Origin: an uncultured Clostridium sp.
GTDB taxonomy: Bacteria; Bacillota; Clostridia; Lachnospirales; Lachnospiraceae
DNA: 64,000 nucleotides
NCBI GenBank assembly: GCA_947178445.1
Contig: CAMWYJ010000003.1
Location: 1-64,000 of the forward strand
Direction of reading: 5' to 3'
The first letter of the stretch is position 1, and every line of letters begins with the position of its first letter. This document shows, in pieces, positions 1 to 64,000 of the stretch. The notes beneath the pieces were generated by a model that saw nothing but the letters and a program-made list of their open reading frames with translations, had not been told where the DNA came from and did no database searches. The position numbers and the translations under genes are program-made.

Positions 1-1
1 C

Positions 2-718
2 ATTACCATCCCGAACAGTGTCACGAGTATCGGGGAAAGGGCATTTGAAGACTGTAGATGTTTGACCAGCATTACCATCCCGAACGGTGTCACGAGTATC
101 GGAGAGTATACATTTGCACGCTGTAACCGCTTGACCGACATTAAAATCCCGAACAGTGTCACGAGTATCGGGAGGATGGCATTTTCCGGCTGTTACAGTT
201 TGACCGGCATTAAAATCCCAAGCAGTGTAACGAGGATTGGGGATTGGGCATTTTCCAGCTGCCGCAATTTGACCGGCATTACCATCCCAAACAGTGTCAC
301 AAGTATCGGGGAGGCTACCTTTTATGAGTGTATCAAATTGAAAAAGATTACCATTCCGGCAAAAGTAACATCGATTGGCAAGCAGGCATTCTATGGCTGT
401 AGAGGTTTGACCAGCATTACCATCCCAAACAGTGTCACAAAGATTGGGGATCGGGCATTTTATAAGTGTACCAAATTGAAAAAGATCACCATTCCGGCAA
501 AGGTAACATCGATTGGCAAAGAGGCATTCTATGGCTGTAAGAACTTAAAGAACATTACTATTAAGACAACCAAGCTGACCAGCAAGAAGATAGGAAGCAA
601 GGCCTTTAAAGGCATTCATGCAAAAGCAACCATCAAAGTACCAAAGAAGAAATTAGCAGACTATAAGAAAATCTTAAAGAAAAAGGGTGTAGGCTCTAAG
701 GCAAAGATTAAAAAATAA
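2..718 (+). CDS. BspA-type leucine-rich repeat surface protein, C-terminal part
   Basis: The frame is open from base 2, so this is the 3' end of a longer gene. The visible 238 residues are about eight repeats of 23 residues with the pattern ITIPNSVTSIGxxAFxxC, followed by one divergent repeat and a lysine-rich tail. This is the treponemal/BspA LRR_5 type found in secreted or surface proteins of gut Firmicutes, often involved in adhesion. The repeats are very similar at DNA level, which suggests recent internal duplication. A TTG at 62 could be miscalled as a start, but the repeat pattern continues upstream of it without a break. No anchor motif is visible at the C-terminus; the signal peptide would lie outside the window. 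Confidence 0.85.
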   Translation: MTIPNSVTSIGERAFEDCRCLTSITIPNGVTSIGEYTFARCNRLTDIKIPNSVTSIGRMAFSGCYSLTGIKIPSSVTRIGDWAFSSCRNLTGITIPNSVTSIGEATFYECIKLKKITIPAKVTSIGKQAFYGCRGLTSITIPNSVTKIGDRAFYKCTKLKKITIPAKVTSIGKEAFYGCKNLKNITIKTTKLTSKKIGSKAFKGIHAKATIKVPKKKLADYKKILKKKGVGSKAKIKK

Positions 719-771
719 CCGGCGGTTCGCGGCAGTCATTCCATATGGCGTTATTTTCGCCAAATATAATT

Positions 772-808
772 AAGGGATATTCCAAAACAGTGTATTGGAA
801 TATCCCTT
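772..808. terminator. Perfect 14-bp hairpin between convergent genes
   Basis: Arms AAGGGATATTCCAA (772-785) and its exact complement (795-808) enclose a 9-base loop. It lies between the convergent leucine-rich repeat gene and birA and could stop transcription from either side. Neither side has a strong T-run, so termination is inferred from position and stem strength. Confidence 0.5.
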
Positions 809-897
809 GTGCTATTATCGGATAATCTGAATCGATATACTCCACTGTGTAAACCTCACTCACCTTGTGAGTGCCTGCGGTAAAGGGCTTGTTTCCA

Positions 898-1878
898 TTA
901 CACATACCCATAAAGTCCCCGCACCGACACCTCGCCAGAAATAATGGCTTCCTCATTCCCTTCCTCATCTTTCACTAACAGGGCACCTTTTTGGTCAATT
1001 CCAATTGCAGTAAGCCTGCGTTCCCTGTCTTTTTCTATAACCATAACCTCCCGCCCCCGGTTTACCAGCAGATGGTTATACTCATCCTTTAAGTTTTCTA
1101 AATCTTCTGTTTCTAAAAATATTTCATAATAGCGTTCAAAATATGTCAGAAAGTTTCCAATCAACTGACAGCGGTTTACCTTCCTTCCGGTTTCCAAACA
1201 GATGGAGGAAGCCTTTTCTTTAATCTCTTCTGGAAACTGCTCCTGGTTACAGTTTATCCCTATTCCCACTACCACATAATTCATGTATTCCAAATCCGTA
1301 CTGCTCTCTGTCAAAATCCCGCACAATTTTTTCCCATTTGCAATCACATCATTTGGCCATTTTATCATAGTTTCCAACTGAACCGTTTCTTTTATTGCCT
1401 TTGCAAGCGCCAAGGCAGCAATCAGCGTAATCATAGAAGCCCGATCCGCAGCAAGCTCCGGTCTCAATAAAACAGTAAAATAGCAATTCACACCCGTTGG
1501 AGATACCCAGGAATGTCCCCGTCTGCCTTTTCCGGCTGTCTGGCAGTCTGTTACCACAAGCGTGCCGTTTTCCGCTTCGTGTTCTCCCATCCGCTTTGCC
1601 TGATTATTACTGGAATCCATTGTATCCCTATAATAAATTGTCTCGCCAAGCCACTTTGTATTCTTATAACTTTGTATCCCTTCCTCACTAAGCCTGTCCG
1701 GTTCAGAAAGCAATTTATACCCTTTGTTATTCACGGAATCAATCTGGTACCCCGCCGCCTTTAACGCTTTGATGTTCTTCCAGACTGCAGTCCGGGACAC
1801 CCCGAGCTGGTCACAGATGTCTTGTCCTGACACATAGTCTTCCTTCTCCTTTAAAAAATGCAATATTTTTTCTTTCAT
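898..1878 (-). CDS. birA: Bifunctional biotin ligase / biotin operon repressor BirA
   Basis: Attaches biotin to carboxylase carrier domains through biotinyl-AMP and, with its N-terminal domain, represses biotin genes. Residues 1-60 form a winged helix (GQDICDQLGVSRTAVWKNI). The catalytic domain shows GKGRRGHSW (the biotin/ATP loop), KWPNDV, CGIL and GIGIN, followed by a C-terminal SH3-like domain. The length of 326 aa is normal for a two-domain BirA. I chose ATG at 1878, because a GTG three codons upstream sits on the AGGTG ribosome site itself. It stands alone, convergent with the gene to its left. Confidence 0.95.
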   Translation of the reverse strand: MKEKILHFLKEKEDYVSGQDICDQLGVSRTAVWKNIKALKAAGYQIDSVNNKGYKLLSEPDRLSEEGIQSYKNTKWLGETIYYRDTMDSSNNQAKRMGEHEAENGTLVVTDCQTAGKGRRGHSWVSPTGVNCYFTVLLRPELAADRASMITLIAALALAKAIKETVQLETMIKWPNDVIANGKKLCGILTESSTDLEYMNYVVVGIGINCNQEQFPEEIKEKASSICLETGRKVNRCQLIGNFLTYFERYYEIFLETEDLENLKDEYNHLLVNRGREVMVIEKDRERRLTAIGIDQKGALLVKDEEGNEEAIISGEVSVRGLYGYV

Positions 1879-1963
1879 CGCTATCACCTGTCATCCCATT
1901 AGTTTACATAATGTCATTTCAATCATACCGCCTCTATATCTGACCCAAGTCAATTCTGCCCTC

Positions 1964-2419
1964 TTAAGCATTTCCCGTCATCTCATCCTTCTTTAGCTTG
2001 AGCATACCATAAAGTGCCTCACCTACGTTACTGTTTCCCATAAATGGAATCACATACTGCTCTTTTCCAATATAGATTTGAACCACACCATAATCCAGAT
2101 TTTCATTCGGCACGACATAGAAAAGCTGCGTAATATCTCCATAGCTGTAAACTCTTTCTCCTCGGTGAAGTTTTAGTGTCATTGCCGTATCACCAAACAC
2201 ATAGGTAATATCATATGCCTGTGCCTTCAACGTCTGCGCAAACAGATAAATTCCATATATCAGACACCCCGCACACAAAATCATAAATAATAATCTGCCG
2301 GAATGCGGTTTTTCGGACGTCAATGCATAAAAGCTCAATGCACCCACAGCCAAAAATACGATTGCTGTCAACCGCATGGCAATCCGGTTGACTTTGCTCT
2401 TCTTTACTGTATGTTCCAT
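1964..2419 (-). CDS. Small membrane protein of unknown function
   Basis: I do not recognise a characterised family. The 151-aa protein has a short basic N-terminus, two closely spaced hydrophobic segments (about residues 15-35 and 42-62), and a soluble C-terminal half rich in beta-strand-like segments (YVFGDTAMTLKLHRGERVYSY). That layout resembles small bacterial PH-like membrane proteins, but this is only a resemblance. The start at 2419 is preceded by AGGGG with good spacing; an upstream in-frame ATG at 2500 has no ribosome site. It lies between purA and birA on the same strand, downstream of the purA terminator. Confidence 0.6.
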   Translation of the reverse strand: MEHTVKKSKVNRIAMRLTAIVFLAVGALSFYALTSEKPHSGRLLFMILCAGCLIYGIYLFAQTLKAQAYDITYVFGDTAMTLKLHRGERVYSYGDITQLFYVVPNENLDYGVVQIYIGKEQYVIPFMGNSNVGEALYGMLKLKKDEMTGNA

Positions 2420-2520
2420 ATCACTGCCCCTTCCCATGAAAATATTGTTTCGGCAACCGTGAAACCTCCTGCTTTCATACATAATTCCTGCATTTTTCAA
2501 AGTTTAAGTTCACAATTGCT

Positions 2521-2567
2521 AAAAAAGAGAATCCCAGAAGAACACATCCTCACGCTATTCCTCTGGG
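2521..2567 (-). terminator. Rho-independent terminator after purA
   Basis: On the minus strand a 10-bp stem (CCCAGAGGAA pairing with TTCTTCTGGG, one G-U pair) is followed by TCTCTTTTTT. It begins about 25 bases past the purA stop, so purA is probably transcribed separately from the downstream membrane protein gene. Confidence 0.8.
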
Positions 2568-2592
2568 AAAATATACTTATTTCATTTCTGCA

Positions 2593-3867
2593 CTATCTGT
2601 AAATTATATCATTTCTTCCAGGGCCATTTGAAACCATGGTAATCGGGAAGCCAATCTGTTCCTCTACAAATTCAATGTATTTTCTACAGTTTTCCGGAAG
2701 CTCCTCATATTTTTTAATACCACGGATATCCTCCTTCCAGCCTGGAAGAACCTGAAGAACCGGTTTTGCCCTATCAAGCTTGCCCGTAGTTGGGAAGTCC
2801 GTTGTAACCTCACCATCTATCTCATAACCAACACAAACCGGAATCTCGTCTAAGTATCCTAATACATCCAATACGGTAAATGCAACATCCGTTGTACCCT
2901 GGATACGGCAGCCATACTTAGAGGCAACACAGTCGAACCATCCCATTCTTCTAGGACGGCCTGTTGTAGCACCATACTCACCGCCATCTCCACCCCGGCG
3001 GCGAAGCTCATCTGCCTCATCGCCAAAGATTTCACTTACAAATGCACCCGCTCCTACCGCAGAAGAGTAGGCTTTTACAACAGTGATAATCTTTTTAATC
3101 TCATATGGCGGAATACCTGCTCCAATCGCACCATACGCTGCTAAAGTAGAAGATGACGTAACCATCGGATAAATCCCATGATCCGGATCCTTCAAGGAAC
3201 CAAGCTGTCCCTCCAACAGGATGTTCTTTCCCGCCTTGATTGCATCATATAAGAATGCGGAAACATCACATATATAAGGTTCAACCATCTTCTTATACTC
3301 CATCAATGTTGCAAATAATTCATCCACCTTAAGAACCGGCTTATGATATAAATTCTCTAATAAAATATTCTTCTGTACAATGACACGCTCCAATTTTTCC
3401 TTTAATGCAGTCTCATCGAACAGCTCTGCAACCTGGAAACCAATCTTTGCATATTTATCAGAATAAAATGGTGCAATACCAGACTTTGTAGAACCAAAGG
3501 ATTTACCTGCAAGTCTTTCCTCCTCATATTCATCGAACAAAATATGGTAAGGCATAACAATCTGCGCCCGGTCAGACACCAAAATTTTAGGCATTGGCAC
3601 ACCTTTTTCCACAATTTCATTCACCTCTTTAAATAACACCGGAATATTAAGAGCCACACCATTACCAATAATGCTGGTGGTATGATTATAGAATACTCCG
3701 GAAGGCAGTGTATGTAATGCAAACTTTCCATAGTCATTTACGATGGTATGACCTGCGTTTGCACCGCCCTGGAAGCGGACAATAATATCTGCCTCCTTAC
3801 TTAACATATCGGTAATCTTACCTTTCCCTTCATCTCCCCAATTTGCTCCCACTACTGCTTTGACCAT
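2593..3867 (-). CDS. purA: Adenylosuccinate synthetase
   Basis: Catalyses GTP-dependent formation of adenylosuccinate from IMP and aspartate, the first committed step to AMP. The start region VVGANWGDEGKGK is the family phosphate-binding loop; QGGANAGHTI, GSTKSGIAP and GATTGRPRRMGWFD are further signatures. At 424 aa it is full length. I chose ATG at 3867, because the family begins with MVKAVVGANWGDEG and an AGGG ribosome site lies 8 bases upstream. In-frame ATGs further up would add 12 atypical residues. A consensus-like promoter and a possible short upstream ORF precede it, and a good terminator follows. Confidence 0.97.
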   Translation of the reverse strand: MVKAVVGANWGDEGKGKITDMLSKEADIIVRFQGGANAGHTIVNDYGKFALHTLPSGVFYNHTTSIIGNGVALNIPVLFKEVNEIVEKGVPMPKILVSDRAQIVMPYHILFDEYEEERLAGKSFGSTKSGIAPFYSDKYAKIGFQVAELFDETALKEKLERVIVQKNILLENLYHKPVLKVDELFATLMEYKKMVEPYICDVSAFLYDAIKAGKNILLEGQLGSLKDPDHGIYPMVTSSSTLAAYGAIGAGIPPYEIKKIITVVKAYSSAVGAGAFVSEIFGDEADELRRRGGDGGEYGATTGRPRRMGWFDCVASKYGCRIQGTTDVAFTVLDVLGYLDEIPVCVGYEIDGEVTTDFPTTGKLDRAKPVLQVLPGWKEDIRGIKKYEELPENCRKYIEFVEEQIGFPITMVSNGPGRNDIIYR

Positions 3868-3871
3868 TTGC

Positions 3872-3916
3872 TTAACCCTTTCTTCTTGCATATATTTTTG
3901 CATAAATATGCATCAT
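3872..3916 (-). CDS. Possible 14-codon leader ORF upstream of purA
   Basis: A GGAGG ribosome site lies 6 bases before an ATG that opens a 14-codon ORF rich in A, K, R, Y and I. It ends in TAA at 3872, just before the purA start at 3867 and within purA's own ribosome-site region. This is the best ribosome site in the leader and lies directly downstream of the promoter. It could couple translation to purA or act as a regulatory leader. Chance occurrence cannot be excluded. Confidence 0.4.
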   Translation of the reverse strand: MMHIYAKIYARRKG

Positions 3917-3930
3917 TACAATCCTCCGAT

Positions 3931-3959
3931 ATTATACTTCCTTTTTAGATATAAGTAAA
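3931..3959 (-). promoter_or_regulatory. Sigma-A promoter for purA
   Basis: On the minus strand TTTACT (3954-3959) and TATAAT (3931-3936) are separated by exactly 17 bases. They are followed within about 15 bases by the GGAGG of the leader ORF. No purine riboswitch fold is apparent in the short leader. Confidence 0.65.
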
Positions 3960-4013
3960 ATTAATATTTCTAATATTAGATATAATCTATGCTTATGTCT
4001 TTTCTACTATAAC

Positions 4014-4050
4014 AAAAAAGCCCCACCCCATGACATAAGGGGCAGAGCTT
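4014..4050 (-). terminator. Terminator after the DUF1292-like gene
   Basis: On the minus strand AAGCTCTGCCCC pairs with GGGGTGGGGCTT through several G-U pairs around an 8-base loop, and a run of six T follows. It ends transcription of the 90-aa gene (4075-4347), possibly with the upstream LysR gene. Confidence 0.8.
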
Positions 4051-4074
4051 TACTTAAAGAGAAGAAGAAACATG

Positions 4075-4347
4075 TTAAGCTACGCGAAGATTCTTTTCTA
4101 TAAAAGTCTTGATCAGCATTTTTTCTTTTTCTGTTGTAATCGGATCCAGTACAATACGACCATTTTCCTTGCCATATACGCAGGCATACAAATCAACCTG
4201 CTTCCCAGACATTTCGTTGGCATTGTCTGCCTCTGTATAAATCAAATATCTCTGTCCGTTCTCTGGATTTTCCACAACACTTAGACCAACATAAGCAACT
4301 TCGATACCAGCTTCATTCATCAACTTAAATGTGTTATTTAATTCCAT
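4075..4347 (-). CDS. Small DUF1292-like protein
   Basis: A soluble acidic protein of 90 aa. The layout (LMNEAGIEVAYVGLSVVENPENGQRYLIYTE, seen at residues 9-39, then a central strand and a C-terminal helix) resembles the DUF1292/YrzB family of short Firmicutes proteins of unknown function. The family match is by eye and tentative. An excellent AGGAGG ribosome site precedes the ATG. It follows the LysR gene by 68 bases on the same strand and has its own strong terminator. Confidence 0.6.
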   Translation of the reverse strand: MELNNTFKLMNEAGIEVAYVGLSVVENPENGQRYLIYTEADNANEMSGKQVDLYACVYGKENGRIVLDPITTEKEKMLIKTFIEKNLRVA

Positions 4348-4415
4348 ATAATCCTCCTAAATCTGCTATCCTTTGCATTTTTAAGCTACCTTCTCTCAAT
4401 TCTCCATCATGTACC

Positions 4416-5333
4416 TTAACAAATGCGATAGCCCGTTTGCTTTCCCGCCTTTTCCTCAAGTAATTCCTTAAGTTTCGCTGCAGCCACTGACAAGGTTGAC
4501 CGTTTATCGATTATCAAACACATATCCCGTTCCGGAATCGATTCTTCAAATTTTAATCGAATCAACTCACCGCTTTCGATCTGCCTTTTGGCAAAATCCT
4601 CCACCACACAGCCTACACCTAAATTCCTCACCGCAAACTGAACAATCATATCGCTGGTTGCCAGTTCAAATTCTGGTGTGACTGCCACTTGATTTTGCTT
4701 TAGAAAATGCTCAACATATCTTCTTGTACTAGTGTCACCCTCTAAGCATATAATTGGAAGCTCATTTAACTCACTGTATGCAAGTACTTTCCCTTCTAAA
4801 TAACGGAACTTATCCCCCGCCACAAACACATCCTGAATCTTACGGACCGCAGTAATTTCAAATTGCGAATCTGTCTCTAAGGGTTTGGTCACTACCCCAA
4901 AATCAATACGACCCTGATACAGGTGGTCAATGGTCTGTGGCGTTGGGGCATTGGTCACTGTAACCTTAATCTCCGGATATAGCTGATGAAACTTCTCTAA
5001 GTAAGGCAGAAGATAGAACTGCAATGTCATATCACTGGCACCAATCCGCACCTCTCCATACTCTAAATTCAACATTTTAGCAAGCTGTTCTTCGCCAGCC
5101 AAAATCGTTTCATAACCACTTCCGACATAAGAATACAATAAAGTTCCAGCACGGGTTAAGCTGACACCTTTCGCACGCCTGGTAAAAAGCTCTATTCCCA
5201 GTTCCTGCTCGAGCTGTTTTACAGCTTGGGAGACGGCAGGCTGAGAGATACAAAGCCTCTTTGCTGCACCAGTAATACTTAGTTCGGTGGCTACATGGTA
5301 GAAAATCTTATAGTATTCCAGATTGACATTCAT
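4416..5333 (-). CDS. LysR-family transcriptional regulator
   Basis: The N-terminal winged helix (residues 1-60; AAKRLCISQPAVSQAVKQLE is the recognition region) is followed by a periplasmic-binding-like effector domain. The 305 aa are full length for the CysB/CbbR-type family. The start at 5333 is set by AAGGAGAG 5 bases upstream; 17 codons of open frame further up lack a ribosome site. The target and inducer cannot be read from the sequence, and no divergent partner gene is present. The flanking sirtuin and DUF1292-like genes lie on the same strand. Confidence 0.9.
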   Translation of the reverse strand: MNVNLEYYKIFYHVATELSITGAAKRLCISQPAVSQAVKQLEQELGIELFTRRAKGVSLTRAGTLLYSYVGSGYETILAGEEQLAKMLNLEYGEVRIGASDMTLQFYLLPYLEKFHQLYPEIKVTVTNAPTPQTIDHLYQGRIDFGVVTKPLETDSQFEITAVRKIQDVFVAGDKFRYLEGKVLAYSELNELPIICLEGDTSTRRYVEHFLKQNQVAVTPEFELATSDMIVQFAVRNLGVGCVVEDFAKRQIESGELIRLKFEESIPERDMCLIIDKRSTLSVAAAKLKELLEEKAGKQTGYRIC

Positions 5334-5372
5334 ATAATCTCTCCTTATATCTAATCGATTTCCCATAAGTAG

Positions 5373-5401
5373 ATTATATATCATACTCCTCTCTTTGTAC
5401 A
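5373..5401 (-). promoter_or_regulatory. Probable promoter for the LysR gene
   Basis: On the minus strand TGTACA (5396-5401) and TATAAT (5373-5378) are 17 bases apart. The -35 is weak (4 of 6) and the -10 perfect. The start codon is about 40 bases downstream. Confidence 0.5.
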
Positions 5402-5441
5402 GCCCTAATTTTCATATTTTTATAATTTTTTTACAGAGAAA

Positions 5442-5470
5442 ATGAGCCATAAGCCATGCTTATCGCTCAT
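5442..5470 (-). terminator. Hairpin terminator after the HPr-sirtuin pair
   Basis: A 13-bp stem with one mismatch (ATGAGCCATAAGC against GCTTATCGCTCAT, loop CAT) lies about 65 bases beyond the sirtuin stop. On the minus strand it is followed by TTTCTCTG, a weak T-run. Confidence 0.6.
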
Positions 5471-5535
5471 CTTCATGAATATCTATACTATATTTTTGTA
5501 TATTAACCAGAATCTGCTTTTCTATACATCTTATC

Positions 5536-6267
5536 TTATAATTTTGAAAAAACCTCTCCTATCTTTTCCCGGATAACCAGATCTGCTTTTACCTCTCTGC
5601 TCGTTTCTGCCATATTGATCACAATCAGATGCTCGCCCCTGAAATAATCAATAAATCCAGCCGCCGGATATACTGCCAGCGAGGTTCCGCCAATAATCAA
5701 AACCTCTGCATTGCGTATATATGCGATGGCTTTCTGCATAGTATCATAATCAAGTCCTTCTTCATACAAAACCACATCCGGTTTTATTCTGCCACCACAT
5801 TCACAGACTGGAACCCCTGGCGTTTCCACTACATATTCCACCGGATAGAACTTTCCACAGCTTTCACAGTAATTGCGGTGTACACTTCCATGAATTTCCA
5901 TAACCTCTTTACTTCCCGCTGCATAATGCAGACCGTCAATATTTTGTGTGATAACTGCTTTGACCTTTCCTGCCTGTTCCAACTCAGCAAGCTTAATGTG
6001 TGCAGCATTTGGTTTTGCTTCCAATGCAATCATTTTGTTCTTATAGAATTCAAAAAATTCCTTCGGGTGTCCCATGTAAAAGCTATGGCTTACCATAACC
6101 TCCGGTGGATATTTGTATTTTTGATTGTATAAACCGTCCACACTCCTAAAATCCGGAATTCCACTTTCTGTTGACACACCAGCACCACCAAAGAATACAA
6201 TATTATCACTTTCCTGTATTATTTTCTTTAGTCTGGCTATCTTTTCCTCCGATTCCTCATACTGCAT
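5536..6267 (-). CDS. cobB: Sirtuin, NAD-dependent protein deacylase
   Basis: Removes acyl groups from protein lysines using NAD. Visible motifs are GAGVSTESGIPDFRS (NAD loop), TQNIDGLH, the catalytic histidine in EIHGSVH, and a zinc site made of CESC and CEC. The 243 aa are a typical bacterial size. The chosen ATG at 6267 overlaps the stop of the upstream HPr gene (TGATG) and has GGAGG 7 bases before it, so the two are translationally coupled. This may link sugar-flux signalling with NAD-dependent deacylation, but that is inference. Confidence 0.93.
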   Translation of the reverse strand: MQYEESEEKIARLKKIIQESDNIVFFGGAGVSTESGIPDFRSVDGLYNQKYKYPPEVMVSHSFYMGHPKEFFEFYKNKMIALEAKPNAAHIKLAELEQAGKVKAVITQNIDGLHYAAGSKEVMEIHGSVHRNYCESCGKFYPVEYVVETPGVPVCECGGRIKPDVVLYEEGLDYDTMQKAIAYIRNAEVLIIGGTSLAVYPAAGFIDYFRGEHLIVINMAETSREVKADLVIREKIGEVFSKL

Positions 6268-6545
6268 CACTTCGCCTCCTCCGATACTTCAAAGCCTTTT
6301 TCAAAAGCATCCATAATCGTCTGCAGGGCATCTTCCTCATCCTCCCCATCGCAGATAATCTCAACTTCATCCCCTTGTGTTACTCTTGCTGCCAATAAAC
6401 CTAATACACTTTTTGCATTTGCTGTGTTCGTTCCCTTTTTTAATAAGATTTTCGATTCAAATTTGAGACAAATCTCACACAGCTTACCCGCCGGGCGCAA
6501 ATGCAAACCAGAAGGCTCGGCAACGACAACTTTTTGTGTTACCAT
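6267..6545 (-). CDS. ptsH: HPr-family phosphocarrier protein
   Basis: A 92-aa HPr fold. GLHLRPAG holds the histidine that accepts phosphate from enzyme I, so it is not a Crh-type protein, and NAKSVLGLLA holds the serine used by HPr kinase in Firmicutes. It can therefore serve both PTS transfer and catabolite signalling, although whether it is the main HPr of the cell is unknown. A strong AGGGAGGAA ribosome site precedes the ATG. It follows cdaR by 54 bases and overlaps the sirtuin start, so it may be read through from the c-di-AMP cluster. Confidence 0.88.
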   Translation of the reverse strand: MVTQKVVVAEPSGLHLRPAGKLCEICLKFESKILLKKGTNTANAKSVLGLLAARVTQGDEVEIICDGEDEEDALQTIMDAFEKGFEVSEEAK

Positions 6546-6598
6546 ACGATTCCTCCCTTATTTTCCCATACTGACTCCCCGTTTCAGATATGTTTGTA

Positions 6599-7831
6599 TT
6601 ACTCTTCCACCTGCGTGATTTCCACTTCTACTGTAACATCTCCTACAATTTCTATTCCATTTATATTCTTTAAATTTACCACAAATTCATATACGCCTGG
6701 TTCATAGCCGGAAACATCAATACTTGGTATCAGATTTGTTATCTTTAATTTATCAAGATCCTCCCCTAAACCACGGACCTTCAAGGTATATTTTTCGTTT
6801 GATGTAAAAGAATAATTATAATCTAGCTGTTTCCCAACAATATTAATATCATCATTTTCAAGGAATATCAGCTTTTCCCCAATCTTCTCTACAATGATCT
6901 TAATCATAATCTCTGCATTTTCGTCTGCCAGTGCAATCCCTTCCGGAAGATAATCTAAAATATTAACCGAGGTCTCCATATCCTTATAGATATCCGTCAC
7001 ATCTACATCATCAATCAGAATCTCTTCCACTTTCGCAAGATCACTTCCATCACCAACCACCTGAATCGTTGTTGGTTGATAATCGAGACTGGCGATTGCA
7101 TATCCTTCCTTCGGTTCCCCTGTTGTTTTCATCCGGACGGTCAGTTCCTTTGTTGGGAGAATTTCCACATAAGCCTCTATCTGATCCACATCAAACTCAA
7201 TCTTCGAAGGATCGACCACCTGCCCATTTCCATCGATAAAAATCGGTGAGCCATATAGGCTCAGGCTATGCGTGGCATTCGATACATCCACATCTAACAC
7301 TACGCTGTCAATCGTATTCACAACACTCTCTGCCCCACTGACCGTAATCAGATTTGGAGTAGCGGTCTTATTCCGGATTGCCAGACCGTCCATTACCTGA
7401 GAATTCGTTCGTACCGTGACAGGAAGCTGCTTTTCAATCTTATCCTCCACCGCAATAACAACCGCATTATCAGTAGACGAAATGGTTAAATCTCTTGCCA
7501 CAGTACTGCTTATTGCAGATACATCCACGGTAACAGCATTTGTCACTGACATCTTTGAGAGGTCTGCAATGGCCTTAAAGTCAGAATTCCCCAAACTCTC
7601 TACCACATTACGTCTTCCCTTTACCACAATATCTATTGTCGTTCCGTCTGGCACTTCATATACTTTATTTTTTTCTGTAATTGCATTCCCGTTAATAAAT
7701 TCAATCTCGATTCCCGTAATCTGTTTCGTTGTCTTATAATCATCCACATTTGCAACGATTATCCAGATAACAATTGCGCAAATCAAAGATAAAATCTTCA
7801 TTCCAAAATGATCAAGAATTTGATTTTTCAT
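6599..7831 (-). CDS. cdaR: YbbR-domain regulator of diadenylate cyclase (CdaR)
   Basis: One N-terminal membrane segment (about residues 12-28) is followed by four tandem YbbR repeats outside the cell, each with the strand pattern VTVxxxG... and 'P..I.V.G'. The 410 aa match the family. CdaR binds CdaA and tunes c-di-AMP synthesis. Its start overlaps the end of cdaA by 20 bases, the standard conserved order cdaA-cdaR. No glmM follows here, unlike in Bacilli, where cdaA-cdaR-glmM is usual; an HPr-sirtuin pair follows instead. Confidence 0.93.
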   Translation of the reverse strand: MKNQILDHFGMKILSLICAIVIWIIVANVDDYKTTKQITGIEIEFINGNAITEKNKVYEVPDGTTIDIVVKGRRNVVESLGNSDFKAIADLSKMSVTNAVTVDVSAISSTVARDLTISSTDNAVVIAVEDKIEKQLPVTVRTNSQVMDGLAIRNKTATPNLITVSGAESVVNTIDSVVLDVDVSNATHSLSLYGSPIFIDGNGQVVDPSKIEFDVDQIEAYVEILPTKELTVRMKTTGEPKEGYAIASLDYQPTTIQVVGDGSDLAKVEEILIDDVDVTDIYKDMETSVNILDYLPEGIALADENAEIMIKIIVEKIGEKLIFLENDDINIVGKQLDYNYSFTSNEKYTLKVRGLGEDLDKLKITNLIPSIDVSGYEPGVYEFVVNLKNINGIEIVGDVTVEVEITQVEE

Positions 7832-8708
7832 GCCTACCTAATCCCTTCCACCATTTCACTTTACTGGTAATCGTTTCTTCTCTGCTAAGCTCCTCTATCC
7901 GCTCCACAAAACGATCCCGTGGAATACTACGGATAATATCTCCATTATGTGCAATTGATACTGCACCCGTTTCTTCTGATACAATAATCGTAATGCTGTC
8001 CGACACCTCACTGACACCAATCGCCGCTCTATGTCTCGTGCCAAGTGCCTTGTTGATATCCAAATTATCCGACAACGGCAGATAGCAGGTTGCACTGACA
8101 ATCCGGTCATTGCGAATCAGTACAGCACCATCGTGGAGCGGAGTATTATGTTCAAAAATATTAATCAAAAGCTGGCTCGAAATTTTACTGTCCACTGCAA
8201 TACCAGTCCTTTCATAATCCCCTAGCCGCACCTCCTGCTCTAATACAATCAACGCACCGGTTTTTGCCTCACTCATTACATATACCGCTTTCATAATCTC
8301 ATTGAGCACCTTTTTGTCTACCCTTTTACTCCCCTTTTCACCTTCTGAGGAGAAAATAGAAGATAGAAAATTCTTACGTCCCAACTGCTCTAATGCTCTG
8401 CGGAATTCAGGCTGGAAAATAATGATTACAGCGATAACACCTACACTAATGGTATTCTTAAAAATCCAGATGATTGTGTTAAACTGGAATATCATTGCAA
8501 TTCCCATAAACAAAAGCAACACAAGAATACCCTTGATAAGCGTCCATGCCCGGGTTGTCTGAAACCATGTCATGATATGGTACAGCAAAAAAGCAATGAT
8601 AACAATCTCTGCCACATCTGTAATTGTAATTCTCGGAATATAGAACCAGTCAAAATAGGTTCTTATAAAATTCAATGTCTGTTCCAATCTTCTCTCTCCA
8701 TTACTCAT
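7812..8708 (-). CDS. cdaA: Membrane diadenylate cyclase CdaA
   Basis: Makes c-di-AMP from two ATP. Three hydrophobic helices in the first 100 residues are followed by the DAC domain with DGAVLI and GTRHRAAIG, the catalytic DGA and RHR motifs. At 298 aa it is full length. Its start overlaps the end of the upstream membrane protein by 8 bases, so the four genes from 10054 to 6599 form a tight operon. c-di-AMP usually controls potassium uptake and osmolyte balance; a TrkAH system is encoded at 34390-37230. The exact start is uncertain, because no clear ribosome site precedes the first ATG. Confidence 0.95.
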   Translation of the reverse strand: MSNGERRLEQTLNFIRTYFDWFYIPRITITDVAEIVIIAFLLYHIMTWFQTTRAWTLIKGILVLLLFMGIAMIFQFNTIIWIFKNTISVGVIAVIIIFQPEFRRALEQLGRKNFLSSIFSSEGEKGSKRVDKKVLNEIMKAVYVMSEAKTGALIVLEQEVRLGDYERTGIAVDSKISSQLLINIFEHNTPLHDGAVLIRNDRIVSATCYLPLSDNLDINKALGTRHRAAIGVSEVSDSITIIVSEETGAVSIAHNGDIIRSIPRDRFVERIEELSREETITSKVKWWKGLGRHEKSNS

Positions 8709-9639
8709 GCTTCTTGGAATTAATATGTTTTACATTTTTATTAGACTCTGAAATGGAAAGCTTCGGTATTGCTTTCACATAATAATAGTATTCATCATCC
8801 TCAAATTGTAGATGATCCGCTTTTTGATAATCCACGATGCCTTTTATGAACTGAACAATCACTGCAATTACAATCCCTAATACACTCCCCAATAAAATGG
8901 GAGCAATCTCCACTGTAACCGCTAATGTAACACTTCCAAACAAAAACAATACTACATTCAAAAAACCGCCCACACAAAACGCTGCAATCCAGGAATTATC
9001 GAATGACATTCTATATATTGCATAAGTAACTAAAATTACACCCGCAAATACAACAAAAATCAGCACCATATCTTTATTATTCAGCAATTCATTTAAAATA
9101 TACTGATATCCCGCCACAGCATCATCTTCTTCCGTAACAGCTGCCAGCACATTTTGCAGTTCACCCACAACACCTTCATAGTAATACAGCACAACACCAA
9201 AAATCACTGGAATCACTGCCGATGGACCAACTAAAAAACCTAAAACGATTGGCAGCGCATATATCATATGGCAGGCATAAAAAACCGGAACCAGTAACAC
9301 AATAACTCCACTTTTTCCATCAAACCGCATATAACCAAAGTAAAACACAGCAATCACAGCAAGCGTTACCAAACCGACATCCAACGAAACCTTTACCGTC
9401 TGCAAAACAAGCATAACCGCTGCTATTCCAGCCATAAATTCAACCGGTATAAACGCACAAATCACAGCAAGGAGTAATAACAGAAAACTATTGTCAAGTG
9501 CTGGTACATTTCCCAGCTTTCTATTCAGTGAAAAGAAAATAATGATTGCTAATACACATTTAAAAAATGGGGTAAGAATATAATCATAACGACTGTAAAA
9601 TGCCTTCAAATTATCCCTAAAAGTTAATAAAATCGTCAC
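8701..9639 (-). CDS. Polytopic membrane protein in the cdaA operon
   Basis: A 312-aa protein with about eight to ten hydrophobic helices and a charged C-terminal tail of some 45 residues (EDDEYYYYV and a lysine/asparagine-rich end). I do not recognise a named family. It overlaps both the upstream 145-aa gene and cdaA, so it is probably made with them and may act in c-di-AMP signalling or envelope homeostasis; that is context only. I prefer GTG at 9639 (GGGGG 8 bases upstream) over the adjacent TTG. Confidence 0.75.
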   Translation of the reverse strand: MTILLTFRDNLKAFYSRYDYILTPFFKCVLAIIIFFSLNRKLGNVPALDNSFLLLLLAVICAFIPVEFMAGIAAVMLVLQTVKVSLDVGLVTLAVIAVFYFGYMRFDGKSGVIVLLVPVFYACHMIYALPIVLGFLVGPSAVIPVIFGVVLYYYEGVVGELQNVLAAVTEEDDAVAGYQYILNELLNNKDMVLIFVVFAGVILVTYAIYRMSFDNSWIAAFCVGGFLNVVLFLFGSVTLAVTVEIAPILLGSVLGIVIAVIVQFIKGIVDYQKADHLQFEDDEYYYYVKAIPKLSISESNKNVKHINSKKHE

Positions 9640-10054
9640 CAATCACACCCCCTTTGGTCTTCACAATTTTTCTACCGGATTCCTCCTGCAATTTTTTCAA
9701 ATGATGATTATATATAATAATATTGGATCTGGAAGCTTCATACCGTTTTGCATATACAATTCTTGCAAACAGCCAGTATATAAAAATCCATAAAACATAA
9801 ACCAACCCGATTGCTACTGCAAGCCGCTTATAATCCATCTTCAAAATATTTGCCAAAATATAATCCAGTTTATATAAGACCAACATTGCAAATACAATCA
9901 CAAATGTAATAGTCGCTGAGACAACAGCCTTCAATGTATTAATCCGGACGTAGTCGCCCTTATAGTATTCATGCATCGGAATCTCTGTCCTGCCTTGATG
10001 TTTCTCATAGATTGCGATTTTGGTCATCAGTTTGACACTCTCTTCACGAACCAT
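9617..10054 (-). CDS. Small two-helix membrane protein, first gene of the cdaA cluster
   Basis: A 145-aa protein with two hydrophobic segments (about residues 45-65 and 78-100) between charged soluble ends; the C-terminal part is helical and basic. There is no recognised domain. The start at 10054 has AGAGGTGAGACA directly upstream, while 20 more codons of open frame lack a ribosome site. The gene overlaps the start of the polytopic protein, suggesting they act together with CdaA. Confidence 0.7.
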   Translation of the reverse strand: MVREESVKLMTKIAIYEKHQGRTEIPMHEYYKGDYVRINTLKAVVSATITFVIVFAMLVLYKLDYILANILKMDYKRLAVAIGLVYVLWIFIYWLFARIVYAKRYEASRSNIIIYNHHLKKLQEESGRKIVKTKGGVIGDDFINF

Positions 10055-10172
10055 TGTCTCACCTCTTTCCCTTCTAATGACATGTGGTGTATAGTATACC
10101 ACAAATATTGCCAATTTTCAATGGCAGGCAAAAGGAATTTCCGTATTGGTAGCAGTTCCACTTTCCCAGTTT

Positions 10173-10940
10173 TTACTTATTCATATCATCTACTATATTC
10201 TGTGGTTTTGCCGTTAATTCCACCCATGCCGGTCGAAAACCACTTTTTATCGCATTTCTGACAGATTTTATATTCGACCATGCAGCACAATAAAATGGTA
10301 CCTTCCCTCTTTTTAGTATCTCGGCTGCCAGGCGGCTTGTAAGTGTCGATGCAATTCCTTTCTTCCTGTAAGCCGGCAATACATCGACTCCAATCTGCCA
10401 CATACTGTCACAATCCGCAGAACAGCCTGCCAATCCGACCAATGTATCCCCATCATAAGCCCCGATTCCAAGAACATCTAACTCTTTTCTGTCTTCACAA
10501 AGCGCATTGCTCCACTCCTCGCTATATAAACCGCTAAAATCCTCCTTCTGTAACAGCTTTAACTCAAAAGCACATTCTAGCGGCATCAGCTTGTCAAGAT
10601 CCGGCAGGAAATATTCTGCCATAAAACAGACTCTCTGCCCCTGCCTGCGCAATTCTTCATCAAGCCAAAGCATATTGGGAGTTTCAAAACAATGGTAAAA
10701 CGTAAATTTCCCAATATATTTTTCAACGATGTCCCTGTATTCATCCTTTACAGATGCCACAATATTATTTCCATAGGAAACCAGATTGCAGGCAATAGGC
10801 TCCTTATAATATTTTCTCGCACCTGCTCCAATGCATGACGTTACAATCACATTTTTATCCTGTTCAAAATCTTTTTCCTGGCAATTTATATCAATTGCTG
10901 ACTGCTTCATGGCAATTTGTAAAATATCCCTGTTCGTCAT
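10173..10940 (-). CDS. GNAT-family N-acetyltransferase
   Basis: The C-terminal half (residues about 120-245) has the GNAT acetyl-CoA signature VLPAYRKKGIASTLTSRLA and the following strand ending in SVRNAIKSGFRPAW. The N-terminal 110 residues carry an unassigned extra domain. The 255-aa length fits GNAT proteins with an N-terminal extension. The substrate is unknown. The start is supported by AGGAGGTGGCTATAA. It is a single gene, separated from the accessory block by about 600 bases of non-coding or decayed DNA. Confidence 0.85.
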   Translation of the reverse strand: MTNRDILQIAMKQSAIDINCQEKDFEQDKNVIVTSCIGAGARKYYKEPIACNLVSYGNNIVASVKDEYRDIVEKYIGKFTFYHCFETPNMLWLDEELRRQGQRVCFMAEYFLPDLDKLMPLECAFELKLLQKEDFSGLYSEEWSNALCEDRKELDVLGIGAYDGDTLVGLAGCSADCDSMWQIGVDVLPAYRKKGIASTLTSRLAAEILKRGKVPFYCAAWSNIKSVRNAIKSGFRPAWVELTAKPQNIVDDMNK

Positions 10941-11194
10941 TTATAGCCACCTCCTGATTACTTACACCATATCACATGTTTTGTTCCTATAGATAATACA
11001 TGTTTTTATTAAAAAGAACCTTGCATATGATAATAATAATTCTACCATATTAAGGCTCTTTCTTCTATAATCAGTTTAAATTTCATGCCCTTCCCTCTGT
11101 TTGTATATACAAGTCTACGCTCATTCCACGATACAACTCTTATACACATGTGGTTTTTATATTATAACCAATTATTAATTAATTTTTTTGCATT
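10941..11194. other. Intergenic DNA at the left edge of the accessory block
   Basis: AT-rich with no credible ORF. An imperfect hairpin runs from about 11014 to 11057 (AAAGAACCTTGCATATG against CATATTAAGGCTCTTT). Nothing else is evident. Confidence 0.4.
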
Positions 11195-11195
11195 A

Positions 11196-11228
11196 AAAAA
11201 GAAGGTATATTGCAACCTTCTTCAAACT
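11196..11228 (-). terminator. Terminator after the antitoxin-like fragment
   Basis: On the minus strand AAGAAGGT, loop TGCAATAT, ACCTTCTT and a run of T. It lies 23 bases past the stop of the antitoxin-like fragment, which supports that fragment being the tail of a once real gene. Confidence 0.7.
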
Positions 11229-11250
11229 TTACTAAATATTCAATTATTTT

Positions 11251-11379
11251 CTAATATCTAAGCATTTCTGCTTCTACGTCATCTGCCGAATAGACCTTGC
11301 CCTCGTATATGCTCCTGATACCTTTATTAATTTCTGCGTCAAATTGTTCTTTTGTAAGTGAACCATATGCTAATGGTTG
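11251..11379 (-). pseudogene. C-terminal fragment resembling a RelB/DinJ-type antitoxin
   Basis: Forty-two codons read LAYGSLTKEQFDAEINKG, then IYEGKVYSADDVEAEM, and end at TAG (11251-11253). Such 'SLTKEQFDAEI..G...I..GK.YSADEVEAEM' tails are common in Firmicutes type II antitoxins; the assignment is by pattern only. An in-frame TAA directly upstream removes the N-terminal DNA-binding part, and no toxin gene follows. It has a proper terminator. I read it as a leftover of a toxin-antitoxin module. Confidence 0.5.
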
Positions 11380-11510
11380 TTATAGCCATTTTGCTTGCAA
11401 AGTGCACTACATTTTGAAATATCGTCTAACTCTCTATCATCTGTTTGCCACGCTCATCCAATTTAGATAGATATTTTTTGTTGTCTATTTTACTTTACGG
11501 GAAAAGAGTT
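11380..11510 (-). pseudogene. Decayed tail of an XRE-like regulator, frameshifted
   Basis: On the minus strand one frame reads IDNKKYLSKLDERGKQMIES and stops at TAG. A shifted frame continues LDDISKCSALCKQNGYNNH and stops. The KLDERGK...V-E motif is typical of the C-terminus of Firmicutes XRE regulators after the helix-turn-helix. No helix-turn-helix remains. Together with the antitoxin fragment this marks a degraded junction beside the ABC transporter genes. Confidence 0.35.
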
Positions 11511-11548
11511 TTCCATTGACTATATCCATAACAATCACCAATTCATTT

Positions 11549-12211
11549 TCAAACAATCTTCCCATCACTGATACGGATGATACGTGTTGTCTCTTTTGCC
11601 AGTTCCGCATCATGTGTTATCATAACAATGGTAATTCCGTACGTCTCATTTAACATCTTTAAAAGTTTAATTACGTTTTCCCCTGACTTCTTATCCAGAT
11701 TCCCGGTAGGTTCATCGCACAATAGGATTTCCGGCTGATTAACAAGTGCTCTAGCTATCGCAACCCTCTGCTGCTGTCCTCCACTAAGTTGTTGCGGCAA
11801 ATGATTCAATCGCTCTGACAATCCCAATATTTCCACTATTTCAGACATTCTCTTGTCATCCTGTTTTTCTCTTGCAATTGCTTTAGGCAACACAATGTTC
11901 TCTGTCACTGACAGTTCCGGAATTAAATTGTAGGACTGAAAAATAAATCCCAGCTTTTTTAACCGAAAATCTGAAAGTTCATCATCATCCATATCAAATA
12001 TATTTCTGCCCGCATAACAGACTGCTCCCTCTGTCGGATAATCCAGTCCCCCCAAAAGATTCAGAAGCGTAGATTTTCCACTGCCTGACGCCCCCATTAC
12101 AGACAAAAATTCCCCCTTATCTATAGATATTGTTACATTATCAAGTGCGACTATCTCTGTATCATCTTTACCATATTTTTTTGAAAGCTTCTCTGTATTT
12201 ATCAGCACCAT
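11549..12211 (-). CDS. ABC transporter ATP-binding protein (MacB/LolD type)
   Basis: A 220-aa ATPase with Walker A GASGSGKST, Q-loop, signature LSGGQQQRVAIARAL, Walker B ILLCDEPTGNLD and the H-loop ITHD. The closest types are the MacB/LolD/FtsE-like exporters whose partner is an FtsX-type permease. That partner is the adjacent upstream gene, 9 bases away on the same strand. It is the last gene of the agr-associated group. The function is probably export of, or immunity to, a peptide or lipid; the sequence cannot decide. Confidence 0.93.
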   Translation of the reverse strand: MVLINTEKLSKKYGKDDTEIVALDNVTISIDKGEFLSVMGASGSGKSTLLNLLGGLDYPTEGAVCYAGRNIFDMDDDELSDFRLKKLGFIFQSYNLIPELSVTENIVLPKAIAREKQDDKRMSEIVEILGLSERLNHLPQQLSGGQQQRVAIARALVNQPEILLCDEPTGNLDKKSGENVIKLLKMLNETYGITIVMITHDAELAKETTRIIRISDGKIV

Positions 12212-12220
12212 CTCTACCTC

Positions 12221-15103
12221 CTAGAAACTGTCGTTCCTTATCCCTTCCACTATACTAATCTTTTTCACCTGCCTGATTGGAAATATCCCTGCACATATAT
12301 TTACAAATGCAAGGGAAAGAAATGCAATTATCATCACCAATACTACAGGCTGTTCCCACATTGCAATATACCACGGGAACAATGCCTGCCAGCATATTTC
12401 CATTTTCCCATTTTCAGCCAGGATATAATCATTATGATTTAAATCAAATGCATAATGATAAGCATATTTTCTTACCATATCAAAAACCTGAATTGGCACC
12501 ACTGACGTAATTGTTGCAACCAAAGGCCATATGACAATTTCTTTTATATACAAATAAATAAGTCTTTTTTTGCTCATTCCAATTGCACGCATTATCTGAA
12601 TGTTTTTCATATTCTTTTTGACGGCAAAGCTATATGTATTAACCATCCCAAAGCACCCCGCCACAATAATCAGAATTATCATAGACACAAACAGCACAAC
12701 ATTTGCCAATTCCGTCTTTATTATCCTGCGTTTTATCGCATTACGGGAAATGCTGTTTACCCTGCCGCTTCGTCCTACAATAGTATACCACAGCATCTCA
12801 AAACGATCAGTATCTGCTCCTGTTTTCAAATTAGCATAAACATCTGTATAGCATCTGTCTTGCAATCCCCACTTTGGTAAAGCTTTCGTACTGCACAAAA
12901 TGCCATATCCCGGCGAAACATACCCTGCATTATTTTTTATCACATAACTTTCCGAGTATAACAGGTTCTCTAAAACTTCATCATCTACGTGCACAACTGC
13001 ACAGACTTGAACATCAAATTGAATTTTTTTTCCAAAGGAATAACCGGGCAAGTCCGTTACACTTCCGTCCAAATAGTCATATTTGAACGTCGCCTTATAT
13101 CCTTTTGGCATTTCATTTGTGGAAAAATCATATGTCTCAATGTACTCATCCAAAATAACAGTATCCGTCAGAGTCAGCTTATCTCCTGCTACATACGGAT
13201 TTTGGGATTCTTTGCCGGAATATTCTACTATAACAACTTTAGAACCATCTTCCATACCCTTTTTATCCATTTTCCCCGAAATCTCATACCCATCAAGATT
13301 ATCCAATATATCTGAGTCAACAGCAACGGAAGGCAATCGGTATAATAAATCATCCGTTTCATATCCCTGTGCCGCTCTGCTCTTTTCGTCCAATTCCCGC
13401 AAAAAATCCTTTATATTATTAGAAATATCAAGCTCTTCCAATGCCTTTTCAATATCATTGGCAATCTCGTCCTTTTTATATAACAACTTGAGTCCCGGAA
13501 GCTTTATCACTCCCCTGACTTCAGCAACATCCTCGCTACTTTGAAGTTTAGTCATGTCCTCTGGCGATATTCCTTCTTGATGACGGTTAAATTGCACATT
13601 AGCCAGCATTGTATCATAAATATCCTTGCTGACAGAATAATCCGCATCCATTAGACTTACTTCATTTAGTTGTTCCTTAGCAAATGCACTATCATTATCT
13701 GATTTTGCCAACATAAATACTGCCCCAAACACAAAAGTCCATCCTGTAATCAGGATAACAATAATCACACCAATGTCCCTGCTCAGCTTTTTCCCGGTTA
13801 TTTTGCTTACTATTCTATTATTATTTAGTTTCCGCTGATTATGGTAAGTCTTCGCAGCCTTTTCGGGAAACAGCATCTCATTTGGCGAGAGATTTATTTC
13901 TTTTAAAAGAGGTATGACCGCCGCCGCCAAAGAAAACAGAATACCTAATATCCACGGAAACAGATATGGATTTAAGCTGACTGCCTTTGCAATTGGATGG
14001 GCGTTAAACGCACTGTAAATATATACATCTCCTAATTCATTAACCATCTTTACATACACTGCATAAATCAGTGTTCCCACCCCATATCCTATAGCAACAC
14101 CTGCCAAACAAAATGCGGCAGCCTCACCAAACAAAAGTTTCCTCACACCACGTCTTGACATACCGATACTTCTAAGAAGTCCTAATTGTTTTTCCCTCTC
14201 CAACATAGCTCTGGACATCACTCCATATACAGAAATAAAAGAAACGATCAAGACAATCCCTAAAAAAGCAGGGATAATATAAGAAGAGTAAAAATCATTA
14301 TATGCCAGATGCGCTTTCTGATATAAATCATCTTCCGTTTCATAATCAACCACCGCAATAGATGCAAGTTCAGAAAGCCTTGTCCCATCCAACGTTTCAA
14401 TTCCTTTCGCTCTTAATGAATCTGATACCATATATTGATTTTGATCCGATGAACATAATATCATAGCTGACATAGTTCTCTTATCAGGCAGCTCATCTTT
14501 ATAAACAAACATTTCCGGAAAATCCACTCCATCCTGATTTCCCCCAAGGAACTCCATTTTTCGCATGACATTAGAATAGGCGCCTTTCTGGTCATTCAGC
14601 ACCCCTACAATCGTAAACCTTTTTATCCCAATAGACTTTCCCTCAATATCATATAACTCAAGTTCAAACTGATTCCCCAATACAGCTGCTGTCCCTAATG
14701 CCTCAAAGGAACTTTTATAACCACAGATTTCTCCAACAGCTTCCGGATACCGCCCTTCCTTTTCAGGCTGATAATGAAAAAGAATTTCTGCTTGCTTACT
14801 ATCCATTGCACCAAAATATAAAGCATCACTGGAATCCGTCTGGCAGGTACCCCCGTTTAAGATTACTCCCCATTTTGCGATATCCTGATCTTCTGACAAC
14901 AGGTTTAACTGCTCTTTCTCAATATTCTGTACGACAATATCATAGTTTCCACAAACATCCAGCTTCTCCTCCACATTCGTTTGACTTGCCGAACGCGCCA
15001 GAAATATCCCTATCGTCATCGACATTGTACTGATAATAATTGCACTCAACAATGCAATTGTATAACCATGATGGAATTTCCAATACCTTATTGATAAATG
15101 CAT
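12221..15103 (-). CDS. FtsX/MacB-type ABC transporter permease
   Basis: A 960-aa permease with two FtsX modules. The N-terminal membrane helix is at residues 12-35 and is followed by a large external domain. Three helices at about 275-400 include the FtsX motif LEREKQLGLLRSIGMSRRGV. Then come a second anchor near 440, a second external domain, and three helices at about 810-950 with the matching MKNIQIMRAIGMSKKRLIYL. The organisation is that of long Firmicutes permeases used for peptide export or resistance. It pairs with the downstream ATPase and follows the small secreted protein gene by about 100 bases. Confidence 0.9.
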   Translation of the reverse strand: MHLSIRYWKFHHGYTIALLSAIIISTMSMTIGIFLARSASQTNVEEKLDVCGNYDIVVQNIEKEQLNLLSEDQDIAKWGVILNGGTCQTDSSDALYFGAMDSKQAEILFHYQPEKEGRYPEAVGEICGYKSSFEALGTAAVLGNQFELELYDIEGKSIGIKRFTIVGVLNDQKGAYSNVMRKMEFLGGNQDGVDFPEMFVYKDELPDKRTMSAMILCSSDQNQYMVSDSLRAKGIETLDGTRLSELASIAVVDYETEDDLYQKAHLAYNDFYSSYIIPAFLGIVLIVSFISVYGVMSRAMLEREKQLGLLRSIGMSRRGVRKLLFGEAAAFCLAGVAIGYGVGTLIYAVYVKMVNELGDVYIYSAFNAHPIAKAVSLNPYLFPWILGILFSLAAAVIPLLKEINLSPNEMLFPEKAAKTYHNQRKLNNNRIVSKITGKKLSRDIGVIIVILITGWTFVFGAVFMLAKSDNDSAFAKEQLNEVSLMDADYSVSKDIYDTMLANVQFNRHQEGISPEDMTKLQSSEDVAEVRGVIKLPGLKLLYKKDEIANDIEKALEELDISNNIKDFLRELDEKSRAAQGYETDDLLYRLPSVAVDSDILDNLDGYEISGKMDKKGMEDGSKVVIVEYSGKESQNPYVAGDKLTLTDTVILDEYIETYDFSTNEMPKGYKATFKYDYLDGSVTDLPGYSFGKKIQFDVQVCAVVHVDDEVLENLLYSESYVIKNNAGYVSPGYGILCSTKALPKWGLQDRCYTDVYANLKTGADTDRFEMLWYTIVGRSGRVNSISRNAIKRRIIKTELANVVLFVSMIILIIVAGCFGMVNTYSFAVKKNMKNIQIMRAIGMSKKRLIYLYIKEIVIWPLVATITSVVPIQVFDMVRKYAYHYAFDLNHNDYILAENGKMEICWQALFPWYIAMWEQPVVLVMIIAFLSLAFVNICAGIFPIRQVKKISIVEGIRNDSF

Positions 15104-15207
15104 AATAGCAGCCTCCCTAAATTACACAAGGAAAGAAACACAAATATGCCTCTTTCCTCGTGTGCATCACTTATGTTCGGATTTATACTTTGCCGATATT
15201 TATAAAG

Positions 15208-15564
15208 TTACTTACTCCAGACATGTAAACTTCCTGATGACCCTTTCGAACCAGCTTTCCCCTTTATTGTCAATGTTGATGATGCATTAACATCTGTCAC
15301 CTTCCAATCTCCTCTTGATGTATAATACGGGAAACTGCTAGAACCAGTAACAGCACCACTAAGAATAATTGTCACATCTCCTCCAGCAGTCGGACGTGTA
15401 TTGATATAAATAGTTGATGCTCCGGGAACAAAGCTTGCTATCGTCTTTGTTTCATCAGGACCAATCGCATATGGATAAGATTTATCAAATGCCATTACAG
15501 ACATGCCAATTGCCATACAACATAATAAACCAATGACTGCTATTTTTATTTTATTCGTTCTCAT
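15208..15564 (-). CDS. Small secreted protein beside the ABC transporter
   Basis: A 118-aa protein with a typical signal peptide (KIKIAVIGLLCCMAIGMSVMA) and a mature part of about 93 residues rich in Ser, Thr, Gly and beta-strand-like sequence (TIYINTRP, DVTIILSGAVTGSS, STLTIKGKAGSKGSSG). No family is recognised. AGGAGGATAAGTAA precedes the ATG. Lying between agrD and the MacB-type transporter on the same strand, it may be an agr-controlled exoprotein or the transporter's cargo or partner. This role is inferred from position only. Confidence 0.7.
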   Translation of the reverse strand: MRTNKIKIAVIGLLCCMAIGMSVMAFDKSYPYAIGPDETKTIASFVPGASTIYINTRPTAGGDVTIILSGAVTGSSSFPYYTSRGDWKVTDVNASSTLTIKGKAGSKGSSGSLHVWSK

Positions 15565-15731
15565 TTTACTTATCCTCCTAATTGTTATTTTGACATAATT
15601 TTAAGACTTCTCCATAAAATAGCTTTAAAACTATTTTTGAATTTGTTTATCTATGCAGCTGATATTGTTGCGCAATAAACCTTTTATATATATTTTCAAC
15701 TTTGGCTTTCCATCAAGTAATCTACAAAGAT
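15565..15731 (-). other. Leader region of the small secreted protein gene
   Basis: AT-rich, with an AAAATAG/CTATTTT hairpin (about 15615-15637) and no ORF beyond the 14-codon one listed separately. A promoter is likely here, but no clear -35/-10 pair stands out. Confidence 0.3.
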
Positions 15732-15776
15732 TCAAACTGATAGAAAGCCTTTAACAATAGGTGGTGTATCCTCCAT
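15732..15776 (-). CDS. 14-codon ORF with a near-perfect ribosome site
   Basis: AAGGAGG (15784-15790) lies exactly 7 bases before an ATG that opens MEDTPPIVKGFLSV and a TGA stop. This is among the best ribosome sites in the window. It may be a real micropeptide, a leader peptide for the secreted protein gene 170 bases downstream, or the start of a gene whose body has been deleted. No homologue is known to me. Confidence 0.35.
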   Translation of the reverse strand: MEDTPPIVKGFLSV

Positions 15777-15799
15777 ATATTAACCTCCTTTCATCTTTT

Positions 15800-16485
15800 G
15801 CAACATCCTCGCTTTATGCTTTGTCTATCTCCCAGCAAACCAGTCCCTTTTTTCCTAACCTTCAGGATAACGGTGTTGCCTTTCTTTTTCGTTATTGTTA
15901 CAACATATTTCTTCCTAGTTTTCCACTTATCTTTTCATTTAAAGATGTATTCTTTAATTTTAATTGCTATATCTTCTGTGATATGAATAATTCACATCAT
16001 TAATAGGAATATATAACGCCAAGTCTCTCGATGAACTGTTGTAGCTTGACTTATACTTAATAAACATAATCCCCTCATAATTTTCTCCATTTGTATCGGT
16101 AAAGGCTGTCTCGAAAACTTCTGAGGTTAAACGGGTTAGCATTTTCTTGTTGCATTCAAGTAACTATCCCCTGCCGAATTATACTTGTACTCGTATGAAA
16201 AATTTATTTTTTCCTCATTGATATAATAGTCCAGACCTGACGCTCCACCTATCTGTAAAGTATAGCCGTTATATTCCAGCAGAGTTTCTAGACCAGCAAC
16301 ATGATTTTCATGTGTTATTGTTAAAGTATATGGTAATGCGTTGCTATACGTTCCATCTGCTGGCGCAAACACCAAATAGTAAGTGTCTGCTTCCAGGGAA
16401 TATACCACACCACTTGTTACATCATGTGAAGTTCCTGTACTCTTTTTAAAAATATACATATTGTAATTACATCCGCTTAGACATA
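15800..16485 (-). pseudogene. Decayed secreted protein with a pre-peptidase-C-like domain
   Basis: Read on the minus strand, an open frame without a start codon begins after a TAA beside agrD (FANKTFTLVCLSGCNYNMYI). It continues through 16459-16136 with SLEADTYYLVFAPADGTY and LPYTLTITH, a pattern like the PPC beta-sandwich domain of secreted bacterial proteins. Coding sense then shifts frame at about 16140 (MLTRLTSEVFETAFTD to 15960). It shifts again to a lysine-rich stretch (KKYVVTITKKKGNTVILKV) ending near 15800. The 5' end, with its signal peptide, is missing. I read this as one broken exoprotein gene with at least two frameshifts. Confidence 0.5.
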
Positions 16486-16680
16486 CTAATGTGAATGTTT
16501 TATTGGCAAATTACAAATATCATCTTCATCGTTAATCCTCTTTTTTCTTTTAATCCATAAATTTCTCACCACTTCAGGTTCTTTTGGCTGATAAATATAC
16601 GGCCACGATGCTGAATTTCCTGCTTTTTCTGCTGCTTTTCTTCCTATACTTTCAACTATACGCTCAATCAATCTTGGCAT
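16486..16680 (-). CDS. agrD: AgrD-like cyclic autoinducer peptide precursor
   Basis: A 64-aa precursor. An amphipathic N-terminal helix (MPRLIERIVESIGRKAAEK) is followed by a core region NSASWPYIYQPKEPE. The aromatic-YQPKxP pattern is typical of clostridial AgrD. No cysteine lies in the core, so the ring would be a serine lactone rather than a thiolactone. The C-terminal tail after the QPKEP is about 30 residues, longer and more basic than usual. The ATG at 16680 has AGGGAGGAAGAAA before it and overlaps agrB by 13 bases, the usual agrBD coupling. Confidence 0.85.
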   Translation of the reverse strand: MPRLIERIVESIGRKAAEKAGNSASWPYIYQPKEPEVVRNLWIKRKKRINDEDDICNLPIKHSH

Positions 16681-17252
16681 TTTCTTCCTCCCTTCTGAAT
16701 TATCATTAACACAGCAACGCACACCATAGTCATCACAATAGAAATGGATATGCTTATCATACTGTTATATAACAGTACAGCTATAATACTATATATGGCG
16801 GATAATACCCCACCCGTCTTTTTATTTTGATTTTTCTGTTCCTTGCTTAATGGTTTTCCTTTATGTTCTACTGGTGCATACCGTATAAAGCTAATTTCAT
16901 AGAATACAATCAAAAGAATTATGCTAACTAACTCCTTAAATAAAAATGTACCTTTTGTACATGCACATAACACAAACAAATATACAAAAAGAGTGGTTAC
17001 TATACATCCCATCCTCGTATCGGCATGATACCCACCTGTACAACCTCGTAATGTAATAAATACTGCAACAAATACTATTGTCACATCCAGCTTGCCAAAT
17101 GCCCAACCAACCACAAACAAAAGTAGACTTTGCAAAACTCCAGAAAATAACATGTCATATCCATAATAGTAAATTTCACTATCTTTTTTTTCTATCACTT
17201 TTTTACGCAACAAAAAATCAGTTACCATGCAAGCTAATCGTTCACTCATCAA
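16668..17252 (-). CDS. agrB: AgrB-like autoinducer-processing membrane endopeptidase
   Basis: A 194-aa integral membrane cysteine protease that cleaves AgrD and helps form and release the cyclic peptide. GGYHADT supplies His76 and the following MGC supplies Cys83, close to the His77/Cys84 pair of Staphylococcus AgrB. Four to six hydrophobic helices surround them. It is full length and overlaps agrD. It follows the sensor kinase gene by about 85 bases. The match of catalytic residues and spacing makes the call firm. Confidence 0.95.
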   Translation of the reverse strand: MMSERLACMVTDFLLRKKVIEKKDSEIYYYGYDMLFSGVLQSLLLFVVGWAFGKLDVTIVFVAVFITLRGCTGGYHADTRMGCIVTTLFVYLFVLCACTKGTFLFKELVSIILLIVFYEISFIRYAPVEHKGKPLSKEQKNQNKKTGGVLSAIYSIIAVLLYNSMISISISIVMTMVCVAVLMIIQKGGRKCQD

Positions 17253-17336
17253 GTCTCTCCTTTAACTGCATAATAACTGATTTTTCAATTTATTTCTATA
17301 ATTTGGCACCATATGTAGCCCATCAGGCACAACCTG

Positions 17337-18641
17337 TTAGCCGGGGAGCAGAATTGTTGTAAAAAAGATATGTCCGACTTCTTCACACAAATATGTACCA
17401 TTTAACTCTTTGACCGTTTTTCTGACACTTTTAATTCCTATTCCATGCTTTTTACTGTCTTTCTTTTCTGTCATAAGTTGTGGGTTTTGCTCCAATACAG
17501 ATTTCTCAATATAATTCTCCACCCGTATCATAAACATTCCCTTATGCTTAAATACTCCAATCTCTATTTTTCGATTTTGCTCTGCCTCTTTCATTTCTGC
17601 CTCAATCGCATTATCAATCAAATTGGATAAAATCATACCAATCTCTATCTGTCCCTGCTCCGGAACTTCACCCGTTATCTCTGCCTCATAGGAAATGCCA
17701 TTTTTCCTACAGATTTCAGCCTTATCATTTAGAACCGCATTCACCACACTGCTATTGGTAAAGTATATCTGTGCCTGACTAAACCTGCTTTCTGACACAC
17801 TCTCTAAATATTGTATCGCCTGCTCTGTTTCTCCGCTGTAAAGCATCCCCTGCACTACCGTCAAATACCGTTTTAAATCATGCTGCAAAATCTGATTATC
17901 ATTATACATTTCTTCTATCTTGCCCAGCATATTCATCTCTCCCTGTATCCTCATATTTAAAATTTTATTCTCTGTCCGGTAATAGTTCTGTCGATTCAAT
18001 TTATATATACATATGCTGATTGCTATGCTGACAGCCAGCAGCCCTATGGCGATACAAATGAGTTGTGCTTCCTCACCAACATCCAAATGTCCCGTCTTAG
18101 TAATATTGGTAAGCACCGACCCCGTAATTAAAATTCCAACATACATGAAAAGCGCCGACAACCATTCCTGATATTCAAACAGTTTCCGCCTCTTTATCAT
18201 AATTGCAAAAATAAGAATACCTACAATCATTACCTTATTAATCACAATTGTCATCACTCTTAATGGTGTTCCCTCTCGACACAATGTTTCTATATCTGTC
18301 TGAAGCAGCCACACAAAACCATAAATAACAAAAAAATTTGTAAATAGTAAAATCATGTTATAAAATGCCGCAAAAAAAAGCTTACTGCCAAATCTCCTAT
18401 TTAAAAATAATATGGAAAAACACAAATCCAGAGACATAATTACGACTATCTGAACCACGGCATCTTCAAATAAAAATGGCAGAAATCCAAGCATTCCTGC
18501 AAAAACAGCGCATAGAAGATAAAAGAGCCCACTTCTTTTAAAGTTCTCCTTTCTTCCAAGCACAATCGTAAGAAAAATAACTGCTCCTACACCATCAAAC
18601 AGATTTGCCATCTGTTCAGCAAATTTATATATGAAATCCAT
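17337..18641 (-). CDS. agrC: AgrC-like sensor histidine kinase (GHKL type)
   Basis: A 434-aa kinase with six to seven N-terminal membrane helices (to about residue 215) for peptide sensing. A linker, the phospho-acceptor histidine in ILQHDLKRYL (about residue 253), and a GHKL ATPase domain with LSNLIDNAIEAEM and HGIGIKSVRK complete it. This is the AgrC/ComD class (HPK10). It begins 17 bases inside the end of agrA and precedes agrB, so sensor, regulator and signal genes form one transcription unit. Confidence 0.92.
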   Translation of the reverse strand: MDFIYKFAEQMANLFDGVGAVIFLTIVLGRKENFKRSGLFYLLCAVFAGMLGFLPFLFEDAVVQIVVIMSLDLCFSILFLNRRFGSKLFFAAFYNMILLFTNFFVIYGFVWLLQTDIETLCREGTPLRVMTIVINKVMIVGILIFAIMIKRRKLFEYQEWLSALFMYVGILITGSVLTNITKTGHLDVGEEAQLICIAIGLLAVSIAISICIYKLNRQNYYRTENKILNMRIQGEMNMLGKIEEMYNDNQILQHDLKRYLTVVQGMLYSGETEQAIQYLESVSESRFSQAQIYFTNSSVVNAVLNDKAEICRKNGISYEAEITGEVPEQGQIEIGMILSNLIDNAIEAEMKEAEQNRKIEIGVFKHKGMFMIRVENYIEKSVLEQNPQLMTEKKDSKKHGIGIKSVRKTVKELNGTYLCEEVGHIFFTTILLPG

Positions 18642-19335
18642 TGATAAATTTCTCCACTCCTTTCATATACTGAACTCTGACTTCCTCTATCCTGTTCCTG
18701 CTCACAGGAATTCTTTCTTTGTTATCTAGCACCACCGTATCCGTTAGAAATGACTCAATATAACGGATATTCACCAGATATCCTTTGTGTACCCGGACAA
18801 ATCCATAATCTCCCAAGCCTTTCTCACAGTCAGATATTCTTCCCCTAAATTGTTGGATTTTCTCTTGCATATGAATATCTATGTAATGCTTGTTACTCTC
18901 GATATAAAGAATATCCTTTATCGCAATCTTTCCCCTGCCAAAAGAAACAACATACATTTCACTGGCAATTTTTTTCATTGCTGCCTCAATTGCTTCTGTT
19001 AGCTCGTCCCTGACATGATTTTTACGGATAAAACGAAGCGGGCGATACTTCAAAGCCTGAAAAACCATATCTTCTCTGTTTGTCAGAAAAATAATATTTA
19101 GTAATGGGCATTTTTCCATCAGACAGTTTGCGGTTTCCATCCCCGACATCCCAGGCATATCAATATCTAAAAGTACCACCTCTATCTGCTGTTTTGTAAT
19201 ATCTGCCAACAGCTCCTCACCGGTCTGGTACTCATAAATATCCATTTTCACCTGCAATTTTTCCACAGCTTTTTCCAATTCTCTTTTCAATGATTCTATT
19301 GCTGACTTTTCATCATCACATATTGCTATTATCAA
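18625..19335 (-). CDS. agrA: AgrA-like LytTR response regulator
   Basis: A receiver domain (residues 1-120; acidic CDDE, phospho-acceptor Asp57 in LLDIDMPGMSG) is followed by a LytTR DNA-binding domain (about 130-236; GFVRVHKGYLVNIRYIE). The 236 aa are normal for AgrA/ComE. The start codon is TTG at 19335 with AGGAG 9 bases upstream; no ATG fits the conserved N-terminus. As first gene of the A-C-B-D set it differs from the staphylococcal B-D-C-A order. It presumably drives the locus and perhaps the adjoining secreted protein and transporter genes. Confidence 0.93.
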   Translation of the reverse strand: MIIAICDDEKSAIESLKRELEKAVEKLQVKMDIYEYQTGEELLADITKQQIEVVLLDIDMPGMSGMETANCLMEKCPLLNIIFLTNREDMVFQALKYRPLRFIRKNHVRDELTEAIEAAMKKIASEMYVVSFGRGKIAIKDILYIESNKHYIDIHMQEKIQQFRGRISDCEKGLGDYGFVRVHKGYLVNIRYIESFLTDTVVLDNKERIPVSRNRIEEVRVQYMKGVEKFINGFHI

Positions 19336-19713
19336 AACAAGAAACTCCTATCTGGCAATTTATCTAAATTTAAACTCTGATTGTTCTAATTTTTGTCTAA
19401 TCGACTTCATTCCACACATAAATTTTTCCTAAACCACTTTTACTGCTCTATTCTTCCCGAACCACATTTCAATTTTCTCTTAAAATGTCAAATCCTTCAA
19501 ATTACTCTAACAATACACACAACATTTAATAATTTACATCTGGGCTACTCATCAAAAATACTCCTATATATCTTAATATCGTTAATCTATTTTGTAAAAT
19601 ATTATACTATAAACATCATATATGTTCCATACTTTTCTAGATTTTATCATCTTATACATTTGCCCATATTCCCATTTTTCCTTTGTGATTTATTATCCAT
19701 CCGCCACATATTA
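19336..19713. other. AT-rich region upstream of agrA
   Basis: About 380 bases with no credible gene; the plus-strand open frames are low-complexity. The agrA promoter and any LytTR direct repeats should lie here, but I could not pick out a convincing pair. Confidence 0.35.
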
Positions 19714-19968
19714 CTACCTTGTTCGCTCCACCTTCATCGTTAAATCCTTCAACTCTCTTCGCATAACTTCGACTGATTGCCTGTCAGGTAATGAACCGTA
19801 TTTTTACCAGATGGGATTGTTCCCATACTGTCTGTAATTGATATTTAGTTGCAACAGCTATTTTACGATTGCCGCACAACTATACTATCTCACTTGCGCT
19901 GATTTGAACATTTCATCACATGGTATTTTTGAAATCTCATTGTTGAATTCAATTATTTCTACAACCAT
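19714..19968 (-). pseudogene. Decayed 85-codon frame with three internal stops
   Basis: One reading frame gives MVVEIIEFNNEISKIPCDEM and FKSAQVR, then TAG, YSCAAIVK, TAG, LLQLNINYRQYGNNPIW, TAA, and KYGSLPDRQSVEVMRRELKD with LTMKVERTR before TAG at 19714. The composition is protein-like throughout, which chance frames are not. I do not recognise the family. It sits between lysS and the agr locus and fits the remnant theme of the block's edges. Confidence 0.35.
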
Positions 19969-19975
19969 GACCAGA

Positions 19976-20017
19976 CAAAAAAGAACACCTTTCAAAATTT
20001 CTCTTGAAAAGTGTTCT
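19976..20017 (-). terminator. Strong terminator downstream of lysS
   Basis: A 14-bp stem (AGAACACTTTTCAA with TTGAAAGGTGTTCT, one G-U pair, 8-base loop) is followed on the minus strand by TTTTTTG. It lies 140 bases beyond the lysS stop, unusually far, with repeat-containing DNA in between. Confidence 0.85.
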
Positions 20018-20049
20018 AAGTATGCAAATTTCTTAAATTAGGGATAAAT

Positions 20050-20115
20050 GACAACATCTTATTATTACTCATTATCCTGTATTATTCGTGTCAAAAATGT
20101 TGTCCTCTTGTTGTC
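20050..20115. repeat. TGTTGTC repeat cluster next to the lysS 3' end
   Basis: TGTTGTC occurs at 20098-20104 and 20109-20115 (11-bp period) and inverted as GACAACA at 20050-20056; the ATGTTGTC/GACAACAT pair is an 8-bp inverted repeat. Helically phased short repeats beside a conserved gene end can be arm sites of a tyrosine recombinase, but no recombinase gene is in the window. Confidence 0.4.
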
Positions 20116-20156
20116 TTTTTTGGAGAGAAGCCCCCGCAAACCTTGATTTTCCTAGC

Positions 20157-21665
20157 TTATTTCTCCAAGCTCTTCATCGTCGGGAACAGCAAAACATCCC
20201 GAATCGCAGCCGAATCTGTAAGCAGCATACACATCCTGTCAATACCAAATCCGATTCCTCCGGTAGGCGGCATACCAATTTCCAAGGCATTTAAGAAATC
20301 CTCATCCGTATGGTTTGCCTCCTCATCACCCTGAGCAAGCAGTTCTTCCTGTGCCTTAAAACGCTCTCTCTGGTCGATTGGATCATTTAACTCTGAATAA
20401 GCATTTGCCATCTCCCAGCCATTCATAAAGAACTCAAAACGCTCTACATATTCCGGATTATCCGGTTTTTTCTTGGTAAGCGGTGAAATCTCAATTGGAT
20501 GATCCATAACAAAAGTCGGTTGAACCAAATGCTCCTCCACAAACTCCTCAAAGAACAGGTTCAAAATATCACCCTTCTTATGTCTCTCCTCATATTCCAC
20601 ATGCTTCTCATCTGCAAGCGTTCTTGCCTCCTCCAAGGTATGAATCTCGTTAAAATCCACACCTGCGTACTTCTTTACGGCATCTACCATAGTAATGCGT
20701 TCAAAAGGCTTGCCGAGATCCATCTCAATTCCATTATAGGTAATCTTCGTTGTTCCAAGGACCTCCTCTGCCACATAACGGTAAAGATTCTCCGTCAAAT
20801 CCATCATGCCATTATAGTCCGTATATGCCTGATATAACTCCATCAGTGTAAACTCCGGATTGTGTCTGGTATCCAAGCCCTCATTTCGGAATACCCGTCC
20901 GATTTCATATACACGTTCCATGCCACCGACAATTAACCTCTTTAAATAAAGCTCCAAAGAAATACGAAGCTTCAAATCCTCATCTAATGCATTGAAATGC
21001 GTTTCAAAAGGTCTTGCAGCGGCACCTCCTGCATTGGATACAAGCATCGGTGTCTCCACCTCCATAAAGCCTTGTCCATCCAAATATTTACGGATAGCGC
21101 TGATAATTTTGGAACGCTTCACAAAGGTATCCTTTACTTCCGGATTCATAATCAAATCCACATATCTTTGACGATACCGGGTATCCACATTGGTAAGGCC
21201 GTGGAATTTCTCCGGCAATACCTGTAAACTCTTTGTCAACAAAATAACCTTTTCGGCATGAATGGACTTCTCCCCCTTCTGGGTTAAGAACACCTTACCT
21301 TCCACACCAACAATATCACCGATATCCATCCGCTTAAACAGCTTATATGCATCCTCACCCAACGAGTCCCTTGATACATAAATCTGGATATTACCGCTTA
21401 AATCCTGCACATTTCCAAAGGAAGCCTTTCCCATTACACGTTTTTGCATCATACGTCCTGCAATACTTACATCCTTGCCCTCGTACTCCGCAAACTGCTC
21501 CTTAATCTCTCCTGCATGAGCCGTCACATCATACTTTGTAATCTGAAAAGGATCCTGTCCGCTATCCTGTAATTCCTTAAGCTTTTCTCTACGAACCTTT
21601 AATAGCTGATTGATATCCTGTGTACCTTTTTGCTGGTTCTGATTATTCTGATTATTCTCTGCCAT
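20157..21665 (-). CDS. lysS: Lysyl-tRNA synthetase, class II
   Basis: Charges tRNA-Lys. The anticodon-binding OB-fold occupies residues about 60-180 ([18 protein letters not shown]). The class II core shows motif 2 [15 protein letters not shown] and motif 3 [11 protein letters not shown] near the C-terminus. The 502 aa are full length. The N-terminal NNQNQQKG stretch is low complexity. It follows greA by about 240 bases, a common greA-lysS order in Firmicutes, on the same strand. Downstream lies the accessory block. Confidence 0.97.
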
Positions 21666-21860
21666 TTTCGTTACTCACTTTCTCTTAATATTTTCTATAT
21701 ACAAACCAAAGTGTGCCCCACACACTTATAGTCAAACGTCCATTTCGCAAATCCCGCTTTTACTACACCGGGAATGCTTACGAAGCAATATCCTCCATAC
21801 ATATGAGTATATATCATCATCTAAAGAGTCTTCTATTCTATCGAGCACCCCTAAATAGAG

Positions 21861-21887
21861 TAAAAAGGGAATGTCTTCGACATTCCC
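21861..21887 (-). terminator. Terminator after greA
   Basis: A perfect 9-bp stem GGGAATGTC/GACATTCCC with a 3-base loop is followed by TTTTTAC on the minus strand, 16 bases past the greA stop. It separates greA from lysS. Confidence 0.85.
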
Positions 21888-21902
21888 TCCTACGCTTTTG
21901 GA

Positions 21903-22387
21903 TTATTCTTCGTCTAAGCTAATCTCTAAAATCTCAAACTGGAATGTTCCGTTTGGTGCCTCAACCGTTACAGTCTCTCCTACTTTGGCACCCATAAGAG
22001 CTGCCCCAACCGGCGACTCGTTGGAAATCTTATTATTTAAGATATCCGTTTCAGTAGAACCTACTAATTTGAAAATCTGAACATTGCCATTTGCTGTATC
22101 TTTAATCGTAACAACACAACCAACGTTAACCTTTTCCTTATCAACCTCATCTGTATATACAACCTCTACGTTTTTAAGAATCGCCTCTAACTCTTCAATT
22201 CTAGCCTCAATATCTTTTTGCTCATCCTTTGCAGCATCATACTCAGCATTCTCTGATAAGTCACCCTGCTCTCTCGCTTCCTTAATTTCTGGGCAACTTC
22301 CTTACGTTTGACTACCCGTAATTCCTGTAACTCATCTTCTAACTTTTTAAGACCTTTGTCGGTCAAAAGGTTCTTCTTCTCTGCCAT
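21903..22387 (-). pseudogene. greA: Transcription elongation factor GreA, interrupted by a -1 frameshift
   Basis: GreA rescues backtracked RNA polymerase. The start (LLTDKGLKKLEDELQELR) is intact, but at 22286-22288 a run of three T on the plus strand (AAA in the gene) sits where four are needed. With one base added the frame continues as expected (QGDLSENAEYDAAKDEQ, then NESPVGAALMGAKVGE) to the stop at 21903-21905, about 161 aa. Without it translation ends after 66 residues. The remainder shows no decay, so this is either a very recent mutation or a sequencing error in a homopolymer. It has a perfect promoter and terminator. Confidence 0.88.
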
Positions 22388-22446
22388 TCGATTCGCCTCT
22401 CTATTCTATAAATTATGCAAATACTTCCATTCGCACTCGTTTTAAT

Positions 22447-22475
22447 ATTATACATGACACTCCAAAGCATGTCAA
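22447..22475 (-). promoter_or_regulatory. Consensus sigma-A promoter for greA
   Basis: TTGACA (22470-22475) and TATAAT (22447-22452) on the minus strand are separated by exactly 17 bases, both perfect. The greA start is about 60 bases downstream. Confidence 0.85.
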
Positions 22476-22490
22476 CGTTTATAGAAAATA

Positions 22491-22518
22491 AGAGGAAATC
22501 GCATATACGACCTCCTCT
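22491..22518 (-). terminator. Terminator after the foldase lipoprotein gene
   Basis: An 11-bp stem (AGAGGAGGTCG with CGATTTCCTCT, two G-U pairs) is followed by TTATTTTC on the minus strand. It lies just upstream of the greA promoter and insulates it. Confidence 0.55.
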
Positions 22519-22629
22519 CATTGACATAATCCAACAGGTGATTGCCTAATACCCAAAGTCATCAACCTCGCAACAGTCGCCAGATATTCCTGCAAGCATG
22601 CCCCTTAGCTCGTTGCCTAAGGGAATCCA

Positions 22630-23751
22630 TTATTCCTCTGACGCGGCCTCCTCTGATGTAGCATTATCCTCTGTCGTCTCTTCTGTACTATCTACTAAAA
22701 CAGCTTCCTTTTTCAATAACTCCATTACCTTGTCAGAAATTATACGGTATTCAAAATAATCATCACCAAAGTACTCATACACTTCTTCCTCGTTTTCAAC
22801 ACCGTAATTTTCCATGTATTCTTGCACCAGCGCATCTGTCTCATCACTGGTTACTTTAATCCCCTCTTCTCTAGCAATACAATAGAGTACCATCTTCTGG
22901 TCAAGATATGACTTACAATATTCCGTAATACCTTCCTTAAGCTCATCCTCAGTGGTGTATCCATTTGCCTCTAAAATTGCTTCATAGGTATAGCCATATG
23001 CCTCATAACTCTCTGCAGTCTGCTTGAACTGCGAAAACTGTGCATCTACCAGCTTCTTTACCTCACTTTCATCATATCCTGTAATCTTACAGTTCTCTAA
23101 TACCTTGTTAAAGATGTCGGTTTCTACCTGGGAATCTGCACTCGATTCTGCCTGCTTCTCCAAATTTTCCCTGATAGAGTTCCTATACGCCTCTATCGTA
23201 TCATATTCCGTATTATCCTTTACAAGTGCATCCGTAAGCTCCGGCGTTGTTTTTACAGAAATGGAATTAATGGTTACTGCAAAGTTGACATCCTCACCCG
23301 CTTTATCCGGATCATTTTCATATGGATCCGGGAACTGCAAATCCAGTGAAACCTTCTCACCTATATTATGTCCGATCAGCCCATCTTCAAAACCAGCGAT
23401 AAAATTTCCGGATCCAATGGTCAAATCGTAGCCCTCGCCTGTTCCACCATCAAAAGCTTCTCCATCCATCGTTCCTACAAAGTCGATATTTACAATATCC
23501 CCATCTTCGACAGCGCGATCTTTCACCTCTTCTGTCTCTGCCAAACCATCCACAAAGTTATCAAGCTGGGACTGTACTTGCTCATCACTTATTTCTGTAA
23601 CCGTTTTCGTGTATTCAATCCCCTTGTATTTTCCTAACTCCACATATTTGCTATATGCTTTTGCCTTATTTGCTGCTGCACCACATCCTGAAAGTCCTAA
23701 CAGCATCGCACCTGCCAAAACGACTGCTCCTATTTTTTGTTTCTTCATCAT
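22630..23751 (-). CDS. Exported trigger-factor-like FKBP foldase lipoprotein
   Basis: A 373-aa lipoprotein: the signal peptide ends in the lipobox LSGC. An FKBP-type peptidyl-prolyl isomerase domain follows (VEDGDIVNIDFVGTMDGEAF, GFEDGLIGHNIGEK), then a helical trigger-factor C-terminal chaperone region and an acidic Ser/Thr/Glu tail. The ribosome-binding domain of cytosolic trigger factor is missing and replaced by the lipoprotein signal. It probably helps fold secreted proteins at the outer face of the membrane. It is divergent from nrdD across a 270-base region. Confidence 0.9.
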   Translation of the reverse strand: MMKKQKIGAVVLAGAMLLGLSGCGAAANKAKAYSKYVELGKYKGIEYTKTVTEISDEQVQSQLDNFVDGLAETEEVKDRAVEDGDIVNIDFVGTMDGEAFDGGTGEGYDLTIGSGNFIAGFEDGLIGHNIGEKVSLDLQFPDPYENDPDKAGEDVNFAVTINSISVKTTPELTDALVKDNTEYDTIEAYRNSIRENLEKQAESSADSQVETDIFNKVLENCKITGYDESEVKKLVDAQFSQFKQTAESYEAYGYTYEAILEANGYTTEDELKEGITEYCKSYLDQKMVLYCIAREEGIKVTSDETDALVQEYMENYGVENEEEVYEYFGDDYFEYRIISDKVMELLKKEAVLVDSTEETTEDNATSEEAASEE

Positions 23752-23918
23752 TTTTTTCCCTTCTACATAATGTATTCAATTTCGGTCTTACGACACATAT
23801 ACATTAATTTATATCACAATCCCATTTAAAAATAAAGAGAATTTTAAAAGTTCACAAAATTACCTTTTTTTATCCTTTTCATAACAAACCCTTTAAATTC
23901 GGGCATTTCACGCTCTTT

Positions 23919-23966
23919 CTACATTATATTGTGTTTTTTATCATTTACAATCCCAATATAGAGTGT
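23919..23966 (+). promoter_or_regulatory. Tandem NrdR-box-like operators upstream of nrdD
   Basis: Two 16-base sites, 23919-23934 (CTACATTATATTGTGT) and 23951-23966 (TCCCAATATAGAGTGT), resemble the NrdR consensus acaCwAtATaTwGtgt, with about 13 of 16 positions fitting. They start 32 bases apart, three helical turns, as is typical for tandem NrdR boxes. The second overlaps the spacer of the nrdD promoter, a position suited to repression. Confidence 0.7.
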
Positions 23967-23972
23967 TATAAT
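23944..23972 (+). promoter_or_regulatory. Sigma-A promoter for nrdDG
   Basis: TTTACA (23944-23949) and TATAAT (23967-23972) have a 17-base spacer. The nrdD start codon is about 48 bases downstream, preceded by AAGGAG. Confidence 0.8.
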
Positions 23973-24020
23973 AGCATTGTTTTCGGGTAAAATATACCAA
24001 TATATATAAGGAGTAAAAAT

Positions 24021-26147
24021 ATGAAAGTAATTAAACGCGACGGCACAACGGTTTCCTATGACCGTAATAAGATTAAACTTGCCATTCAGAAGGCAAATGC
24101 AGAGGTGGAACCAGGAGAGAAGGTTACCGATGAAACCATCGAGTATATCATTTCATGCATTGAGTCAAAAAACCGTTCCAGAATGTTGGTAGAGGACATC
24201 CAGGACATTATTGAGCAGCGTTTAATGGACGAAAAGAAATTCGTTTTGGCTAAAACATACATTATATATCGTTATTCCAGAGAGCTGGTTCGGAGGGCAA
24301 ATACGACTGATGACTCCATCTTAAGTCTGATCCAGAACCGAAATAAAGATGTTATGGAAGAAAACTCCAATAAAAATGCAACTGTCGCCTCTACCCAGCG
24401 TGATTTGATTGCTGGTGAGGTATCAAAAGATTTAACAAAGCGTATCCTCTTACCGGAAAAAATTTCCAAAGCTCATGAAGAAGGAGTTCTTCATTTCCAT
24501 GATGCAGACTATTTTCTTCAGCCAATCTTTAACTGCTGTCTCATCAATATAGGAGACATGTTAGATAACGGAACGGTGATGAACGGCAAACTGATTGAAA
24601 GTCCAAAAAGCTTTCAGGTAGCATGTACCGTTATGACACAGGTAATTGCTGCCGTTGCCAGTAGCCAATATGGCGGACAGTCAGTGGATATCCGGCATTT
24701 AGGTAAATATTTGAGAAAATCCTACAACAAATTCAAGACGAGAATGACTGCTGAATTCGGACATAAGGTTCCTGAAGAAATTATTGAAAAAATGGTAATG
24801 GAACGGTTACAGGATGAACTCCGTTCCGGTGTCCAGACAATCCAGTACCAGATTAACACCTTGATGACAACCAATGGGCAGTCACCATTTGTTACCCTGT
24901 TCCTCAATCTGGACAAGAATGATGAATATATCAAAGAAAATGCAATGATCGTGGAGGAAATTCTCCGTCAGCGTTTAGAGGGAATCAAGAATGAAAAAGG
25001 CGTGTACATCACTCCAGCTTTCCCTAAATTAATCTATGTATTGGATGAACATAACTGCTTAAAGGGTGGTGAATATGACTATATCACCGAGCTTGCAGTA
25101 AAATGCTCCGCAAAGCGTTTATATCCGGATTATATTTCCGCAAAAAAAATGCGGGAAAACTATGAGGGAAATGTATTCTCCTGTATGGGCTGCCGGAGCT
25201 TCTTAACCCCATGGAAGGATGAAAACGGTACTTACAAATTCGAGGGGCGTTTTAACCAGGGTGTTGTAAGCCTTAACCTTCCTCAAATTGGCATTCTTGC
25301 CGAAGGGAACGAGGAGGTGTTCTGGGATTTATTGGAAGAACGTTTACAGCTTTGCTACGAAGCCTTAATGTGCAGGCATAATGCCTTAATGGGTGTCACC
25401 TCTGATGTAAGCCCTGTACACTGGCAATATGGTGCCATTGCACGATTAGAAAAGGGCGAGCCAATTGACAAATTACTGCTAGATGGATATTCCACCATTT
25501 CTTTGGGGTATATCGGTTTATATGAGGTTACCAAGCTAATGAAAGGCTGTAGCCATACAGAAAGCACTGGACAGGATTTTGCCCTCCGGGTCATGAACCG
25601 CTTGCGTGCTGCGACAGATAAATGGAAAGCGCAAACCGGTATTGGTTTCGGTCTTTACGGAAGTCCTGCCGAATCCCTCTGCTACCGCTTCGCACGAATT
25701 GATTTAGAGCGTTTTGGCAGTATTCCGGATGTTACGGATAAGGGCTATTATACCAACTCTTATCACGTAGATGTAAGAGAAAATATTGATGCATTTAGCA
25801 AATTCCGCTTTGAGAGCCAATTCCAGAAAATTTCCTCCGGTGGCGCCATTTCCTATGTGGAGATTCCTAATATGCGAAACAACTTAGATGCTTTAGCTGA
25901 GGTTGTCCGCTTTATTTACGACAACATCCAATATGCAGAATTCAATACCAAATCGGACTACTGCCATATCTGCGGATTTGACGGTGAGATTCTGATCAAT
26001 GCTGATAATGAATGGGAATGTCCACAATGTGGCAACAAGGATCATGGAAAAATGAATGTTACAAGACGAACCTGTGGTTATCTCGGTGAAAATTTCTGGA
26101 ACGTAGGAAAGACAAAAGAAATCAAATCAAGAGTCCTTCATCTGTAG
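24021..26147 (+). CDS. nrdD: Anaerobic ribonucleoside-triphosphate reductase (class III)
   Basis: Reduces NTPs to dNTPs without oxygen using a glycyl radical. Residues 1-90 form the ATP-cone allosteric domain (VIKRDGTTVSYDRNKI). The catalytic barrel follows. The zinc site is CHICG and CPQCG near residues 650-675, and the glycyl radical loop RRTCGYLGENFWNVGK is close to the C-terminus. The 708 aa are full length. The activase gene nrdG follows by 21 bases, with a CarD-like gene after it. Expression is probably under NrdR control through the upstream boxes. Confidence 0.97.
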   Translation: MKVIKRDGTTVSYDRNKIKLAIQKANAEVEPGEKVTDETIEYIISCIESKNRSRMLVEDIQDIIEQRLMDEKKFVLAKTYIIYRYSRELVRRANTTDDSILSLIQNRNKDVMEENSNKNATVASTQRDLIAGEVSKDLTKRILLPEKISKAHEEGVLHFHDADYFLQPIFNCCLINIGDMLDNGTVMNGKLIESPKSFQVACTVMTQVIAAVASSQYGGQSVDIRHLGKYLRKSYNKFKTRMTAEFGHKVPEEIIEKMVMERLQDELRSGVQTIQYQINTLMTTNGQSPFVTLFLNLDKNDEYIKENAMIVEEILRQRLEGIKNEKGVYITPAFPKLIYVLDEHNCLKGGEYDYITELAVKCSAKRLYPDYISAKKMRENYEGNVFSCMGCRSFLTPWKDENGTYKFEGRFNQGVVSLNLPQIGILAEGNEEVFWDLLEERLQLCYEALMCRHNALMGVTSDVSPVHWQYGAIARLEKGEPIDKLLLDGYSTISLGYIGLYEVTKLMKGCSHTESTGQDFALRVMNRLRAATDKWKAQTGIGFGLYGSPAESLCYRFARIDLERFGSIPDVTDKGYYTNSYHVDVRENIDAFSKFRFESQFQKISSGGAISYVEIPNMRNNLDALAEVVRFIYDNIQYAEFNTKSDYCHICGFDGEILINADNEWECPQCGNKDHGKMNVTRRTCGYLGENFWNVGKTKEIKSRVLHL

Positions 26148-26168
26148 GATACAAAATGAGGTACTATA

Positions 26169-26711
26169 ATGAACTATGCAAATATTAAAAAACATGATAT
26201 CGCCAACGGTCCTGGTGTCCGGGTCAGTCTCTTTGTAAGCGGCTGCACCCACCATTGTCCCAATTGTTTCAACCAGGAAACATGGGATTTTAACTATGGC
26301 AGACCTTTTGACAGTGATGTGATCAACGAAATAATAGAAGCTGTCCAACCATCCTATATTCGTGGGTTTTCCCTTCTCGGCGGAGAGCCTTTTGAATATA
26401 AGAACCAACAGGGTGTACTTCCCCTGTTGCAGGAGCTTAAACAGCGCTTTCCAAACAAGGATATCTGGTGCTATACCGGATATGATTTCGAAACGGACAT
26501 CCTTGAAGATATGGCAAAAAAATGGTCTGAAACCTATGATATGCTGTCCTGTATTGATGTATTAGTGGACGGCAGGTTTATCGAGGCAAAAAAAGATATT
26601 TCTCTACGCTTTAGAGGTTCCTCAAACCAACGGATTATCCTTGTTCAGGAATCACTAAAGGAAAACAAAGTTGTCCTCTGGGACGACACGAAGGATTTTT
26701 CCATATATTAG
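26169..26711 (+). CDS. nrdG: Anaerobic ribonucleotide reductase activating protein
   Basis: A radical SAM activase that puts the glycyl radical on NrdD. The cluster motif CTHHCPNC (CX3CX2C) lies at residues about 26-33, followed by SLLGGEPF, the SAM-binding GGE. The 180 aa are a usual size. ATG at 26169 follows GAGG. Second gene of the nrdDG operon. Confidence 0.95.
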   Translation: MNYANIKKHDIANGPGVRVSLFVSGCTHHCPNCFNQETWDFNYGRPFDSDVINEIIEAVQPSYIRGFSLLGGEPFEYKNQQGVLPLLQELKQRFPNKDIWCYTGYDFETDILEDMAKKWSETYDMLSCIDVLVDGRFIEAKKDISLRFRGSSNQRIILVQESLKENKVVLWDDTKDFSIY

Positions 26712-26726
26712 AAGAGAGGTTATACT

Positions 26727-27014
26727 ATGTTCGAGAAAAAGGATATCATTTTTAGTGAAACACTAGGTGTCTGCCAGGTGGCAGAGCTTCCCAAGCTGCC
26801 CTCTAAAAATGGTGAACAGATTCCCTACTATGGTTTAGAATCCATTTATGACAAATCCAAAGTTTCCTATATACCGGTCGAACACCACCAGGTTCAGTTA
26901 AGAGAGCTGATTTCCTACGAAGATGCACAAAAACTCCTTAACAATCCACCTGAAAATTTAAATGAACTTTTACGGCAGGAAGCAGAATATGTAATTACAC
27001 ACTCTAAAAAATGA
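26727..27014 (+). CDS. CarD/TRCF-RID-like small protein
   Basis: A 95-aa protein whose first 65 residues (DIIFSETLGVCQVAEL, YYGLESIYDKSKVSYIPVE, VQLRELIS) fit the CarD/CdnL/TRCF RNA-polymerase-interacting domain, a Tudor-like fold. The usual long DNA-binding helical domain of CarD is reduced to about 30 residues, so this is a short form. It follows nrdG by 15 bases with its own GAGAGG ribosome site and is probably cotranscribed with nrdDG. A role in RNA polymerase binding is inferred from the fold only. Confidence 0.75.
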   Translation: MFEKKDIIFSETLGVCQVAELPKLPSKNGEQIPYYGLESIYDKSKVSYIPVEHHQVQLRELISYEDAQKLLNNPPENLNELLRQEAEYVITHSKK

Positions 27015-27264
27015 ACCACCATCTCATTTGCAATCAAAGCAGCCTTCAATGATGATAAAACCCATACTCTACTAAAACCGTGTAAATTCATGCAATACGA
27101 AAGGCAATGAATATCCTTGGTTTTTTATTGGCCGAGGATTTTGCGGCTGCTTCTCTTTTTTCTTTGAAACTTAAACACATTTCCCATACTTTCTTTCTGA
27201 TGAATCAGGTACATTTTATCCGCTGACAGCATATAGTAAAGGAGAAGAAATTTGGAGTAAATAT
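27015..27264. other. Intergenic DNA between the nrd operon and the amidase gene
   Basis: A weak hairpin at about 27109-27136 (ATCCTTGG/CCGAGGAT with a T-rich loop) may end the nrd transcript. Otherwise there is no gene. Confidence 0.3.
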
Positions 27265-28026
27265 ATGCAGCCAACAATCATAATCGATGCCGGTCATGGA
27301 GGATATGACAACGGGGCATCTTATAACGGCAGAAGGGAAAAAGACGACAATTTAAATCTTGCCTTGGCGGTTGGAAAAAAACTGGAGCAGGCTGGTTTCC
27401 CGGTGTTATTTACAAGAACAACAGACATATATCAGAGACCAATTGATAAGGCAGCCATTGCAAATAATAGTAATGGGGATTACTTTGTATCCATTCACAG
27501 AAATGCAAGTCCGAATGCAAATACCTACAGCGGGGTGCAGACATTGGTATTTGACGATTCGGGAGTTCCTGCAAAAATGGCAAGGGCAATTAATGAAGAG
27601 CTTGTAAAGCTCGGGTTTAATGATTTGGGAGTCCCGGAGAGAAGAGATTTGACTGTGCTTCGGAGAACCAGAATGCCTGCCGTTTTGGTGGAAGCCGGAT
27701 TCCTTAACACGGATGCAGATAACGAACGGTTTGATGCCAATTTTGATGCAATTGCCAGTGCCATTGCAAAAGGTATTGAAAATGCAGTCGGAGTGAACCA
27801 GGGAACAACAACAGGTTTTGGCGTTCAGGTTGGGCTGTTCCGGCGTTACGAAAATGCTGAATATTTATTGAATCAACTGCTGGATGAGGGCTACAGTGTA
27901 CAGATCAGAGACTGGAATGGCTACTATGCCGTTGTGGTTGGAAATGAGAGCAGCTTAGAAGGAGCACGGCAGCTTGAGCGTGACCTGCAACAAAAAGGAT
28001 ATGATACGCTAATTGTAAATAATTAG
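27265..28026 (+). CDS. N-acetylmuramoyl-L-alanine amidase with C-terminal SPOR domain
   Basis: Cleaves the amide bond between muramic acid and the peptide stem. The Amidase_3 domain (residues 1-175) has the zinc ligands in DAGHGG, RREKD and SIHRNA, and the catalytic glutamate in LVEAGFLN. A SPOR-like domain (about 185-253; GFGVQVGLFRRYENAEYLLNQL) may target denuded glycan at the septum or spore. No signal peptide is visible, so export is either non-classical or the enzyme acts on release, as with some CwlD/CwlC-like mother-cell enzymes. Plus strand, followed by the deacetylase gene. Confidence 0.9.
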   Translation: MQPTIIIDAGHGGYDNGASYNGRREKDDNLNLALAVGKKLEQAGFPVLFTRTTDIYQRPIDKAAIANNSNGDYFVSIHRNASPNANTYSGVQTLVFDDSGVPAKMARAINEELVKLGFNDLGVPERRDLTVLRRTRMPAVLVEAGFLNTDADNERFDANFDAIASAIAKGIENAVGVNQGTTTGFGVQVGLFRRYENAEYLLNQLLDEGYSVQIRDWNGYYAVVVGNESSLEGARQLERDLQQKGYDTLIVNN

Positions 28027-28185
28027 AATTTGTAACAATTTTTTTAAGAAAACTTAATAAAAAAGGGGATAGTAATCTTCAATGATTGTGCTATACTAAA
28101 GAATAGAAAGCAGTTTACATAACGACAAACTGTATTGATAAGATAAACACACCGGTTTTAACCGTTTATGATAGAGGATAGAAAA

Positions 28186-29151
28186 ATGAATATGCAAAGG
28201 ACAGTACGAAAGATAAGAAGACGCCTGCGCAATATTGGAAAGCACCTGCGCACGTTTGAAAGAAATCTGAAAAAAAAGAATTTTGAAAACAGACACATTT
28301 ATACAATGTATGTAGCAATAGCCACTTTAGTTTGTTTGTTTGCCATCCAGCTTGCACCGGGAAGCGTTTTTCGCAGCTGGTATTACAATCTGATAAACAA
28401 ACCAATTATTAACAAGGAGATACCGTATATGACAAATGATAGAAACGAACAAGAAATGAAAAAAGGTACTTTTTTGACACATTATCGATATGCTGCGTTT
28501 GGAGCAACCAATCCGGAGGAAATAGATCCAAATGCACCGATGATTGCCTTTACCTTTGATGATGGTCCAAATCCAGATTATACACAGCGTATTTTAAATA
28601 CATTAACTGCCAATTACTCGCATGCGACCTTTTTTGTGGTAGGTCCAAACGCAGAGAATTATACAGAAACGTTAAAAGCGATTTCCCTCGCAGGATGTGA
28701 GATTGGAAATCATACCTACAACCATAAGGATTTAACAACAATGACATCTGCGGAAGTTGAGGAGCAAATCGAAAAGGTGAACCGGGCCGTAAAGAAGGCA
28801 ACAGGAGAGAATACAACAGTAATACGGCCGCCATATGGCGCATTTAATGATGATGTGTTAGCACAGCTCAATGAGCCGGTTATCTTATGGGATTTAGATA
28901 CAGAGGACTGGGATAGCCGGAATGCCCAAAAAGTGGTCGAGAAGGTGCTTGACACAGTAAAAGACGGAGATATTGTATTGATGCATGATATTTATGATTC
29001 AACAGCAGAGGCGGTTGAAATTTTGGTTCCTAACTTGAAGGAACGAGGATATCAGATTGTATCGGTAAGTGAATTGGCAAAATATAAGGGCAAGCAGCTA
29101 GAGCTTGGCAAAGCATATGGGGAAATCGATAGACCAGTCAAAGACGAATAA
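28186..29151 (+). CDS. Membrane-anchored polysaccharide deacetylase (NodB family)
   Basis: A 321-aa protein with a very basic N-terminus, one membrane segment (about residues 42-62) and an external NodB domain. Its motifs are TFDDGP (catalytic Asp and zinc Asp), NHTYNH (zinc His pair), RPPYG and LMHD. It probably deacetylates peptidoglycan or another cell-wall glycan. I chose ATG at 28186, because AGAGGAT precedes it with good spacing; the upstream in-frame ATG lacks one. It lies between the amidase and dut genes on the plus strand. Confidence 0.9.
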   Translation: MNMQRTVRKIRRRLRNIGKHLRTFERNLKKKNFENRHIYTMYVAIATLVCLFAIQLAPGSVFRSWYYNLINKPIINKEIPYMTNDRNEQEMKKGTFLTHYRYAAFGATNPEEIDPNAPMIAFTFDDGPNPDYTQRILNTLTANYSHATFFVVGPNAENYTETLKAISLAGCEIGNHTYNHKDLTTMTSAEVEEQIEKVNRAVKKATGENTTVIRPPYGAFNDDVLAQLNEPVILWDLDTEDWDSRNAQKVVEKVLDTVKDGDIVLMHDIYDSTAEAVEILVPNLKERGYQIVSVSELAKYKGKQLELGKAYGEIDRPVKDE

Positions 29152-29282
29152 GGCTTGAAAAGACCCTTACAGAATGCTAAAATTGCAAAGATGCAGAAAA
29201 GACTATACGGAATGCATCTGTATCCGTATAAGAATATGTACTTAAATACTTAAAACAGATGAATGCGAAAGGATAAAAATAT

Positions 29283-29729
29283 ATGTTGAATGCGAATGTA
29301 CCAATTAAAAAACTTCATGAACATGCAATGCTTCCAACTTATGGTTCCGCATATGCAGCAGGCGCAGATTTATATGCATGTGTAGAAGAATCCGTAAGTT
29401 TTGCACCGGGGGAGACGAAACTTATACCGACAGGACTTGCTATGGAGATACCAGCAGGCTATGCAGGACTTATCTATGCGAGAAGCGGTCTGGCCTCCAA
29501 AAAAGGTCTGGCACCAGCAAACAAGGTTGGTGTTGTGGACGCAGATTATAGAGGCGAGGTTATGGTTGCACTTCATAACCATAGTAATATTGAAGTTTTC
29601 ATAGAACCAAAGGAGCGGATTGCACAACTTGTTATTACACCATATCTGACTGCACATTTTGAGGAAACTGACGAACTCAGCGATACCGTGCGTGGAGCAG
29701 GCGGATTCGGCTCTACAGGAACCAAATGA
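29283..29729 (+). CDS. dut: dUTP diphosphatase
   Basis: Hydrolyses dUTP to dUMP, keeping uracil out of DNA and feeding dTMP synthesis. All five trimeric dUTPase motifs are present: AGADLYA, RSGLA, GVVDADYRGEV, ERIAQLV and the C-terminal RGAGGFGSTG arm. The 148 aa are full length. It faces metY across a shared bidirectional terminator. Confidence 0.96.
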   Translation: MLNANVPIKKLHEHAMLPTYGSAYAAGADLYACVEESVSFAPGETKLIPTGLAMEIPAGYAGLIYARSGLASKKGLAPANKVGVVDADYRGEVMVALHNHSNIEVFIEPKERIAQLVITPYLTAHFEETDELSDTVRGAGGFGSTGTK

Positions 29730-29776
29730 AAACATAGTATGCATTCTGCTACAATTCCTTCAATATCCATATACAA

Positions 29777-29813
29777 ATTACGGAAAGATATCACTTCAAT
29801 ATCTCTCCGTAAT
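29777..29813. terminator. Bidirectional terminator between dut and metY
   Basis: A 15-bp stem with one mismatch (ATTACGGAAAGATAT against ATATCTCTCCGTAAT, 7-base loop) has TTTTG on the plus side and AATTTG on the minus side. It sits midway between the two convergent stops. Confidence 0.8.
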
Positions 29814-29886
29814 TTTGTTCCTGTTCAACTGTCCTGCCGGTTTATCCGGTACTCCTGATGTCTAATTTCTCTAATTATAAGTATAT

Positions 29887-31200
29887 TTATTCCGCTACAG
29901 CCTTAAATGCTTCTTCTAAATCCTGAATAATATCATCCACATGCTCTGTTCCGATTGATAAGCGGATTGTATTTGGCTTGATACCCTGATCTAAGAGCTC
30001 AGCCTCTGTAAGCTGGGCATGAGTAGTAGATGCCGGATGAATTACCAGGGATTTCACATCTGCCACATTAGCCAAAAGGGAAAACAGCTCCAGATTGTCA
30101 ATAAATTTCTTTGCTGTATTGTCATCTCCCTTGATTTCAAAGGTGAAAATCGAGCCACCACCATTTGGAAAATATTTTTTGTATAATTCCTGCTGTACTG
30201 CATCTTCTGAAACAGATGGATGATGCACCTTTTCCACCAGCGGATGATCCTTGAGATATTTTACTACTTTCAGCGCATTTTCTACATGGCGTTCCACACG
30301 CAGGGATAACGTCTCAAGACCCTGCAGAAAGAAAAATGCATGGAACGGCGAAAGCGTTGCTCCCGTGTCACGAAGCAAAATCGCACGGATTTTTGTCACA
30401 AATGCGGCAGCTCCTACATCTTTCACAAAGCTTACACCATGATAACTTGGATTTGGTTTTACAAGATCCTCAAATTTGCCCGATGCTTCCCAGTCAAACT
30501 TACCGCTATCAACAATGACACCACCTATTGTTGTTCCATGTCCTCCAATAAATTTTGTTGCAGAATGTACAACAATATCTGCACCGTATTCAATCGGTCT
30601 TACAAGATATGGTGTCGCAAAGGTATTATCTACAACAAGTGGAATTTTCGCATCATGTGCAATCTTTGCAATGCTTTCAATATCTACCACATCTGAGTTC
30701 GGATTACCCAGTGTTTCAATGAAGATTGCCTTGGTATTATCCTGAATCGCCGCCTTAACCGCCTGTTCATCGAAAATGTCAACAAATGTAGTAGTCACGC
30801 CATAATCAACCAGCGTATGCGCCAGCAAGTTATATGTACCGCCATAAATATTCTTTGCTGCTACAATATGATCACCATTTTTTGCAAGATTTTCAATGGT
30901 ATACGCAATTGCCGCAGCGCCACTGGCTACTGAAAGAGCGGCTACTCCTCCCTCTAAAGCGGCAATCCTTTGTTCAAACACATCCTGTGTTGGATTCGTG
31001 AGACGTCCATATATGTTTCCTGCATCCGCAAGACCAAATCTTGCTGCTGCGTGGTCACAGTTCTTAAAAACAAAAGAAGATGACTGATAAATCGGAACTG
31101 CTCTTGCATCTGTAACAGGATCTGGTGTCTCCTGTCCTACATGTAGCTGTAATGTTTCAAATTTTAATGTTCTGTCTTTTCTCTCAATTTTCTTACCCAT
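29887..31200 (-). CDS. metY: O-acetylhomoserine sulfhydrylase
   Basis: A PLP enzyme making homocysteine (or, in relatives, cysteine) from O-acetylhomoserine and sulfide. The start FETLQLHVGQETPDPVTDAR, YGRLTNPT, and the PLP lysine in HSATKFIGGHGT mark the Cys/Met metabolism family. The roughly 435-aa size and long insertion favour MetY over cystathionine enzymes (about 380-400 aa). AGAAGGGAGATA precedes the ATG. A strong promoter lies about 55 bases upstream; no SAM riboswitch is apparent in the short leader. Confidence 0.93.
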   Translation of the reverse strand: MGKKIERKDRTLKFETLQLHVGQETPDPVTDARAVPIYQSSSFVFKNCDHAAARFGLADAGNIYGRLTNPTQDVFEQRIAALEGGVAALSVASGAAAIAYTIENLAKNGDHIVAAKNIYGGTYNLLAHTLVDYGVTTTFVDIFDEQAVKAAIQDNTKAIFIETLGNPNSDVVDIESIAKIAHDAKIPLVVDNTFATPYLVRPIEYGADIVVHSATKFIGGHGTTIGGVIVDSGKFDWEASGKFEDLVKPNPSYHGVSFVKDVGAAAFVTKIRAILLRDTGATLSPFHAFFFLQGLETLSLRVERHVENALKVVKYLKDHPLVEKVHHPSVSEDAVQQELYKKYFPNGGGSIFTFEIKGDDNTAKKFIDNLELFSLLANVADVKSLVIHPASTTHAQLTEAELLDQGIKPNTIRLSIGTEHVDDIIQDLEEAFKAVAE

Positions 31201-31252
31201 TTTTTATCTCCCTTCTATTTCACATTTATCTGCTAGGATTAATATGTTTATT

Positions 31253-31281
31253 AATATACACCCTATTTCCTACTATGTCAA
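31253..31281 (-). promoter_or_regulatory. Sigma-A promoter for metY with downstream direct repeat
   Basis: TTGACA (31276-31281), a 17-base spacer, and TATATT (31253-31258) on the minus strand. A TATTAAT direct repeat spans the -10 and the next 15 bases, which could be an operator for a sulfur regulator; that is a guess. Confidence 0.75.
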
Positions 31282-31355
31282 TATGTTTTATATTATTTTT
31301 TACAACAAACTGTTTTCTGTTCATCAGACCAGTAAAATTCTATAAAGGGATTACA

Positions 31356-31829
31356 CTAATATCCTTCCTTTCTCCGCTCTAATCGGTTCTTCTTCCGAAG
31401 CAGTGCGCCTTCCCATTCTGCCCTCTGACTTTCCGTTTCAACCAAAAGCGGTGGAACTGCCGTTTTATGATTCTCTTCATCCATCGCCACCATTACAAAA
31501 TATGCTCGATTTATGGGTCTTCTTATCCCTTTTATATCCTCAACATAGGTATCAATCCTTACCTCAAGGGAAGTATTCCCTGTATAGGTAACATATCCTA
31601 TCAGCACCAGAATATCATTTACATAGGCACCAGCCTTAAAATTCAGATTGTCGATTGCCACTGTTGCCACCCAGGGTGTCTGGCAATGCCTTTTTGCCAC
31701 AATGCCGGCAAGCTCATCTATCATCTGTAACAGTGCCCCGCCAAACAGCCTGCCACTGCCATTGATATCTCTTGGGTGTACAATCTGTACCTTCTCCGTT
31801 TTGGAAAAATCCACATTTCTTCCTTCCAT
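31356..31829 (-). CDS. Hotdog-fold acyl-CoA thioesterase
   Basis: A 157-aa protein of the YciA/BACH type. The N-terminal HPRDINGSGRLFGGALLQMIDELAG contains the conserved asparagine/glycine and the catalytic acidic residue of the hotdog helix; this motif spans residues 18-42. The second part (VNDILVLIGYVTYTGNTSLEV) forms the sheet. It hydrolyses acyl-CoA; chain-length preference cannot be read. ATG at 31829. It lies upstream of metY on the same strand, 155 bases away. Confidence 0.9.
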   Translation of the reverse strand: MEGRNVDFSKTEKVQIVHPRDINGSGRLFGGALLQMIDELAGIVAKRHCQTPWVATVAIDNLNFKAGAYVNDILVLIGYVTYTGNTSLEVRIDTYVEDIKGIRRPINRAYFVMVAMDEENHKTAVPPLLVETESQRAEWEGALLRKKNRLERRKEGY

Positions 31830-32068
31830 AAATCCTTACCTTTCCTTTTTTCAATCCAATATCTCTTCTAACCGTTTCTTTACCTGTTTTTCTGGTTCAC
31901 CGATTAGTGTGTAGCATATCTTCTGCCACCAATGTCAATTCAGCATCATGTTGCTTTCTTATTCATTTTAACAAAAACTCTGTTGAAAACCAATAAATTT
32001 TTGGTGCCCGTAAATGTTACATAAATGATATCAATATACTAAATGGGATTTATATTTTTCGAATTTAG
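31830..32068. other. Intergenic DNA upstream of the thioesterase gene
   Basis: AT-rich, with no ORF with coding character. It presumably holds the thioesterase promoter; none stands out. Confidence 0.3.
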
Positions 32069-32191
32069 CACCGTTATAAACGACAAGCAGGGCAAGACAA
32101 TATTATAGAAAAACAAAAAGAATTGAGAAAAGATGTCAAAATGTTAGATGATAAAGTAACAGATCCTTATCAACTCGCTCTTGATGCATAG
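32069..32191 (+). pseudogene. Orphan coding-like fragment of unknown origin
   Basis: Forty codons without a start, after an in-frame TAG, read HRYKRQAGQDNIIEKQKELR then KDVKMLDDKVTDPYQLALDA, and end at TAG. The composition is helical and protein-like, unlike the surrounding AT-rich DNA. I cannot name the family. It may be the tail of a lost mobile-element or regulator gene. Confidence 0.3.
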
Positions 32192-32236
32192 GGAACAGGC
32201 ACAGAAATAAAAATTGGTTAGAAGAAACCATGTGAT

Positions 32237-32287
32237 GCTGCCGCATTAAATATACCTTCATAGAATGCCTAAACTCAATGCGGCAGC
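32237..32287. repeat. Perfect 11-bp inverted repeat with a 29-base loop
   Basis: GCTGCCGCATT (32237-32247) and AATGCGGCAGC (32277-32287), GC-rich in AT-rich DNA, lie directly after the orphan fragment. On the plus strand CTTTCTGCTTCTTTCC follows, so it may be the former terminator of that gene; neither strand has a strong T-run. Confidence 0.5.
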
Positions 32288-32328
32288 CTTTCTGCTTCTT
32301 TCCCGAATAAAAATATAATACCGTTCAA

Positions 32329-32646
32329 TTAAAGCAGTTCTTTTATCTTCAGTGCCTTATCAATATTTCCCTCTACTTTTAATTTACCCAGTGTAAATGC
32401 TGCAACCGGATCCAACTTTCCAGCAATGATCTTAAACAGATTATCAGCTGAACAAATAAATAATGCATCTCTGTCATAATACTCATATGGCTCAATCGAA
32501 AGTTTTCCATCCTTGACCTCTGCGTAAAAAGAACCTTCTCCCTCACCAGTAATGTTAAACTGGTATGCCAGATGTTCATTTACTTTGCTGACATCTGTGT
32601 CTTTAAACTGTTTCTTAAACTTTTCAAATACTTCTTCGTAGGTCAT
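32329..32646 (-). CDS. SCP2 sterol-binding-domain protein
   Basis: A 105-aa single SCP2 domain. It has an amphipathic N-terminal helix, a central sheet (YAEVKDGKLSIEPYEYYDRDALFICS) and the family C-terminal pattern in which AGKLDPVAAFTLGKLKVEG precedes a final helix. SCP2 proteins bind lipids or acyl-CoA in a hydrophobic tunnel; the ligand here is unknown. GGAGG lies before the ATG. It is alone between the orphan fragment and the polyphosphate kinase gene. Confidence 0.88.
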   Translation of the reverse strand: MTYEEVFEKFKKQFKDTDVSKVNEHLAYQFNITGEGEGSFYAEVKDGKLSIEPYEYYDRDALFICSADNLFKIIAGKLDPVAAFTLGKLKVEGNIDKALKIKELL

Positions 32647-32802
32647 GCTATCCTACCTCCTTTGCTTCCTTTTCCACAAGCAAGTAATAATCTTTTTCTT
32701 TCACTGCATTGTGTAAACAACATTTTTAACGTAACCGTCTATTATTTTATCACACTTATGCGACAGTTACAATGTATATTATTCGACAATTTCTTTAAAA
32801 TA

Positions 32803-34269
32803 CTATAACCGCTTTTCAATTTCTTTGATAACTGTTTTAAGTGCTTTAATCCTTGCATAATACTTATCATTCGACTCCAATACATGCCACGGTGCAAATG
32901 CCGTATTTGTTTTTTGCAGCATCTCATCCACCGCCTCTTCATACAAATCCCATTTCTCCCGGTTTCGCCAGTCTTCTTCTGTAATCTTCCACTGTTTCTC
33001 TGGTGTATTTTGGCGGAGCGTAAAACGTTCTAGCTGCGTATCTTTATCAATCTGCACCCAGAACTTTATCACAATTGCGCCCCAATCAGCCAGTTCCTTC
33101 TCAAATTCATTAATTTCATTATATGCTCGCTGCCAATCATTTTCACCACAAAATCCCTCCAGCCGCTCTACCATGACACGCCCATACCATGTACGGTCGA
33201 AAATAGCAATATGACCATCCTTTGGAAGCCGATTCCAGAATCTCCACAAATAATGTCTCGCTTTTTCATGCGGCTCCGGGCTGGCAATTGGATGCACCTC
33301 ATAGCCTCTCGGGTCAAGGGCTGCTGCGATACGCTTGATATTGCCACCCTTTCCCGCTGCATCCCAGCCCTCATAGGCAATGATAACCGGTATCTTTTTC
33401 CGGTACAGCTCATTGTGAAGCTTATGAAGCTTTTTCTGGCAATCCTTTAACTGTTTTCTGTACTCTTCTTCCGTAAGTTGCTGTTCTAACGGAATATCCT
33501 TCAACCTGGGAATTTCCATAAGAGGGAAGGTATTCTGGAGTAATGGCACAGCCTTTGACTGGTTCATCAATGCCGTATCGATTCCACGGATTAAAAATTC
33601 CATCATCTGTACCTGCGCCCATTTTTTGCTCTTAGAGTCAATCAGATACCACGGTGCAGCAGGCTGGTTTGTATCCTCTAAATACTGGTCATACACCTTC
33701 ATACATTTATCATAATTTTCATTCTGCCATAAATCAGCTTTTGAAACCCGCCATTTCGTGCTCTTATCTGCTAATAAAACATTTAAACGCCTTCTCTGTT
33801 CCCTCACATCAATATGGAAAAAAAATTTCATTACCAGATACCCATTATCCGTAAGCTGGCGTTCAAACCGTTTTACACTTGTGATACGTTCTCTATACTG
33901 CTTCTCCCCTAAATCCCCCTTCAAATATCTCTCCGTCACCTCATCCATCCAGCCGCCTTCAAAAAACATAAATTTCCCTGCTTCCGGTATTTTTATAAAA
34001 TGCCGGCATAAAAATGGTTTTCTCTGCTCCTCTTTCGTTGGCTCCTTCATAACCGCTACCTTGAAAAATCTTGGATCCATATTTCGAATTACTCTTCCCA
34101 ACACACTGCCTTTCCCTGCAGCATCCCATCCTTCCAACACCACAAGTACCGGAAGTTTCTTCTCTTTTATGGCAATCTGCCGTGCAGCAAGATTCTCCTT
34201 TGCATTCTCAAGACGCCGTTCTAACTCCTCCTTAGATGGTATTTTCTCTTTACTCCACTCCTTTAACAT
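32803..34269 (-). CDS. Two-domain polyphosphate kinase 2 (polyphosphate:AMP phosphotransferase type)
   Basis: A 488-aa protein with two tandem PPK2 domains. The first (about residues 20-240) has Walker A EGWDAAGKGS, and the second (about 265-488) has EGWDAAGKGG and a lid module ending in FDRTWYGRVMVERLEGF. Two-domain PPK2 (class II, PAP) uses polyphosphate to convert AMP to ADP. In the first domain the second motif reads FFEGGWMD in place of FDRSWY, the usual sign that only the second domain is catalytic. ATG at 34269 follows GGAGAGGG. Confidence 0.92.
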   Translation of the reverse strand: MLKEWSKEKIPSKEELERRLENAKENLAARQIAIKEKKLPVLVVLEGWDAAGKGSVLGRVIRNMDPRFFKVAVMKEPTKEEQRKPFLCRHFIKIPEAGKFMFFEGGWMDEVTERYLKGDLGEKQYRERITSVKRFERQLTDNGYLVMKFFFHIDVREQRRRLNVLLADKSTKWRVSKADLWQNENYDKCMKVYDQYLEDTNQPAAPWYLIDSKSKKWAQVQMMEFLIRGIDTALMNQSKAVPLLQNTFPLMEIPRLKDIPLEQQLTEEEYRKQLKDCQKKLHKLHNELYRKKIPVIIAYEGWDAAGKGGNIKRIAAALDPRGYEVHPIASPEPHEKARHYLWRFWNRLPKDGHIAIFDRTWYGRVMVERLEGFCGENDWQRAYNEINEFEKELADWGAIVIKFWVQIDKDTQLERFTLRQNTPEKQWKITEEDWRNREKWDLYEEAVDEMLQKTNTAFAPWHVLESNDKYYARIKALKTVIKEIEKRL

Positions 34270-34389
34270 GCGCACCCTCTCCTTTCCCTGGCAATGACGA
34301 ATCCGTCAACAATCTATACCTGCAAACAGCCACGATTTTTGTTTTATGCGTAGCATCCAAAGCAACCGCAGCACCGAAACACAGCTTTG

Positions 34390-35850
34390 TTATCTCCTCT
34401 TCCACGCATGCCTTGAAAATAGTATCAGCATCGGGAAGATTTCCAGTCTTCCTGCAAGCATATCCACAATCAGAACAATCTTGGATATTACACCATATAC
34501 AGAATAATTGCAGGTAGGTCCCACTGCATCAAGCCCCGGACCAATGTTGTTAAAACATGAAATTACCGCTGTCACATTCGTTGTAACACTCAAACCGTCT
34601 AAGGATATCACAATAAAGCTAAATAATATAATAAATACATATGCTGCAAGATACGCATTTGTATTATCAATCACCCGCTCACTTACCACCTGTCCGTTGT
34701 TTCGCACAACAGATACCTTTTGTGGATTCAGTACCTGACGGATATTTCTTCGAAGACTCTTCATCAGCAGAAGAAGCCTGCCACATTTTAGCCCTCCTCC
34801 TGTACTTCCTGCACAGGCACCAATCACCATTAAAAATATCAATATAGCCTTAGAAAAGCTCGGCCACTGATCAAAATCAGTGGTTGCAAAACCCGTGGTT
34901 GTAATGATGCTTGCCACCTGAAATGCACTGTGGCGTAATGTTTCCCCAAAGGTCTTCATTCCTGCCATCCCTCTTGCATTCCATGCAATCAGACCGATGC
35001 TTCCCACGATCACGCCAAAATAAAGCCTCAGTTCCTGATCACAGAAAACAGCCCTAAACTGTTTTAACAGCAGCAGATAATAACAGCTGAAATTCACGCC
35101 AAACAATATCATAAACACAGTACATACATTTTGGATATATGGGCTGTAACTTGCCATACTGTCATTCTTGATACCAAAACCACCCGTTCCCGCTGTTCCA
35201 AGGGCAGTGCACACAGCATCAAAGACCGGCATATGTCCAAATAGTAGAAAAACAAAATTTAAAATAGTCAATAAAATGTACATGCAGTAAAGAATTTTAG
35301 CAGTCTTTCCCATTCTTGGAACAAGCTTTCCAACATTCGGTCCCGGGCTCTCTGCGCGAAGCAGGTGCATGGTAAACCCATTACTCTTTCCACCAACCGG
35401 TACGACTGCCAGTAAAAATACCAAAACACCCATACCGCCCAGCCAGTGGCTGAAACTTCTCCAATACAGAAGCCCTTTCGAAAGTGCTTCTACATTCGAC
35501 AAGATAGATGCCCCTGTCGTAGTAAAACCCGATACCATCTCAAACAGTGCATCAATGTAACTTGAAATTTCCTTTGAGAAATAAAACGGCAGGCAGCCAA
35601 GCAGTGACATAATAATCCAACTCATTCCCACACAGACAAGACCTTCTCTGGCATAAAACTTTTTCCTGGCATTCTTACAGATTGTAAATGTAACACCTGC
35701 CACCACTGCAATAATAAAAATTGTATACGCAAATGCCTTTGCTGCAATCCATTCTTTATTGTAGAAACTAATGAAAAGTGCTGGGAGCATAAATACTCCC
35801 TCCACTAACAAAATCTGGGAAAGCAGACGGCCCATCATTTTATAATTCAT
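34390..35850 (-). CDS. trkH: Trk/Ktr potassium uptake membrane subunit
   Basis: A 486-aa channel subunit with about ten helices and four P-loop repeats (SGFTTTGASI, GTAGTGGFG, TTTGFATTDFDQ and the last one, CFNNIGPGLD). It forms the potassium pathway gated by the cytosolic TrkA ring. trkA lies immediately upstream, 18 bases away on the same strand, so the two are cotranscribed. Since c-di-AMP commonly inhibits such systems through RCK_C domains, the cdaA product is a plausible regulator. Confidence 0.94.
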   Translation of the reverse strand: MNYKMMGRLLSQILLVEGVFMLPALFISFYNKEWIAAKAFAYTIFIIAVVAGVTFTICKNARKKFYAREGLVCVGMSWIIMSLLGCLPFYFSKEISSYIDALFEMVSGFTTTGASILSNVEALSKGLLYWRSFSHWLGGMGVLVFLLAVVPVGGKSNGFTMHLLRAESPGPNVGKLVPRMGKTAKILYCMYILLTILNFVFLLFGHMPVFDAVCTALGTAGTGGFGIKNDSMASYSPYIQNVCTVFMILFGVNFSCYYLLLLKQFRAVFCDQELRLYFGVIVGSIGLIAWNARGMAGMKTFGETLRHSAFQVASIITTTGFATTDFDQWPSFSKAILIFLMVIGACAGSTGGGLKCGRLLLLMKSLRRNIRQVLNPQKVSVVRNNGQVVSERVIDNTNAYLAAYVFIILFSFIVISLDGLSVTTNVTAVISCFNNIGPGLDAVGPTCNYSVYGVISKIVLIVDMLAGRLEIFPMLILFSRHAWKRR

Positions 35851-35868
35851 AAGTATCCGCCCCCATTC

Positions 35869-37230
35869 CTAATCCTCAAATATATCATTTAAATGCCGGA
35901 TAACCTGTTCCCCGCTGGAGACAACAATAATCCGGTTATTTTTCTCAAAAGTAGAATCACCATTTGGAATTTCTGTTTTTCGTCCATGCATAATACAGGC
36001 GATTAATACATTTTTCCGGATATGGAGGTTCTTTAATGGTTCTCCACAATGCAATGTTTTATCATCTGCTAAAAATTCCATGGCCTCAGCCTGTCCGTCC
36101 GCAATTGTATGCACTGTAATCGCTGCTCCCGTTGCATCCTGCATGGCACGGACATAGCGCACAATATTGGTACAGCAAAGATCCTTCGGACAAACCACAC
36201 TGCCAAGGGGCAGGCTGTCCTGGATATCATTGTCATCTGTATGATCCACCTTTGTAATAATCTGCGGTACATTACATTTCTTACCAAAAAGAGAAATGAT
36301 CATATTCATTTCATCCAGCCCGGTCATGGTTACCAATGCATCGCAATCATTGATTCCTTCACTCTCAAGCAAAAACAAGCTGCTGGCATCTCCCTGAATT
36401 ACACTGACATCTGGCAGGCAGCTTGCCAGCTCCACGCAACGCTTTGGATCCTTTTCAATTAATTGTACATGAATACCGTTTTTTTCTAACAGTTGCGCTA
36501 AATAAAAGCTGACCATTCCACCACCACAGAGTAAAACATTTTCCGCTTTGTGCTTTAAAATCCCTAAATTCCTTAATAGCTGAGTCAGATTATTTGCCGG
36601 TGCTGTTACGAAAATACGGTCTCCTTCTTTAAATACATAATTACCATCCGGAATCAGTACATTGCCATTGCTGCTTACTGCACAGACTAATACCTTGCAT
36701 TTCACTATACTTCCCAGATCATTTAATGGCACATTGCAAAGCTTGCTGTCCGCCTCAATCCGAAGTTCTACAATTTCTACCCTTCCCTTGGCAAAGGTAT
36801 CACGCTTTAAAAATCCCGGATATTTTAACAGACGTTCAATCTCCAAAGCCGCCTGGCGCTCCGGGTTCACCGTCATAGAAAGGGCAAATAAATCCCTCAT
36901 CTCATATATCTGGTCACCATACTCCGGATTTCGTATTCTGGCAATCGTATGAAGCTTCCCATTCATTGCATGGGCTGTCATACAGCAAAGCAGGTTAATC
37001 TCATCTTTACCAGTTACCGCTATCAGCAAATCTGCGGTCTTCACATCAGCCTGCTTTAGTACCTCCATGGAAGCAGCATTTCCCTGAACCGCCATAACAT
37101 CAATCCGGTTCACACTCTCATCTAACACTTCCTGATCCACATCGATCAATATCAGATCGTGCCCTTCCACCAGCAATTTTCTGGCAAGTGTCATTCCTAC
37201 CTTGCCATCTCCTGCTATCAAAATCTTCAT
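35869..37230 (-). CDS. trkA: Trk potassium uptake regulatory subunit TrkA
   Basis: A 453-aa peripheral protein with two RCK units, each an NAD-binding Rossmann fold plus RCK_C. The first starts with IAGDGKVGMTLARKLL and the second has VLLCGGGMVSFYLAQLLEK. This is the full TrkA form, not the half-size KtrA. I chose ATG at 37230, because GGAGG lies 9 bases before it; the two ATGs upstream are too close to that site. Operon with trkH. Confidence 0.94.
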   Translation of the reverse strand: MKILIAGDGKVGMTLARKLLVEGHDLILIDVDQEVLDESVNRIDVMAVQGNAASMEVLKQADVKTADLLIAVTGKDEINLLCCMTAHAMNGKLHTIARIRNPEYGDQIYEMRDLFALSMTVNPERQAALEIERLLKYPGFLKRDTFAKGRVEIVELRIEADSKLCNVPLNDLGSIVKCKVLVCAVSSNGNVLIPDGNYVFKEGDRIFVTAPANNLTQLLRNLGILKHKAENVLLCGGGMVSFYLAQLLEKNGIHVQLIEKDPKRCVELASCLPDVSVIQGDASSLFLLESEGINDCDALVTMTGLDEMNMIISLFGKKCNVPQIITKVDHTDDNDIQDSLPLGSVVCPKDLCCTNIVRYVRAMQDATGAAITVHTIADGQAEAMEFLADDKTLHCGEPLKNLHIRKNVLIACIMHGRKTEIPNGDSTFEKNNRIIVVSSGEQVIRHLNDIFED

Positions 37231-37616
37231 TACCATCATCCTCCTACAGTACCAATATACATATGTGCCATAATAATACGTATCTGCCCGTATTGTAATC
37301 TTAATGTACTTGCAATTTACACAATACTACTATTATAGCAGATATGCCATGAATAGCAACTTTAAAAACAATACTGCGATAACATTTCAACCATACAGAA
37401 AAGTTTTTGATGCCATGCTGTCCGCAGCTTATTTCTCACTTTGTAACACTTCTGTCATAATATCTTACAAACATGGAAACATATATAGTAACGAAAAAAA
37501 TCCGTTGTTTTTATATCTTTAGTATATACCTTTATATTTTCAATATTTATTGTATATAGTTATTAAAAATACATATTTATAGTATAGATTCAGTAACATT
37601 TTTAAGGAGGCTGTAC
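37231..37616. other. Divergent intergenic region between trkA and the XRE gene
   Basis: 386 bases, AT-rich, with no ORF of coding quality. The stretch just before the XRE gene has TATAGTATAG-like -10 sequences. Promoters for both directions must lie here, but I could not assign them. No c-di-AMP (ydaO) riboswitch pattern was apparent. Confidence 0.35.
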
Positions 37617-37949
37617 ATGAGTATCACAGAAGAAATCGGTCAGCGGATCCGGTATTACCGCACGCAACAGAAGATCAGTCAGGAAAAACTCTCTGAGTAC
37701 AGCGATCTCCACCCGACCTATATCGGACAAATAGAACGTGGAGAGAAAACTCCATCCATTGAAACATTACATAAGATTGCAAAAGGGCTTCATGTACCCT
37801 TATCCACCCTTGTAGAGGGAATCGATAATTTTGCTGAGCCTGTTGACAATTTCGCATATAAAAGCTTTCAGCTGATTGAACAGCAGCCTCCCAAAACCCA
37901 GGAGCATTTATATTACATTTTGAAACAGATTCTGAAAATGGAAAAATAA
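37617..37949 (+). CDS. Small XRE-family transcriptional regulator
   Basis: A 110-aa protein: a Cro/C1-type helix-turn-helix at residues 5-62 (KISQEKLSEYSDLHPTYIGQ is the helix pair, followed by ERGEKTPS), then a short helical tail for dimerisation. The whole resembles SinR-like regulators with a reduced C-terminus. AAGGAGG precedes the ATG. It is monocistronic and convergent with the ATP synthase operon; a shared terminator follows. The target is unknown. Confidence 0.9.
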   Translation: MSITEEIGQRIRYYRTQQKISQEKLSEYSDLHPTYIGQIERGEKTPSIETLHKIAKGLHVPLSTLVEGIDNFAEPVDNFAYKSFQLIEQQPPKTQEHLYYILKQILKMEK

Positions 37950-38011
37950 AGCTTTCCAGAATCATACAAAAAAGTATTTATCCAACCCCTTTAACACAAT
38001 ACAAACCCCCA

Positions 38012-38051
38012 AAAGAAACCAGCTGGTACATATGTGCCAGCTGGTTTCTTT
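38012..38051. terminator. Long bidirectional terminator at the end of the ATP synthase operon
   Basis: The arms 38012-38030 (AAAGAAACCAGCTGGTACA) and 38033-38051 pair over 19 bases with a single G-T, so the real loop is the central few bases. A-rich and T-rich ends make it work in both directions, ending both the XRE gene and atpC. Confidence 0.85.
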
Positions 38052-38463
38052 AAGAAATATATTTATCCTTACCCTGCAATCTTGCCATTGCTCTTGCAAG
38101 AGAAGCACGTGATACATGATATTCCATAATACTTTGCTTTTGCTGCAGCTGTTCCCTTGCACGTTCGGCTGCCGCCTGGGCACGGAATGCATCTATCTCC
38201 TCTGGGGCCTCTGCCGAATAGACTAATACCTCCACCGCATTATGGCTTACCTTTAACAATCCATCCGAAACAATGGCAACACGATATTTCTGTTCTCCCG
38301 GAATCCGAAACCGTATTTCACCAACTTCAATGGCAGTTGTCATCTGTTCATGATTTGCCATAACCGCCATCTCGCCGTCATATCCCGGAAACACAATAAT
38401 CTCACATTCCCCATCATAAAATACTCTGTCACACGCAATTATTTTTAAAGAAAAAGTTTTCAT
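38050..38463 (-). CDS. atpC: ATP synthase F1 subunit epsilon
   Basis: A 137-aa subunit. The beta-sandwich domain is at residues 1-85 (VFPGYDGEMAVMANHEQMTTAIEVG) and the C-terminal helical hairpin that can block rotation at about 90-137. Last gene of the operon, 20 bases after atpD. The stop falls within the arm of the terminator hairpin. Confidence 0.95.
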   Translation of the reverse strand: MKTFSLKIIACDRVFYDGECEIIVFPGYDGEMAVMANHEQMTTAIEVGEIRFRIPGEQKYRVAIVSDGLLKVSHNAVEVLVYSAEAPEEIDAFRAQAAAERAREQLQQKQSIMEYHVSRASLARAMARLQGKDKYIS

Positions 38464-38483
38464 TCCTTATACCTCTTTTGCTA

Positions 38484-40836
<2,353 letters not shown>

Positions 40837-40838
40837 AT

Positions 40839-42638
40839 CTATCTCTCCTGATTTTTAAATTGGTTACAAACCTCCACTATTGCTTCTCTCGTATCATCAT
40901 CCAAATTTTTAGATGATTCAATCTGGCTAATCAGATCAGAATGGTTGCTCTCAAAATCCTTTAGCAAATCCATTCGGAACTTTTTCACCTCACCGATTGG
41001 CAGATCACTGAATATGTGGGCATTCGCCGCCACTAAAGTGATAACCTGTTCTGCCATAGAAAACGGTCTGCCAAGAGGCTGTTTTAAAAGCTCCATTAAA
41101 GAACGTCCATGGTCAAGCTGTTTTTTTGTATTCTCATCAAGGTCAGAAGAAAACTGGGTAAACACTTCCATTTCACGGTACTGCGCCAAATCAATACGAA
41201 TACTTCCGGCTGCTTTCTTTGTTGCCTTTGTCTGTGCAGCACCACCTACACGGGATACCGACAAACCAACATTAACCGCCGGTCTCTGTCCTGCATTAAA
41301 AAGCTCGCTCTCCAGATAAATCTGACCATCTGTAATCGAGATTACATTTGTTGGGATATATGCGGATACATCTCCCGCCTGTGTCTCAATAATTGGAAGC
41401 GCCGTAATCGAGCCGCCGCCTGCCTCTGTAGTCAGACGGGATGAACGCTCCAACAGTCTGGAATGCAGATAGAATACATCTCCCGGATATGCCTCACGCC
41501 CCGGAGAACGCTCAAGCAGCAGCGAAATTGCACGGTAAGCCACCGCATGCTTGGACAAATCATCATATACGATCAAAACATCCTTTCCCTGATACATGAA
41601 ATACTCTGCAAGTGCTGTTCCGGAATATGGTGCAATATATTGAAGCGATGCTGGATCAGATGCCGTTGCTGATACGATAATCGTATAATCCATTGCATCA
41701 CCCTTCTTTAAATTGTTTACAAATTTTGCAATCGTAGATGCTTTCTGCCCGATTGCAACATATACACAGATTACATCCTTACCCTTCTGGTTTAAAATAG
41801 TATCCATTACAATAGAGGTTTTACCTGTCTGGCGGTCACCGATAATAAGCTCACGCTGTCCACGACCAATTGGGAACATGGAATCAATGGAAAGAATACC
41901 AGTCTCCAATGGAACAGATACGGACTTACGGTCGACAATACTTGGCGCCGGATTTTCAATCGGGCGGTATCCGTCTGCTGCAATTTCACCAAGCCCGTCA
42001 ATCGGTGCACCCAATGCATTCACAATTCTTCCCTTAAAGTTTTCACCGACTGGTATGCCAGCCATCTTACCGGTACGAACCACACGGCTTCCCTCATGAA
42101 TCTCTGTGTCACGTCCAAATAAAATGACACCAATCTCATCCCTGCGCACATCCTGTACCATTCCCTTTATGCCACAGTCAAATATAACAATCTCGCCATA
42201 GCAGGCATGGTCAATGCCATCCACATTTACAATACCGTCACCAACCCAGTTCACGATACCAATCTCTTTACTTTTTGCCTCTAGCTCAAAATCTTCAATA
42301 TTACTTTTGAGAATAGAGATAATATTTTCTTCACTGAAGTTTATTCCAGAAATCTTCTTCGTAACGGCACTCTTAAGCTGTTCAATTCTCCCCTGTTCAC
42401 TCCAGTCATACTCCTTTGTTCCAACACGTAAAATAAAACCGCTCTTTAAGGATGCGTCCTCTTTTAAGGAAATCTCTATCTCCTCATTGTGAAATTCCTT
42501 TGCCAGAAACTTACGAATCCCTGCCAATTGTTCGTCACTTGGTGCTGTTACATAGACTAGCTCTGCATGCTGCAGTAAATCCCTGGAATTTCCTGTATTA
42601 CGCAAATCCTGCGCATGATCCGTTATTGCCTGTGTCAC
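40839..42638 (-). CDS. atpA: ATP synthase F1 subunit alpha with an N-terminal delta-like domain
   Basis: A 599-aa protein, about 95 longer than normal alpha (about 505). From residue 100 on it is a complete alpha subunit: N-terminal helix, WVGDGIV, Walker A GDRQTGKT (267-274) and YREMEVFTQFSSDL. Residues 27-95 resemble the C-terminal half of the delta subunit (LVYVTAPSDEQLAGIRKFL, then an acidic stretch and SLKSGFILRVGTKEYDWS). No separate atpH exists between atpF and this gene. The start is GTG overlapping the atpF stop (GTGA), exactly where atpH would start. I infer a fusion that replaces delta, perhaps joining alpha to the b-stalk. Confidence 0.93.
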   Translation of the reverse strand: MTQAITDHAQDLRNTGNSRDLLQHAELVYVTAPSDEQLAGIRKFLAKEFHNEEIEISLKEDASLKSGFILRVGTKEYDWSEQGRIEQLKSAVTKKISGINFSEENIISILKSNIEDFELEAKSKEIGIVNWVGDGIVNVDGIDHACYGEIVIFDCGIKGMVQDVRRDEIGVILFGRDTEIHEGSRVVRTGKMAGIPVGENFKGRIVNALGAPIDGLGEIAADGYRPIENPAPSIVDRKSVSVPLETGILSIDSMFPIGRGQRELIIGDRQTGKTSIVMDTILNQKGKDVICVYVAIGQKASTIAKFVNNLKKGDAMDYTIIVSATASDPASLQYIAPYSGTALAEYFMYQGKDVLIVYDDLSKHAVAYRAISLLLERSPGREAYPGDVFYLHSRLLERSSRLTTEAGGGSITALPIIETQAGDVSAYIPTNVISITDGQIYLESELFNAGQRPAVNVGLSVSRVGGAAQTKATKKAAGSIRIDLAQYREMEVFTQFSSDLDENTKKQLDHGRSLMELLKQPLGRPFSMAEQVITLVAANAHIFSDLPIGEVKKFRMDLLKDFESNHSDLISQIESSKNLDDDTREAIVEVCNQFKNQER

Positions 42639-43123
42639 GATTCCTCACCTGCTTTGTCTAAAAATTCATTATATAAAGACGCATTCATCTCTATACTACT
42701 CTGCGCTCCTACTACCTTTGTCGCTGCATTTATTACCATATCAGCGATTTCTTTCTCCGCTTTCTTGATAATCTGCTTCTTTTGAACCTCTGCTTCTGCT
42801 GCTGCATCAGCCTTGATCTGATTCGCCTCTTTTCTCGCACCATCCACAATCTTCTGGTACTCTTTATCGGCATCCTTCCTAGCCTGCTGCAATGTCTGTT
42901 TCTTCTCTTCCTCAATGTCTGCTATCGAACCGGTATATTGAGCTTTCATTTCGTCTGCTTCTGCCTGCTTTGCTGCTGCCTCTTCAAACTGCCTGTCTGC
43001 CTCTTCCTGTCTCGCAGCAATAATCTTTTGTATCGGTTGGAAAAGAAACCGTTTCATTGCAATATATAGCACCAGAAGGTTAACAACGATAAAAAATAAA
43101 TTAGCTGCACTAATATTAAGCAT
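42635..43123 (-). CDS. atpF: ATP synthase F0 subunit b
   Basis: A 162-aa peripheral stalk subunit: one N-terminal membrane helix (residues 8-24), then a long charged coiled coil (EEAAAKQAEADEMKAQ, ARKDADKEYQKIV) and a C-terminal helix. Its stop overlaps the GTG of the fused alpha gene, so the two are translationally coupled. Confidence 0.95.
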   Translation of the reverse strand: MLNISAANLFFIVVNLLVLYIAMKRFLFQPIQKIIAARQEEADRQFEEAAAKQAEADEMKAQYTGSIADIEEEKKQTLQQARKDADKEYQKIVDGARKEANQIKADAAAEAEVQKKQIIKKAEKEIADMVINAATKVVGAQSSIEMNASLYNEFLDKAGEES

Positions 43124-43145
43124 GCTACTAACCTGCCTTTCTCTG

Positions 43146-43370
43146 TTATTTTAACATTACGATAATCATCAAAGCGATAACGAAACCGTAAATAGCCGTT
43201 GCCTCTGCAAGCGCACAACCAAGAATCAGGGTTGTACGGATCTTACCATCTGCCTCTGGCTGTCTGGCTACTGCCTCTGTTGCCTTACCGGTTGCGATAC
43301 CGATACCAATACCTGCTCCCATTGCTCCCAAAACTGCAATACCTGCTCCAATTGCGATTAATGTTCCCAT
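43146..43370 (-). CDS. atpE: ATP synthase F0 subunit c
   Basis: A 74-aa hairpin of two helices joined by the polar loop [10 protein letters not shown]. The ion-binding glutamate lies in [10 protein letters not shown]. Compared with the sodium-type Ilyobacter protein (IGQG...AESTGIY) the glutamine is Ile and the serine is Ala, although Thr and Tyr are kept. This argues for proton coupling, but weakly. ATG at 43370 has AAGGAGATCTATT before it; 15 codons upstream are not conserved. Confidence 0.94.
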
Positions 43371-43462
43371 AATAGATCTCCTTTTCTTTTCATCATTTTT
43401 CAACGCATTTTCCATTTAAAATCTGTAAATTCTGTGTTCGCATCAAGCAACTTAATATTATA

Positions 43463-44173
43463 CTAATCCTCAAGTGCTTCACTAATATACAATGAAGTCA
43501 AAAATACAAACACATATGCCTGAAGCAGTCCATCAAAAATGTCAAAATACAGGCTGAATACTGCCGGCAAAAAGACCGGGACAACCATCTTAATCAATTC
43601 CATAATAACGAACGCTCCCAACACATTACCAAAAAGCCGCATACAAAGTGATAACGGTCTGGTAAATACTTCAAGGATATTAATCGGTGTCACAATAGCA
43701 ATTGGCTTGGTAAACTTACGAAGCCATTTTTTCACACCATGATGATAAATACCTGCCGCCTCCACTAAAATGATACTCATCAAGGCCAAAGCAATTGTAA
43801 CGGTTAAATCCTTTGTTGGCGATTTGAAACCAAACAATCCAATAATATTGGCAAAACCGATATAAATCAAAACGGTTGTAAGATATGGAACATATGCTCC
43901 ACCTTCCGGTCCAATCATGCCTTCCACCAAACCGGTTAATTTAGTGACAATCAGCTCTGCCACCGCCTGACGCCTGCTGATATGATGAATCTTCAAATCC
44001 CTTGTGAGAATAAACGCTGTAAGTATCAGTACTGCCATGATAATCCACGTCACCACAACAGACTCCGCTATATCAATTCCACCAAAAAGAGGGATTGTGA
44101 AGACGGTCTCACATTCCAGCTCCTCCATCAGACGCTTTGCCAGTGAATCCAAATAATCATCTCCTTCTCTCAT
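43463..44173 (-). CDS. atpB: ATP synthase F0 subunit a
   Basis: The 236-aa membrane subunit that forms the ion half-channels. Five to six helices are present; PLSLCMRLFGNVLG holds the essential arginine and LLQAYVFVFLTSLYISEAL is the conserved last helix. First gene of the operon B-E-F-A-G-D-C, without the I/Z gene. The start is not certain: AAGGAG lies inside the frame before a TTG at codon 8, while no ribosome site precedes the first ATG. Confidence 0.94.
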   Translation of the reverse strand: MREGDDYLDSLAKRLMEELECETVFTIPLFGGIDIAESVVVTWIIMAVLILTAFILTRDLKIHHISRRQAVAELIVTKLTGLVEGMIGPEGGAYVPYLTTVLIYIGFANIIGLFGFKSPTKDLTVTIALALMSIILVEAAGIYHHGVKKWLRKFTKPIAIVTPINILEVFTRPLSLCMRLFGNVLGAFVIMELIKMVVPVFLPAVFSLYFDIFDGLLQAYVFVFLTSLYISEALED

Positions 44174-44478
44174 GTTCTAATTTACCATAGCTAATCTTAT
44201 ACCTCTTTTCCCTAAGATTCAAGTGAATAAAGTGCCGAATTTCTCAGCCGAATTTCACTTTTTTTTGTCGAAAAGCACACTTGATTTTTTTCTGCAAAAT
44301 ACTTCTTCATGACACTTCCATCTTCTTCTATATATTATCCAACAAAAAACAAAATAAATGTTTAATACTAAACCTTTTCGTCTGTGAGTTTTTATTGATC
44401 TCTCCGCTTTGAACTAAATCTGCCAAACCACTGGTTTTTTCGAGTCTTAGCCAGGTATATTCTCATAACCTTCACACA
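44174..44478. other. Leader region of the ATP synthase operon with a direct repeat
   Basis: GCCGAATTTC occurs at 44234-44243 and again at 44247-44256, 13 bases apart. A weak promoter (CTTGAA, 16 bases, TATAAG on the minus strand near 44190-44220) lies next to it. Otherwise AT-rich with no gene. Confidence 0.4.
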
Positions 44479-44538
44479 AAATAAGACCAGCCGGAACTGT
44501 CCGTCTTTTTATCAAAACGGCAAATCCTGACTGGTCTT
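44479..44538 (-). terminator. Terminator after the Hsp20 gene
   Basis: On the minus strand AAGACCAGTC pairs with GGCTGGTCTT (one G-U) around a loop of about 36 bases that itself can fold (GCCGTTTT/AAAAAGACGG), and ATTTTGTG follows. It lies about 40 bases past the stop. Confidence 0.65.
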
Positions 44539-44580
44539 TCATGAATGGTTATGAGTAAGCGATTCAAAAGGGACTTTCCA

Positions 44581-45009
44581 TTATCCCTCAATCGCAATAT
44601 ACTTTGCTTCCTCTATTTCCGGTTTTAGCTCCTTCTTCGGAACGGTAATCTTTAAGGTTCCATCCTCAAACTTCGCCTTGATATCCTCCTGCGTTACTGC
44701 TTCTCCAATATAAAAGCTTCTGCTGCAGGAACCACTATAACGTTCCCTTCGAATATATTTCCCATTGTCATCCTTTTCCTCATTGCTGGTATTTGTTGAT
44801 GCATTGACGGTAAGATATCCATCCTTGAGCTCCGCTTTCACATCCTCCTTTTTAAAGCCTGGAAGATTCATAATCAGCGAAAAGCTATTATCACTCTCGG
44901 AAATATCGGTCTGCATTAGACCTGTATTGTTTGTTTTCACATAACGTTCTTTTGGGAATCCAAAGAAATCATCCAATAAAGTTTCTCCAAAAATACTAGG
45001 CATTAACAT
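44581..45009 (-). CDS. Small heat shock protein, Hsp20/alpha-crystallin family
   Basis: A 142-aa ATP-independent holdase. The alpha-crystallin domain (about residues 38-125) shows FSLIMNLPGFKKEDVKAEL, a FEDGTLKITVPK end with the typical GxLxxxxPK pattern, and a short C-terminal tail. AAGGAGACGATGACTT precedes the ATG. It is controlled by a perfect CIRCE operator and promoter 130-165 bases upstream. Monocistronic with its own terminator. Confidence 0.95.
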   Translation of the reverse strand: MLMPSIFGETLLDDFFGFPKERYVKTNNTGLMQTDISESDNSFSLIMNLPGFKKEDVKAELKDGYLTVNASTNTSNEEKDDNGKYIRRERYSGSCSRSFYIGEAVTQEDIKAKFEDGTLKITVPKKELKPEIEEAKYIAIEG

Positions 45010-45133
45010 AAGTCATCGTCTCCTTTCAAAATCAGTTATGATGCTTTCTATTATCTACAGCATCAAATAACTTATCCTGTTAAATGTTACCTAGAACTGG
45101 GAATCTATTTTGCTGTTCCTTCGTTCTGATTAT

Positions 45134-45162
45134 GTTATACCACTATTGTTAGCACTCGTCAA
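45134..45162 (-). promoter_or_regulatory. Sigma-A promoter of hsp20, -35 inside CIRCE
   Basis: TTGACG (45157-45162) and TATAAC (45134-45139) on the minus strand, spacer 17. The -35 lies in the CIRCE loop, so HrcA bound there would exclude RNA polymerase. Confidence 0.8.
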
Positions 45163-45177
45163 TAGTGAGTGCTAACA
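45147..45177. promoter_or_regulatory. CIRCE element (HrcA operator)
   Basis: A perfect TTAGCACTC-N9-GAGTGCTAA at 45149-45175, extended by a further matching TG/CA on each side. This is the canonical HrcA binding site. Its right arm contains the stop codon of the upstream HAD phosphatase gene (45172-45174). Confidence 0.97.
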
Positions 45178-45849
45178 ATTTTTGTGAACTTTTCGTGAAT
45201 TCCCTTCATCTAATATTGACAATATCTCTTCCGGCGACCCTACTATTTTCTTTGCTCCTTTTGAAAGCAGATATTCTCTTTCCCGGAATCCCCACTCCAC
45301 TGATATCTGGTCAACTCCTGCATGATCGGCTGTCTGGATATCCACCTCTGAGTCTCCGATATACAGTGCATTTTTCTTTTCAACATGTAGCCGCTCAAGT
45401 ACTTCAAGCACACTGTCCGGAGCCGGTTTCCTTCGTATTCCCTCCCGCTCTCCAACTACAAAATCAAACAGCCCGGAAAAATAGTCTTCACATAACTGCC
45501 GCACAGCAAAATCTGCCTTATTCGATACTACCGCTGTCTTATATCCCTGGTTTTTCAACTTTTCAATCAGTTCCGGTATACCATGATAAGGTCTTGTTTT
45601 ATCTGCACAATGCTGCGCATAGTGCACCTTAAAATTTGCTAACACCTTTTCCACAACAACAAAATCCGTACTATCTGGTACAGCCCGTTCTATCAGCTTC
45701 CCAATCCCATTTCCAACAAAGCTTCTTATCTCTTCTATGGTTCGCTCCGGAAAATGGTGCATGCGCAGCGCATAATTCGCACTGTCTGCCAAATCCTCCA
45801 AAGTATCCAGAATCGTTCCATCCAAATCAAAAATAACTAATTTGTACAT
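45172..45849 (-). CDS. gph: HAD-superfamily phosphatase (phosphoglycolate phosphatase type)
   Basis: A 225-aa HAD subfamily IA enzyme: FDLDGTILDT (nucleophile Asp and acid/base Asp), TAVVSNKAD (motif II Ser), the lysine in GIRRKPAPD, and YIGDSEVDIQTA (motif IV). A four-helix cap sits between residues 15 and 80. The substrate may be phosphoglycolate or pyrophosphate; the family is too broad to decide. Its stop lies inside the CIRCE of the following gene. Confidence 0.88.
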   Translation of the reverse strand: MYKLVIFDLDGTILDTLEDLADSANYALRMHHFPERTIEEIRSFVGNGIGKLIERAVPDSTDFVVVEKVLANFKVHYAQHCADKTRPYHGIPELIEKLKNQGYKTAVVSNKADFAVRQLCEDYFSGLFDFVVGEREGIRRKPAPDSVLEVLERLHVEKKNALYIGDSEVDIQTADHAGVDQISVEWGFREREYLLSKGAKKIVGSPEEILSILDEGNSRKVHKNC

Positions 45850-45874
45850 TTTGTGTTCTCCTGTATTCTTTCAC

Positions 45875-46606
45875 CTAATGATATTTTTTAAGCAGCTTTT
45901 TCTTAATCTGGCAGGTCTTATCCCTGCAATTTGCACATTGCAGAGTGTCATTTGAACCTTCCCAGAATCGTTCTGGATGGCGAATGTATTTTATCTCCCA
46001 ACTGATCAGTACTACACAAGAGGTAAAAAACAGACTCCAACTATAAAAATTTCGGATAAACAGCATCGGCGTGAACATCATAAAATGTCCCCAGTCATAT
46101 ATACGGCAGTTCACGCAGCATTTATTCCTCATGATATGGGTTTGAAATGGACAGTAAAACAAAATGCAGATATAGTCACACAGAAAATAGGTGATGGACA
46201 GCATAATCAAATCCATATCATCAAGTATATGAAGCAGGTAAAGCAGTCCCCACACTGCATTAAAGATAAGCCATAAGAGCATAACCTTCCATGCTTTTTC
46301 ATTCTGATCCTGAATAAAACGGTACATCTCAAGCTCCGAATAGTCCTGTGTCCTAACAAAGTTCTCCTCTTCTGCCTTTCGAAGTGCCATGGTTGCTCTT
46401 CCCCTTGGAATCAGATGCTTAACCATCATCGCCATAAAAACAAGCCATAGCACATGCATTGGTGTGACTCCCATCGTAATCGGCTGTTTTGCAAAGGCAA
46501 TCATCCAGTCCTTATGCCAGATATAAAGGATAAATGCCGCCAGAAAAATCAAAATTCGAATAGCCAGCTTAAACAAATATATATTCATCATTTTTGTCTT
46601 TATCAT
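45875..46606 (-). CDS. Membrane protein with cysteine clusters, unknown function
   Basis: A 243-aa protein that I cannot assign. It has about five to six hydrophobic segments and a charged loop near residues 70-105 (RKAEEENFVRTQDYSELEMY). Two cysteine groups stand out: NKCCVNCRIYDWGHFMM after the fourth segment, and CANCRDKTCQIKKK at the very C-terminus. Such groups suggest a metal or Fe-S site at the membrane face. GGAG lies 8 bases before ATG at 46606. It lies between the HTH-aminotransferase gene and the HAD phosphatase gene, all on the minus strand. Confidence 0.65.
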   Translation of the reverse strand: MIKTKMMNIYLFKLAIRILIFLAAFILYIWHKDWMIAFAKQPITMGVTPMHVLWLVFMAMMVKHLIPRGRATMALRKAEEENFVRTQDYSELEMYRFIQDQNEKAWKVMLLWLIFNAVWGLLYLLHILDDMDLIMLSITYFLCDYICILFYCPFQTHIMRNKCCVNCRIYDWGHFMMFTPMLFIRNFYSWSLFFTSCVVLISWEIKYIRHPERFWEGSNDTLQCANCRDKTCQIKKKLLKKYH

Positions 46607-46635
46607 ATGCATTTCTCCATTTTTTCAATCCTGTC

Positions 46636-48147
46636 TCACTGCTTATAATAGCTTAAGAAATCCCCCAGTTTTTTCACCGCATCCCCTAACACTTCTATAC
46701 GAGGCAGATAGACAACACGGAAATGATCCGGCTGTCCCCAGTTAAATCCTCCACCATGTATGATCAATAATTTCTTCTCCCTCAATAAATCAAGTGCAAA
46801 TCTCTCATCATCCACAATGTTGAACTTTTTTGTATCCATTTTCGGAAAAATGTAAAAAGCAGCCTTTGGCTTTACCGCACTGAGTCCCGGAATATCATTG
46901 AGCGCCTTGTATATAAACTCCCGCTGTTCGTAAATCCGTCCTCCCGGAACAATATAATTCTTTACACTCTGATGACCGCCAAGAGCCGTCTGTACAATGG
47001 ACTGCGCCGGTACATTCGAACAAAGCCGCATATTGGAAAGCATATTCAATCCCTCAATATAATCCTTTGCAACTGCCTTATTACCACTTAACACCATCCA
47101 GCCAATCCGGTATCCTGCAATCATATGAGACTTAGACAGCCCGCTAAAAGTAACGCAGAACAGGTCTGGCGCTAAAGAAGCAATCGAAGTGTGTTCTTCC
47201 TCATCCATAACCAGACGGTCATAAATTTCATCCGAAAAAATGATAAGCTCATTCTCACGTGCAATCTCCACAATCTGCTGTAAAATTTCCTTTGGATATA
47301 ATGCTCCCGTTGGATTATTCGGATTGATAAGAACAATAGCCTTCGTTCTATCATTTATTTTCTTTCTGATATCCCCTAAATCCGGATACCATTCTGCCTG
47401 TTCATCACAAATATAATGAACTGCCTTTCCACCTGCCAAGGTTACACAGGCCGTCCACAGCGGGTAATCCGGAGCCGGAACCAGTACCTCATCTCCATCA
47501 TCAAGCAGCGCTGACATACTCAGATTAATAAGCTCACTCACACCATTACCTGTGTAAATATCTTCTATCGATACATTCGGAATATTCTTAATCTGAGCAT
47601 ACTGCATAATGGCTTTTCTTGCAGAAAAAAGTCCCTTTGCCGCAGAATATCCTTCACAGTCTGTCAGTTGCCTCTGCATATCATATATCACTTCATCCGG
47701 TGTCCGAAACCCAAATGGAGCCGGATTGCCTATATTTAACTTTAAAACATTGACTCCGTTTTCTTCCATTCTCATCGCTTCATCTACAACCGGACCTCTC
47801 ACATCATATAATACATTGTTTAATTTCGATGATTTTTTGTATTCCCGCATATTCCTTTTCCTTTCTTTCAAAACATTCTCCTTCGAACTTTCTGCTGCAT
47901 TCTCCCTATACTCCGTAGTAAGCTCCGGTTCTTTTCCATATAACCACTGCATATCCACATTCAACACCTTCGCAAGAAATCCACCAATATTCTCTCTCGG
48001 AACACTTTTTCCGCTGACATATTGGCTAATCTGGCTCTTGCCAAGCTTGACTCCCTGTGCATCCGCTGCACGGAGCAGATCGACCTGCTTCATTCCCTGT
48101 CTGTTCATCGCTTCTTTGAATCTTTGTGCGAATATATTACCAGCCAT
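46636..48147 (-). CDS. XRE helix-turn-helix fused to class I aminotransferase
   Basis: A 503-aa fusion. Residues 5-70 are a Cro/C1-type helix-turn-helix (FAQRFKEAMNRQGMKQVDLL, GKSQISQYVSGKSVP). A linker of about 35 residues leads to a class I/II aminotransferase similar to AlaT (alanine/glutamate type). It has NPNNPTG, the PLP lysine in SGLSKSH, and a final RVVYLP with the carboxylate-binding arginine. MocR regulators fuse a GntR-type domain to an aminotransferase; here the DNA-binding part is XRE-like and the enzyme keeps its active-site residues. TGAACTTTT repeats upstream are candidate self-operators. Confidence 0.92.
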   Translation of the reverse strand: MAGNIFAQRFKEAMNRQGMKQVDLLRAADAQGVKLGKSQISQYVSGKSVPRENIGGFLAKVLNVDMQWLYGKEPELTTEYRENAAESSKENVLKERKRNMREYKKSSKLNNVLYDVRGPVVDEAMRMEENGVNVLKLNIGNPAPFGFRTPDEVIYDMQRQLTDCEGYSAAKGLFSARKAIMQYAQIKNIPNVSIEDIYTGNGVSELINLSMSALLDDGDEVLVPAPDYPLWTACVTLAGGKAVHYICDEQAEWYPDLGDIRKKINDRTKAIVLINPNNPTGALYPKEILQQIVEIARENELIIFSDEIYDRLVMDEEEHTSIASLAPDLFCVTFSGLSKSHMIAGYRIGWMVLSGNKAVAKDYIEGLNMLSNMRLCSNVPAQSIVQTALGGHQSVKNYIVPGGRIYEQREFIYKALNDIPGLSAVKPKAAFYIFPKMDTKKFNIVDDERFALDLLREKKLLIIHGGGFNWGQPDHFRVVYLPRIEVLGDAVKKLGDFLSYYKQ

Positions 48148-48175
48148 ATTCTTTCTCCTTCTTGATATATGCCCT

Positions 48176-48284
48176 AAAAGTTCATTTTTAACAAGAGCAT
48201 ATCACAGCGCGCCAAAAAGTTCAAGTTCTATTTCCCGTAAAATCTATATCAAGCAAAAAAGTTCAATATATTCAAAAAAGTTCA
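48176..48284. repeat. Four AAAAGTTCA repeats, candidate operators of the HTH-aminotransferase
   Basis: AAAAGTTCA occurs at 48176-48184, 48215-48223, 48257-48265 and 48276-48284, all in one orientation (TGAACTTTT toward the gene), in an interval of about 110 bases. One overlaps the predicted -35, one lies near the transcript start and the last overlaps the stop of yhhQ. Distances are 39, 42 and 19 bases, near multiples of ten or twenty. Confidence 0.75.
48196..48224 (-). promoter_or_regulatory. Promoter of the HTH-aminotransferase gene
   Basis: TTGAAC (48219-48224) and TATGCT (48196-48201) on the minus strand, spacer 17. The -35 lies within the second repeat. Both boxes are imperfect, as expected for a regulated promoter. 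Confidence 0.5.
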
Positions 48285-48979
48285 TTTTTGCCTTTCTCGG
48301 CAATTCTTCTTGCCATATACACAAAAGGTGTATCAAGCAGACTTGTAGCCACAAAAATGGCATAGCTTGACAGGCAAATGCTTATAAGCACTGACATATC
48401 ATACATTCCAAGAAAGGCGCCAAAGGTATAAAGTACCGTATTAAGTAACTGGGAAATCAGAGTGGAACCATTGTTCCGAAGCCAGAGGAACCTTCTCGAA
48501 TCCCCAAATTTCTTCTTCGTAAACTCCCACCATTTGTGGTATGCCCACACATCAAACCGCTGTGATATTGCATAAACCAACAGGCTTGCCAGCAACAGCC
48601 TTGGAGTGTTCAAAAAAATAGTCTCGAAAGCTGGTCTTGCCCAATCTTCTTTCGAAGGTGTGTAAAGCAGCCATGACTGAGACAGCAAAATAAAAAACAC
48701 AGATGTCACAATTCCCATGTTGACTGCCCTTGCGGCATCCTTTTTACCCGCCGTCTCACTTAAAATATCTGTTACAAGAAACGTGGAAGCAAACAATATG
48801 TTTCCAAGCGTCTGTTCCATTCCAAAGGCTCTGATCATAATCAATACCTCAATATTTGCCGTAACTGTTGCAAACACGGTCCAGCAGTAGAGTCCTGTTT
48901 TTCCAAACCATTTATACACAAACAAAACCCCCCCATATATTACAAGAAGTGATACAATCAGTAATAGTTCATTATTCAT
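48272..48979 (-). CDS. yhhQ: Queuosine precursor transporter, YhhQ/VUT family
   Basis: A 235-aa membrane protein with about six helices. The family motifs TFLVTDILSETAGKKDA (residues about 65-82) and SQRFDVWAYH are conserved, as is the C-terminal part that ends in SSYAIFVATSLLDTPFVY. YhhQ proteins import preQ0/preQ1 or queuine. ATG overlaps the stop of the upstream radical SAM gene (ATGA), so the two are translationally coupled. That pairing matches the salvage type in which imported queuine is processed by a radical SAM lyase. Confidence 0.9.
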   Translation of the reverse strand: MNNELLLIVSLLVIYGGVLFVYKWFGKTGLYCWTVFATVTANIEVLIMIRAFGMEQTLGNILFASTFLVTDILSETAGKKDAARAVNMGIVTSVFFILLSQSWLLYTPSKEDWARPAFETIFLNTPRLLLASLLVYAISQRFDVWAYHKWWEFTKKKFGDSRRFLWLRNNGSTLISQLLNTVLYTFGAFLGMYDMSVLISICLSSYAIFVATSLLDTPFVYMARRIAEKGKNELF

Positions 48980-49719
48980 TTTCCATCCACCCTTTCATAC
49001 TTATCTCCAACACCAAATGCCGTATTTTCCATAAGAATATCCACTCGGTCATTGTCAATATATCTGTCATACAGTTCCCTTCTAAATACTCGTATTACTT
49101 CTGCATCCGGTTTGATTTTTGTAGAATTTTCAACCATAATATTAATGCAAATCCGCTCAAAATACTGCAATCCGATTTTAATGTCTTTCTGCATAGACTC
49201 TGATGTCTGCCCTTTTAGTCCAAAAAGCAGACATATCTCATCAGCATATTTTGCAATCTCTTCCGGCGAATCCGAATCAATCCCCTTCATCAGAAGTCTT
49301 TCCCGGTATCCACTGTCAAAGGTCTCAACTCCAAGCTTAACCTTCACCAGAATATCTTCCTCTGCAAAATAATTACGCACTTTCCAAATCTCATCCTTAT
49401 ACATCCAATGAATTTCCACGTGCAGCTCATGGATCTGTTTTGCCACGCACACCTGTCGGATTTGCGCAATGGTCTTTAAATCCAGTTCTACGAAGCTTCC
49501 CGAATTAATAACTTCAAGCTTACCAAAACATCCAGTAACCTTTTGCAATTCCTGTTCATTTAACCGATAATTTGCCTCATCATCCCTCGAGAAATCCAGG
49601 TGGTAATCACAAAAGCTGCATCTACGCCATCCACAACCTCTGCCTCGAAGAAGCAGAATCTCTCTTGGATTCTTCTGATGAATGACACTATATCGCTTTT
49701 CTGGCTCTGAAACACTCAT
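48976..49719 (-). CDS. Radical SAM protein, probable queuine-salvage enzyme
   Basis: A 247-aa radical SAM-like protein with its cluster cysteines at 29, 34 and 37 (GRGCGWRRCSFCDYH), a CX4CX2C spacing instead of the usual CX3CX2C. The rest fits a partial TIM barrel (INSGSFVELD; KLGVETFDSGYRERL). The four-base overlap with the queuosine-precursor transporter gene suggests a queuine lyase like QueL of Clostridioides difficile; that assignment rests on context and on my memory of that family. ATG at 49719 is chosen because AGGGGAG precedes it. Confidence 0.8.
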   Translation of the reverse strand: MSVSEPEKRYSVIHQKNPREILLLRGRGCGWRRCSFCDYHLDFSRDDEANYRLNEQELQKVTGCFGKLEVINSGSFVELDLKTIAQIRQVCVAKQIHELHVEIHWMYKDEIWKVRNYFAEEDILVKVKLGVETFDSGYRERLLMKGIDSDSPEEIAKYADEICLLFGLKGQTSESMQKDIKIGLQYFERICINIMVENSTKIKPDAEVIRVFRRELYDRYIDNDRVDILMENTAFGVGDKYERVDGK

Positions 49720-49787
49720 TTCAACACTCCCCTCTGTCATTTCTCCCAATATTGGCTATCGCAAAATACTTACCTGTTCTTATAGCA

Positions 49788-49822
49788 TAAAAAAGGAGTA
49801 CGCTAAGAAATAAGCATACTCC
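49788..49822 (-). terminator. Terminator after the EAL-domain gene
   Basis: On the minus strand GGAGTATGCT pairs with AGCGTACTCC (one G-U), followed by TTTTTTATG. It separates the diguanylate-related gene from the queuine-salvage pair. Confidence 0.85.
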
Positions 49823-49941
49823 AAATATACAATCAATCCCTTAGTTTTGTTTATAGACAGGATGGTTTCGAACTGTCTTATGTAATTCTTCTCATTTAAC
49901 AGCTTGTATCACAATATATAAGGATTCATTTCAAGCCTCTG

Positions 49942-51780
49942 TCAACCCTGCAACAGGGCAAAAAAATCTTCCACTGGCATTGGCTTTGCATAGTAATATC
50001 CCTGTACCAGATCACAACCAATTCTCCGAAGAACATCCACCTGCTCCTCTGTCTCTACCCCCTCTGCCAAAAGACCAAGCCCTAAACGGTCTGCCATCGT
50101 GACAACCTGCTCTAAGATTAATTTCCCCTTGTCAGATACCATCATATTTTCAATAAACTTTTTATCCAGCTTGACCACATCAAATGGTGTCTCTAACAAA
50201 ATGTTCAGGGACGAATAACCACTTCCAAAATCATCCATTAAAAGTTTAAATCCTTTTTCTTTTAATTCATAAGCCTTCTTGCTAATCTGCTGGTCATTTA
50301 CCGTCTCTGTAATCTCAAGCTCTAAAAGCTCCTTTTTAATTCCATTTTCTTCAATAATCTTCTTTAACACATCCTTACAGTTGTCATCCTGTAAGTGTAC
50401 CCTGGACACATTGACGGAAACAGGACAGTCTGTTACCCCCATCTCTGCGCACTGCCTGATAAATGCCGCTGCTTCGGACCAGATAAAATAATCTACCTCC
50501 TTGATGAATCCATTTTCTTCAATCGCCGGAATAAACTCATTGGGATAAATCATCCCACGCTCCGGATGAATCCACCTTACCAATGCCTCCGCACCTACAA
50601 TCTGATTCTTTGTAATGGAAAACTTAGGTTGCAGATACATTTTGAACTGGTGATCCGCAATAGCAGTCTGCATACTCTCTTCAATAAACTTCCTCGAATA
50701 TAACAGTTCTTTAAACTGCTCCTTATAAAAGAGAATGTTCGTCACCACATTATTCTTAGCAGCCTTTCTCGCCATTGCAGCACGGTCTTCCATCTGCCGC
50801 AGTTCCATGTTCTTATCTTCTACCGAGTATACACCATAGGAAAGCTGAAGCCGCACATTCTTAAAAGAGGATATATTATCATCAACCTTATGAATGAATG
50901 CCATCAAATCCTCTTCTGTCTCATACTCTGTGACAATCATAAACACATCACTTCGAGGGTTCAAATAATACTGTTTTTCATTACATATACTTTTTAACTG
51001 GTCAATGATAAAATAAAGAATCTCATCCCCAAACCGCTCGCCGTATAAATCGTTAATAATCTTAAATCTGCGGATATCAAATTGAATAAATGCAATTGGC
51101 TTCCTCGAACTATACACCAGCTCTCCCACATTCCGGCGGAACCGGTACTTGCGATTATTTCGTTTCATAACATCCTGCACTTCATCATGATCCGCAAACT
51201 TCTCCAAATTCCATTTATCTGCATCCGTTCTGCCACTTTCTTTCATCAAAGCAGCAGCCTCCTGCTTTTCTCTCTGAAGATCCTGCATTTCCTGCTCATA
51301 TTCTGCCATCATAGCAGCATTTTCAGCCATTTCCCGATCATGCTCCGCAAGCATCTCCTCTAAAATATCAATACTGTGATTGATAGCACGGGGACACTTC
51401 TTTAGGATAAGTCCTGCCTGCTTAATAATTTTCTGACCTTCCGCAGTTTTGATATCCTGCGCTAAAATATCTCTGCAAAGGGTATCTCCACACATACGCT
51501 TCTTAAACTCATCAATAAATTCCCGCGTTTTTTTGTTGCCATACATTTCCAATTCCCGGTTCTGCGCATTATAAAAACCAAATGCCATGCCAAGTATCAT
51601 AAGGGACGCACTGATACAGCCGCACACTTCACCCTGCCGCATACCGGCACCAAAACAGGTGCTGACCTTGAATGCAGTTTTTAAGTCAATATCAAAATCC
51701 TCTGCAAATGCCCCAAACAGCGCTTGTGAGCAGTGATACTGCTGACGCAAAAGCGTATCCGCCTTCTCTTTATGTGTCAA
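49942..51780 (-). CDS. C_GCAxxG_C_C domain fused to degenerate GGDEF and EAL domains
   Basis: A 612-aa soluble protein. Residues 8-130 match the C_GCAxxG_C_C family (Cys17, Cys42, CGC at 53-55, then MCGDTLC and KKCP), a probable redox or metal-binding fold. A coiled coil follows. The GGDEF domain (about 215-345) has RSDVF instead of GGDEF, so it should not make c-di-GMP. The EAL domain (about 375-612) keeps EALVR, NVS, LEITET, DDFGSGYSSL, KLDKKF, EGVE and QGYYYAKP, so c-di-GMP cleavage is likely. No membrane segment. Confidence 0.92.
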   Translation of the reverse strand: MTHKEKADTLLRQQYHCSQALFGAFAEDFDIDLKTAFKVSTCFGAGMRQGEVCGCISASLMILGMAFGFYNAQNRELEMYGNKKTREFIDEFKKRMCGDTLCRDILAQDIKTAEGQKIIKQAGLILKKCPRAINHSIDILEEMLAEHDREMAENAAMMAEYEQEMQDLQREKQEAAALMKESGRTDADKWNLEKFADHDEVQDVMKRNNRKYRFRRNVGELVYSSRKPIAFIQFDIRRFKIINDLYGERFGDEILYFIIDQLKSICNEKQYYLNPRSDVFMIVTEYETEEDLMAFIHKVDDNISSFKNVRLQLSYGVYSVEDKNMELRQMEDRAAMARKAAKNNVVTNILFYKEQFKELLYSRKFIEESMQTAIADHQFKMYLQPKFSITKNQIVGAEALVRWIHPERGMIYPNEFIPAIEENGFIKEVDYFIWSEAAAFIRQCAEMGVTDCPVSVNVSRVHLQDDNCKDVLKKIIEENGIKKELLELEITETVNDQQISKKAYELKEKGFKLLMDDFGSGYSSLNILLETPFDVVKLDKKFIENMMVSDKGKLILEQVVTMADRLGLGLLAEGVETEEQVDVLRRIGCDLVQGYYYAKPMPVEDFFALLQG

Positions 51781-51949
51781 AATGAGCCCCCCTTATTAAA
51801 TATGTCTTCATATGGCAAAACAGTATGCTACCGTATGCACAGGTCATTAAGTATCCAATATAATGAATTTCTTCTCTAGTATTTTACCATATACCACCTT
51901 GTTTTGTGAAGTAAATCCCTTACATTTCTTTCAAAAAACAGAAAATACT

Positions 51950-52579
51950 CTACTGTTTACCCCTGATAAAATTGGTAGTCACGACTTTCTGGGATTTCGG
52001 CAATTCTACCCCAGTGTTTCTTCCCGCCTCAAAGCATTTTAACATCCAGGCGAGATTGTAACCGATATTTCGCATAGTCTGTAATCCCTCCTCATCCTTT
52101 CGCACTTCCTCTGCCCTGTTGCCATGCACCATATTCCAATATGTGGAACCTACCGTTGGCATCTGGGAAATCCCTAAATATTTCTGTAAGACATCTAAGG
52201 ATGCCGTTGTTCCCGCCCGTCTTGCAGAGGCAACAACCGCTGCCGGCTTAAAACGGAAGGATGCTCCACTGCTGTAAAACACTCTGTCCAGGAACGAAAG
52301 AATTCTTCCGCTTGGATGTGCATAATATACTGGTGTTCCGAAGACAAAACCATCTGCTTCCTTTGCTTTTTTTACAAATTCATTTACCGCATCATCAGAA
52401 AAAACACACCCTTCTGGCGTACACTGCCCACACCCGATACAATCTCTCACCGGTCCTGCACCAATCTGAAAAATTTCATACTCAATTCCCTCAGCCTCTA
52501 ATACCGTTCCAATCTCTTTTAATGCCGTATAGGTACAGCCTGCCTGATTCGAACTTCCATTTAACATCAACACTTTCAT
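51950..52579 (-). CDS. FMN-dependent flavodoxin-like reductase
   Basis: A 209-aa NADPH-dependent FMN reductase/iron-sulfur flavoprotein relative. LNGSSNQAGCTYTAL is the FMN phosphate loop and GTPVYYAHPSGRILSFLDR the second FMN contact. CIGCGQCTPEGC gives four cysteines close together, which in the ISF family holds a 4Fe-4S cluster; the spacing here (CX2CX2CX4C) would suit one. It lies between the membrane spermidine-synthase-like gene and the EAL gene, all on the minus strand. The electron partner is unknown. Confidence 0.88.
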   Translation of the reverse strand: MKVLMLNGSSNQAGCTYTALKEIGTVLEAEGIEYEIFQIGAGPVRDCIGCGQCTPEGCVFSDDAVNEFVKKAKEADGFVFGTPVYYAHPSGRILSFLDRVFYSSGASFRFKPAAVVASARRAGTTASLDVLQKYLGISQMPTVGSTYWNMVHGNRAEEVRKDEEGLQTMRNIGYNLAWMLKCFEAGRNTGVELPKSQKVVTTNFIRGKQ

Positions 52580-52651
52580 CTTTATACCTCCTTTGGCGGT
52601 TTTACCGCATATGTTTCATCCACCATACATCGTATGCTCGCTTTTACCGCT

Positions 52652-54256
52652 TCATAATAGCTTATCTAAAAGTCCTTTAATTCCCTGCTCCTCAAAAATC
52701 CCCTTGTAATAGGCCACCTCATCCTTAATAATCTCGTCAATCACTTTCATGCCTAAAAGCTCTACTGGTGCCTTATCATCTGTCATGATATATTCTCCTG
52801 CCTCATATGCACAAAGATTATCAGAAACCATTGACATCATCTCCGCAAAACCTGTCATTTCCATACTTTGTATATGCGCCTCCAGATTTTCCAGCATCGC
52901 CTTGTTGTCACAAGCAAATAATTCTCTGTTTGTAGAATATTTTACATCTACTGTATACACTTCACCAAATACGGAAGAAATGGTATCTGCCAGATACTGG
53001 TTGATACTACCCTTTACATTTCCCTTCATGTTCATATTTACAACCATGACACCACCTTCATTCAAATGCTCTTTTACAAGAGTAAAAAATTCAACAGATG
53101 ACATCTGAAAAGGAATTGTAATGTCCTGATAAGCATCCACCATGATTACATCATATTTTTTATCTATTGCATTTAAAAATGCCCTGCCATCATAGGTCGT
53201 AACCTTGATATCCTCAGACAGCTCAAAATATTCCCGTGCCAATTCCGTAATCCGTTCATCAATCTCCACCCCCTCCACAAACATCGCACCAAAATAACGG
53301 TTGCACTGGGTTGCATAAGTTCCGGTTCCCATTCCAAGAATCAACACTTCGCAGTCCTTTGGATTCTCCTTTTCTGTCATAAGGGGAGCTGCCATAGCAT
53401 AATCATAATACATTCCCGTAAGCGATTCGTTCTTCATCAGCACGGACTGCACGCCAAATAAGACATTCGTCGAGAGTACCACCTGCTGTTCATTTTCCTT
53501 TACCTGCAAATAATTATATACCGACTCTCCCTCATAGGTTAAATCAGAATCCCAAAATGCAAAATGGCTGGAATATCCAAAAACACAGCATACAAGAAAC
53601 AATATTATCGCCACTGCTATTTTCACCTTTTTTTGTTTCACACTAAGAAAATAGCAGATGGATAACGCAAGTAAAATACCTGCAAATATTAAAAAGGTAA
53701 TTGAAGTTCCCACTGCCGGAATCGTTACAAAGGTTGGTACAAAAGTTCCAATAATCGAACCAATCGTATTAAACGCCCCAAGTGTTCCCACCGTCTTACC
53801 ACTTTCATCCAAACTATCTACCGAATATTTCGCCAAAGACGGCGTCACCGTGCCAAGCAAAAATAATGGAAAGACAAAAACCAGCACACAGGCAGCAAAC
53901 GCTGCCCATATCAGAAAATTACTGTTCACAGTAAAAATCAGCAATGCCGAAACACCTAAAATAATATATTTTCCAACAACTGGAATCATTGCGATCCAAA
54001 CACCTGCAATAATCATTCTTCCGTAAAGCTTATCCGGATCTGGTGTCTTATCTGCACTCTTCCCTCCATAAATATTACCTAGTGCCATGGCAATCATTAT
54101 TGTTCCAATTATAATCGTCCATACAATCTGGGAAGAGCTGAAATATGGAGCCAGCAACCTGCTGGCTCCAAGCTCTACTGCCATCACCGACATTCCTGCA
54201 AAAAACTCTGTTATATACAAAAAATATTTGTTCTTCAATATTGCTGGTTTTTCCAT
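52652..54256 (-). CDS. Membrane protein with C-terminal spermidine-synthase-like domain
   Basis: A 534-aa fusion: seven or more membrane helices at residues 10-240 (YITEFFAGMSVMAVELGASR is the first), then an external or cytosolic linker and a Rossmann methyltransferase-like domain of the SpeE fold (EVLILGMGTGTYA, VEIDERI, YDVIMVDAYQD). The acidic catalytic residue pair of spermidine synthase is present in part (DAYQD). Such fused proteins are widespread in bacteria and unproven as polyamine enzymes. ATG at 54256 has AAGGAGATGGA before it. Single gene, with a 72-base gap to the flavoprotein gene. Confidence 0.85.
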   Translation of the reverse strand: MEKPAILKNKYFLYITEFFAGMSVMAVELGASRLLAPYFSSSQIVWTIIIGTIMIAMALGNIYGGKSADKTPDPDKLYGRMIIAGVWIAMIPVVGKYIILGVSALLIFTVNSNFLIWAAFAACVLVFVFPLFLLGTVTPSLAKYSVDSLDESGKTVGTLGAFNTIGSIIGTFVPTFVTIPAVGTSITFLIFAGILLALSICYFLSVKQKKVKIAVAIILFLVCCVFGYSSHFAFWDSDLTYEGESVYNYLQVKENEQQVVLSTNVLFGVQSVLMKNESLTGMYYDYAMAAPLMTEKENPKDCEVLILGMGTGTYATQCNRYFGAMFVEGVEIDERITELAREYFELSEDIKVTTYDGRAFLNAIDKKYDVIMVDAYQDITIPFQMSSVEFFTLVKEHLNEGGVMVVNMNMKGNVKGSINQYLADTISSVFGEVYTVDVKYSTNRELFACDNKAMLENLEAHIQSMEMTGFAEMMSMVSDNLCAYEAGEYIMTDDKAPVELLGMKVIDEIIKDEVAYYKGIFEEQGIKGLLDKLL

Positions 54257-54274
54257 TCCATCTCCTTGTACCAC

Positions 54275-54549
54275 AGACTCTGCTCCTTACCAAGCCGCAT
54301 ACATTTTCCTTTTCCTAAATTCTTTAATAGTAACACTATCATTATGTTACAAGAATTTCCCCATCTTTACAAGTCTTAGTTTTATAAGACAATCGTTTAA
54401 TGCTTTATTATTTTTCACTTCTGAATAGACAGCATAAGGCAGGTGCCACCATCATTGGGAGACGGTACACCTGCCCTATACCTGTTTACCAGCGGAATAT
54501 AAAACACAGATCAAACGTCCGTTTAAAACGGAGCATATTTATTTCCTCA
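54275..54549. other. Intergenic DNA downstream of fruA
   Basis: Contains a GGCAGGTG/CACCTGCC inverted repeat (54438-54445 and 54468-54475, loop 22) and a CCGTTT/AAACGG one near 54520-54532. Either could stop fru transcription, although neither has a T-run on the minus strand. No gene. Confidence 0.4.
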
Positions 54550-56454
54550 CTATTCCTGCACCGGTTTCTTCAATGCGCCTAACAATACTGCACCAATAAC
54601 CATACCGATCACTAAAGAAAGCAGGTAAAATATTGCATTTCCTACCACCGGAAATACGAAGATTCCACCATGCGGTGCCATTAACGTACAGTTAAATGCC
54701 ATGGATAATCCACCAGCCGCAGCAGAGCCTACGATACATGCAGGCAGTACATGCAATGGGTCAGAAGCTGCAAACGGAATCGCACCCTCTGTTATGAACG
54801 CAAGACCCATAACAAAATTAGTCGAACCAGACTTTCTCTCCTCTGCTGTAAATTTTTTCTTAAACAGTAATGTTGCAAGAGCGATTGCACACGGTGGAAC
54901 CATACCACCAATCATAACCGCTGCCATGATATTATAATTGCCTGCTGCAATAGACGCTATTCCGAATGCATAAGCTGCCTTGTTAAACGGACCACCCATG
55001 TCAATTGCCATCATTCCCGCTACGATCATTCCAAGTAATACACTACTGACTCCACTCATAGAGGCTAACCCATTATTTAACGCTGTATTGATTACCCCTA
55101 CAATTGGTTCAATCACATAGTTCATCGCAAGTCCGCAGATTAGTATACCAAATACCGGATAAATCAGAACCGGTTTAATACCATCCAAGGACTTCGGAAG
55201 CTTTTCACAAGCTTTCATCAACAGTTTTACAATATAACCTGCAAGGAACCCGGCTACTAACGCACCAAGGAAACCGGACTTACCACCTGCTGCAATGGCA
55301 CCACCTAAAATACCAACAGCAAGACCCGGGCGGTCAGCAATACTCATCGCAATAAAACCTGCCAAAATCGGAAGCATATAATTAAATGCTGTTCCACCAA
55401 TTCCCTTAAACAACGCAGCCGCTGATGTAATTGTACCAAAGTTAGCGCGTTCTGCTTCACTAAGCGCATTGATATCTACGCAAAGACCATCAATCAGAAA
55501 TGAAATCGCAATCAGAATACCGCCTCCTACAACAAACGGAAGCATATGCGAAACGCCGTTCATCAAATGTTTATAAATCTGATGACCTACACTGCCATTC
55601 GCTGCAGTGTCGCTTTGCGCACTATCACTCGCACCATGATACAAAGGGGCATCCCCTGCGATTGCCCGCTCAATCAGCTGATCCGCTTTACTGATTCCAT
55701 CAGAAACAGGAACCTCAATCAGCTTCTTGCCATCAAAACGTCCCATCGGAACTTTCGTATCCGCAGCTACGATAATACAATCTGCCTCTGCTATCTCCTC
55801 TGCCGTCAACACATTCTTTGCACCACCGGAGCCCCTGGTCTCCACCTTCACAAAACAGTCATGTGTCTTCGCACTCTTCTCAATTGCCTCTGCTGCCATA
55901 AATGTATGGGCAATACCTGTCGGACATCCGGTAACAGCCAGAATTTTTTTCTGCCCAGTCTCCGCTGCTTCTGCAGTTTTCTCCTCATTTGCATCTTTCT
56001 CTTCTTCTGCATCATCAATTACTTTCAAGAATTCTTTCGCTGTTCTGGCAGCCTTCAATGCCTCGGTAAATTCCTCATGCATCAGCATGCCTGACAACTT
56101 ACTTAAAATATCAATATGGGCAGATCCACTTTGTGGATTGGCTGCAATCAGGAACAACAGATTGACCGGTTCATCATCCAATGCCTCATATTCTACCCCT
56201 TCCGGAATCACCATGGCAACCAGGGATGGCTTTGTTACCGCTTCACAACGTCCATGCGGAATAGCAATTCCATCACCAACGCCAGTCGTACTCTCCTCCT
56301 CTCTTGCAAATACCGCCGCAAGATATTCCTCCTTATCGGTAATCACACCTTGCTTTGCCATCAAATCGACAGCCTGCCGGAGCACATCCTTCTTATCCGT
56401 TGCTTTCACCTGCAAATCCACGGCATTTTCTGATAATAAATCCGTAATCTTCAT
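54550..56454 (-). CDS. fruA: Fructose-specific PTS transporter, IIABC fusion
   Basis: A 634-aa transporter. IIA (residues 1-145) carries the phospho-histidine in IAIPHGRCE. IIB (about 168-265) has the phospho-cysteine in AVTGCPTGIAHTF. IIC (about 295-634) has nine to ten helices with GIKPVLIYPVFG and MAPHGGIFVFP. It imports fructose and phosphorylates it to fructose-1-phosphate. I chose ATG at 56454 (AGGAGG 8 bases upstream); the one two codons earlier is too close. Second gene of the fruK-fruA operon, about 120 bases after fruK. Confidence 0.95.
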   Translation of the reverse strand: MKITDLLSENAVDLQVKATDKKDVLRQAVDLMAKQGVITDKEEYLAAVFAREEESTTGVGDGIAIPHGRCEAVTKPSLVAMVIPEGVEYEALDDEPVNLLFLIAANPQSGSAHIDILSKLSGMLMHEEFTEALKAARTAKEFLKVIDDAEEEKDANEEKTAEAAETGQKKILAVTGCPTGIAHTFMAAEAIEKSAKTHDCFVKVETRGSGGAKNVLTAEEIAEADCIIVAADTKVPMGRFDGKKLIEVPVSDGISKADQLIERAIAGDAPLYHGASDSAQSDTAANGSVGHQIYKHLMNGVSHMLPFVVGGGILIAISFLIDGLCVDINALSEAERANFGTITSAAALFKGIGGTAFNYMLPILAGFIAMSIADRPGLAVGILGGAIAAGGKSGFLGALVAGFLAGYIVKLLMKACEKLPKSLDGIKPVLIYPVFGILICGLAMNYVIEPIVGVINTALNNGLASMSGVSSVLLGMIVAGMMAIDMGGPFNKAAYAFGIASIAAGNYNIMAAVMIGGMVPPCAIALATLLFKKKFTAEERKSGSTNFVMGLAFITEGAIPFAASDPLHVLPACIVGSAAAGGLSMAFNCTLMAPHGGIFVFPVVGNAIFYLLSLVIGMVIGAVLLGALKKPVQE

Positions 56455-56576
56455 ACGCATTTCCTCCTATCTTTCTTTTTATTGTATGCATGATATGTTA
56501 CATTATCGTTATGGATAATGATTCATTTTCTACTATGAAACCTCATAATATGATGTTTAAATTCTGACATAGTCCT

Positions 56577-57485
56577 TTACTTTGCAATATTCCGGTATAC
56601 AGCCTCAACCTCTTCCTTCGTTGCAAGATTTTCAGAAAATGCACTTGCACTTCCACAGGAGATCCCAGTGTAAAATGCATTTTCATAATTTTGTTCCGCC
56701 AGATATCCATAAATAAAACCTGCCACCATAGAATCTCCTGCACCGACAGAATTAACGACCTTACCCTCTGGTGCCGGGCTTTGATAAGTTGTTCCATCCT
56801 CCGCCACTAAGACTGCACCATCTCCAGCCATGGAAACCAGTACATTTCTTGCACCTCGTTCCTGCAGTTTTTTTGCATAGGTTATAACCTCTGCCTGACT
56901 GGTAAGTTCAACACCAAAAATCTCACCAAGTTCAAAATTATTTGGCTTAATCACAAATGGATGATATTCTAATACATTACAAAGCAAATCCTTCGTTGCA
57001 TCCACTGCAATCATGATTTTTTTCTTCTGCAGCCGCTCCATGATATCCCGGTACATCGTTTCCGGAAGTGCAGCCGGAATCGAGCCCGCCAGCACAAGCA
57101 CATCCCCATCCTTTAATAAATCCATCTTTGCAAAAAACTGAGAAAGACTTGTTTCATCAATATCCGGACCCATACCATTAATCTCGCTTTCCTCGTTAGA
57201 ACGAAGCTTAACATTGACACGTGACATGCCATTTGCTACCGTAATAAAATCTGTGTCAATCTTTTGTTCTACCAGTCTCCGCTTAATCTCTTCCCCAGTA
57301 AATCCCGCAATAAAGCCAAGTACGGTACTTGCCATTCCCAGGTTCTTCAGCACAATCGACACATTAATCCCTTTTCCACCTGGCAGCACCAGTTCCTTCT
57401 CCGTCCGGTTTACTTTTCCGACAGTAAAATTCGGTACCGTCACAATGTAATCCAGTGACGGATTAAATGTAACCGTGTAAATCAT
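56577..57485 (-). CDS. fruK: 1-phosphofructokinase
   Basis: A 302-aa PfkB-family kinase making fructose-1,6-bisphosphate. Visible signatures: GGKGINVSIVLKNLG (sugar binding), KPNNFELGEIFG, and VNSVGAGDSMVAGFIYGYL (the catalytic Asp and anion hole). Placed before fruA and divergent from the DeoR-type regulator, the classical fruRKA arrangement. A 17-base-spaced promoter lies about 50 bases upstream. Confidence 0.95.
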   Translation of the reverse strand: MIYTVTFNPSLDYIVTVPNFTVGKVNRTEKELVLPGGKGINVSIVLKNLGMASTVLGFIAGFTGEEIKRRLVEQKIDTDFITVANGMSRVNVKLRSNEESEINGMGPDIDETSLSQFFAKMDLLKDGDVLVLAGSIPAALPETMYRDIMERLQKKKIMIAVDATKDLLCNVLEYHPFVIKPNNFELGEIFGVELTSQAEVITYAKKLQERGARNVLVSMAGDGAVLVAEDGTTYQSPAPEGKVVNSVGAGDSMVAGFIYGYLAEQNYENAFYTGISCGSASAFSENLATKEEVEAVYRNIAK

Positions 57486-57534
57486 TTTATCCCTCCTTTT
57501 TAATATTTTTTGAACGTTTTTGATTTATATTGAA

Positions 57535-57563
57535 AATATATCACATATTTTTCTTTTTGTCAA
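57535..57563 (-). promoter_or_regulatory. Promoter of fruKA
   Basis: TTGACA (57558-57563), 17 bases, TATATT (57535-57540) on the minus strand. The start of fruK is 50 bases downstream, with AAGGAGGG before it. Confidence 0.8.
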
Positions 57564-57586
57564 TCATTTATAATCATATTCAATCA
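57562..57586. repeat. Three AATCA repeats with a 10-bp period, candidate FruR operator
   Basis: AATCA starts at 57562, 57572 and 57582, exactly one helical turn apart, read as TGATT toward fruK. The first touches the -35 of the fruKA promoter. This is a natural place for the DeoR-type regulator encoded next door. Confidence 0.5.
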
Positions 57587-57654
57587 AGAAAAAGCAAAAA
57601 TTATTTACCATTATATCAAATGGCACTTTTATCACTTCCAAATGTTGGCATTCA

Positions 57655-57683
57655 TTGACATTTTTGCAAAAAAAGTCTATAAT
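57655..57683 (+). promoter_or_regulatory. Consensus promoter of fruR
   Basis: TTGACA (57655-57660), spacer 17, TATAAT (57678-57683), both perfect. The fruR start is about 83 bases downstream. Confidence 0.85.
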
Positions 57684-57765
57684 TTCATTCAAAATACGTC
57701 ACAACCCATCATTCCATAAAAGTCTAACCATATTTAATATAAATAATTCAGAAAGGAACCAAATT

Positions 57766-58509
57766 ATGCTGTCAGAAGAAAGAAAACAACGAATATGCAA
57801 TTATGTGAATACACAAAATGCAGTTACTGTACAAGAACTAATGGAAGAGCTTGGTGCCTCAGAAGCTACCATTCGAAGAGACTTAAAGGAATTGCACAGA
57901 CGTGGACTGCTTTCTAAAGTGCACGGCGGAGCCGTTGCCCTCCCCCAGCAGATTAAATCGGATTATACGATTGCCGCCAGGGAAGATGTCAACCAGGAAG
58001 AGAAAATCAACATTGCCCGTTATGCCACAACACTCATCCAGCCAAATGATTTGGTCTTCCTTGATGCCGGAACTACAACATCCTATCTGATTGATTATCT
58101 TGAAGTACCGAATGTGACGTTTGTGACAAATGCCATTATCCACGCAAAAAAATTAAGCAGCAAGAACTATCCGGTCTATTTAACAGGCGGACAATTAAAG
58201 TCCACCACAGAAGCATTGATTGGCTCTGAATGCTATTCTGCTCTCCAGCGATACCGATTCTCCATCGGTTTCTTCGGTACAAACGCAGTCAATCATACCG
58301 ACGGCTTTACTACACCCGATCCAGAGGAAGCAAAAATAAAAGAGTGTGCCATTATACACACTCTTTCCCCATATGTTTTATGCGATCATAGCAAATTTGA
58401 TCTCACTGCTCCCGTGCGTTTTGCCGATTACCAGCAGGCATGCATCATTGCAGCAGGTAATATACCAAAAGCATATTGCAAAGATCAAACCATCATTCAT
58501 CTATCATAA
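57766..58509 (+). CDS. fruR: DeoR-family regulator of the fructose operon
   Basis: A 247-aa regulator. Residues 5-58 form a DeoR helix-turn-helix (TVQELMEELGASEATIRRDL and RGLLSKVHGGAV). A DeoR sensor domain with NagB/RpiA-like fold follows (FLDAGTTTSYL, GGQLKSTTEALIGSE, CDHSKFD), which usually binds a sugar phosphate. Divergent position from fruKA makes fructose-1-phosphate the likely effector. ATG at 57766 is preceded by AAAGGAACC; 37 upstream in-frame codons run through the promoter and are not coding. Confidence 0.92.
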   Translation: MLSEERKQRICNYVNTQNAVTVQELMEELGASEATIRRDLKELHRRGLLSKVHGGAVALPQQIKSDYTIAAREDVNQEEKINIARYATTLIQPNDLVFLDAGTTTSYLIDYLEVPNVTFVTNAIIHAKKLSSKNYPVYLTGGQLKSTTEALIGSECYSALQRYRFSIGFFGTNAVNHTDGFTTPDPEEAKIKECAIIHTLSPYVLCDHSKFDLTAPVRFADYQQACIIAAGNIPKAYCKDQTIIHLS

Positions 58510-58529
58510 CAGCACCACAGTCAGCACTG

Positions 58530-59621
58530 TTAATATTTATTAAACACCCACAAATTGCTAATCTGTCCTTCCAATTCACTATAATCCCAAAGCTGATTGC
58601 TCCGGCTGATACTGTTTGGATCGTTCAACCGGATTTTCCCATCCTCTACCCCTACCAGCACGATAAAATGTCCTTCTACAGTAAAATCCCCTGCATGTAC
58701 ACTGCATATAATAGGATGTCCTGCTTCTAATTCGGATACTATATTATTTTCCATCAATGATATTTCCCGTCCATATACGCCCCATTGCTGACCGCCCTCC
58801 GTCATCAGGCTCCATGCCGTTCCTGTCCCCTCCACATAAAAACCATTTTGCATCGCATAGTCAGCTATCGCATCCGGTGTGGCAGCTTCATTTCCCGTAA
58901 GCCCTACAATAACCATGGACATACAGGTTGGTGCACAGCCTGCGAGAGCAACCATATTATTTTCTCCGTATGCAGCATATCCCCATCTTTTATCCCATTG
59001 CAGTAAATGCGGTATCTTTGCCCGTAACTCCTTGTCTGTGAGTTCTCCAGCTGCCATTCCAGTATTTCCGGGGTAACCCTTTACAAAGTCGATCATCTCC
59101 GGATTATTGCAAAGAGAAACTAAAAGCTTTTCCGGGTATTCATCCATGTGCTCATATACCTCAGAAAACTCCGGGTATTCTCCTACAAGGGAAGCAAGCC
59201 TGCCCCTAATCTCGTTTTCTTCGATAACCCGAGGAGCTTCCACATCATACCGAAGAATCTTTATATCATCTTTTAAAAGCTCTTCAGCAAAACTACTGCC
59301 TGCCCCCGCCTTTGGTATAAATATTCCCACTATCAATCCTAGTATCTTCGAAATGGCAAATATCGCCGCTGCCAGCATGGCAGCCAGAAGAAGAAGCCTG
59401 CTCATCATTCTTTTTATATATCTCCACCATGCAATACGCTTTCTCTTTTTCTTTCTCCTGATGCGCTCTGCTTTGCTCACAGGTCTTTTGTAGGTTGGTT
59501 TCCGTCTTGTCTTTTCTATCCTCTCCTGATGTCCTCTCCCCGTATTTGTCCTTCCTGCGACCTGTACCGGCCTTACTGGCAGCTGCTCAAAAGTCTTCAC
59601 CCCTGTCAACTCTATATCCAT
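58530..59621 (-). CDS. Membrane-anchored C39-like peptidase-family protein
   Basis: A 363-aa protein. A basic cytosolic N-terminus (to about residue 70; RRKKKRKRIAWW) leads to one membrane helix (about 72-98). An external region follows with a C-terminal Peptidase_C39_2 domain (about 195-363), whose active-site loop is GCAPTCMSMVI and whose histidine is in GHFIVLVGVEDGKIRLNDP. It could cleave peptides or amides at the cell surface; the substrate is unknown. ATG at 59621 has GGGAGGAACAAAG upstream. It is convergent with fruR, only 20 bases away. Confidence 0.85.
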   Translation of the reverse strand: MDIELTGVKTFEQLPVRPVQVAGRTNTGRGHQERIEKTRRKPTYKRPVSKAERIRRKKKRKRIAWWRYIKRMMSRLLLLAAMLAAAIFAISKILGLIVGIFIPKAGAGSSFAEELLKDDIKILRYDVEAPRVIEENEIRGRLASLVGEYPEFSEVYEHMDEYPEKLLVSLCNNPEMIDFVKGYPGNTGMAAGELTDKELRAKIPHLLQWDKRWGYAAYGENNMVALAGCAPTCMSMVIVGLTGNEAATPDAIADYAMQNGFYVEGTGTAWSLMTEGGQQWGVYGREISLMENNIVSELEAGHPIICSVHAGDFTVEGHFIVLVGVEDGKIRLNDPNSISRSNQLWDYSELEGQISNLWVFNKY

Positions 59622-59783
59622 CTTTGTTCCTCCCATTTTCTCCACTTTGTGTTTCATCCGCTATACATATCCGGCTTTTTAACTTCTTAAACTCAGCCTG
59701 TCTGGAGATTTCTTTCATTTCTTTTATAAGAACATTTTTGTGCATACTCTTTGTAACAGGATTGTATCTTTTTTGTATCATCT

Positions 59784-59831
59784 AAAAAAGCGTTTTGCCC
59801 TGACACTGCAATCGTATCAAAACAAAACGCT
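59784..59831 (-). terminator. Terminator after the chemoreceptor-like gene
   Basis: A perfect 9-bp stem AGCGTTTTG/CAAAACGCT with a 25-base loop is followed by TTTTTTAG on the minus strand, about 40 bases past the stop. Confidence 0.8.
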
Positions 59832-59870
59832 GATTCTCAAAAAATTTCACAATTTTATAATCTTTTCTTT

Positions 59871-60677
59871 CTATTCCTTCAGTTGGTCTGCCAATGCCAT
59901 CGTCTGGTCAAGAATCTCCTTGATATCATTAATACTGTCTCTATGTTCCTTTGCCACTCCATTTGCCTCTTTAATCGATGCAATAATTGCATGTAAATGT
60001 TCTCCGATAACATTAAGGGTTTTCTTAATTTCTGAAGCAGAGCTTCCACTCTCATTGGCAAGCTTTCCCATTTCTGTTGCCACCACTGCAAATCCACGTC
60101 CTGCCTCACCGCTTCGGGCAGCTTCAATGGATGCATTAAGTGCTAGAATATTAGAACGGGATGCATTGCCGCTAACTTTATTCACAACATCTGCCGCACC
60201 GTTTACATCCTTCTCAATATCCGATGTCATATGGTTCATCTCCGTGAGCATACCAAACAAATTTTCTAACCCGCTGACTATATTCTGCAGGGAAGCGTTC
60301 ACCTCTCCAACTGATTTCTGAAACTGTACAGCAATCTTATGTGTCTTTTCTTTGTCATCCACAGAATAGGTACTGACCACACAGCCCACAACCTCCGTAC
60401 CGTCCTTGATAGGAACAAGATTCCCCTCCATAGCCATTCCAACCACTTCCTTCGGAAGAATGTTATGTTTCGGCCTTCCGGTTCTCATCACTTCATCAAA
60501 AGCACCTGTTGGATCTGTAAATTCACTTCCAACCTCTATTGTTGGCGGAATAGACGGTGGCATTGAAAAACCTTGTACAATACCATCTTTGTCTATCACG
60601 GACACCACTATGTCTTTGTCACTCAAAAGACGAATAACTTCCAGATTATCTATGACCTCTTGCAGCTTCTTGTTCAT
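59871..60677 (-). CDS. Soluble methyl-accepting chemotaxis-like protein
   Basis: A 268-aa cytosolic protein with no membrane segment. The first 115 residues are a sensory PAS/GAF-like domain (DIVVSVIDKDGIVQGFSMPP, ILPKEVVGMAMEGNLVPI). The rest is a short MCP signalling hairpin whose tip reads ASRSNILALNASIEAARSGE, the conserved CheA/CheW contact. ATG at 60677 is chosen because GGAGGATAAAGTC precedes it. No chemotaxis gene is near. The closely packed layout with the hybrid kinase gene (160 bases) suggests possible coexpression. Confidence 0.9.
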   Translation of the reverse strand: MNKKLQEVIDNLEVIRLLSDKDIVVSVIDKDGIVQGFSMPPSIPPTIEVGSEFTDPTGAFDEVMRTGRPKHNILPKEVVGMAMEGNLVPIKDGTEVVGCVVSTYSVDDKEKTHKIAVQFQKSVGEVNASLQNIVSGLENLFGMLTEMNHMTSDIEKDVNGAADVVNKVSGNASRSNILALNASIEAARSGEAGRGFAVVATEMGKLANESGSSASEIKKTLNVIGEHLHAIIASIKEANGVAKEHRDSINDIKEILDQTMALADQLKE

Positions 60678-60836
60678 GACTTTATCCTCCATCGCTTTCT
60701 ATCTGAAAATGCTTCTATGCCAAACATTTTCAGCTTTTTCCGTATCAATTTTATATAAGGTTATTTTAGCATATGCATTTTCAAATAGCAATGATAACCC
60801 CCAGAGTTTTCGATACACCAAAGTAAAGCCAAGGGC

Positions 60837-63800
60837 TCAATCACATACATCACGCAAAGTATTTAGCAACACTTTGACATCAATCGGTTTTGCTATATGC
60901 CCATTCATTCCACACTTTAAAGCTTCCTGCCGGTCTTCCTCAAAGGCATTCGCAGACATTGCAAAAATAGGTATTGATGACACTTCCGAATTTTCCAGAC
61001 TTCGAATTGCTTTGGTTGCTTCATAACCGTTCATCACCGGCATCTGAATATCCATAAGCACCAATTGATAATAGCCTGATTGCGCCTCTTTTAACATATC
61101 CAAAGCAACCTGCCCATTCTCGGCAACCTCTACAGAAAATCCCGCTTCTGTTAAAATTGCTACCGCAATCTCCTGATTTATTTCAATATCTTCTACCAAC
61201 AAAATACGCCCTTTATAAAGCTTCTCTGATTTCGTTTTTCCCTTTTCCTTCATATCCTCTTTATGTATAACTGATTTCAGACAGTTTCGTAACTCCGGCA
61301 AAATCGGCAGGGCACCGCAAAATGCATCGACACCTGCTTCTTGCGCCTCATTCCTTATATCTGACCAATCATATGCAGCCATAACAATAACGGATTCCCT
61401 CTCACCCAGCTCCTTTTTAATTTTTCGTATAACCTCAATACTATTCCTATCATCCAGCTGCTGCTCAATAATATATGTATGGTAACAATCTCCCTCCTTA
61501 CTCGCCTGACAGGTCCGAAGTACTGCTTCCTCTCCTGATGACACCTGTTCCGGACGCATTCCAATCTGCCGAAGCATACTTGATATATTATCACAGGTCT
61601 TAGAATTTTCTGACACGACCAGTGCTCTTTTATTCTCAAGCTCTGGTATAATCAAAGATTTCTTTCCCTTGCAACGCAAGCGGAATGTAAAGGAAACTCT
61701 AATTTCCGTTCCTTTGTTCTGCTCACTTTCCACCTCGATAGTACCATTCATCATTTCTACAATATTCTTTGTAATCGCCATTCCCAAGCCCGTTCCCTGA
61801 ATCTTGCTAATTGTAGAATTTCTTTCTCTCTCAAAAGGTTCAAAAATATGGGATACAAACTCTTTACTCATTCCAATTCCCGTATCTTTGATGCAAATTT
61901 CATAATTTGCATAACCCACTGGTGCTCCAGGCTTCTCTGTAATAGTCAAGCTGATACTGCCACCTGCTTCTGTATACTTGACTGCATTACTTAAAAGATT
62001 CAGCAGCACTTGATTTAGCCGCAACTGATCACAATAAATATACTCGTTTGAAATATTCTCAGTATCAAAATATAATTCAAGCTGTTTTGCACGAATATCC
62101 ACCTGTACGATATTGTACAATCCATATAAAATATCTAATAAACTGCACGGTTTATCTTCTAATTGTATTTTACCACTTTCAATGCGGCTCATATCTAAAA
62201 TATCATTAATCAAATGCAGTAAATGCTTCCCCGATGCATTAATCTTCTCCAGATATTCCTTAACCTGTTCCTTACAATCTAAATGCTCACTCGCCAAATT
62301 CGTAAAACCGACAATTGCATTCATTGGGGTACGGATATCATGAGACATATTAGACAGAAATGTACTTTTTGCTTTATTGGCCTTTTGGGCTTGCAGCAGT
62401 GCCTCCTCTAACATACGCTTCTTTTCCATTTCATCCCGGATTTCCTCATCCACACTGCGGATTCCTATAACAACACCCTGGTTTCCATCCCATTTTCCTA
62501 CATATACCGCTTTCATTTGAAAGTATTTTATCTCACCATCGTGAACCACACGATAATTAATATGATATATCCTTTTTTCTGTCAATTCTTGTCTCAGTCT
62601 GTCCTGTGTAAAAGCCTCCCTCATCATTTGCTGATCATCCAAATGAACACAGCTCTCAATATAACGACCAATACTTTCCTCTAATAGAATATCTCCAGAA
62701 AACACAGATTCGATTACATGGTTTCTATAATTTTCCATACGAAGTGTGTTTCCCATGCCCGTTTCAAGATCAAAAAAGCAAACAATGTTATAATCTATAC
62801 CCAACGCCTGAATCAATTCCATCTGACGTTTTTCTCTCTTCATCCTCTCCTTTTTTTCCTGAACCTTCTGTGTTGTACAATCTAAAAGAAAACGCTGATA
62901 ATACAATTCTCCATTTTCTCTTAAAAGTTTTACGTTGCCCATTACATAAAGGATTTCTCCATCTGGATGCTGCACACGGTACTCCACACTGACACTATCC
63001 CCTTCTTCTTTCAGTTTTTTGATACTTGCCCGAAGCTTTTCCTTATCTTCGTCCATAACAGATGGAGCAACCATATCAAATCCCGGTCTTGTCATTTCTT
63101 CCTGAGACTCATATCCCAAAATCTTTAACGCTGCTTTATTAATACTGATAATACGGGAACCGTCTATTGTATGGCACAACATACCACAATCCATAGTAGA
63201 AAAAATAGTTTCTAAGGTACGGTTTTTTTCAATTATTTCCTGCTCATAGGCGCGCTCCTTCGTTATATCAATTGCTACACCCACCGTTCCCATTACACTT
63301 CCATCCAGATTATATAATGGCGATTTATATGTTGTAAGTAACTTTATACCCTCTCCGTTTTTCACCTCTTCCTCAGATATACAAGTCTGTTGCTTACGCA
63401 TAACCTCCTGTTCAGATTCTATACACACAGGATCGTCATATTCAGCATCCCAAATATAAGCATGTTTACGTCCTTCTACCTGCTCCTTCGTTTTATTGAC
63501 GGTTTTGCAGAAGCTATCATTCACTATTTCATGTACTCCGTTTTTGTCTTTATACCAGATAAGATTCGGAATATTATTAATCGTAGCCTCCCAAAAATGA
63601 TTCGTCTGCCAAAAGTCCTTACTCATCTTATATGTCTGCTGCCATCTCAAAAAACGGAATTTTATTTCCTCGTCTGACATCGGCATTGTCCAAACATCTT
63701 TTATTTGAGATAAGTCCTTTGCAAGCCCCACAATCTGTTCCTGACTCGCAAGCAGAATACATTCCGCATCACCGCTCTTGCCCGCAACTGCCGTTTGGAT

Positions 63801-64000
63801 TGCTGCCTCTCCATCTAAATCGGATAAATCAACCAAAATCACATCTGCCTTAGCCAACAACCCTTCTTCAAATTTGGATCCTTCCCAAAATTCATGTGTA
63901 AAATTCTCAAGTGGAGACATTTCTTTTATTACATTAAATGCCTTGCAGCAAGCACCTATCAAATAAAAATGAATATGACAATGATACACATCTATCCCCC
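60837..64000 (-). CDS. Hybrid sensor histidine kinase with PAS and two receiver domains, 5' end outside the window
   Basis: At least 1,050 aa, with the frame still open at base 64000. An unusual N-terminal receiver-like domain (to about residue 115; VILVDLSDLDGEAA) precedes three PAS units (about 130-243, 253-370 and 396-523). HisKA follows with the phospho-histidine in SNMSHDIRTPMNA (about 552), then HATPase_c (LLNLLSNAVKYTE, DTGIGMS, GTGLGMAI). A first receiver lacks the acceptor Asp motif and is probably degenerate. A final receiver is complete (VLMDIQMPVMNG, with K in HIAKPID). No membrane segment is visible, so sensing is cytosolic. Confidence 0.9.
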   Translation of the reverse strand, partial: GIDVYHCHIHFYLIGACCKAFNVIKEMSPLENFTHEFWEGSKFEEGLLAKADVILVDLSDLDGEAAIQTAVAGKSGDAECILLASQEQIVGLAKDLSQIKDVWTMPMSDEEIKFRFLRWQQTYKMSKDFWQTNHFWEATINNIPNLIWYKDKNGVHEIVNDSFCKTVNKTKEQVEGRKHAYIWDAEYDDPVCIESEQEVMRKQQTCISEEEVKNGEGIKLLTTYKSPLYNLDGSVMGTVGVAIDITKERAYEQEIIEKNRTLETIFSTMDCGMLCHTIDGSRIISINKAALKILGYESQEEMTRPGFDMVAPSVMDEDKEKLRASIKKLKEEGDSVSVEYRVQHPDGEILYVMGNVKLLRENGELYYQRFLLDCTTQKVQEKKERMKREKRQMELIQALGIDYNIVCFFDLETGMGNTLRMENYRNHVIESVFSGDILLEESIGRYIESCVHLDDQQMMREAFTQDRLRQELTEKRIYHINYRVVHDGEIKYFQMKAVYVGKWDGNQGVVIGIRSVDEEIRDEMEKKRMLEEALLQAQKANKAKSTFLSNMSHDIRTPMNAIVGFTNLASEHLDCKEQVKEYLEKINASGKHLLHLINDILDMSRIESGKIQLEDKPCSLLDILYGLYNIVQVDIRAKQLELYFDTENISNEYIYCDQLRLNQVLLNLLSNAVKYTEAGGSISLTITEKPGAPVGYANYEICIKDTGIGMSKEFVSHIFEPFERERNSTISKIQGTGLGMAITKNIVEMMNGTIEVESEQNKGTEIRVSFTFRLRCKGKKSLIIPELENKRALVVSENSKTCDNISSMLRQIGMRPEQVSSGEEAVLRTCQASKEGDCYHTYIIEQQLDDRNSIEVIRKIKKELGERESVIVMAAYDWSDIRNEAQEAGVDAFCGALPILPELRNCLKSVIHKEDMKEKGKTKSEKLYKGRILLVEDIEINQEIAVAILTEAGFSVEVAENGQVALDMLKEAQSGYYQLVLMDIQMPVMNGYEATKAIRSLENSEVSSIPIFAMSANAFEEDRQEALKCGMNGHIAKPIDVKVLLNTLRDVCD

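Follow-up and report, generated by a model that had tools for sequence, protein, structure and literature searches.

Natural fusion of the delta C-terminal domain to the alpha subunit in a Lachnospiraceae ATP synthase operon, and its possible consequence for peripheral stalk number

In an ordinary F-type ATP synthase, the single delta subunit is placed with its N-terminal domain (NTD) on the head axis, and its C-terminal domain (CTD) grips subunit b. Textbook F-ATP synthases have a single peripheral stalk, and the c-ring alone sets their H+/ATP ratio. A 2025 study of the Bacillus PS3 enzyme departed from this plan by design: the delta NTD was deleted and the CTD was fused to alpha (PMC12229609). 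The engineered enzyme was described there as carrying up to three stalks, with averages of approximately two stalks by SDS-PAGE and approximately two a subunits, and its H+/ATP ratio was given as 5.8 versus 3.0; particles with three stalks were rare on the cryo-EM grids (PMC12229609). Structures of the engineered fusion are 9JC1, which appears under data availability, and 9JC2 (PMC12229609). The Discussion of the same paper names natural proteins of this kind (delta-deltaN-alpha), citing Acidaminococcus fermentans and UniProt entries G4Q3K6 and A0A1I2C5T3, and the architecture itself is therefore already in print. By the account of that Discussion, these genes have the architecture of the locus described below. 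In the N-ATPases, delta is described as absent or joined to b (PMC11738941). Our literature search on delta-alpha fusions (including those of Lachnospiraceae) and on multistalk ATP synthases, with subscription journals mostly outside its scope, returned PMC12229609 as the sole relevant paper. Within that scope, which makes for a weak negative, no description was found of repeated NTD loss, of a whole delta fused to alpha, or of a chain joining b, the delta CTD, and alpha.

The locus examined here lies in a 64,000-nucleotide stretch of DNA (the window) from an uncultured Clostridium sp. of the Lachnospiraceae. Its ATP synthase operon occupies positions 38050 to 44173 of the minus strand, and its seven genes follow the order B-E-F-A-G-D-C, as the initial annotation had read it. 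A full F-type set of a, c, b, alpha, gamma, beta, and epsilon was matched; atpH is absent from the operon by gene order and by a Pfam scan of the encoded proteins. Upstream of atpA lie atpB (subunit a, 236 aa; 43463 to 44173; PF00119, 4e-43), atpE (subunit c; 43146 to 43415; PF00137, 3.1e-20), and atpF (subunit b, 162 aa; 42635 to 43123; PF00430, 2.1e-15), all on the minus strand, with atpB and atpF present as one gene each. Downstream, on the same strand, are atpG (gamma; 39886 to 40836; PF00231, 1.8e-91), atpD (beta; 38484 to 39935 as the longest frame; PF00006, 2.4e-76), in which translation more likely starts at the inner ATG of MENIGKI, and atpC (epsilon; 38050 to 38463), which keeps both of its domains (PF02823, 1.4e-19; PF00401, 1.2e-11). 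The P-loops of alpha and beta, the arginine motif of alpha, and the RLFGN motif of a are present. Subunit b is of normal length, and its sole match above cut-off is PF00430, so b is not fused to delta, in contrast to the b-delta fusions of N-ATPases or actinobacteria. The ion-site residues of c are I/L/E/A/T/Y, versus Q/V/E/T/T/Y in the Na+ set. Under the ProAD rule, a single missing Na+ residue denotes an H+ type (PMC11738941), and on this basis the window enzyme is predicted to be H+ type.

The 599-aa AtpA (40839 to 42638, minus strand) is a fusion of the delta CTD to a complete alpha subunit; the delta NTD has been lost, and the operon has no separate delta. Its GTG start overlaps the atpF stop as GTGA, at the position where atpH would be expected to begin, and ahead of alpha stand 98 residues, close to the 95 or so first proposed. 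Residues 1 to 24 (42567 to 42638) form a remnant that aligns with the first residues of the whole delta of the sister locus (L061/L036). Residues 25 to 98 (42345 to 42566) are the delta (OSCP) CTD and linker, in frame, with a PF00213 match and PDB profile matches to delta chains and to 9jc1_I. Residues 99 to 599 (40842 to 42344) are alpha with its N-terminal helix retained (TIGR00962, 3.8e-225, residues 103 to 597). In a scan of the whole protein, PF00213 matched residues 12 to 91 with profile positions 92 to 171 of 172 (36.3 bits, with the cut-off at 22.3; E = 7.8e-9). The OSCP profile search proposed in the initial annotation was run on residues 1 to 98 alone and matched residues 9 to 91 with profile positions 89 to 171 of 172 (E = 4.2e-10). 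Both the presence of the C-terminal half of delta in the extension and the absence of the N-terminal half, as originally read, are borne out by these alignments, in which PF00213 matches only from approximately position 89 onward. TIGR01145 matched residues 16 to 90 (4e-8); this score is under the whole-protein cut-off of that model, as expected for half a protein. Relative to its nearest relative, the fused domain has a dN/dS of 0.05, with dS near saturation, which indicates purifying selection. Across all seven subunits, dN/dS against the same relative (L061) is 0.04 to 0.11.

Comparison with structures placed the window protein next to the engineered enzyme. The best PDB match of the fused-domain profile was the engineered chain 9jc1_I (E = 1.6e-7), in an alignment that runs through the linker into alpha. 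When the whole window protein was used, 9jc1_I ranked fourth and, among the 60 chains listed, was unique in starting inside the extension (residue 31). The span that runs from the CTD's conserved Arg to the first alpha Gly is 42 residues in the window protein and 41 in the engineered chain, which should be long enough for the CTD to occupy its usual place on alpha; the same span is 37 to 60 residues in 63 CTD-only fusions and 39 to 50 in 61 whole-delta fusions. Both proteins carry the delta CTD on the N terminus of alpha, with the NTD gone and no separate delta. They differ in that the PS3 fusion was designed and has had the C-terminal domain of epsilon removed, whereas the window enzyme is natural, has a whole epsilon, and begins with the 24-residue delta remnant. 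The stalk counts come from the engineered fusion. The likeness to the N-ATPases is weaker. They, too, have no separate delta, and the C-terminal stretch of their b subunit weakly resembles the delta CTD (TIGR03321 positions 190 to 245 versus the window domain, E = 0.011); however, their gene order is different, and the window alpha, at 615.7 bits, falls below the 750.5-bit cut-off of the N-ATPase alpha model, which places it outside that group.

Whether relatives share the fusion had been raised as a check, and it proved common to many. A search with residues 1 to 98 matched 25 of 60 relatives at E values up to 0.001, and the fetched regions showed three states: a separate whole delta, a whole delta-alpha fusion (672 to 682 aa), and a CTD-alpha fusion (579 to 601 aa). 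A contig scan of the genomes yielded 76 loci. The first 72 (L061 to L132) comprise 49 whole-delta fusions, 22 CTD-only fusions, and one contig-end fragment (L129), and the remaining four are separate deltas. Isolates with the whole-delta fusion include Pseudobutyrivibrio ruminis DSM 9787 (L077, 671 aa) and P. xylanivorans MZ8. Like the window, the whole-delta fusions of P. ruminis DSM 9787 and L061 have the same operon order and the c site I/L/E/A/T/Y; unlike it, they keep the entire delta, including the NTD. In a survey of 299 Lachnospiraceae genomes from 298 genera, 166 matched the fused-domain profile, with at least 44 CTD-only fusions (41 recognized from their frame length, to which G348, G113, and G134, a fragment at a contig end, were added) and at least 20 whole-delta fusions, as judged from frame lengths and inspection. 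Outside the family, 71 of 398 genomes matched, and among the matches listed, five had frames of 605 to 622 aa; four of these five were examined, and all four are CTD-alpha fusions. Fusions of this kind outside the family include one in G371, a single-contig genome. Extension lengths form two classes, of 71 to 114 and 168 to 195 residues, once three rows misassigned by length are set aside (L148, L156, and L196, whole-delta by length and CTD-only fusions on inspection). Separate deltas are all full size (30 of 30, 166 to 183 aa; none is short). Fragments (L058 and L202) and duplicate sequences were omitted from the comparisons.

Several loci in the survey have unusual forms. L138 and L111 (Eubacterium uniforme ATCC 35992) encode a 756-aa whole-delta-alpha fusion whose C terminus is extended by a charged tail of approximately 80 residues. 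On the 10.9-kb contig of L058 (G030:C15), two opposed partial atp sets appear broken, and contig C37 of that genome carries an intact set. In eight genomes (L157 to L164), a separate delta and alpha share a reading frame, with a stop codon plus a short gap between them. These eight long frames with an inner stop had been considered as recoded fusions and proved to be separate same-frame genes; such pairs are a possible forerunner of fusion through stop loss.

In the seven-subunit tree (75 rows), L061 is the fully supported sister of the window. L061 encodes a 672-aa protein with the whole delta fused, and the window protein is 73 residues shorter, in the deleted stretch. In the DNA alignment, an in-frame stretch of 219 bases of the relative is missing from the window, and in the relative the sequences on its two sides both contain CAGCAG; at this divergence, the repeat is suggestive only as a trace of the deletion. 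The CTD-only status requires 11 changes on the 75-row tree, at least 8 of them forced by well-supported branches, and 21 to 22 changes on the larger alpha-only trees (some drawn without L172, L177, L195, and L206, which are three long branches and one fragment), 4 to 10 of them forced; the support values behind these counts come from quick searches. Near the window, the alignments and the sister relationship give the order as whole fusion first and NTD loss later. Elsewhere, the same order is probable, with the exception that for some deep CTD-only rows the branches at the base of the tree do not settle which state came first. In the alpha tree, three out-of-family fusions (L248 to L250) cluster, fully supported, with Na+-type rows, and because of this grouping the fusion likely arose more than once. 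The same tree places L247 (G609, from another family of the class) with the CTD-only row L190 of the Lachnospiraceae, again with full support, which suggests transfer of the operon.

The whole-delta fusions were used to examine the NTD before its loss. The NTD had been expected to relax once fused, and no such relaxation was seen. In ten close pairs of whole-delta fusions, NTD dN/dS was 0.04 to 0.20, and NTD divergence did not exceed that of separate deltas when alpha distance was the same (compared without L148 and L156). Fusion alone therefore does not free the NTD, which retains a function until it is lost outright. The initial annotation had ascribed the absence of the NTD to the covalent joining of alpha; that account is incomplete, given that whole-delta fusions are equally joined and keep a constrained NTD.

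One genome of the survey, G113, carries the fusion one step further. A single 778-aa chain (L156:1355-3691, also L251:3156-5492) consists of b (PF00430, residues 9 to 137), the delta CTD (PF00213, to residue 249), and alpha. The G113 operon is complete apart from this joining, and a search of the genome found no other b above cut-off. The chain rests on this one genome, with no replicate. If it is built uncut, the joining of b to alpha with no other b in the genome would give three b subunits per head, making G113 the sharpest test case.

The window genome (3.66 Mb, 165 contigs, 90.25% complete) has a second ATP synthase operon (L035, G000:C5:20052-28122). This operon is complete, with a, c, b, delta, alpha, gamma, beta, and epsilon, and its c site (Q/V/E/T/T/Y) gives it the appearance of a Na+-type enzyme. 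A PF00213 search of the genome at E values up to 10 returned two matches, the fused CTD and the full-length 178-aa delta of this operon on contig C5, and no separate NTD. The claim that the delta gene is missing therefore holds for the window operon and fails for the genome. The initial annotation had regarded an intact atpH elsewhere in the genome as evidence against the fusion; one is present, but the test is too strict, since relatives manage without any other OSCP match. In at least 17 of the at least 44 CTD-only genomes, at least 14 of which are at least 90% complete, the sole PF00213 match is the NTD-less fusion itself, as established from match counts, E values, and direct scans of the proteins. 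The direct scans matched the CTD in all 17 fused proteins, 14 of them over the Pfam cut-off, with L175, L187, and L200 just below it. The window genome also contains Rnf genes. A partnership of the fused enzyme with an energy-converting hydrogenase, as proposed for P. ruminis, was considered and found no support here: this 90% complete genome has Rnf and gave no matches to PF00346 or PF00374 (NiFe large subunit, including the Ech type).

Taken together, the data suggest a working model in which the window enzyme is an H+-type F-ATP synthase with the stalk-docking half of delta now part of alpha. The fused CTD would grip the end of the b dimer as it does in delta, and a covalent link would replace the NTD in attaching it to the head; that the CTD does its delta job on b in this way is very probable. 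Each head has three alphas, and most likely each of them would present a dock. With three alphas and the axial NTD, which normally permits one stalk, absent, additional b2-a stalks could dock; that more than one does so, with a correspondingly higher H+/ATP ratio, we consider slightly favored. In evolution, the whole delta would have been fused to alpha first and the NTD then deleted many times, in the window branch after the split from L061. We assign this combined explanation (CTD-alpha fusion, covalent dock, several stalks, and fusion followed by NTD loss) a probability of roughly 0.6. The fuller proposition is evenly balanced: that a natural multistalk enzyme, in which each rotor has two or three b2-a stalks and H+/ATP is well above c/3, works beside an ordinary Na+ enzyme and evolved repeatedly by the two steps of the engineering study (delta-alpha fusion and NTD removal), with b also joined in one lineage. 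The "simplified peripheral stalk" of the initial annotation is probably wrong, since alpha is present three times and the dock is multiplied accordingly, and since the engineered equivalent assembled up to three stalks (PMC12229609).

The main competitor to a multistalk enzyme is one with a single stalk, in which one of the three CTDs binds the b dimer because assembly of b, a, and c allows only one, and in which covalent joining has simply replaced the NTD. The single atpB and atpF of the operon are in keeping with this, as are the constraint on the NTD in whole-delta fusions, which fits one asymmetric NTD per head, and the rarity of three-stalk particles of the engineered enzyme (PMC12229609). 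Yet that fusion, with like architecture and a near-equal linker, averaged approximately two stalks and two a subunits (PMC12229609), and the G113 chain, unless cut, supplies at least three b subunits per head; we regard a single stalk as possible but the less likely outcome. A quite different objection is that the chain is not kept whole, with internal initiation or cleavage yielding an ordinary alpha and a free CTD, one per enzyme. Cleavage of alpha does occur in other systems, and in 38 of 73 fusion genes, from other genomes, an ATG, GTG, or TTG lies no more than 12 codons from the alpha start. However, the other 35 have no start codon near that point, which shows that internal starts lack conservation; the window AtpA has no in-frame ATG, GTG, or TTG between residues 38 and 129, and a free CTD would be without an anchor. 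This alternative is improbable.

Supply in trans, in which the atpH of the second operon would provide the lost NTD or else an entire delta, draws on the full-length delta of that operon and on similar deltas in many fusion-bearing relatives. It is largely refuted already and appears a little less probable still: the at least 17 CTD-only genomes with no other PF00213 match (at least 14 of which reach 90% completeness) indicate that a separate atpH is not needed, the E values of their fused CTDs in direct scans are similar to those of the single matches, and the search of the window genome at E values up to 10 found no separate NTD. That the fusion is an assembly error or a decaying gene might be suspected from the fragmented state of the genome (165 contigs, 90.25% complete) and from the intact whole delta of the nearest relative. 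The architecture recurs, however, in dozens of other assemblies, including the single-contig G371 from outside the family, and the low dN/dS of all seven subunits (0.04 to 0.11 versus L061), together with the P-loops and the Arg motif of subunit a, speaks against decay; an artefact is very hard to credit.

If natural fusions carry more stalks, as is slightly favored here, the H+/ATP ratio can evolve through added a subunits, and calculated ATP yields would have to be revised for those butyrate-forming bacteria of gut and rumen that have an enzyme of this kind. The Lachnospiraceae offer what the engineering study did not have, namely close relatives with a separate delta, a whole-delta fusion, and a CTD-only fusion, the last reached several times. 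P. ruminis DSM 9787 is a culturable comparator with the whole-delta fusion. For its membranes, both H+-dependent and Na+-dependent ATP synthase activities are reported (PMC11026938), and the H+-dependent activity would be that of the fused enzyme.
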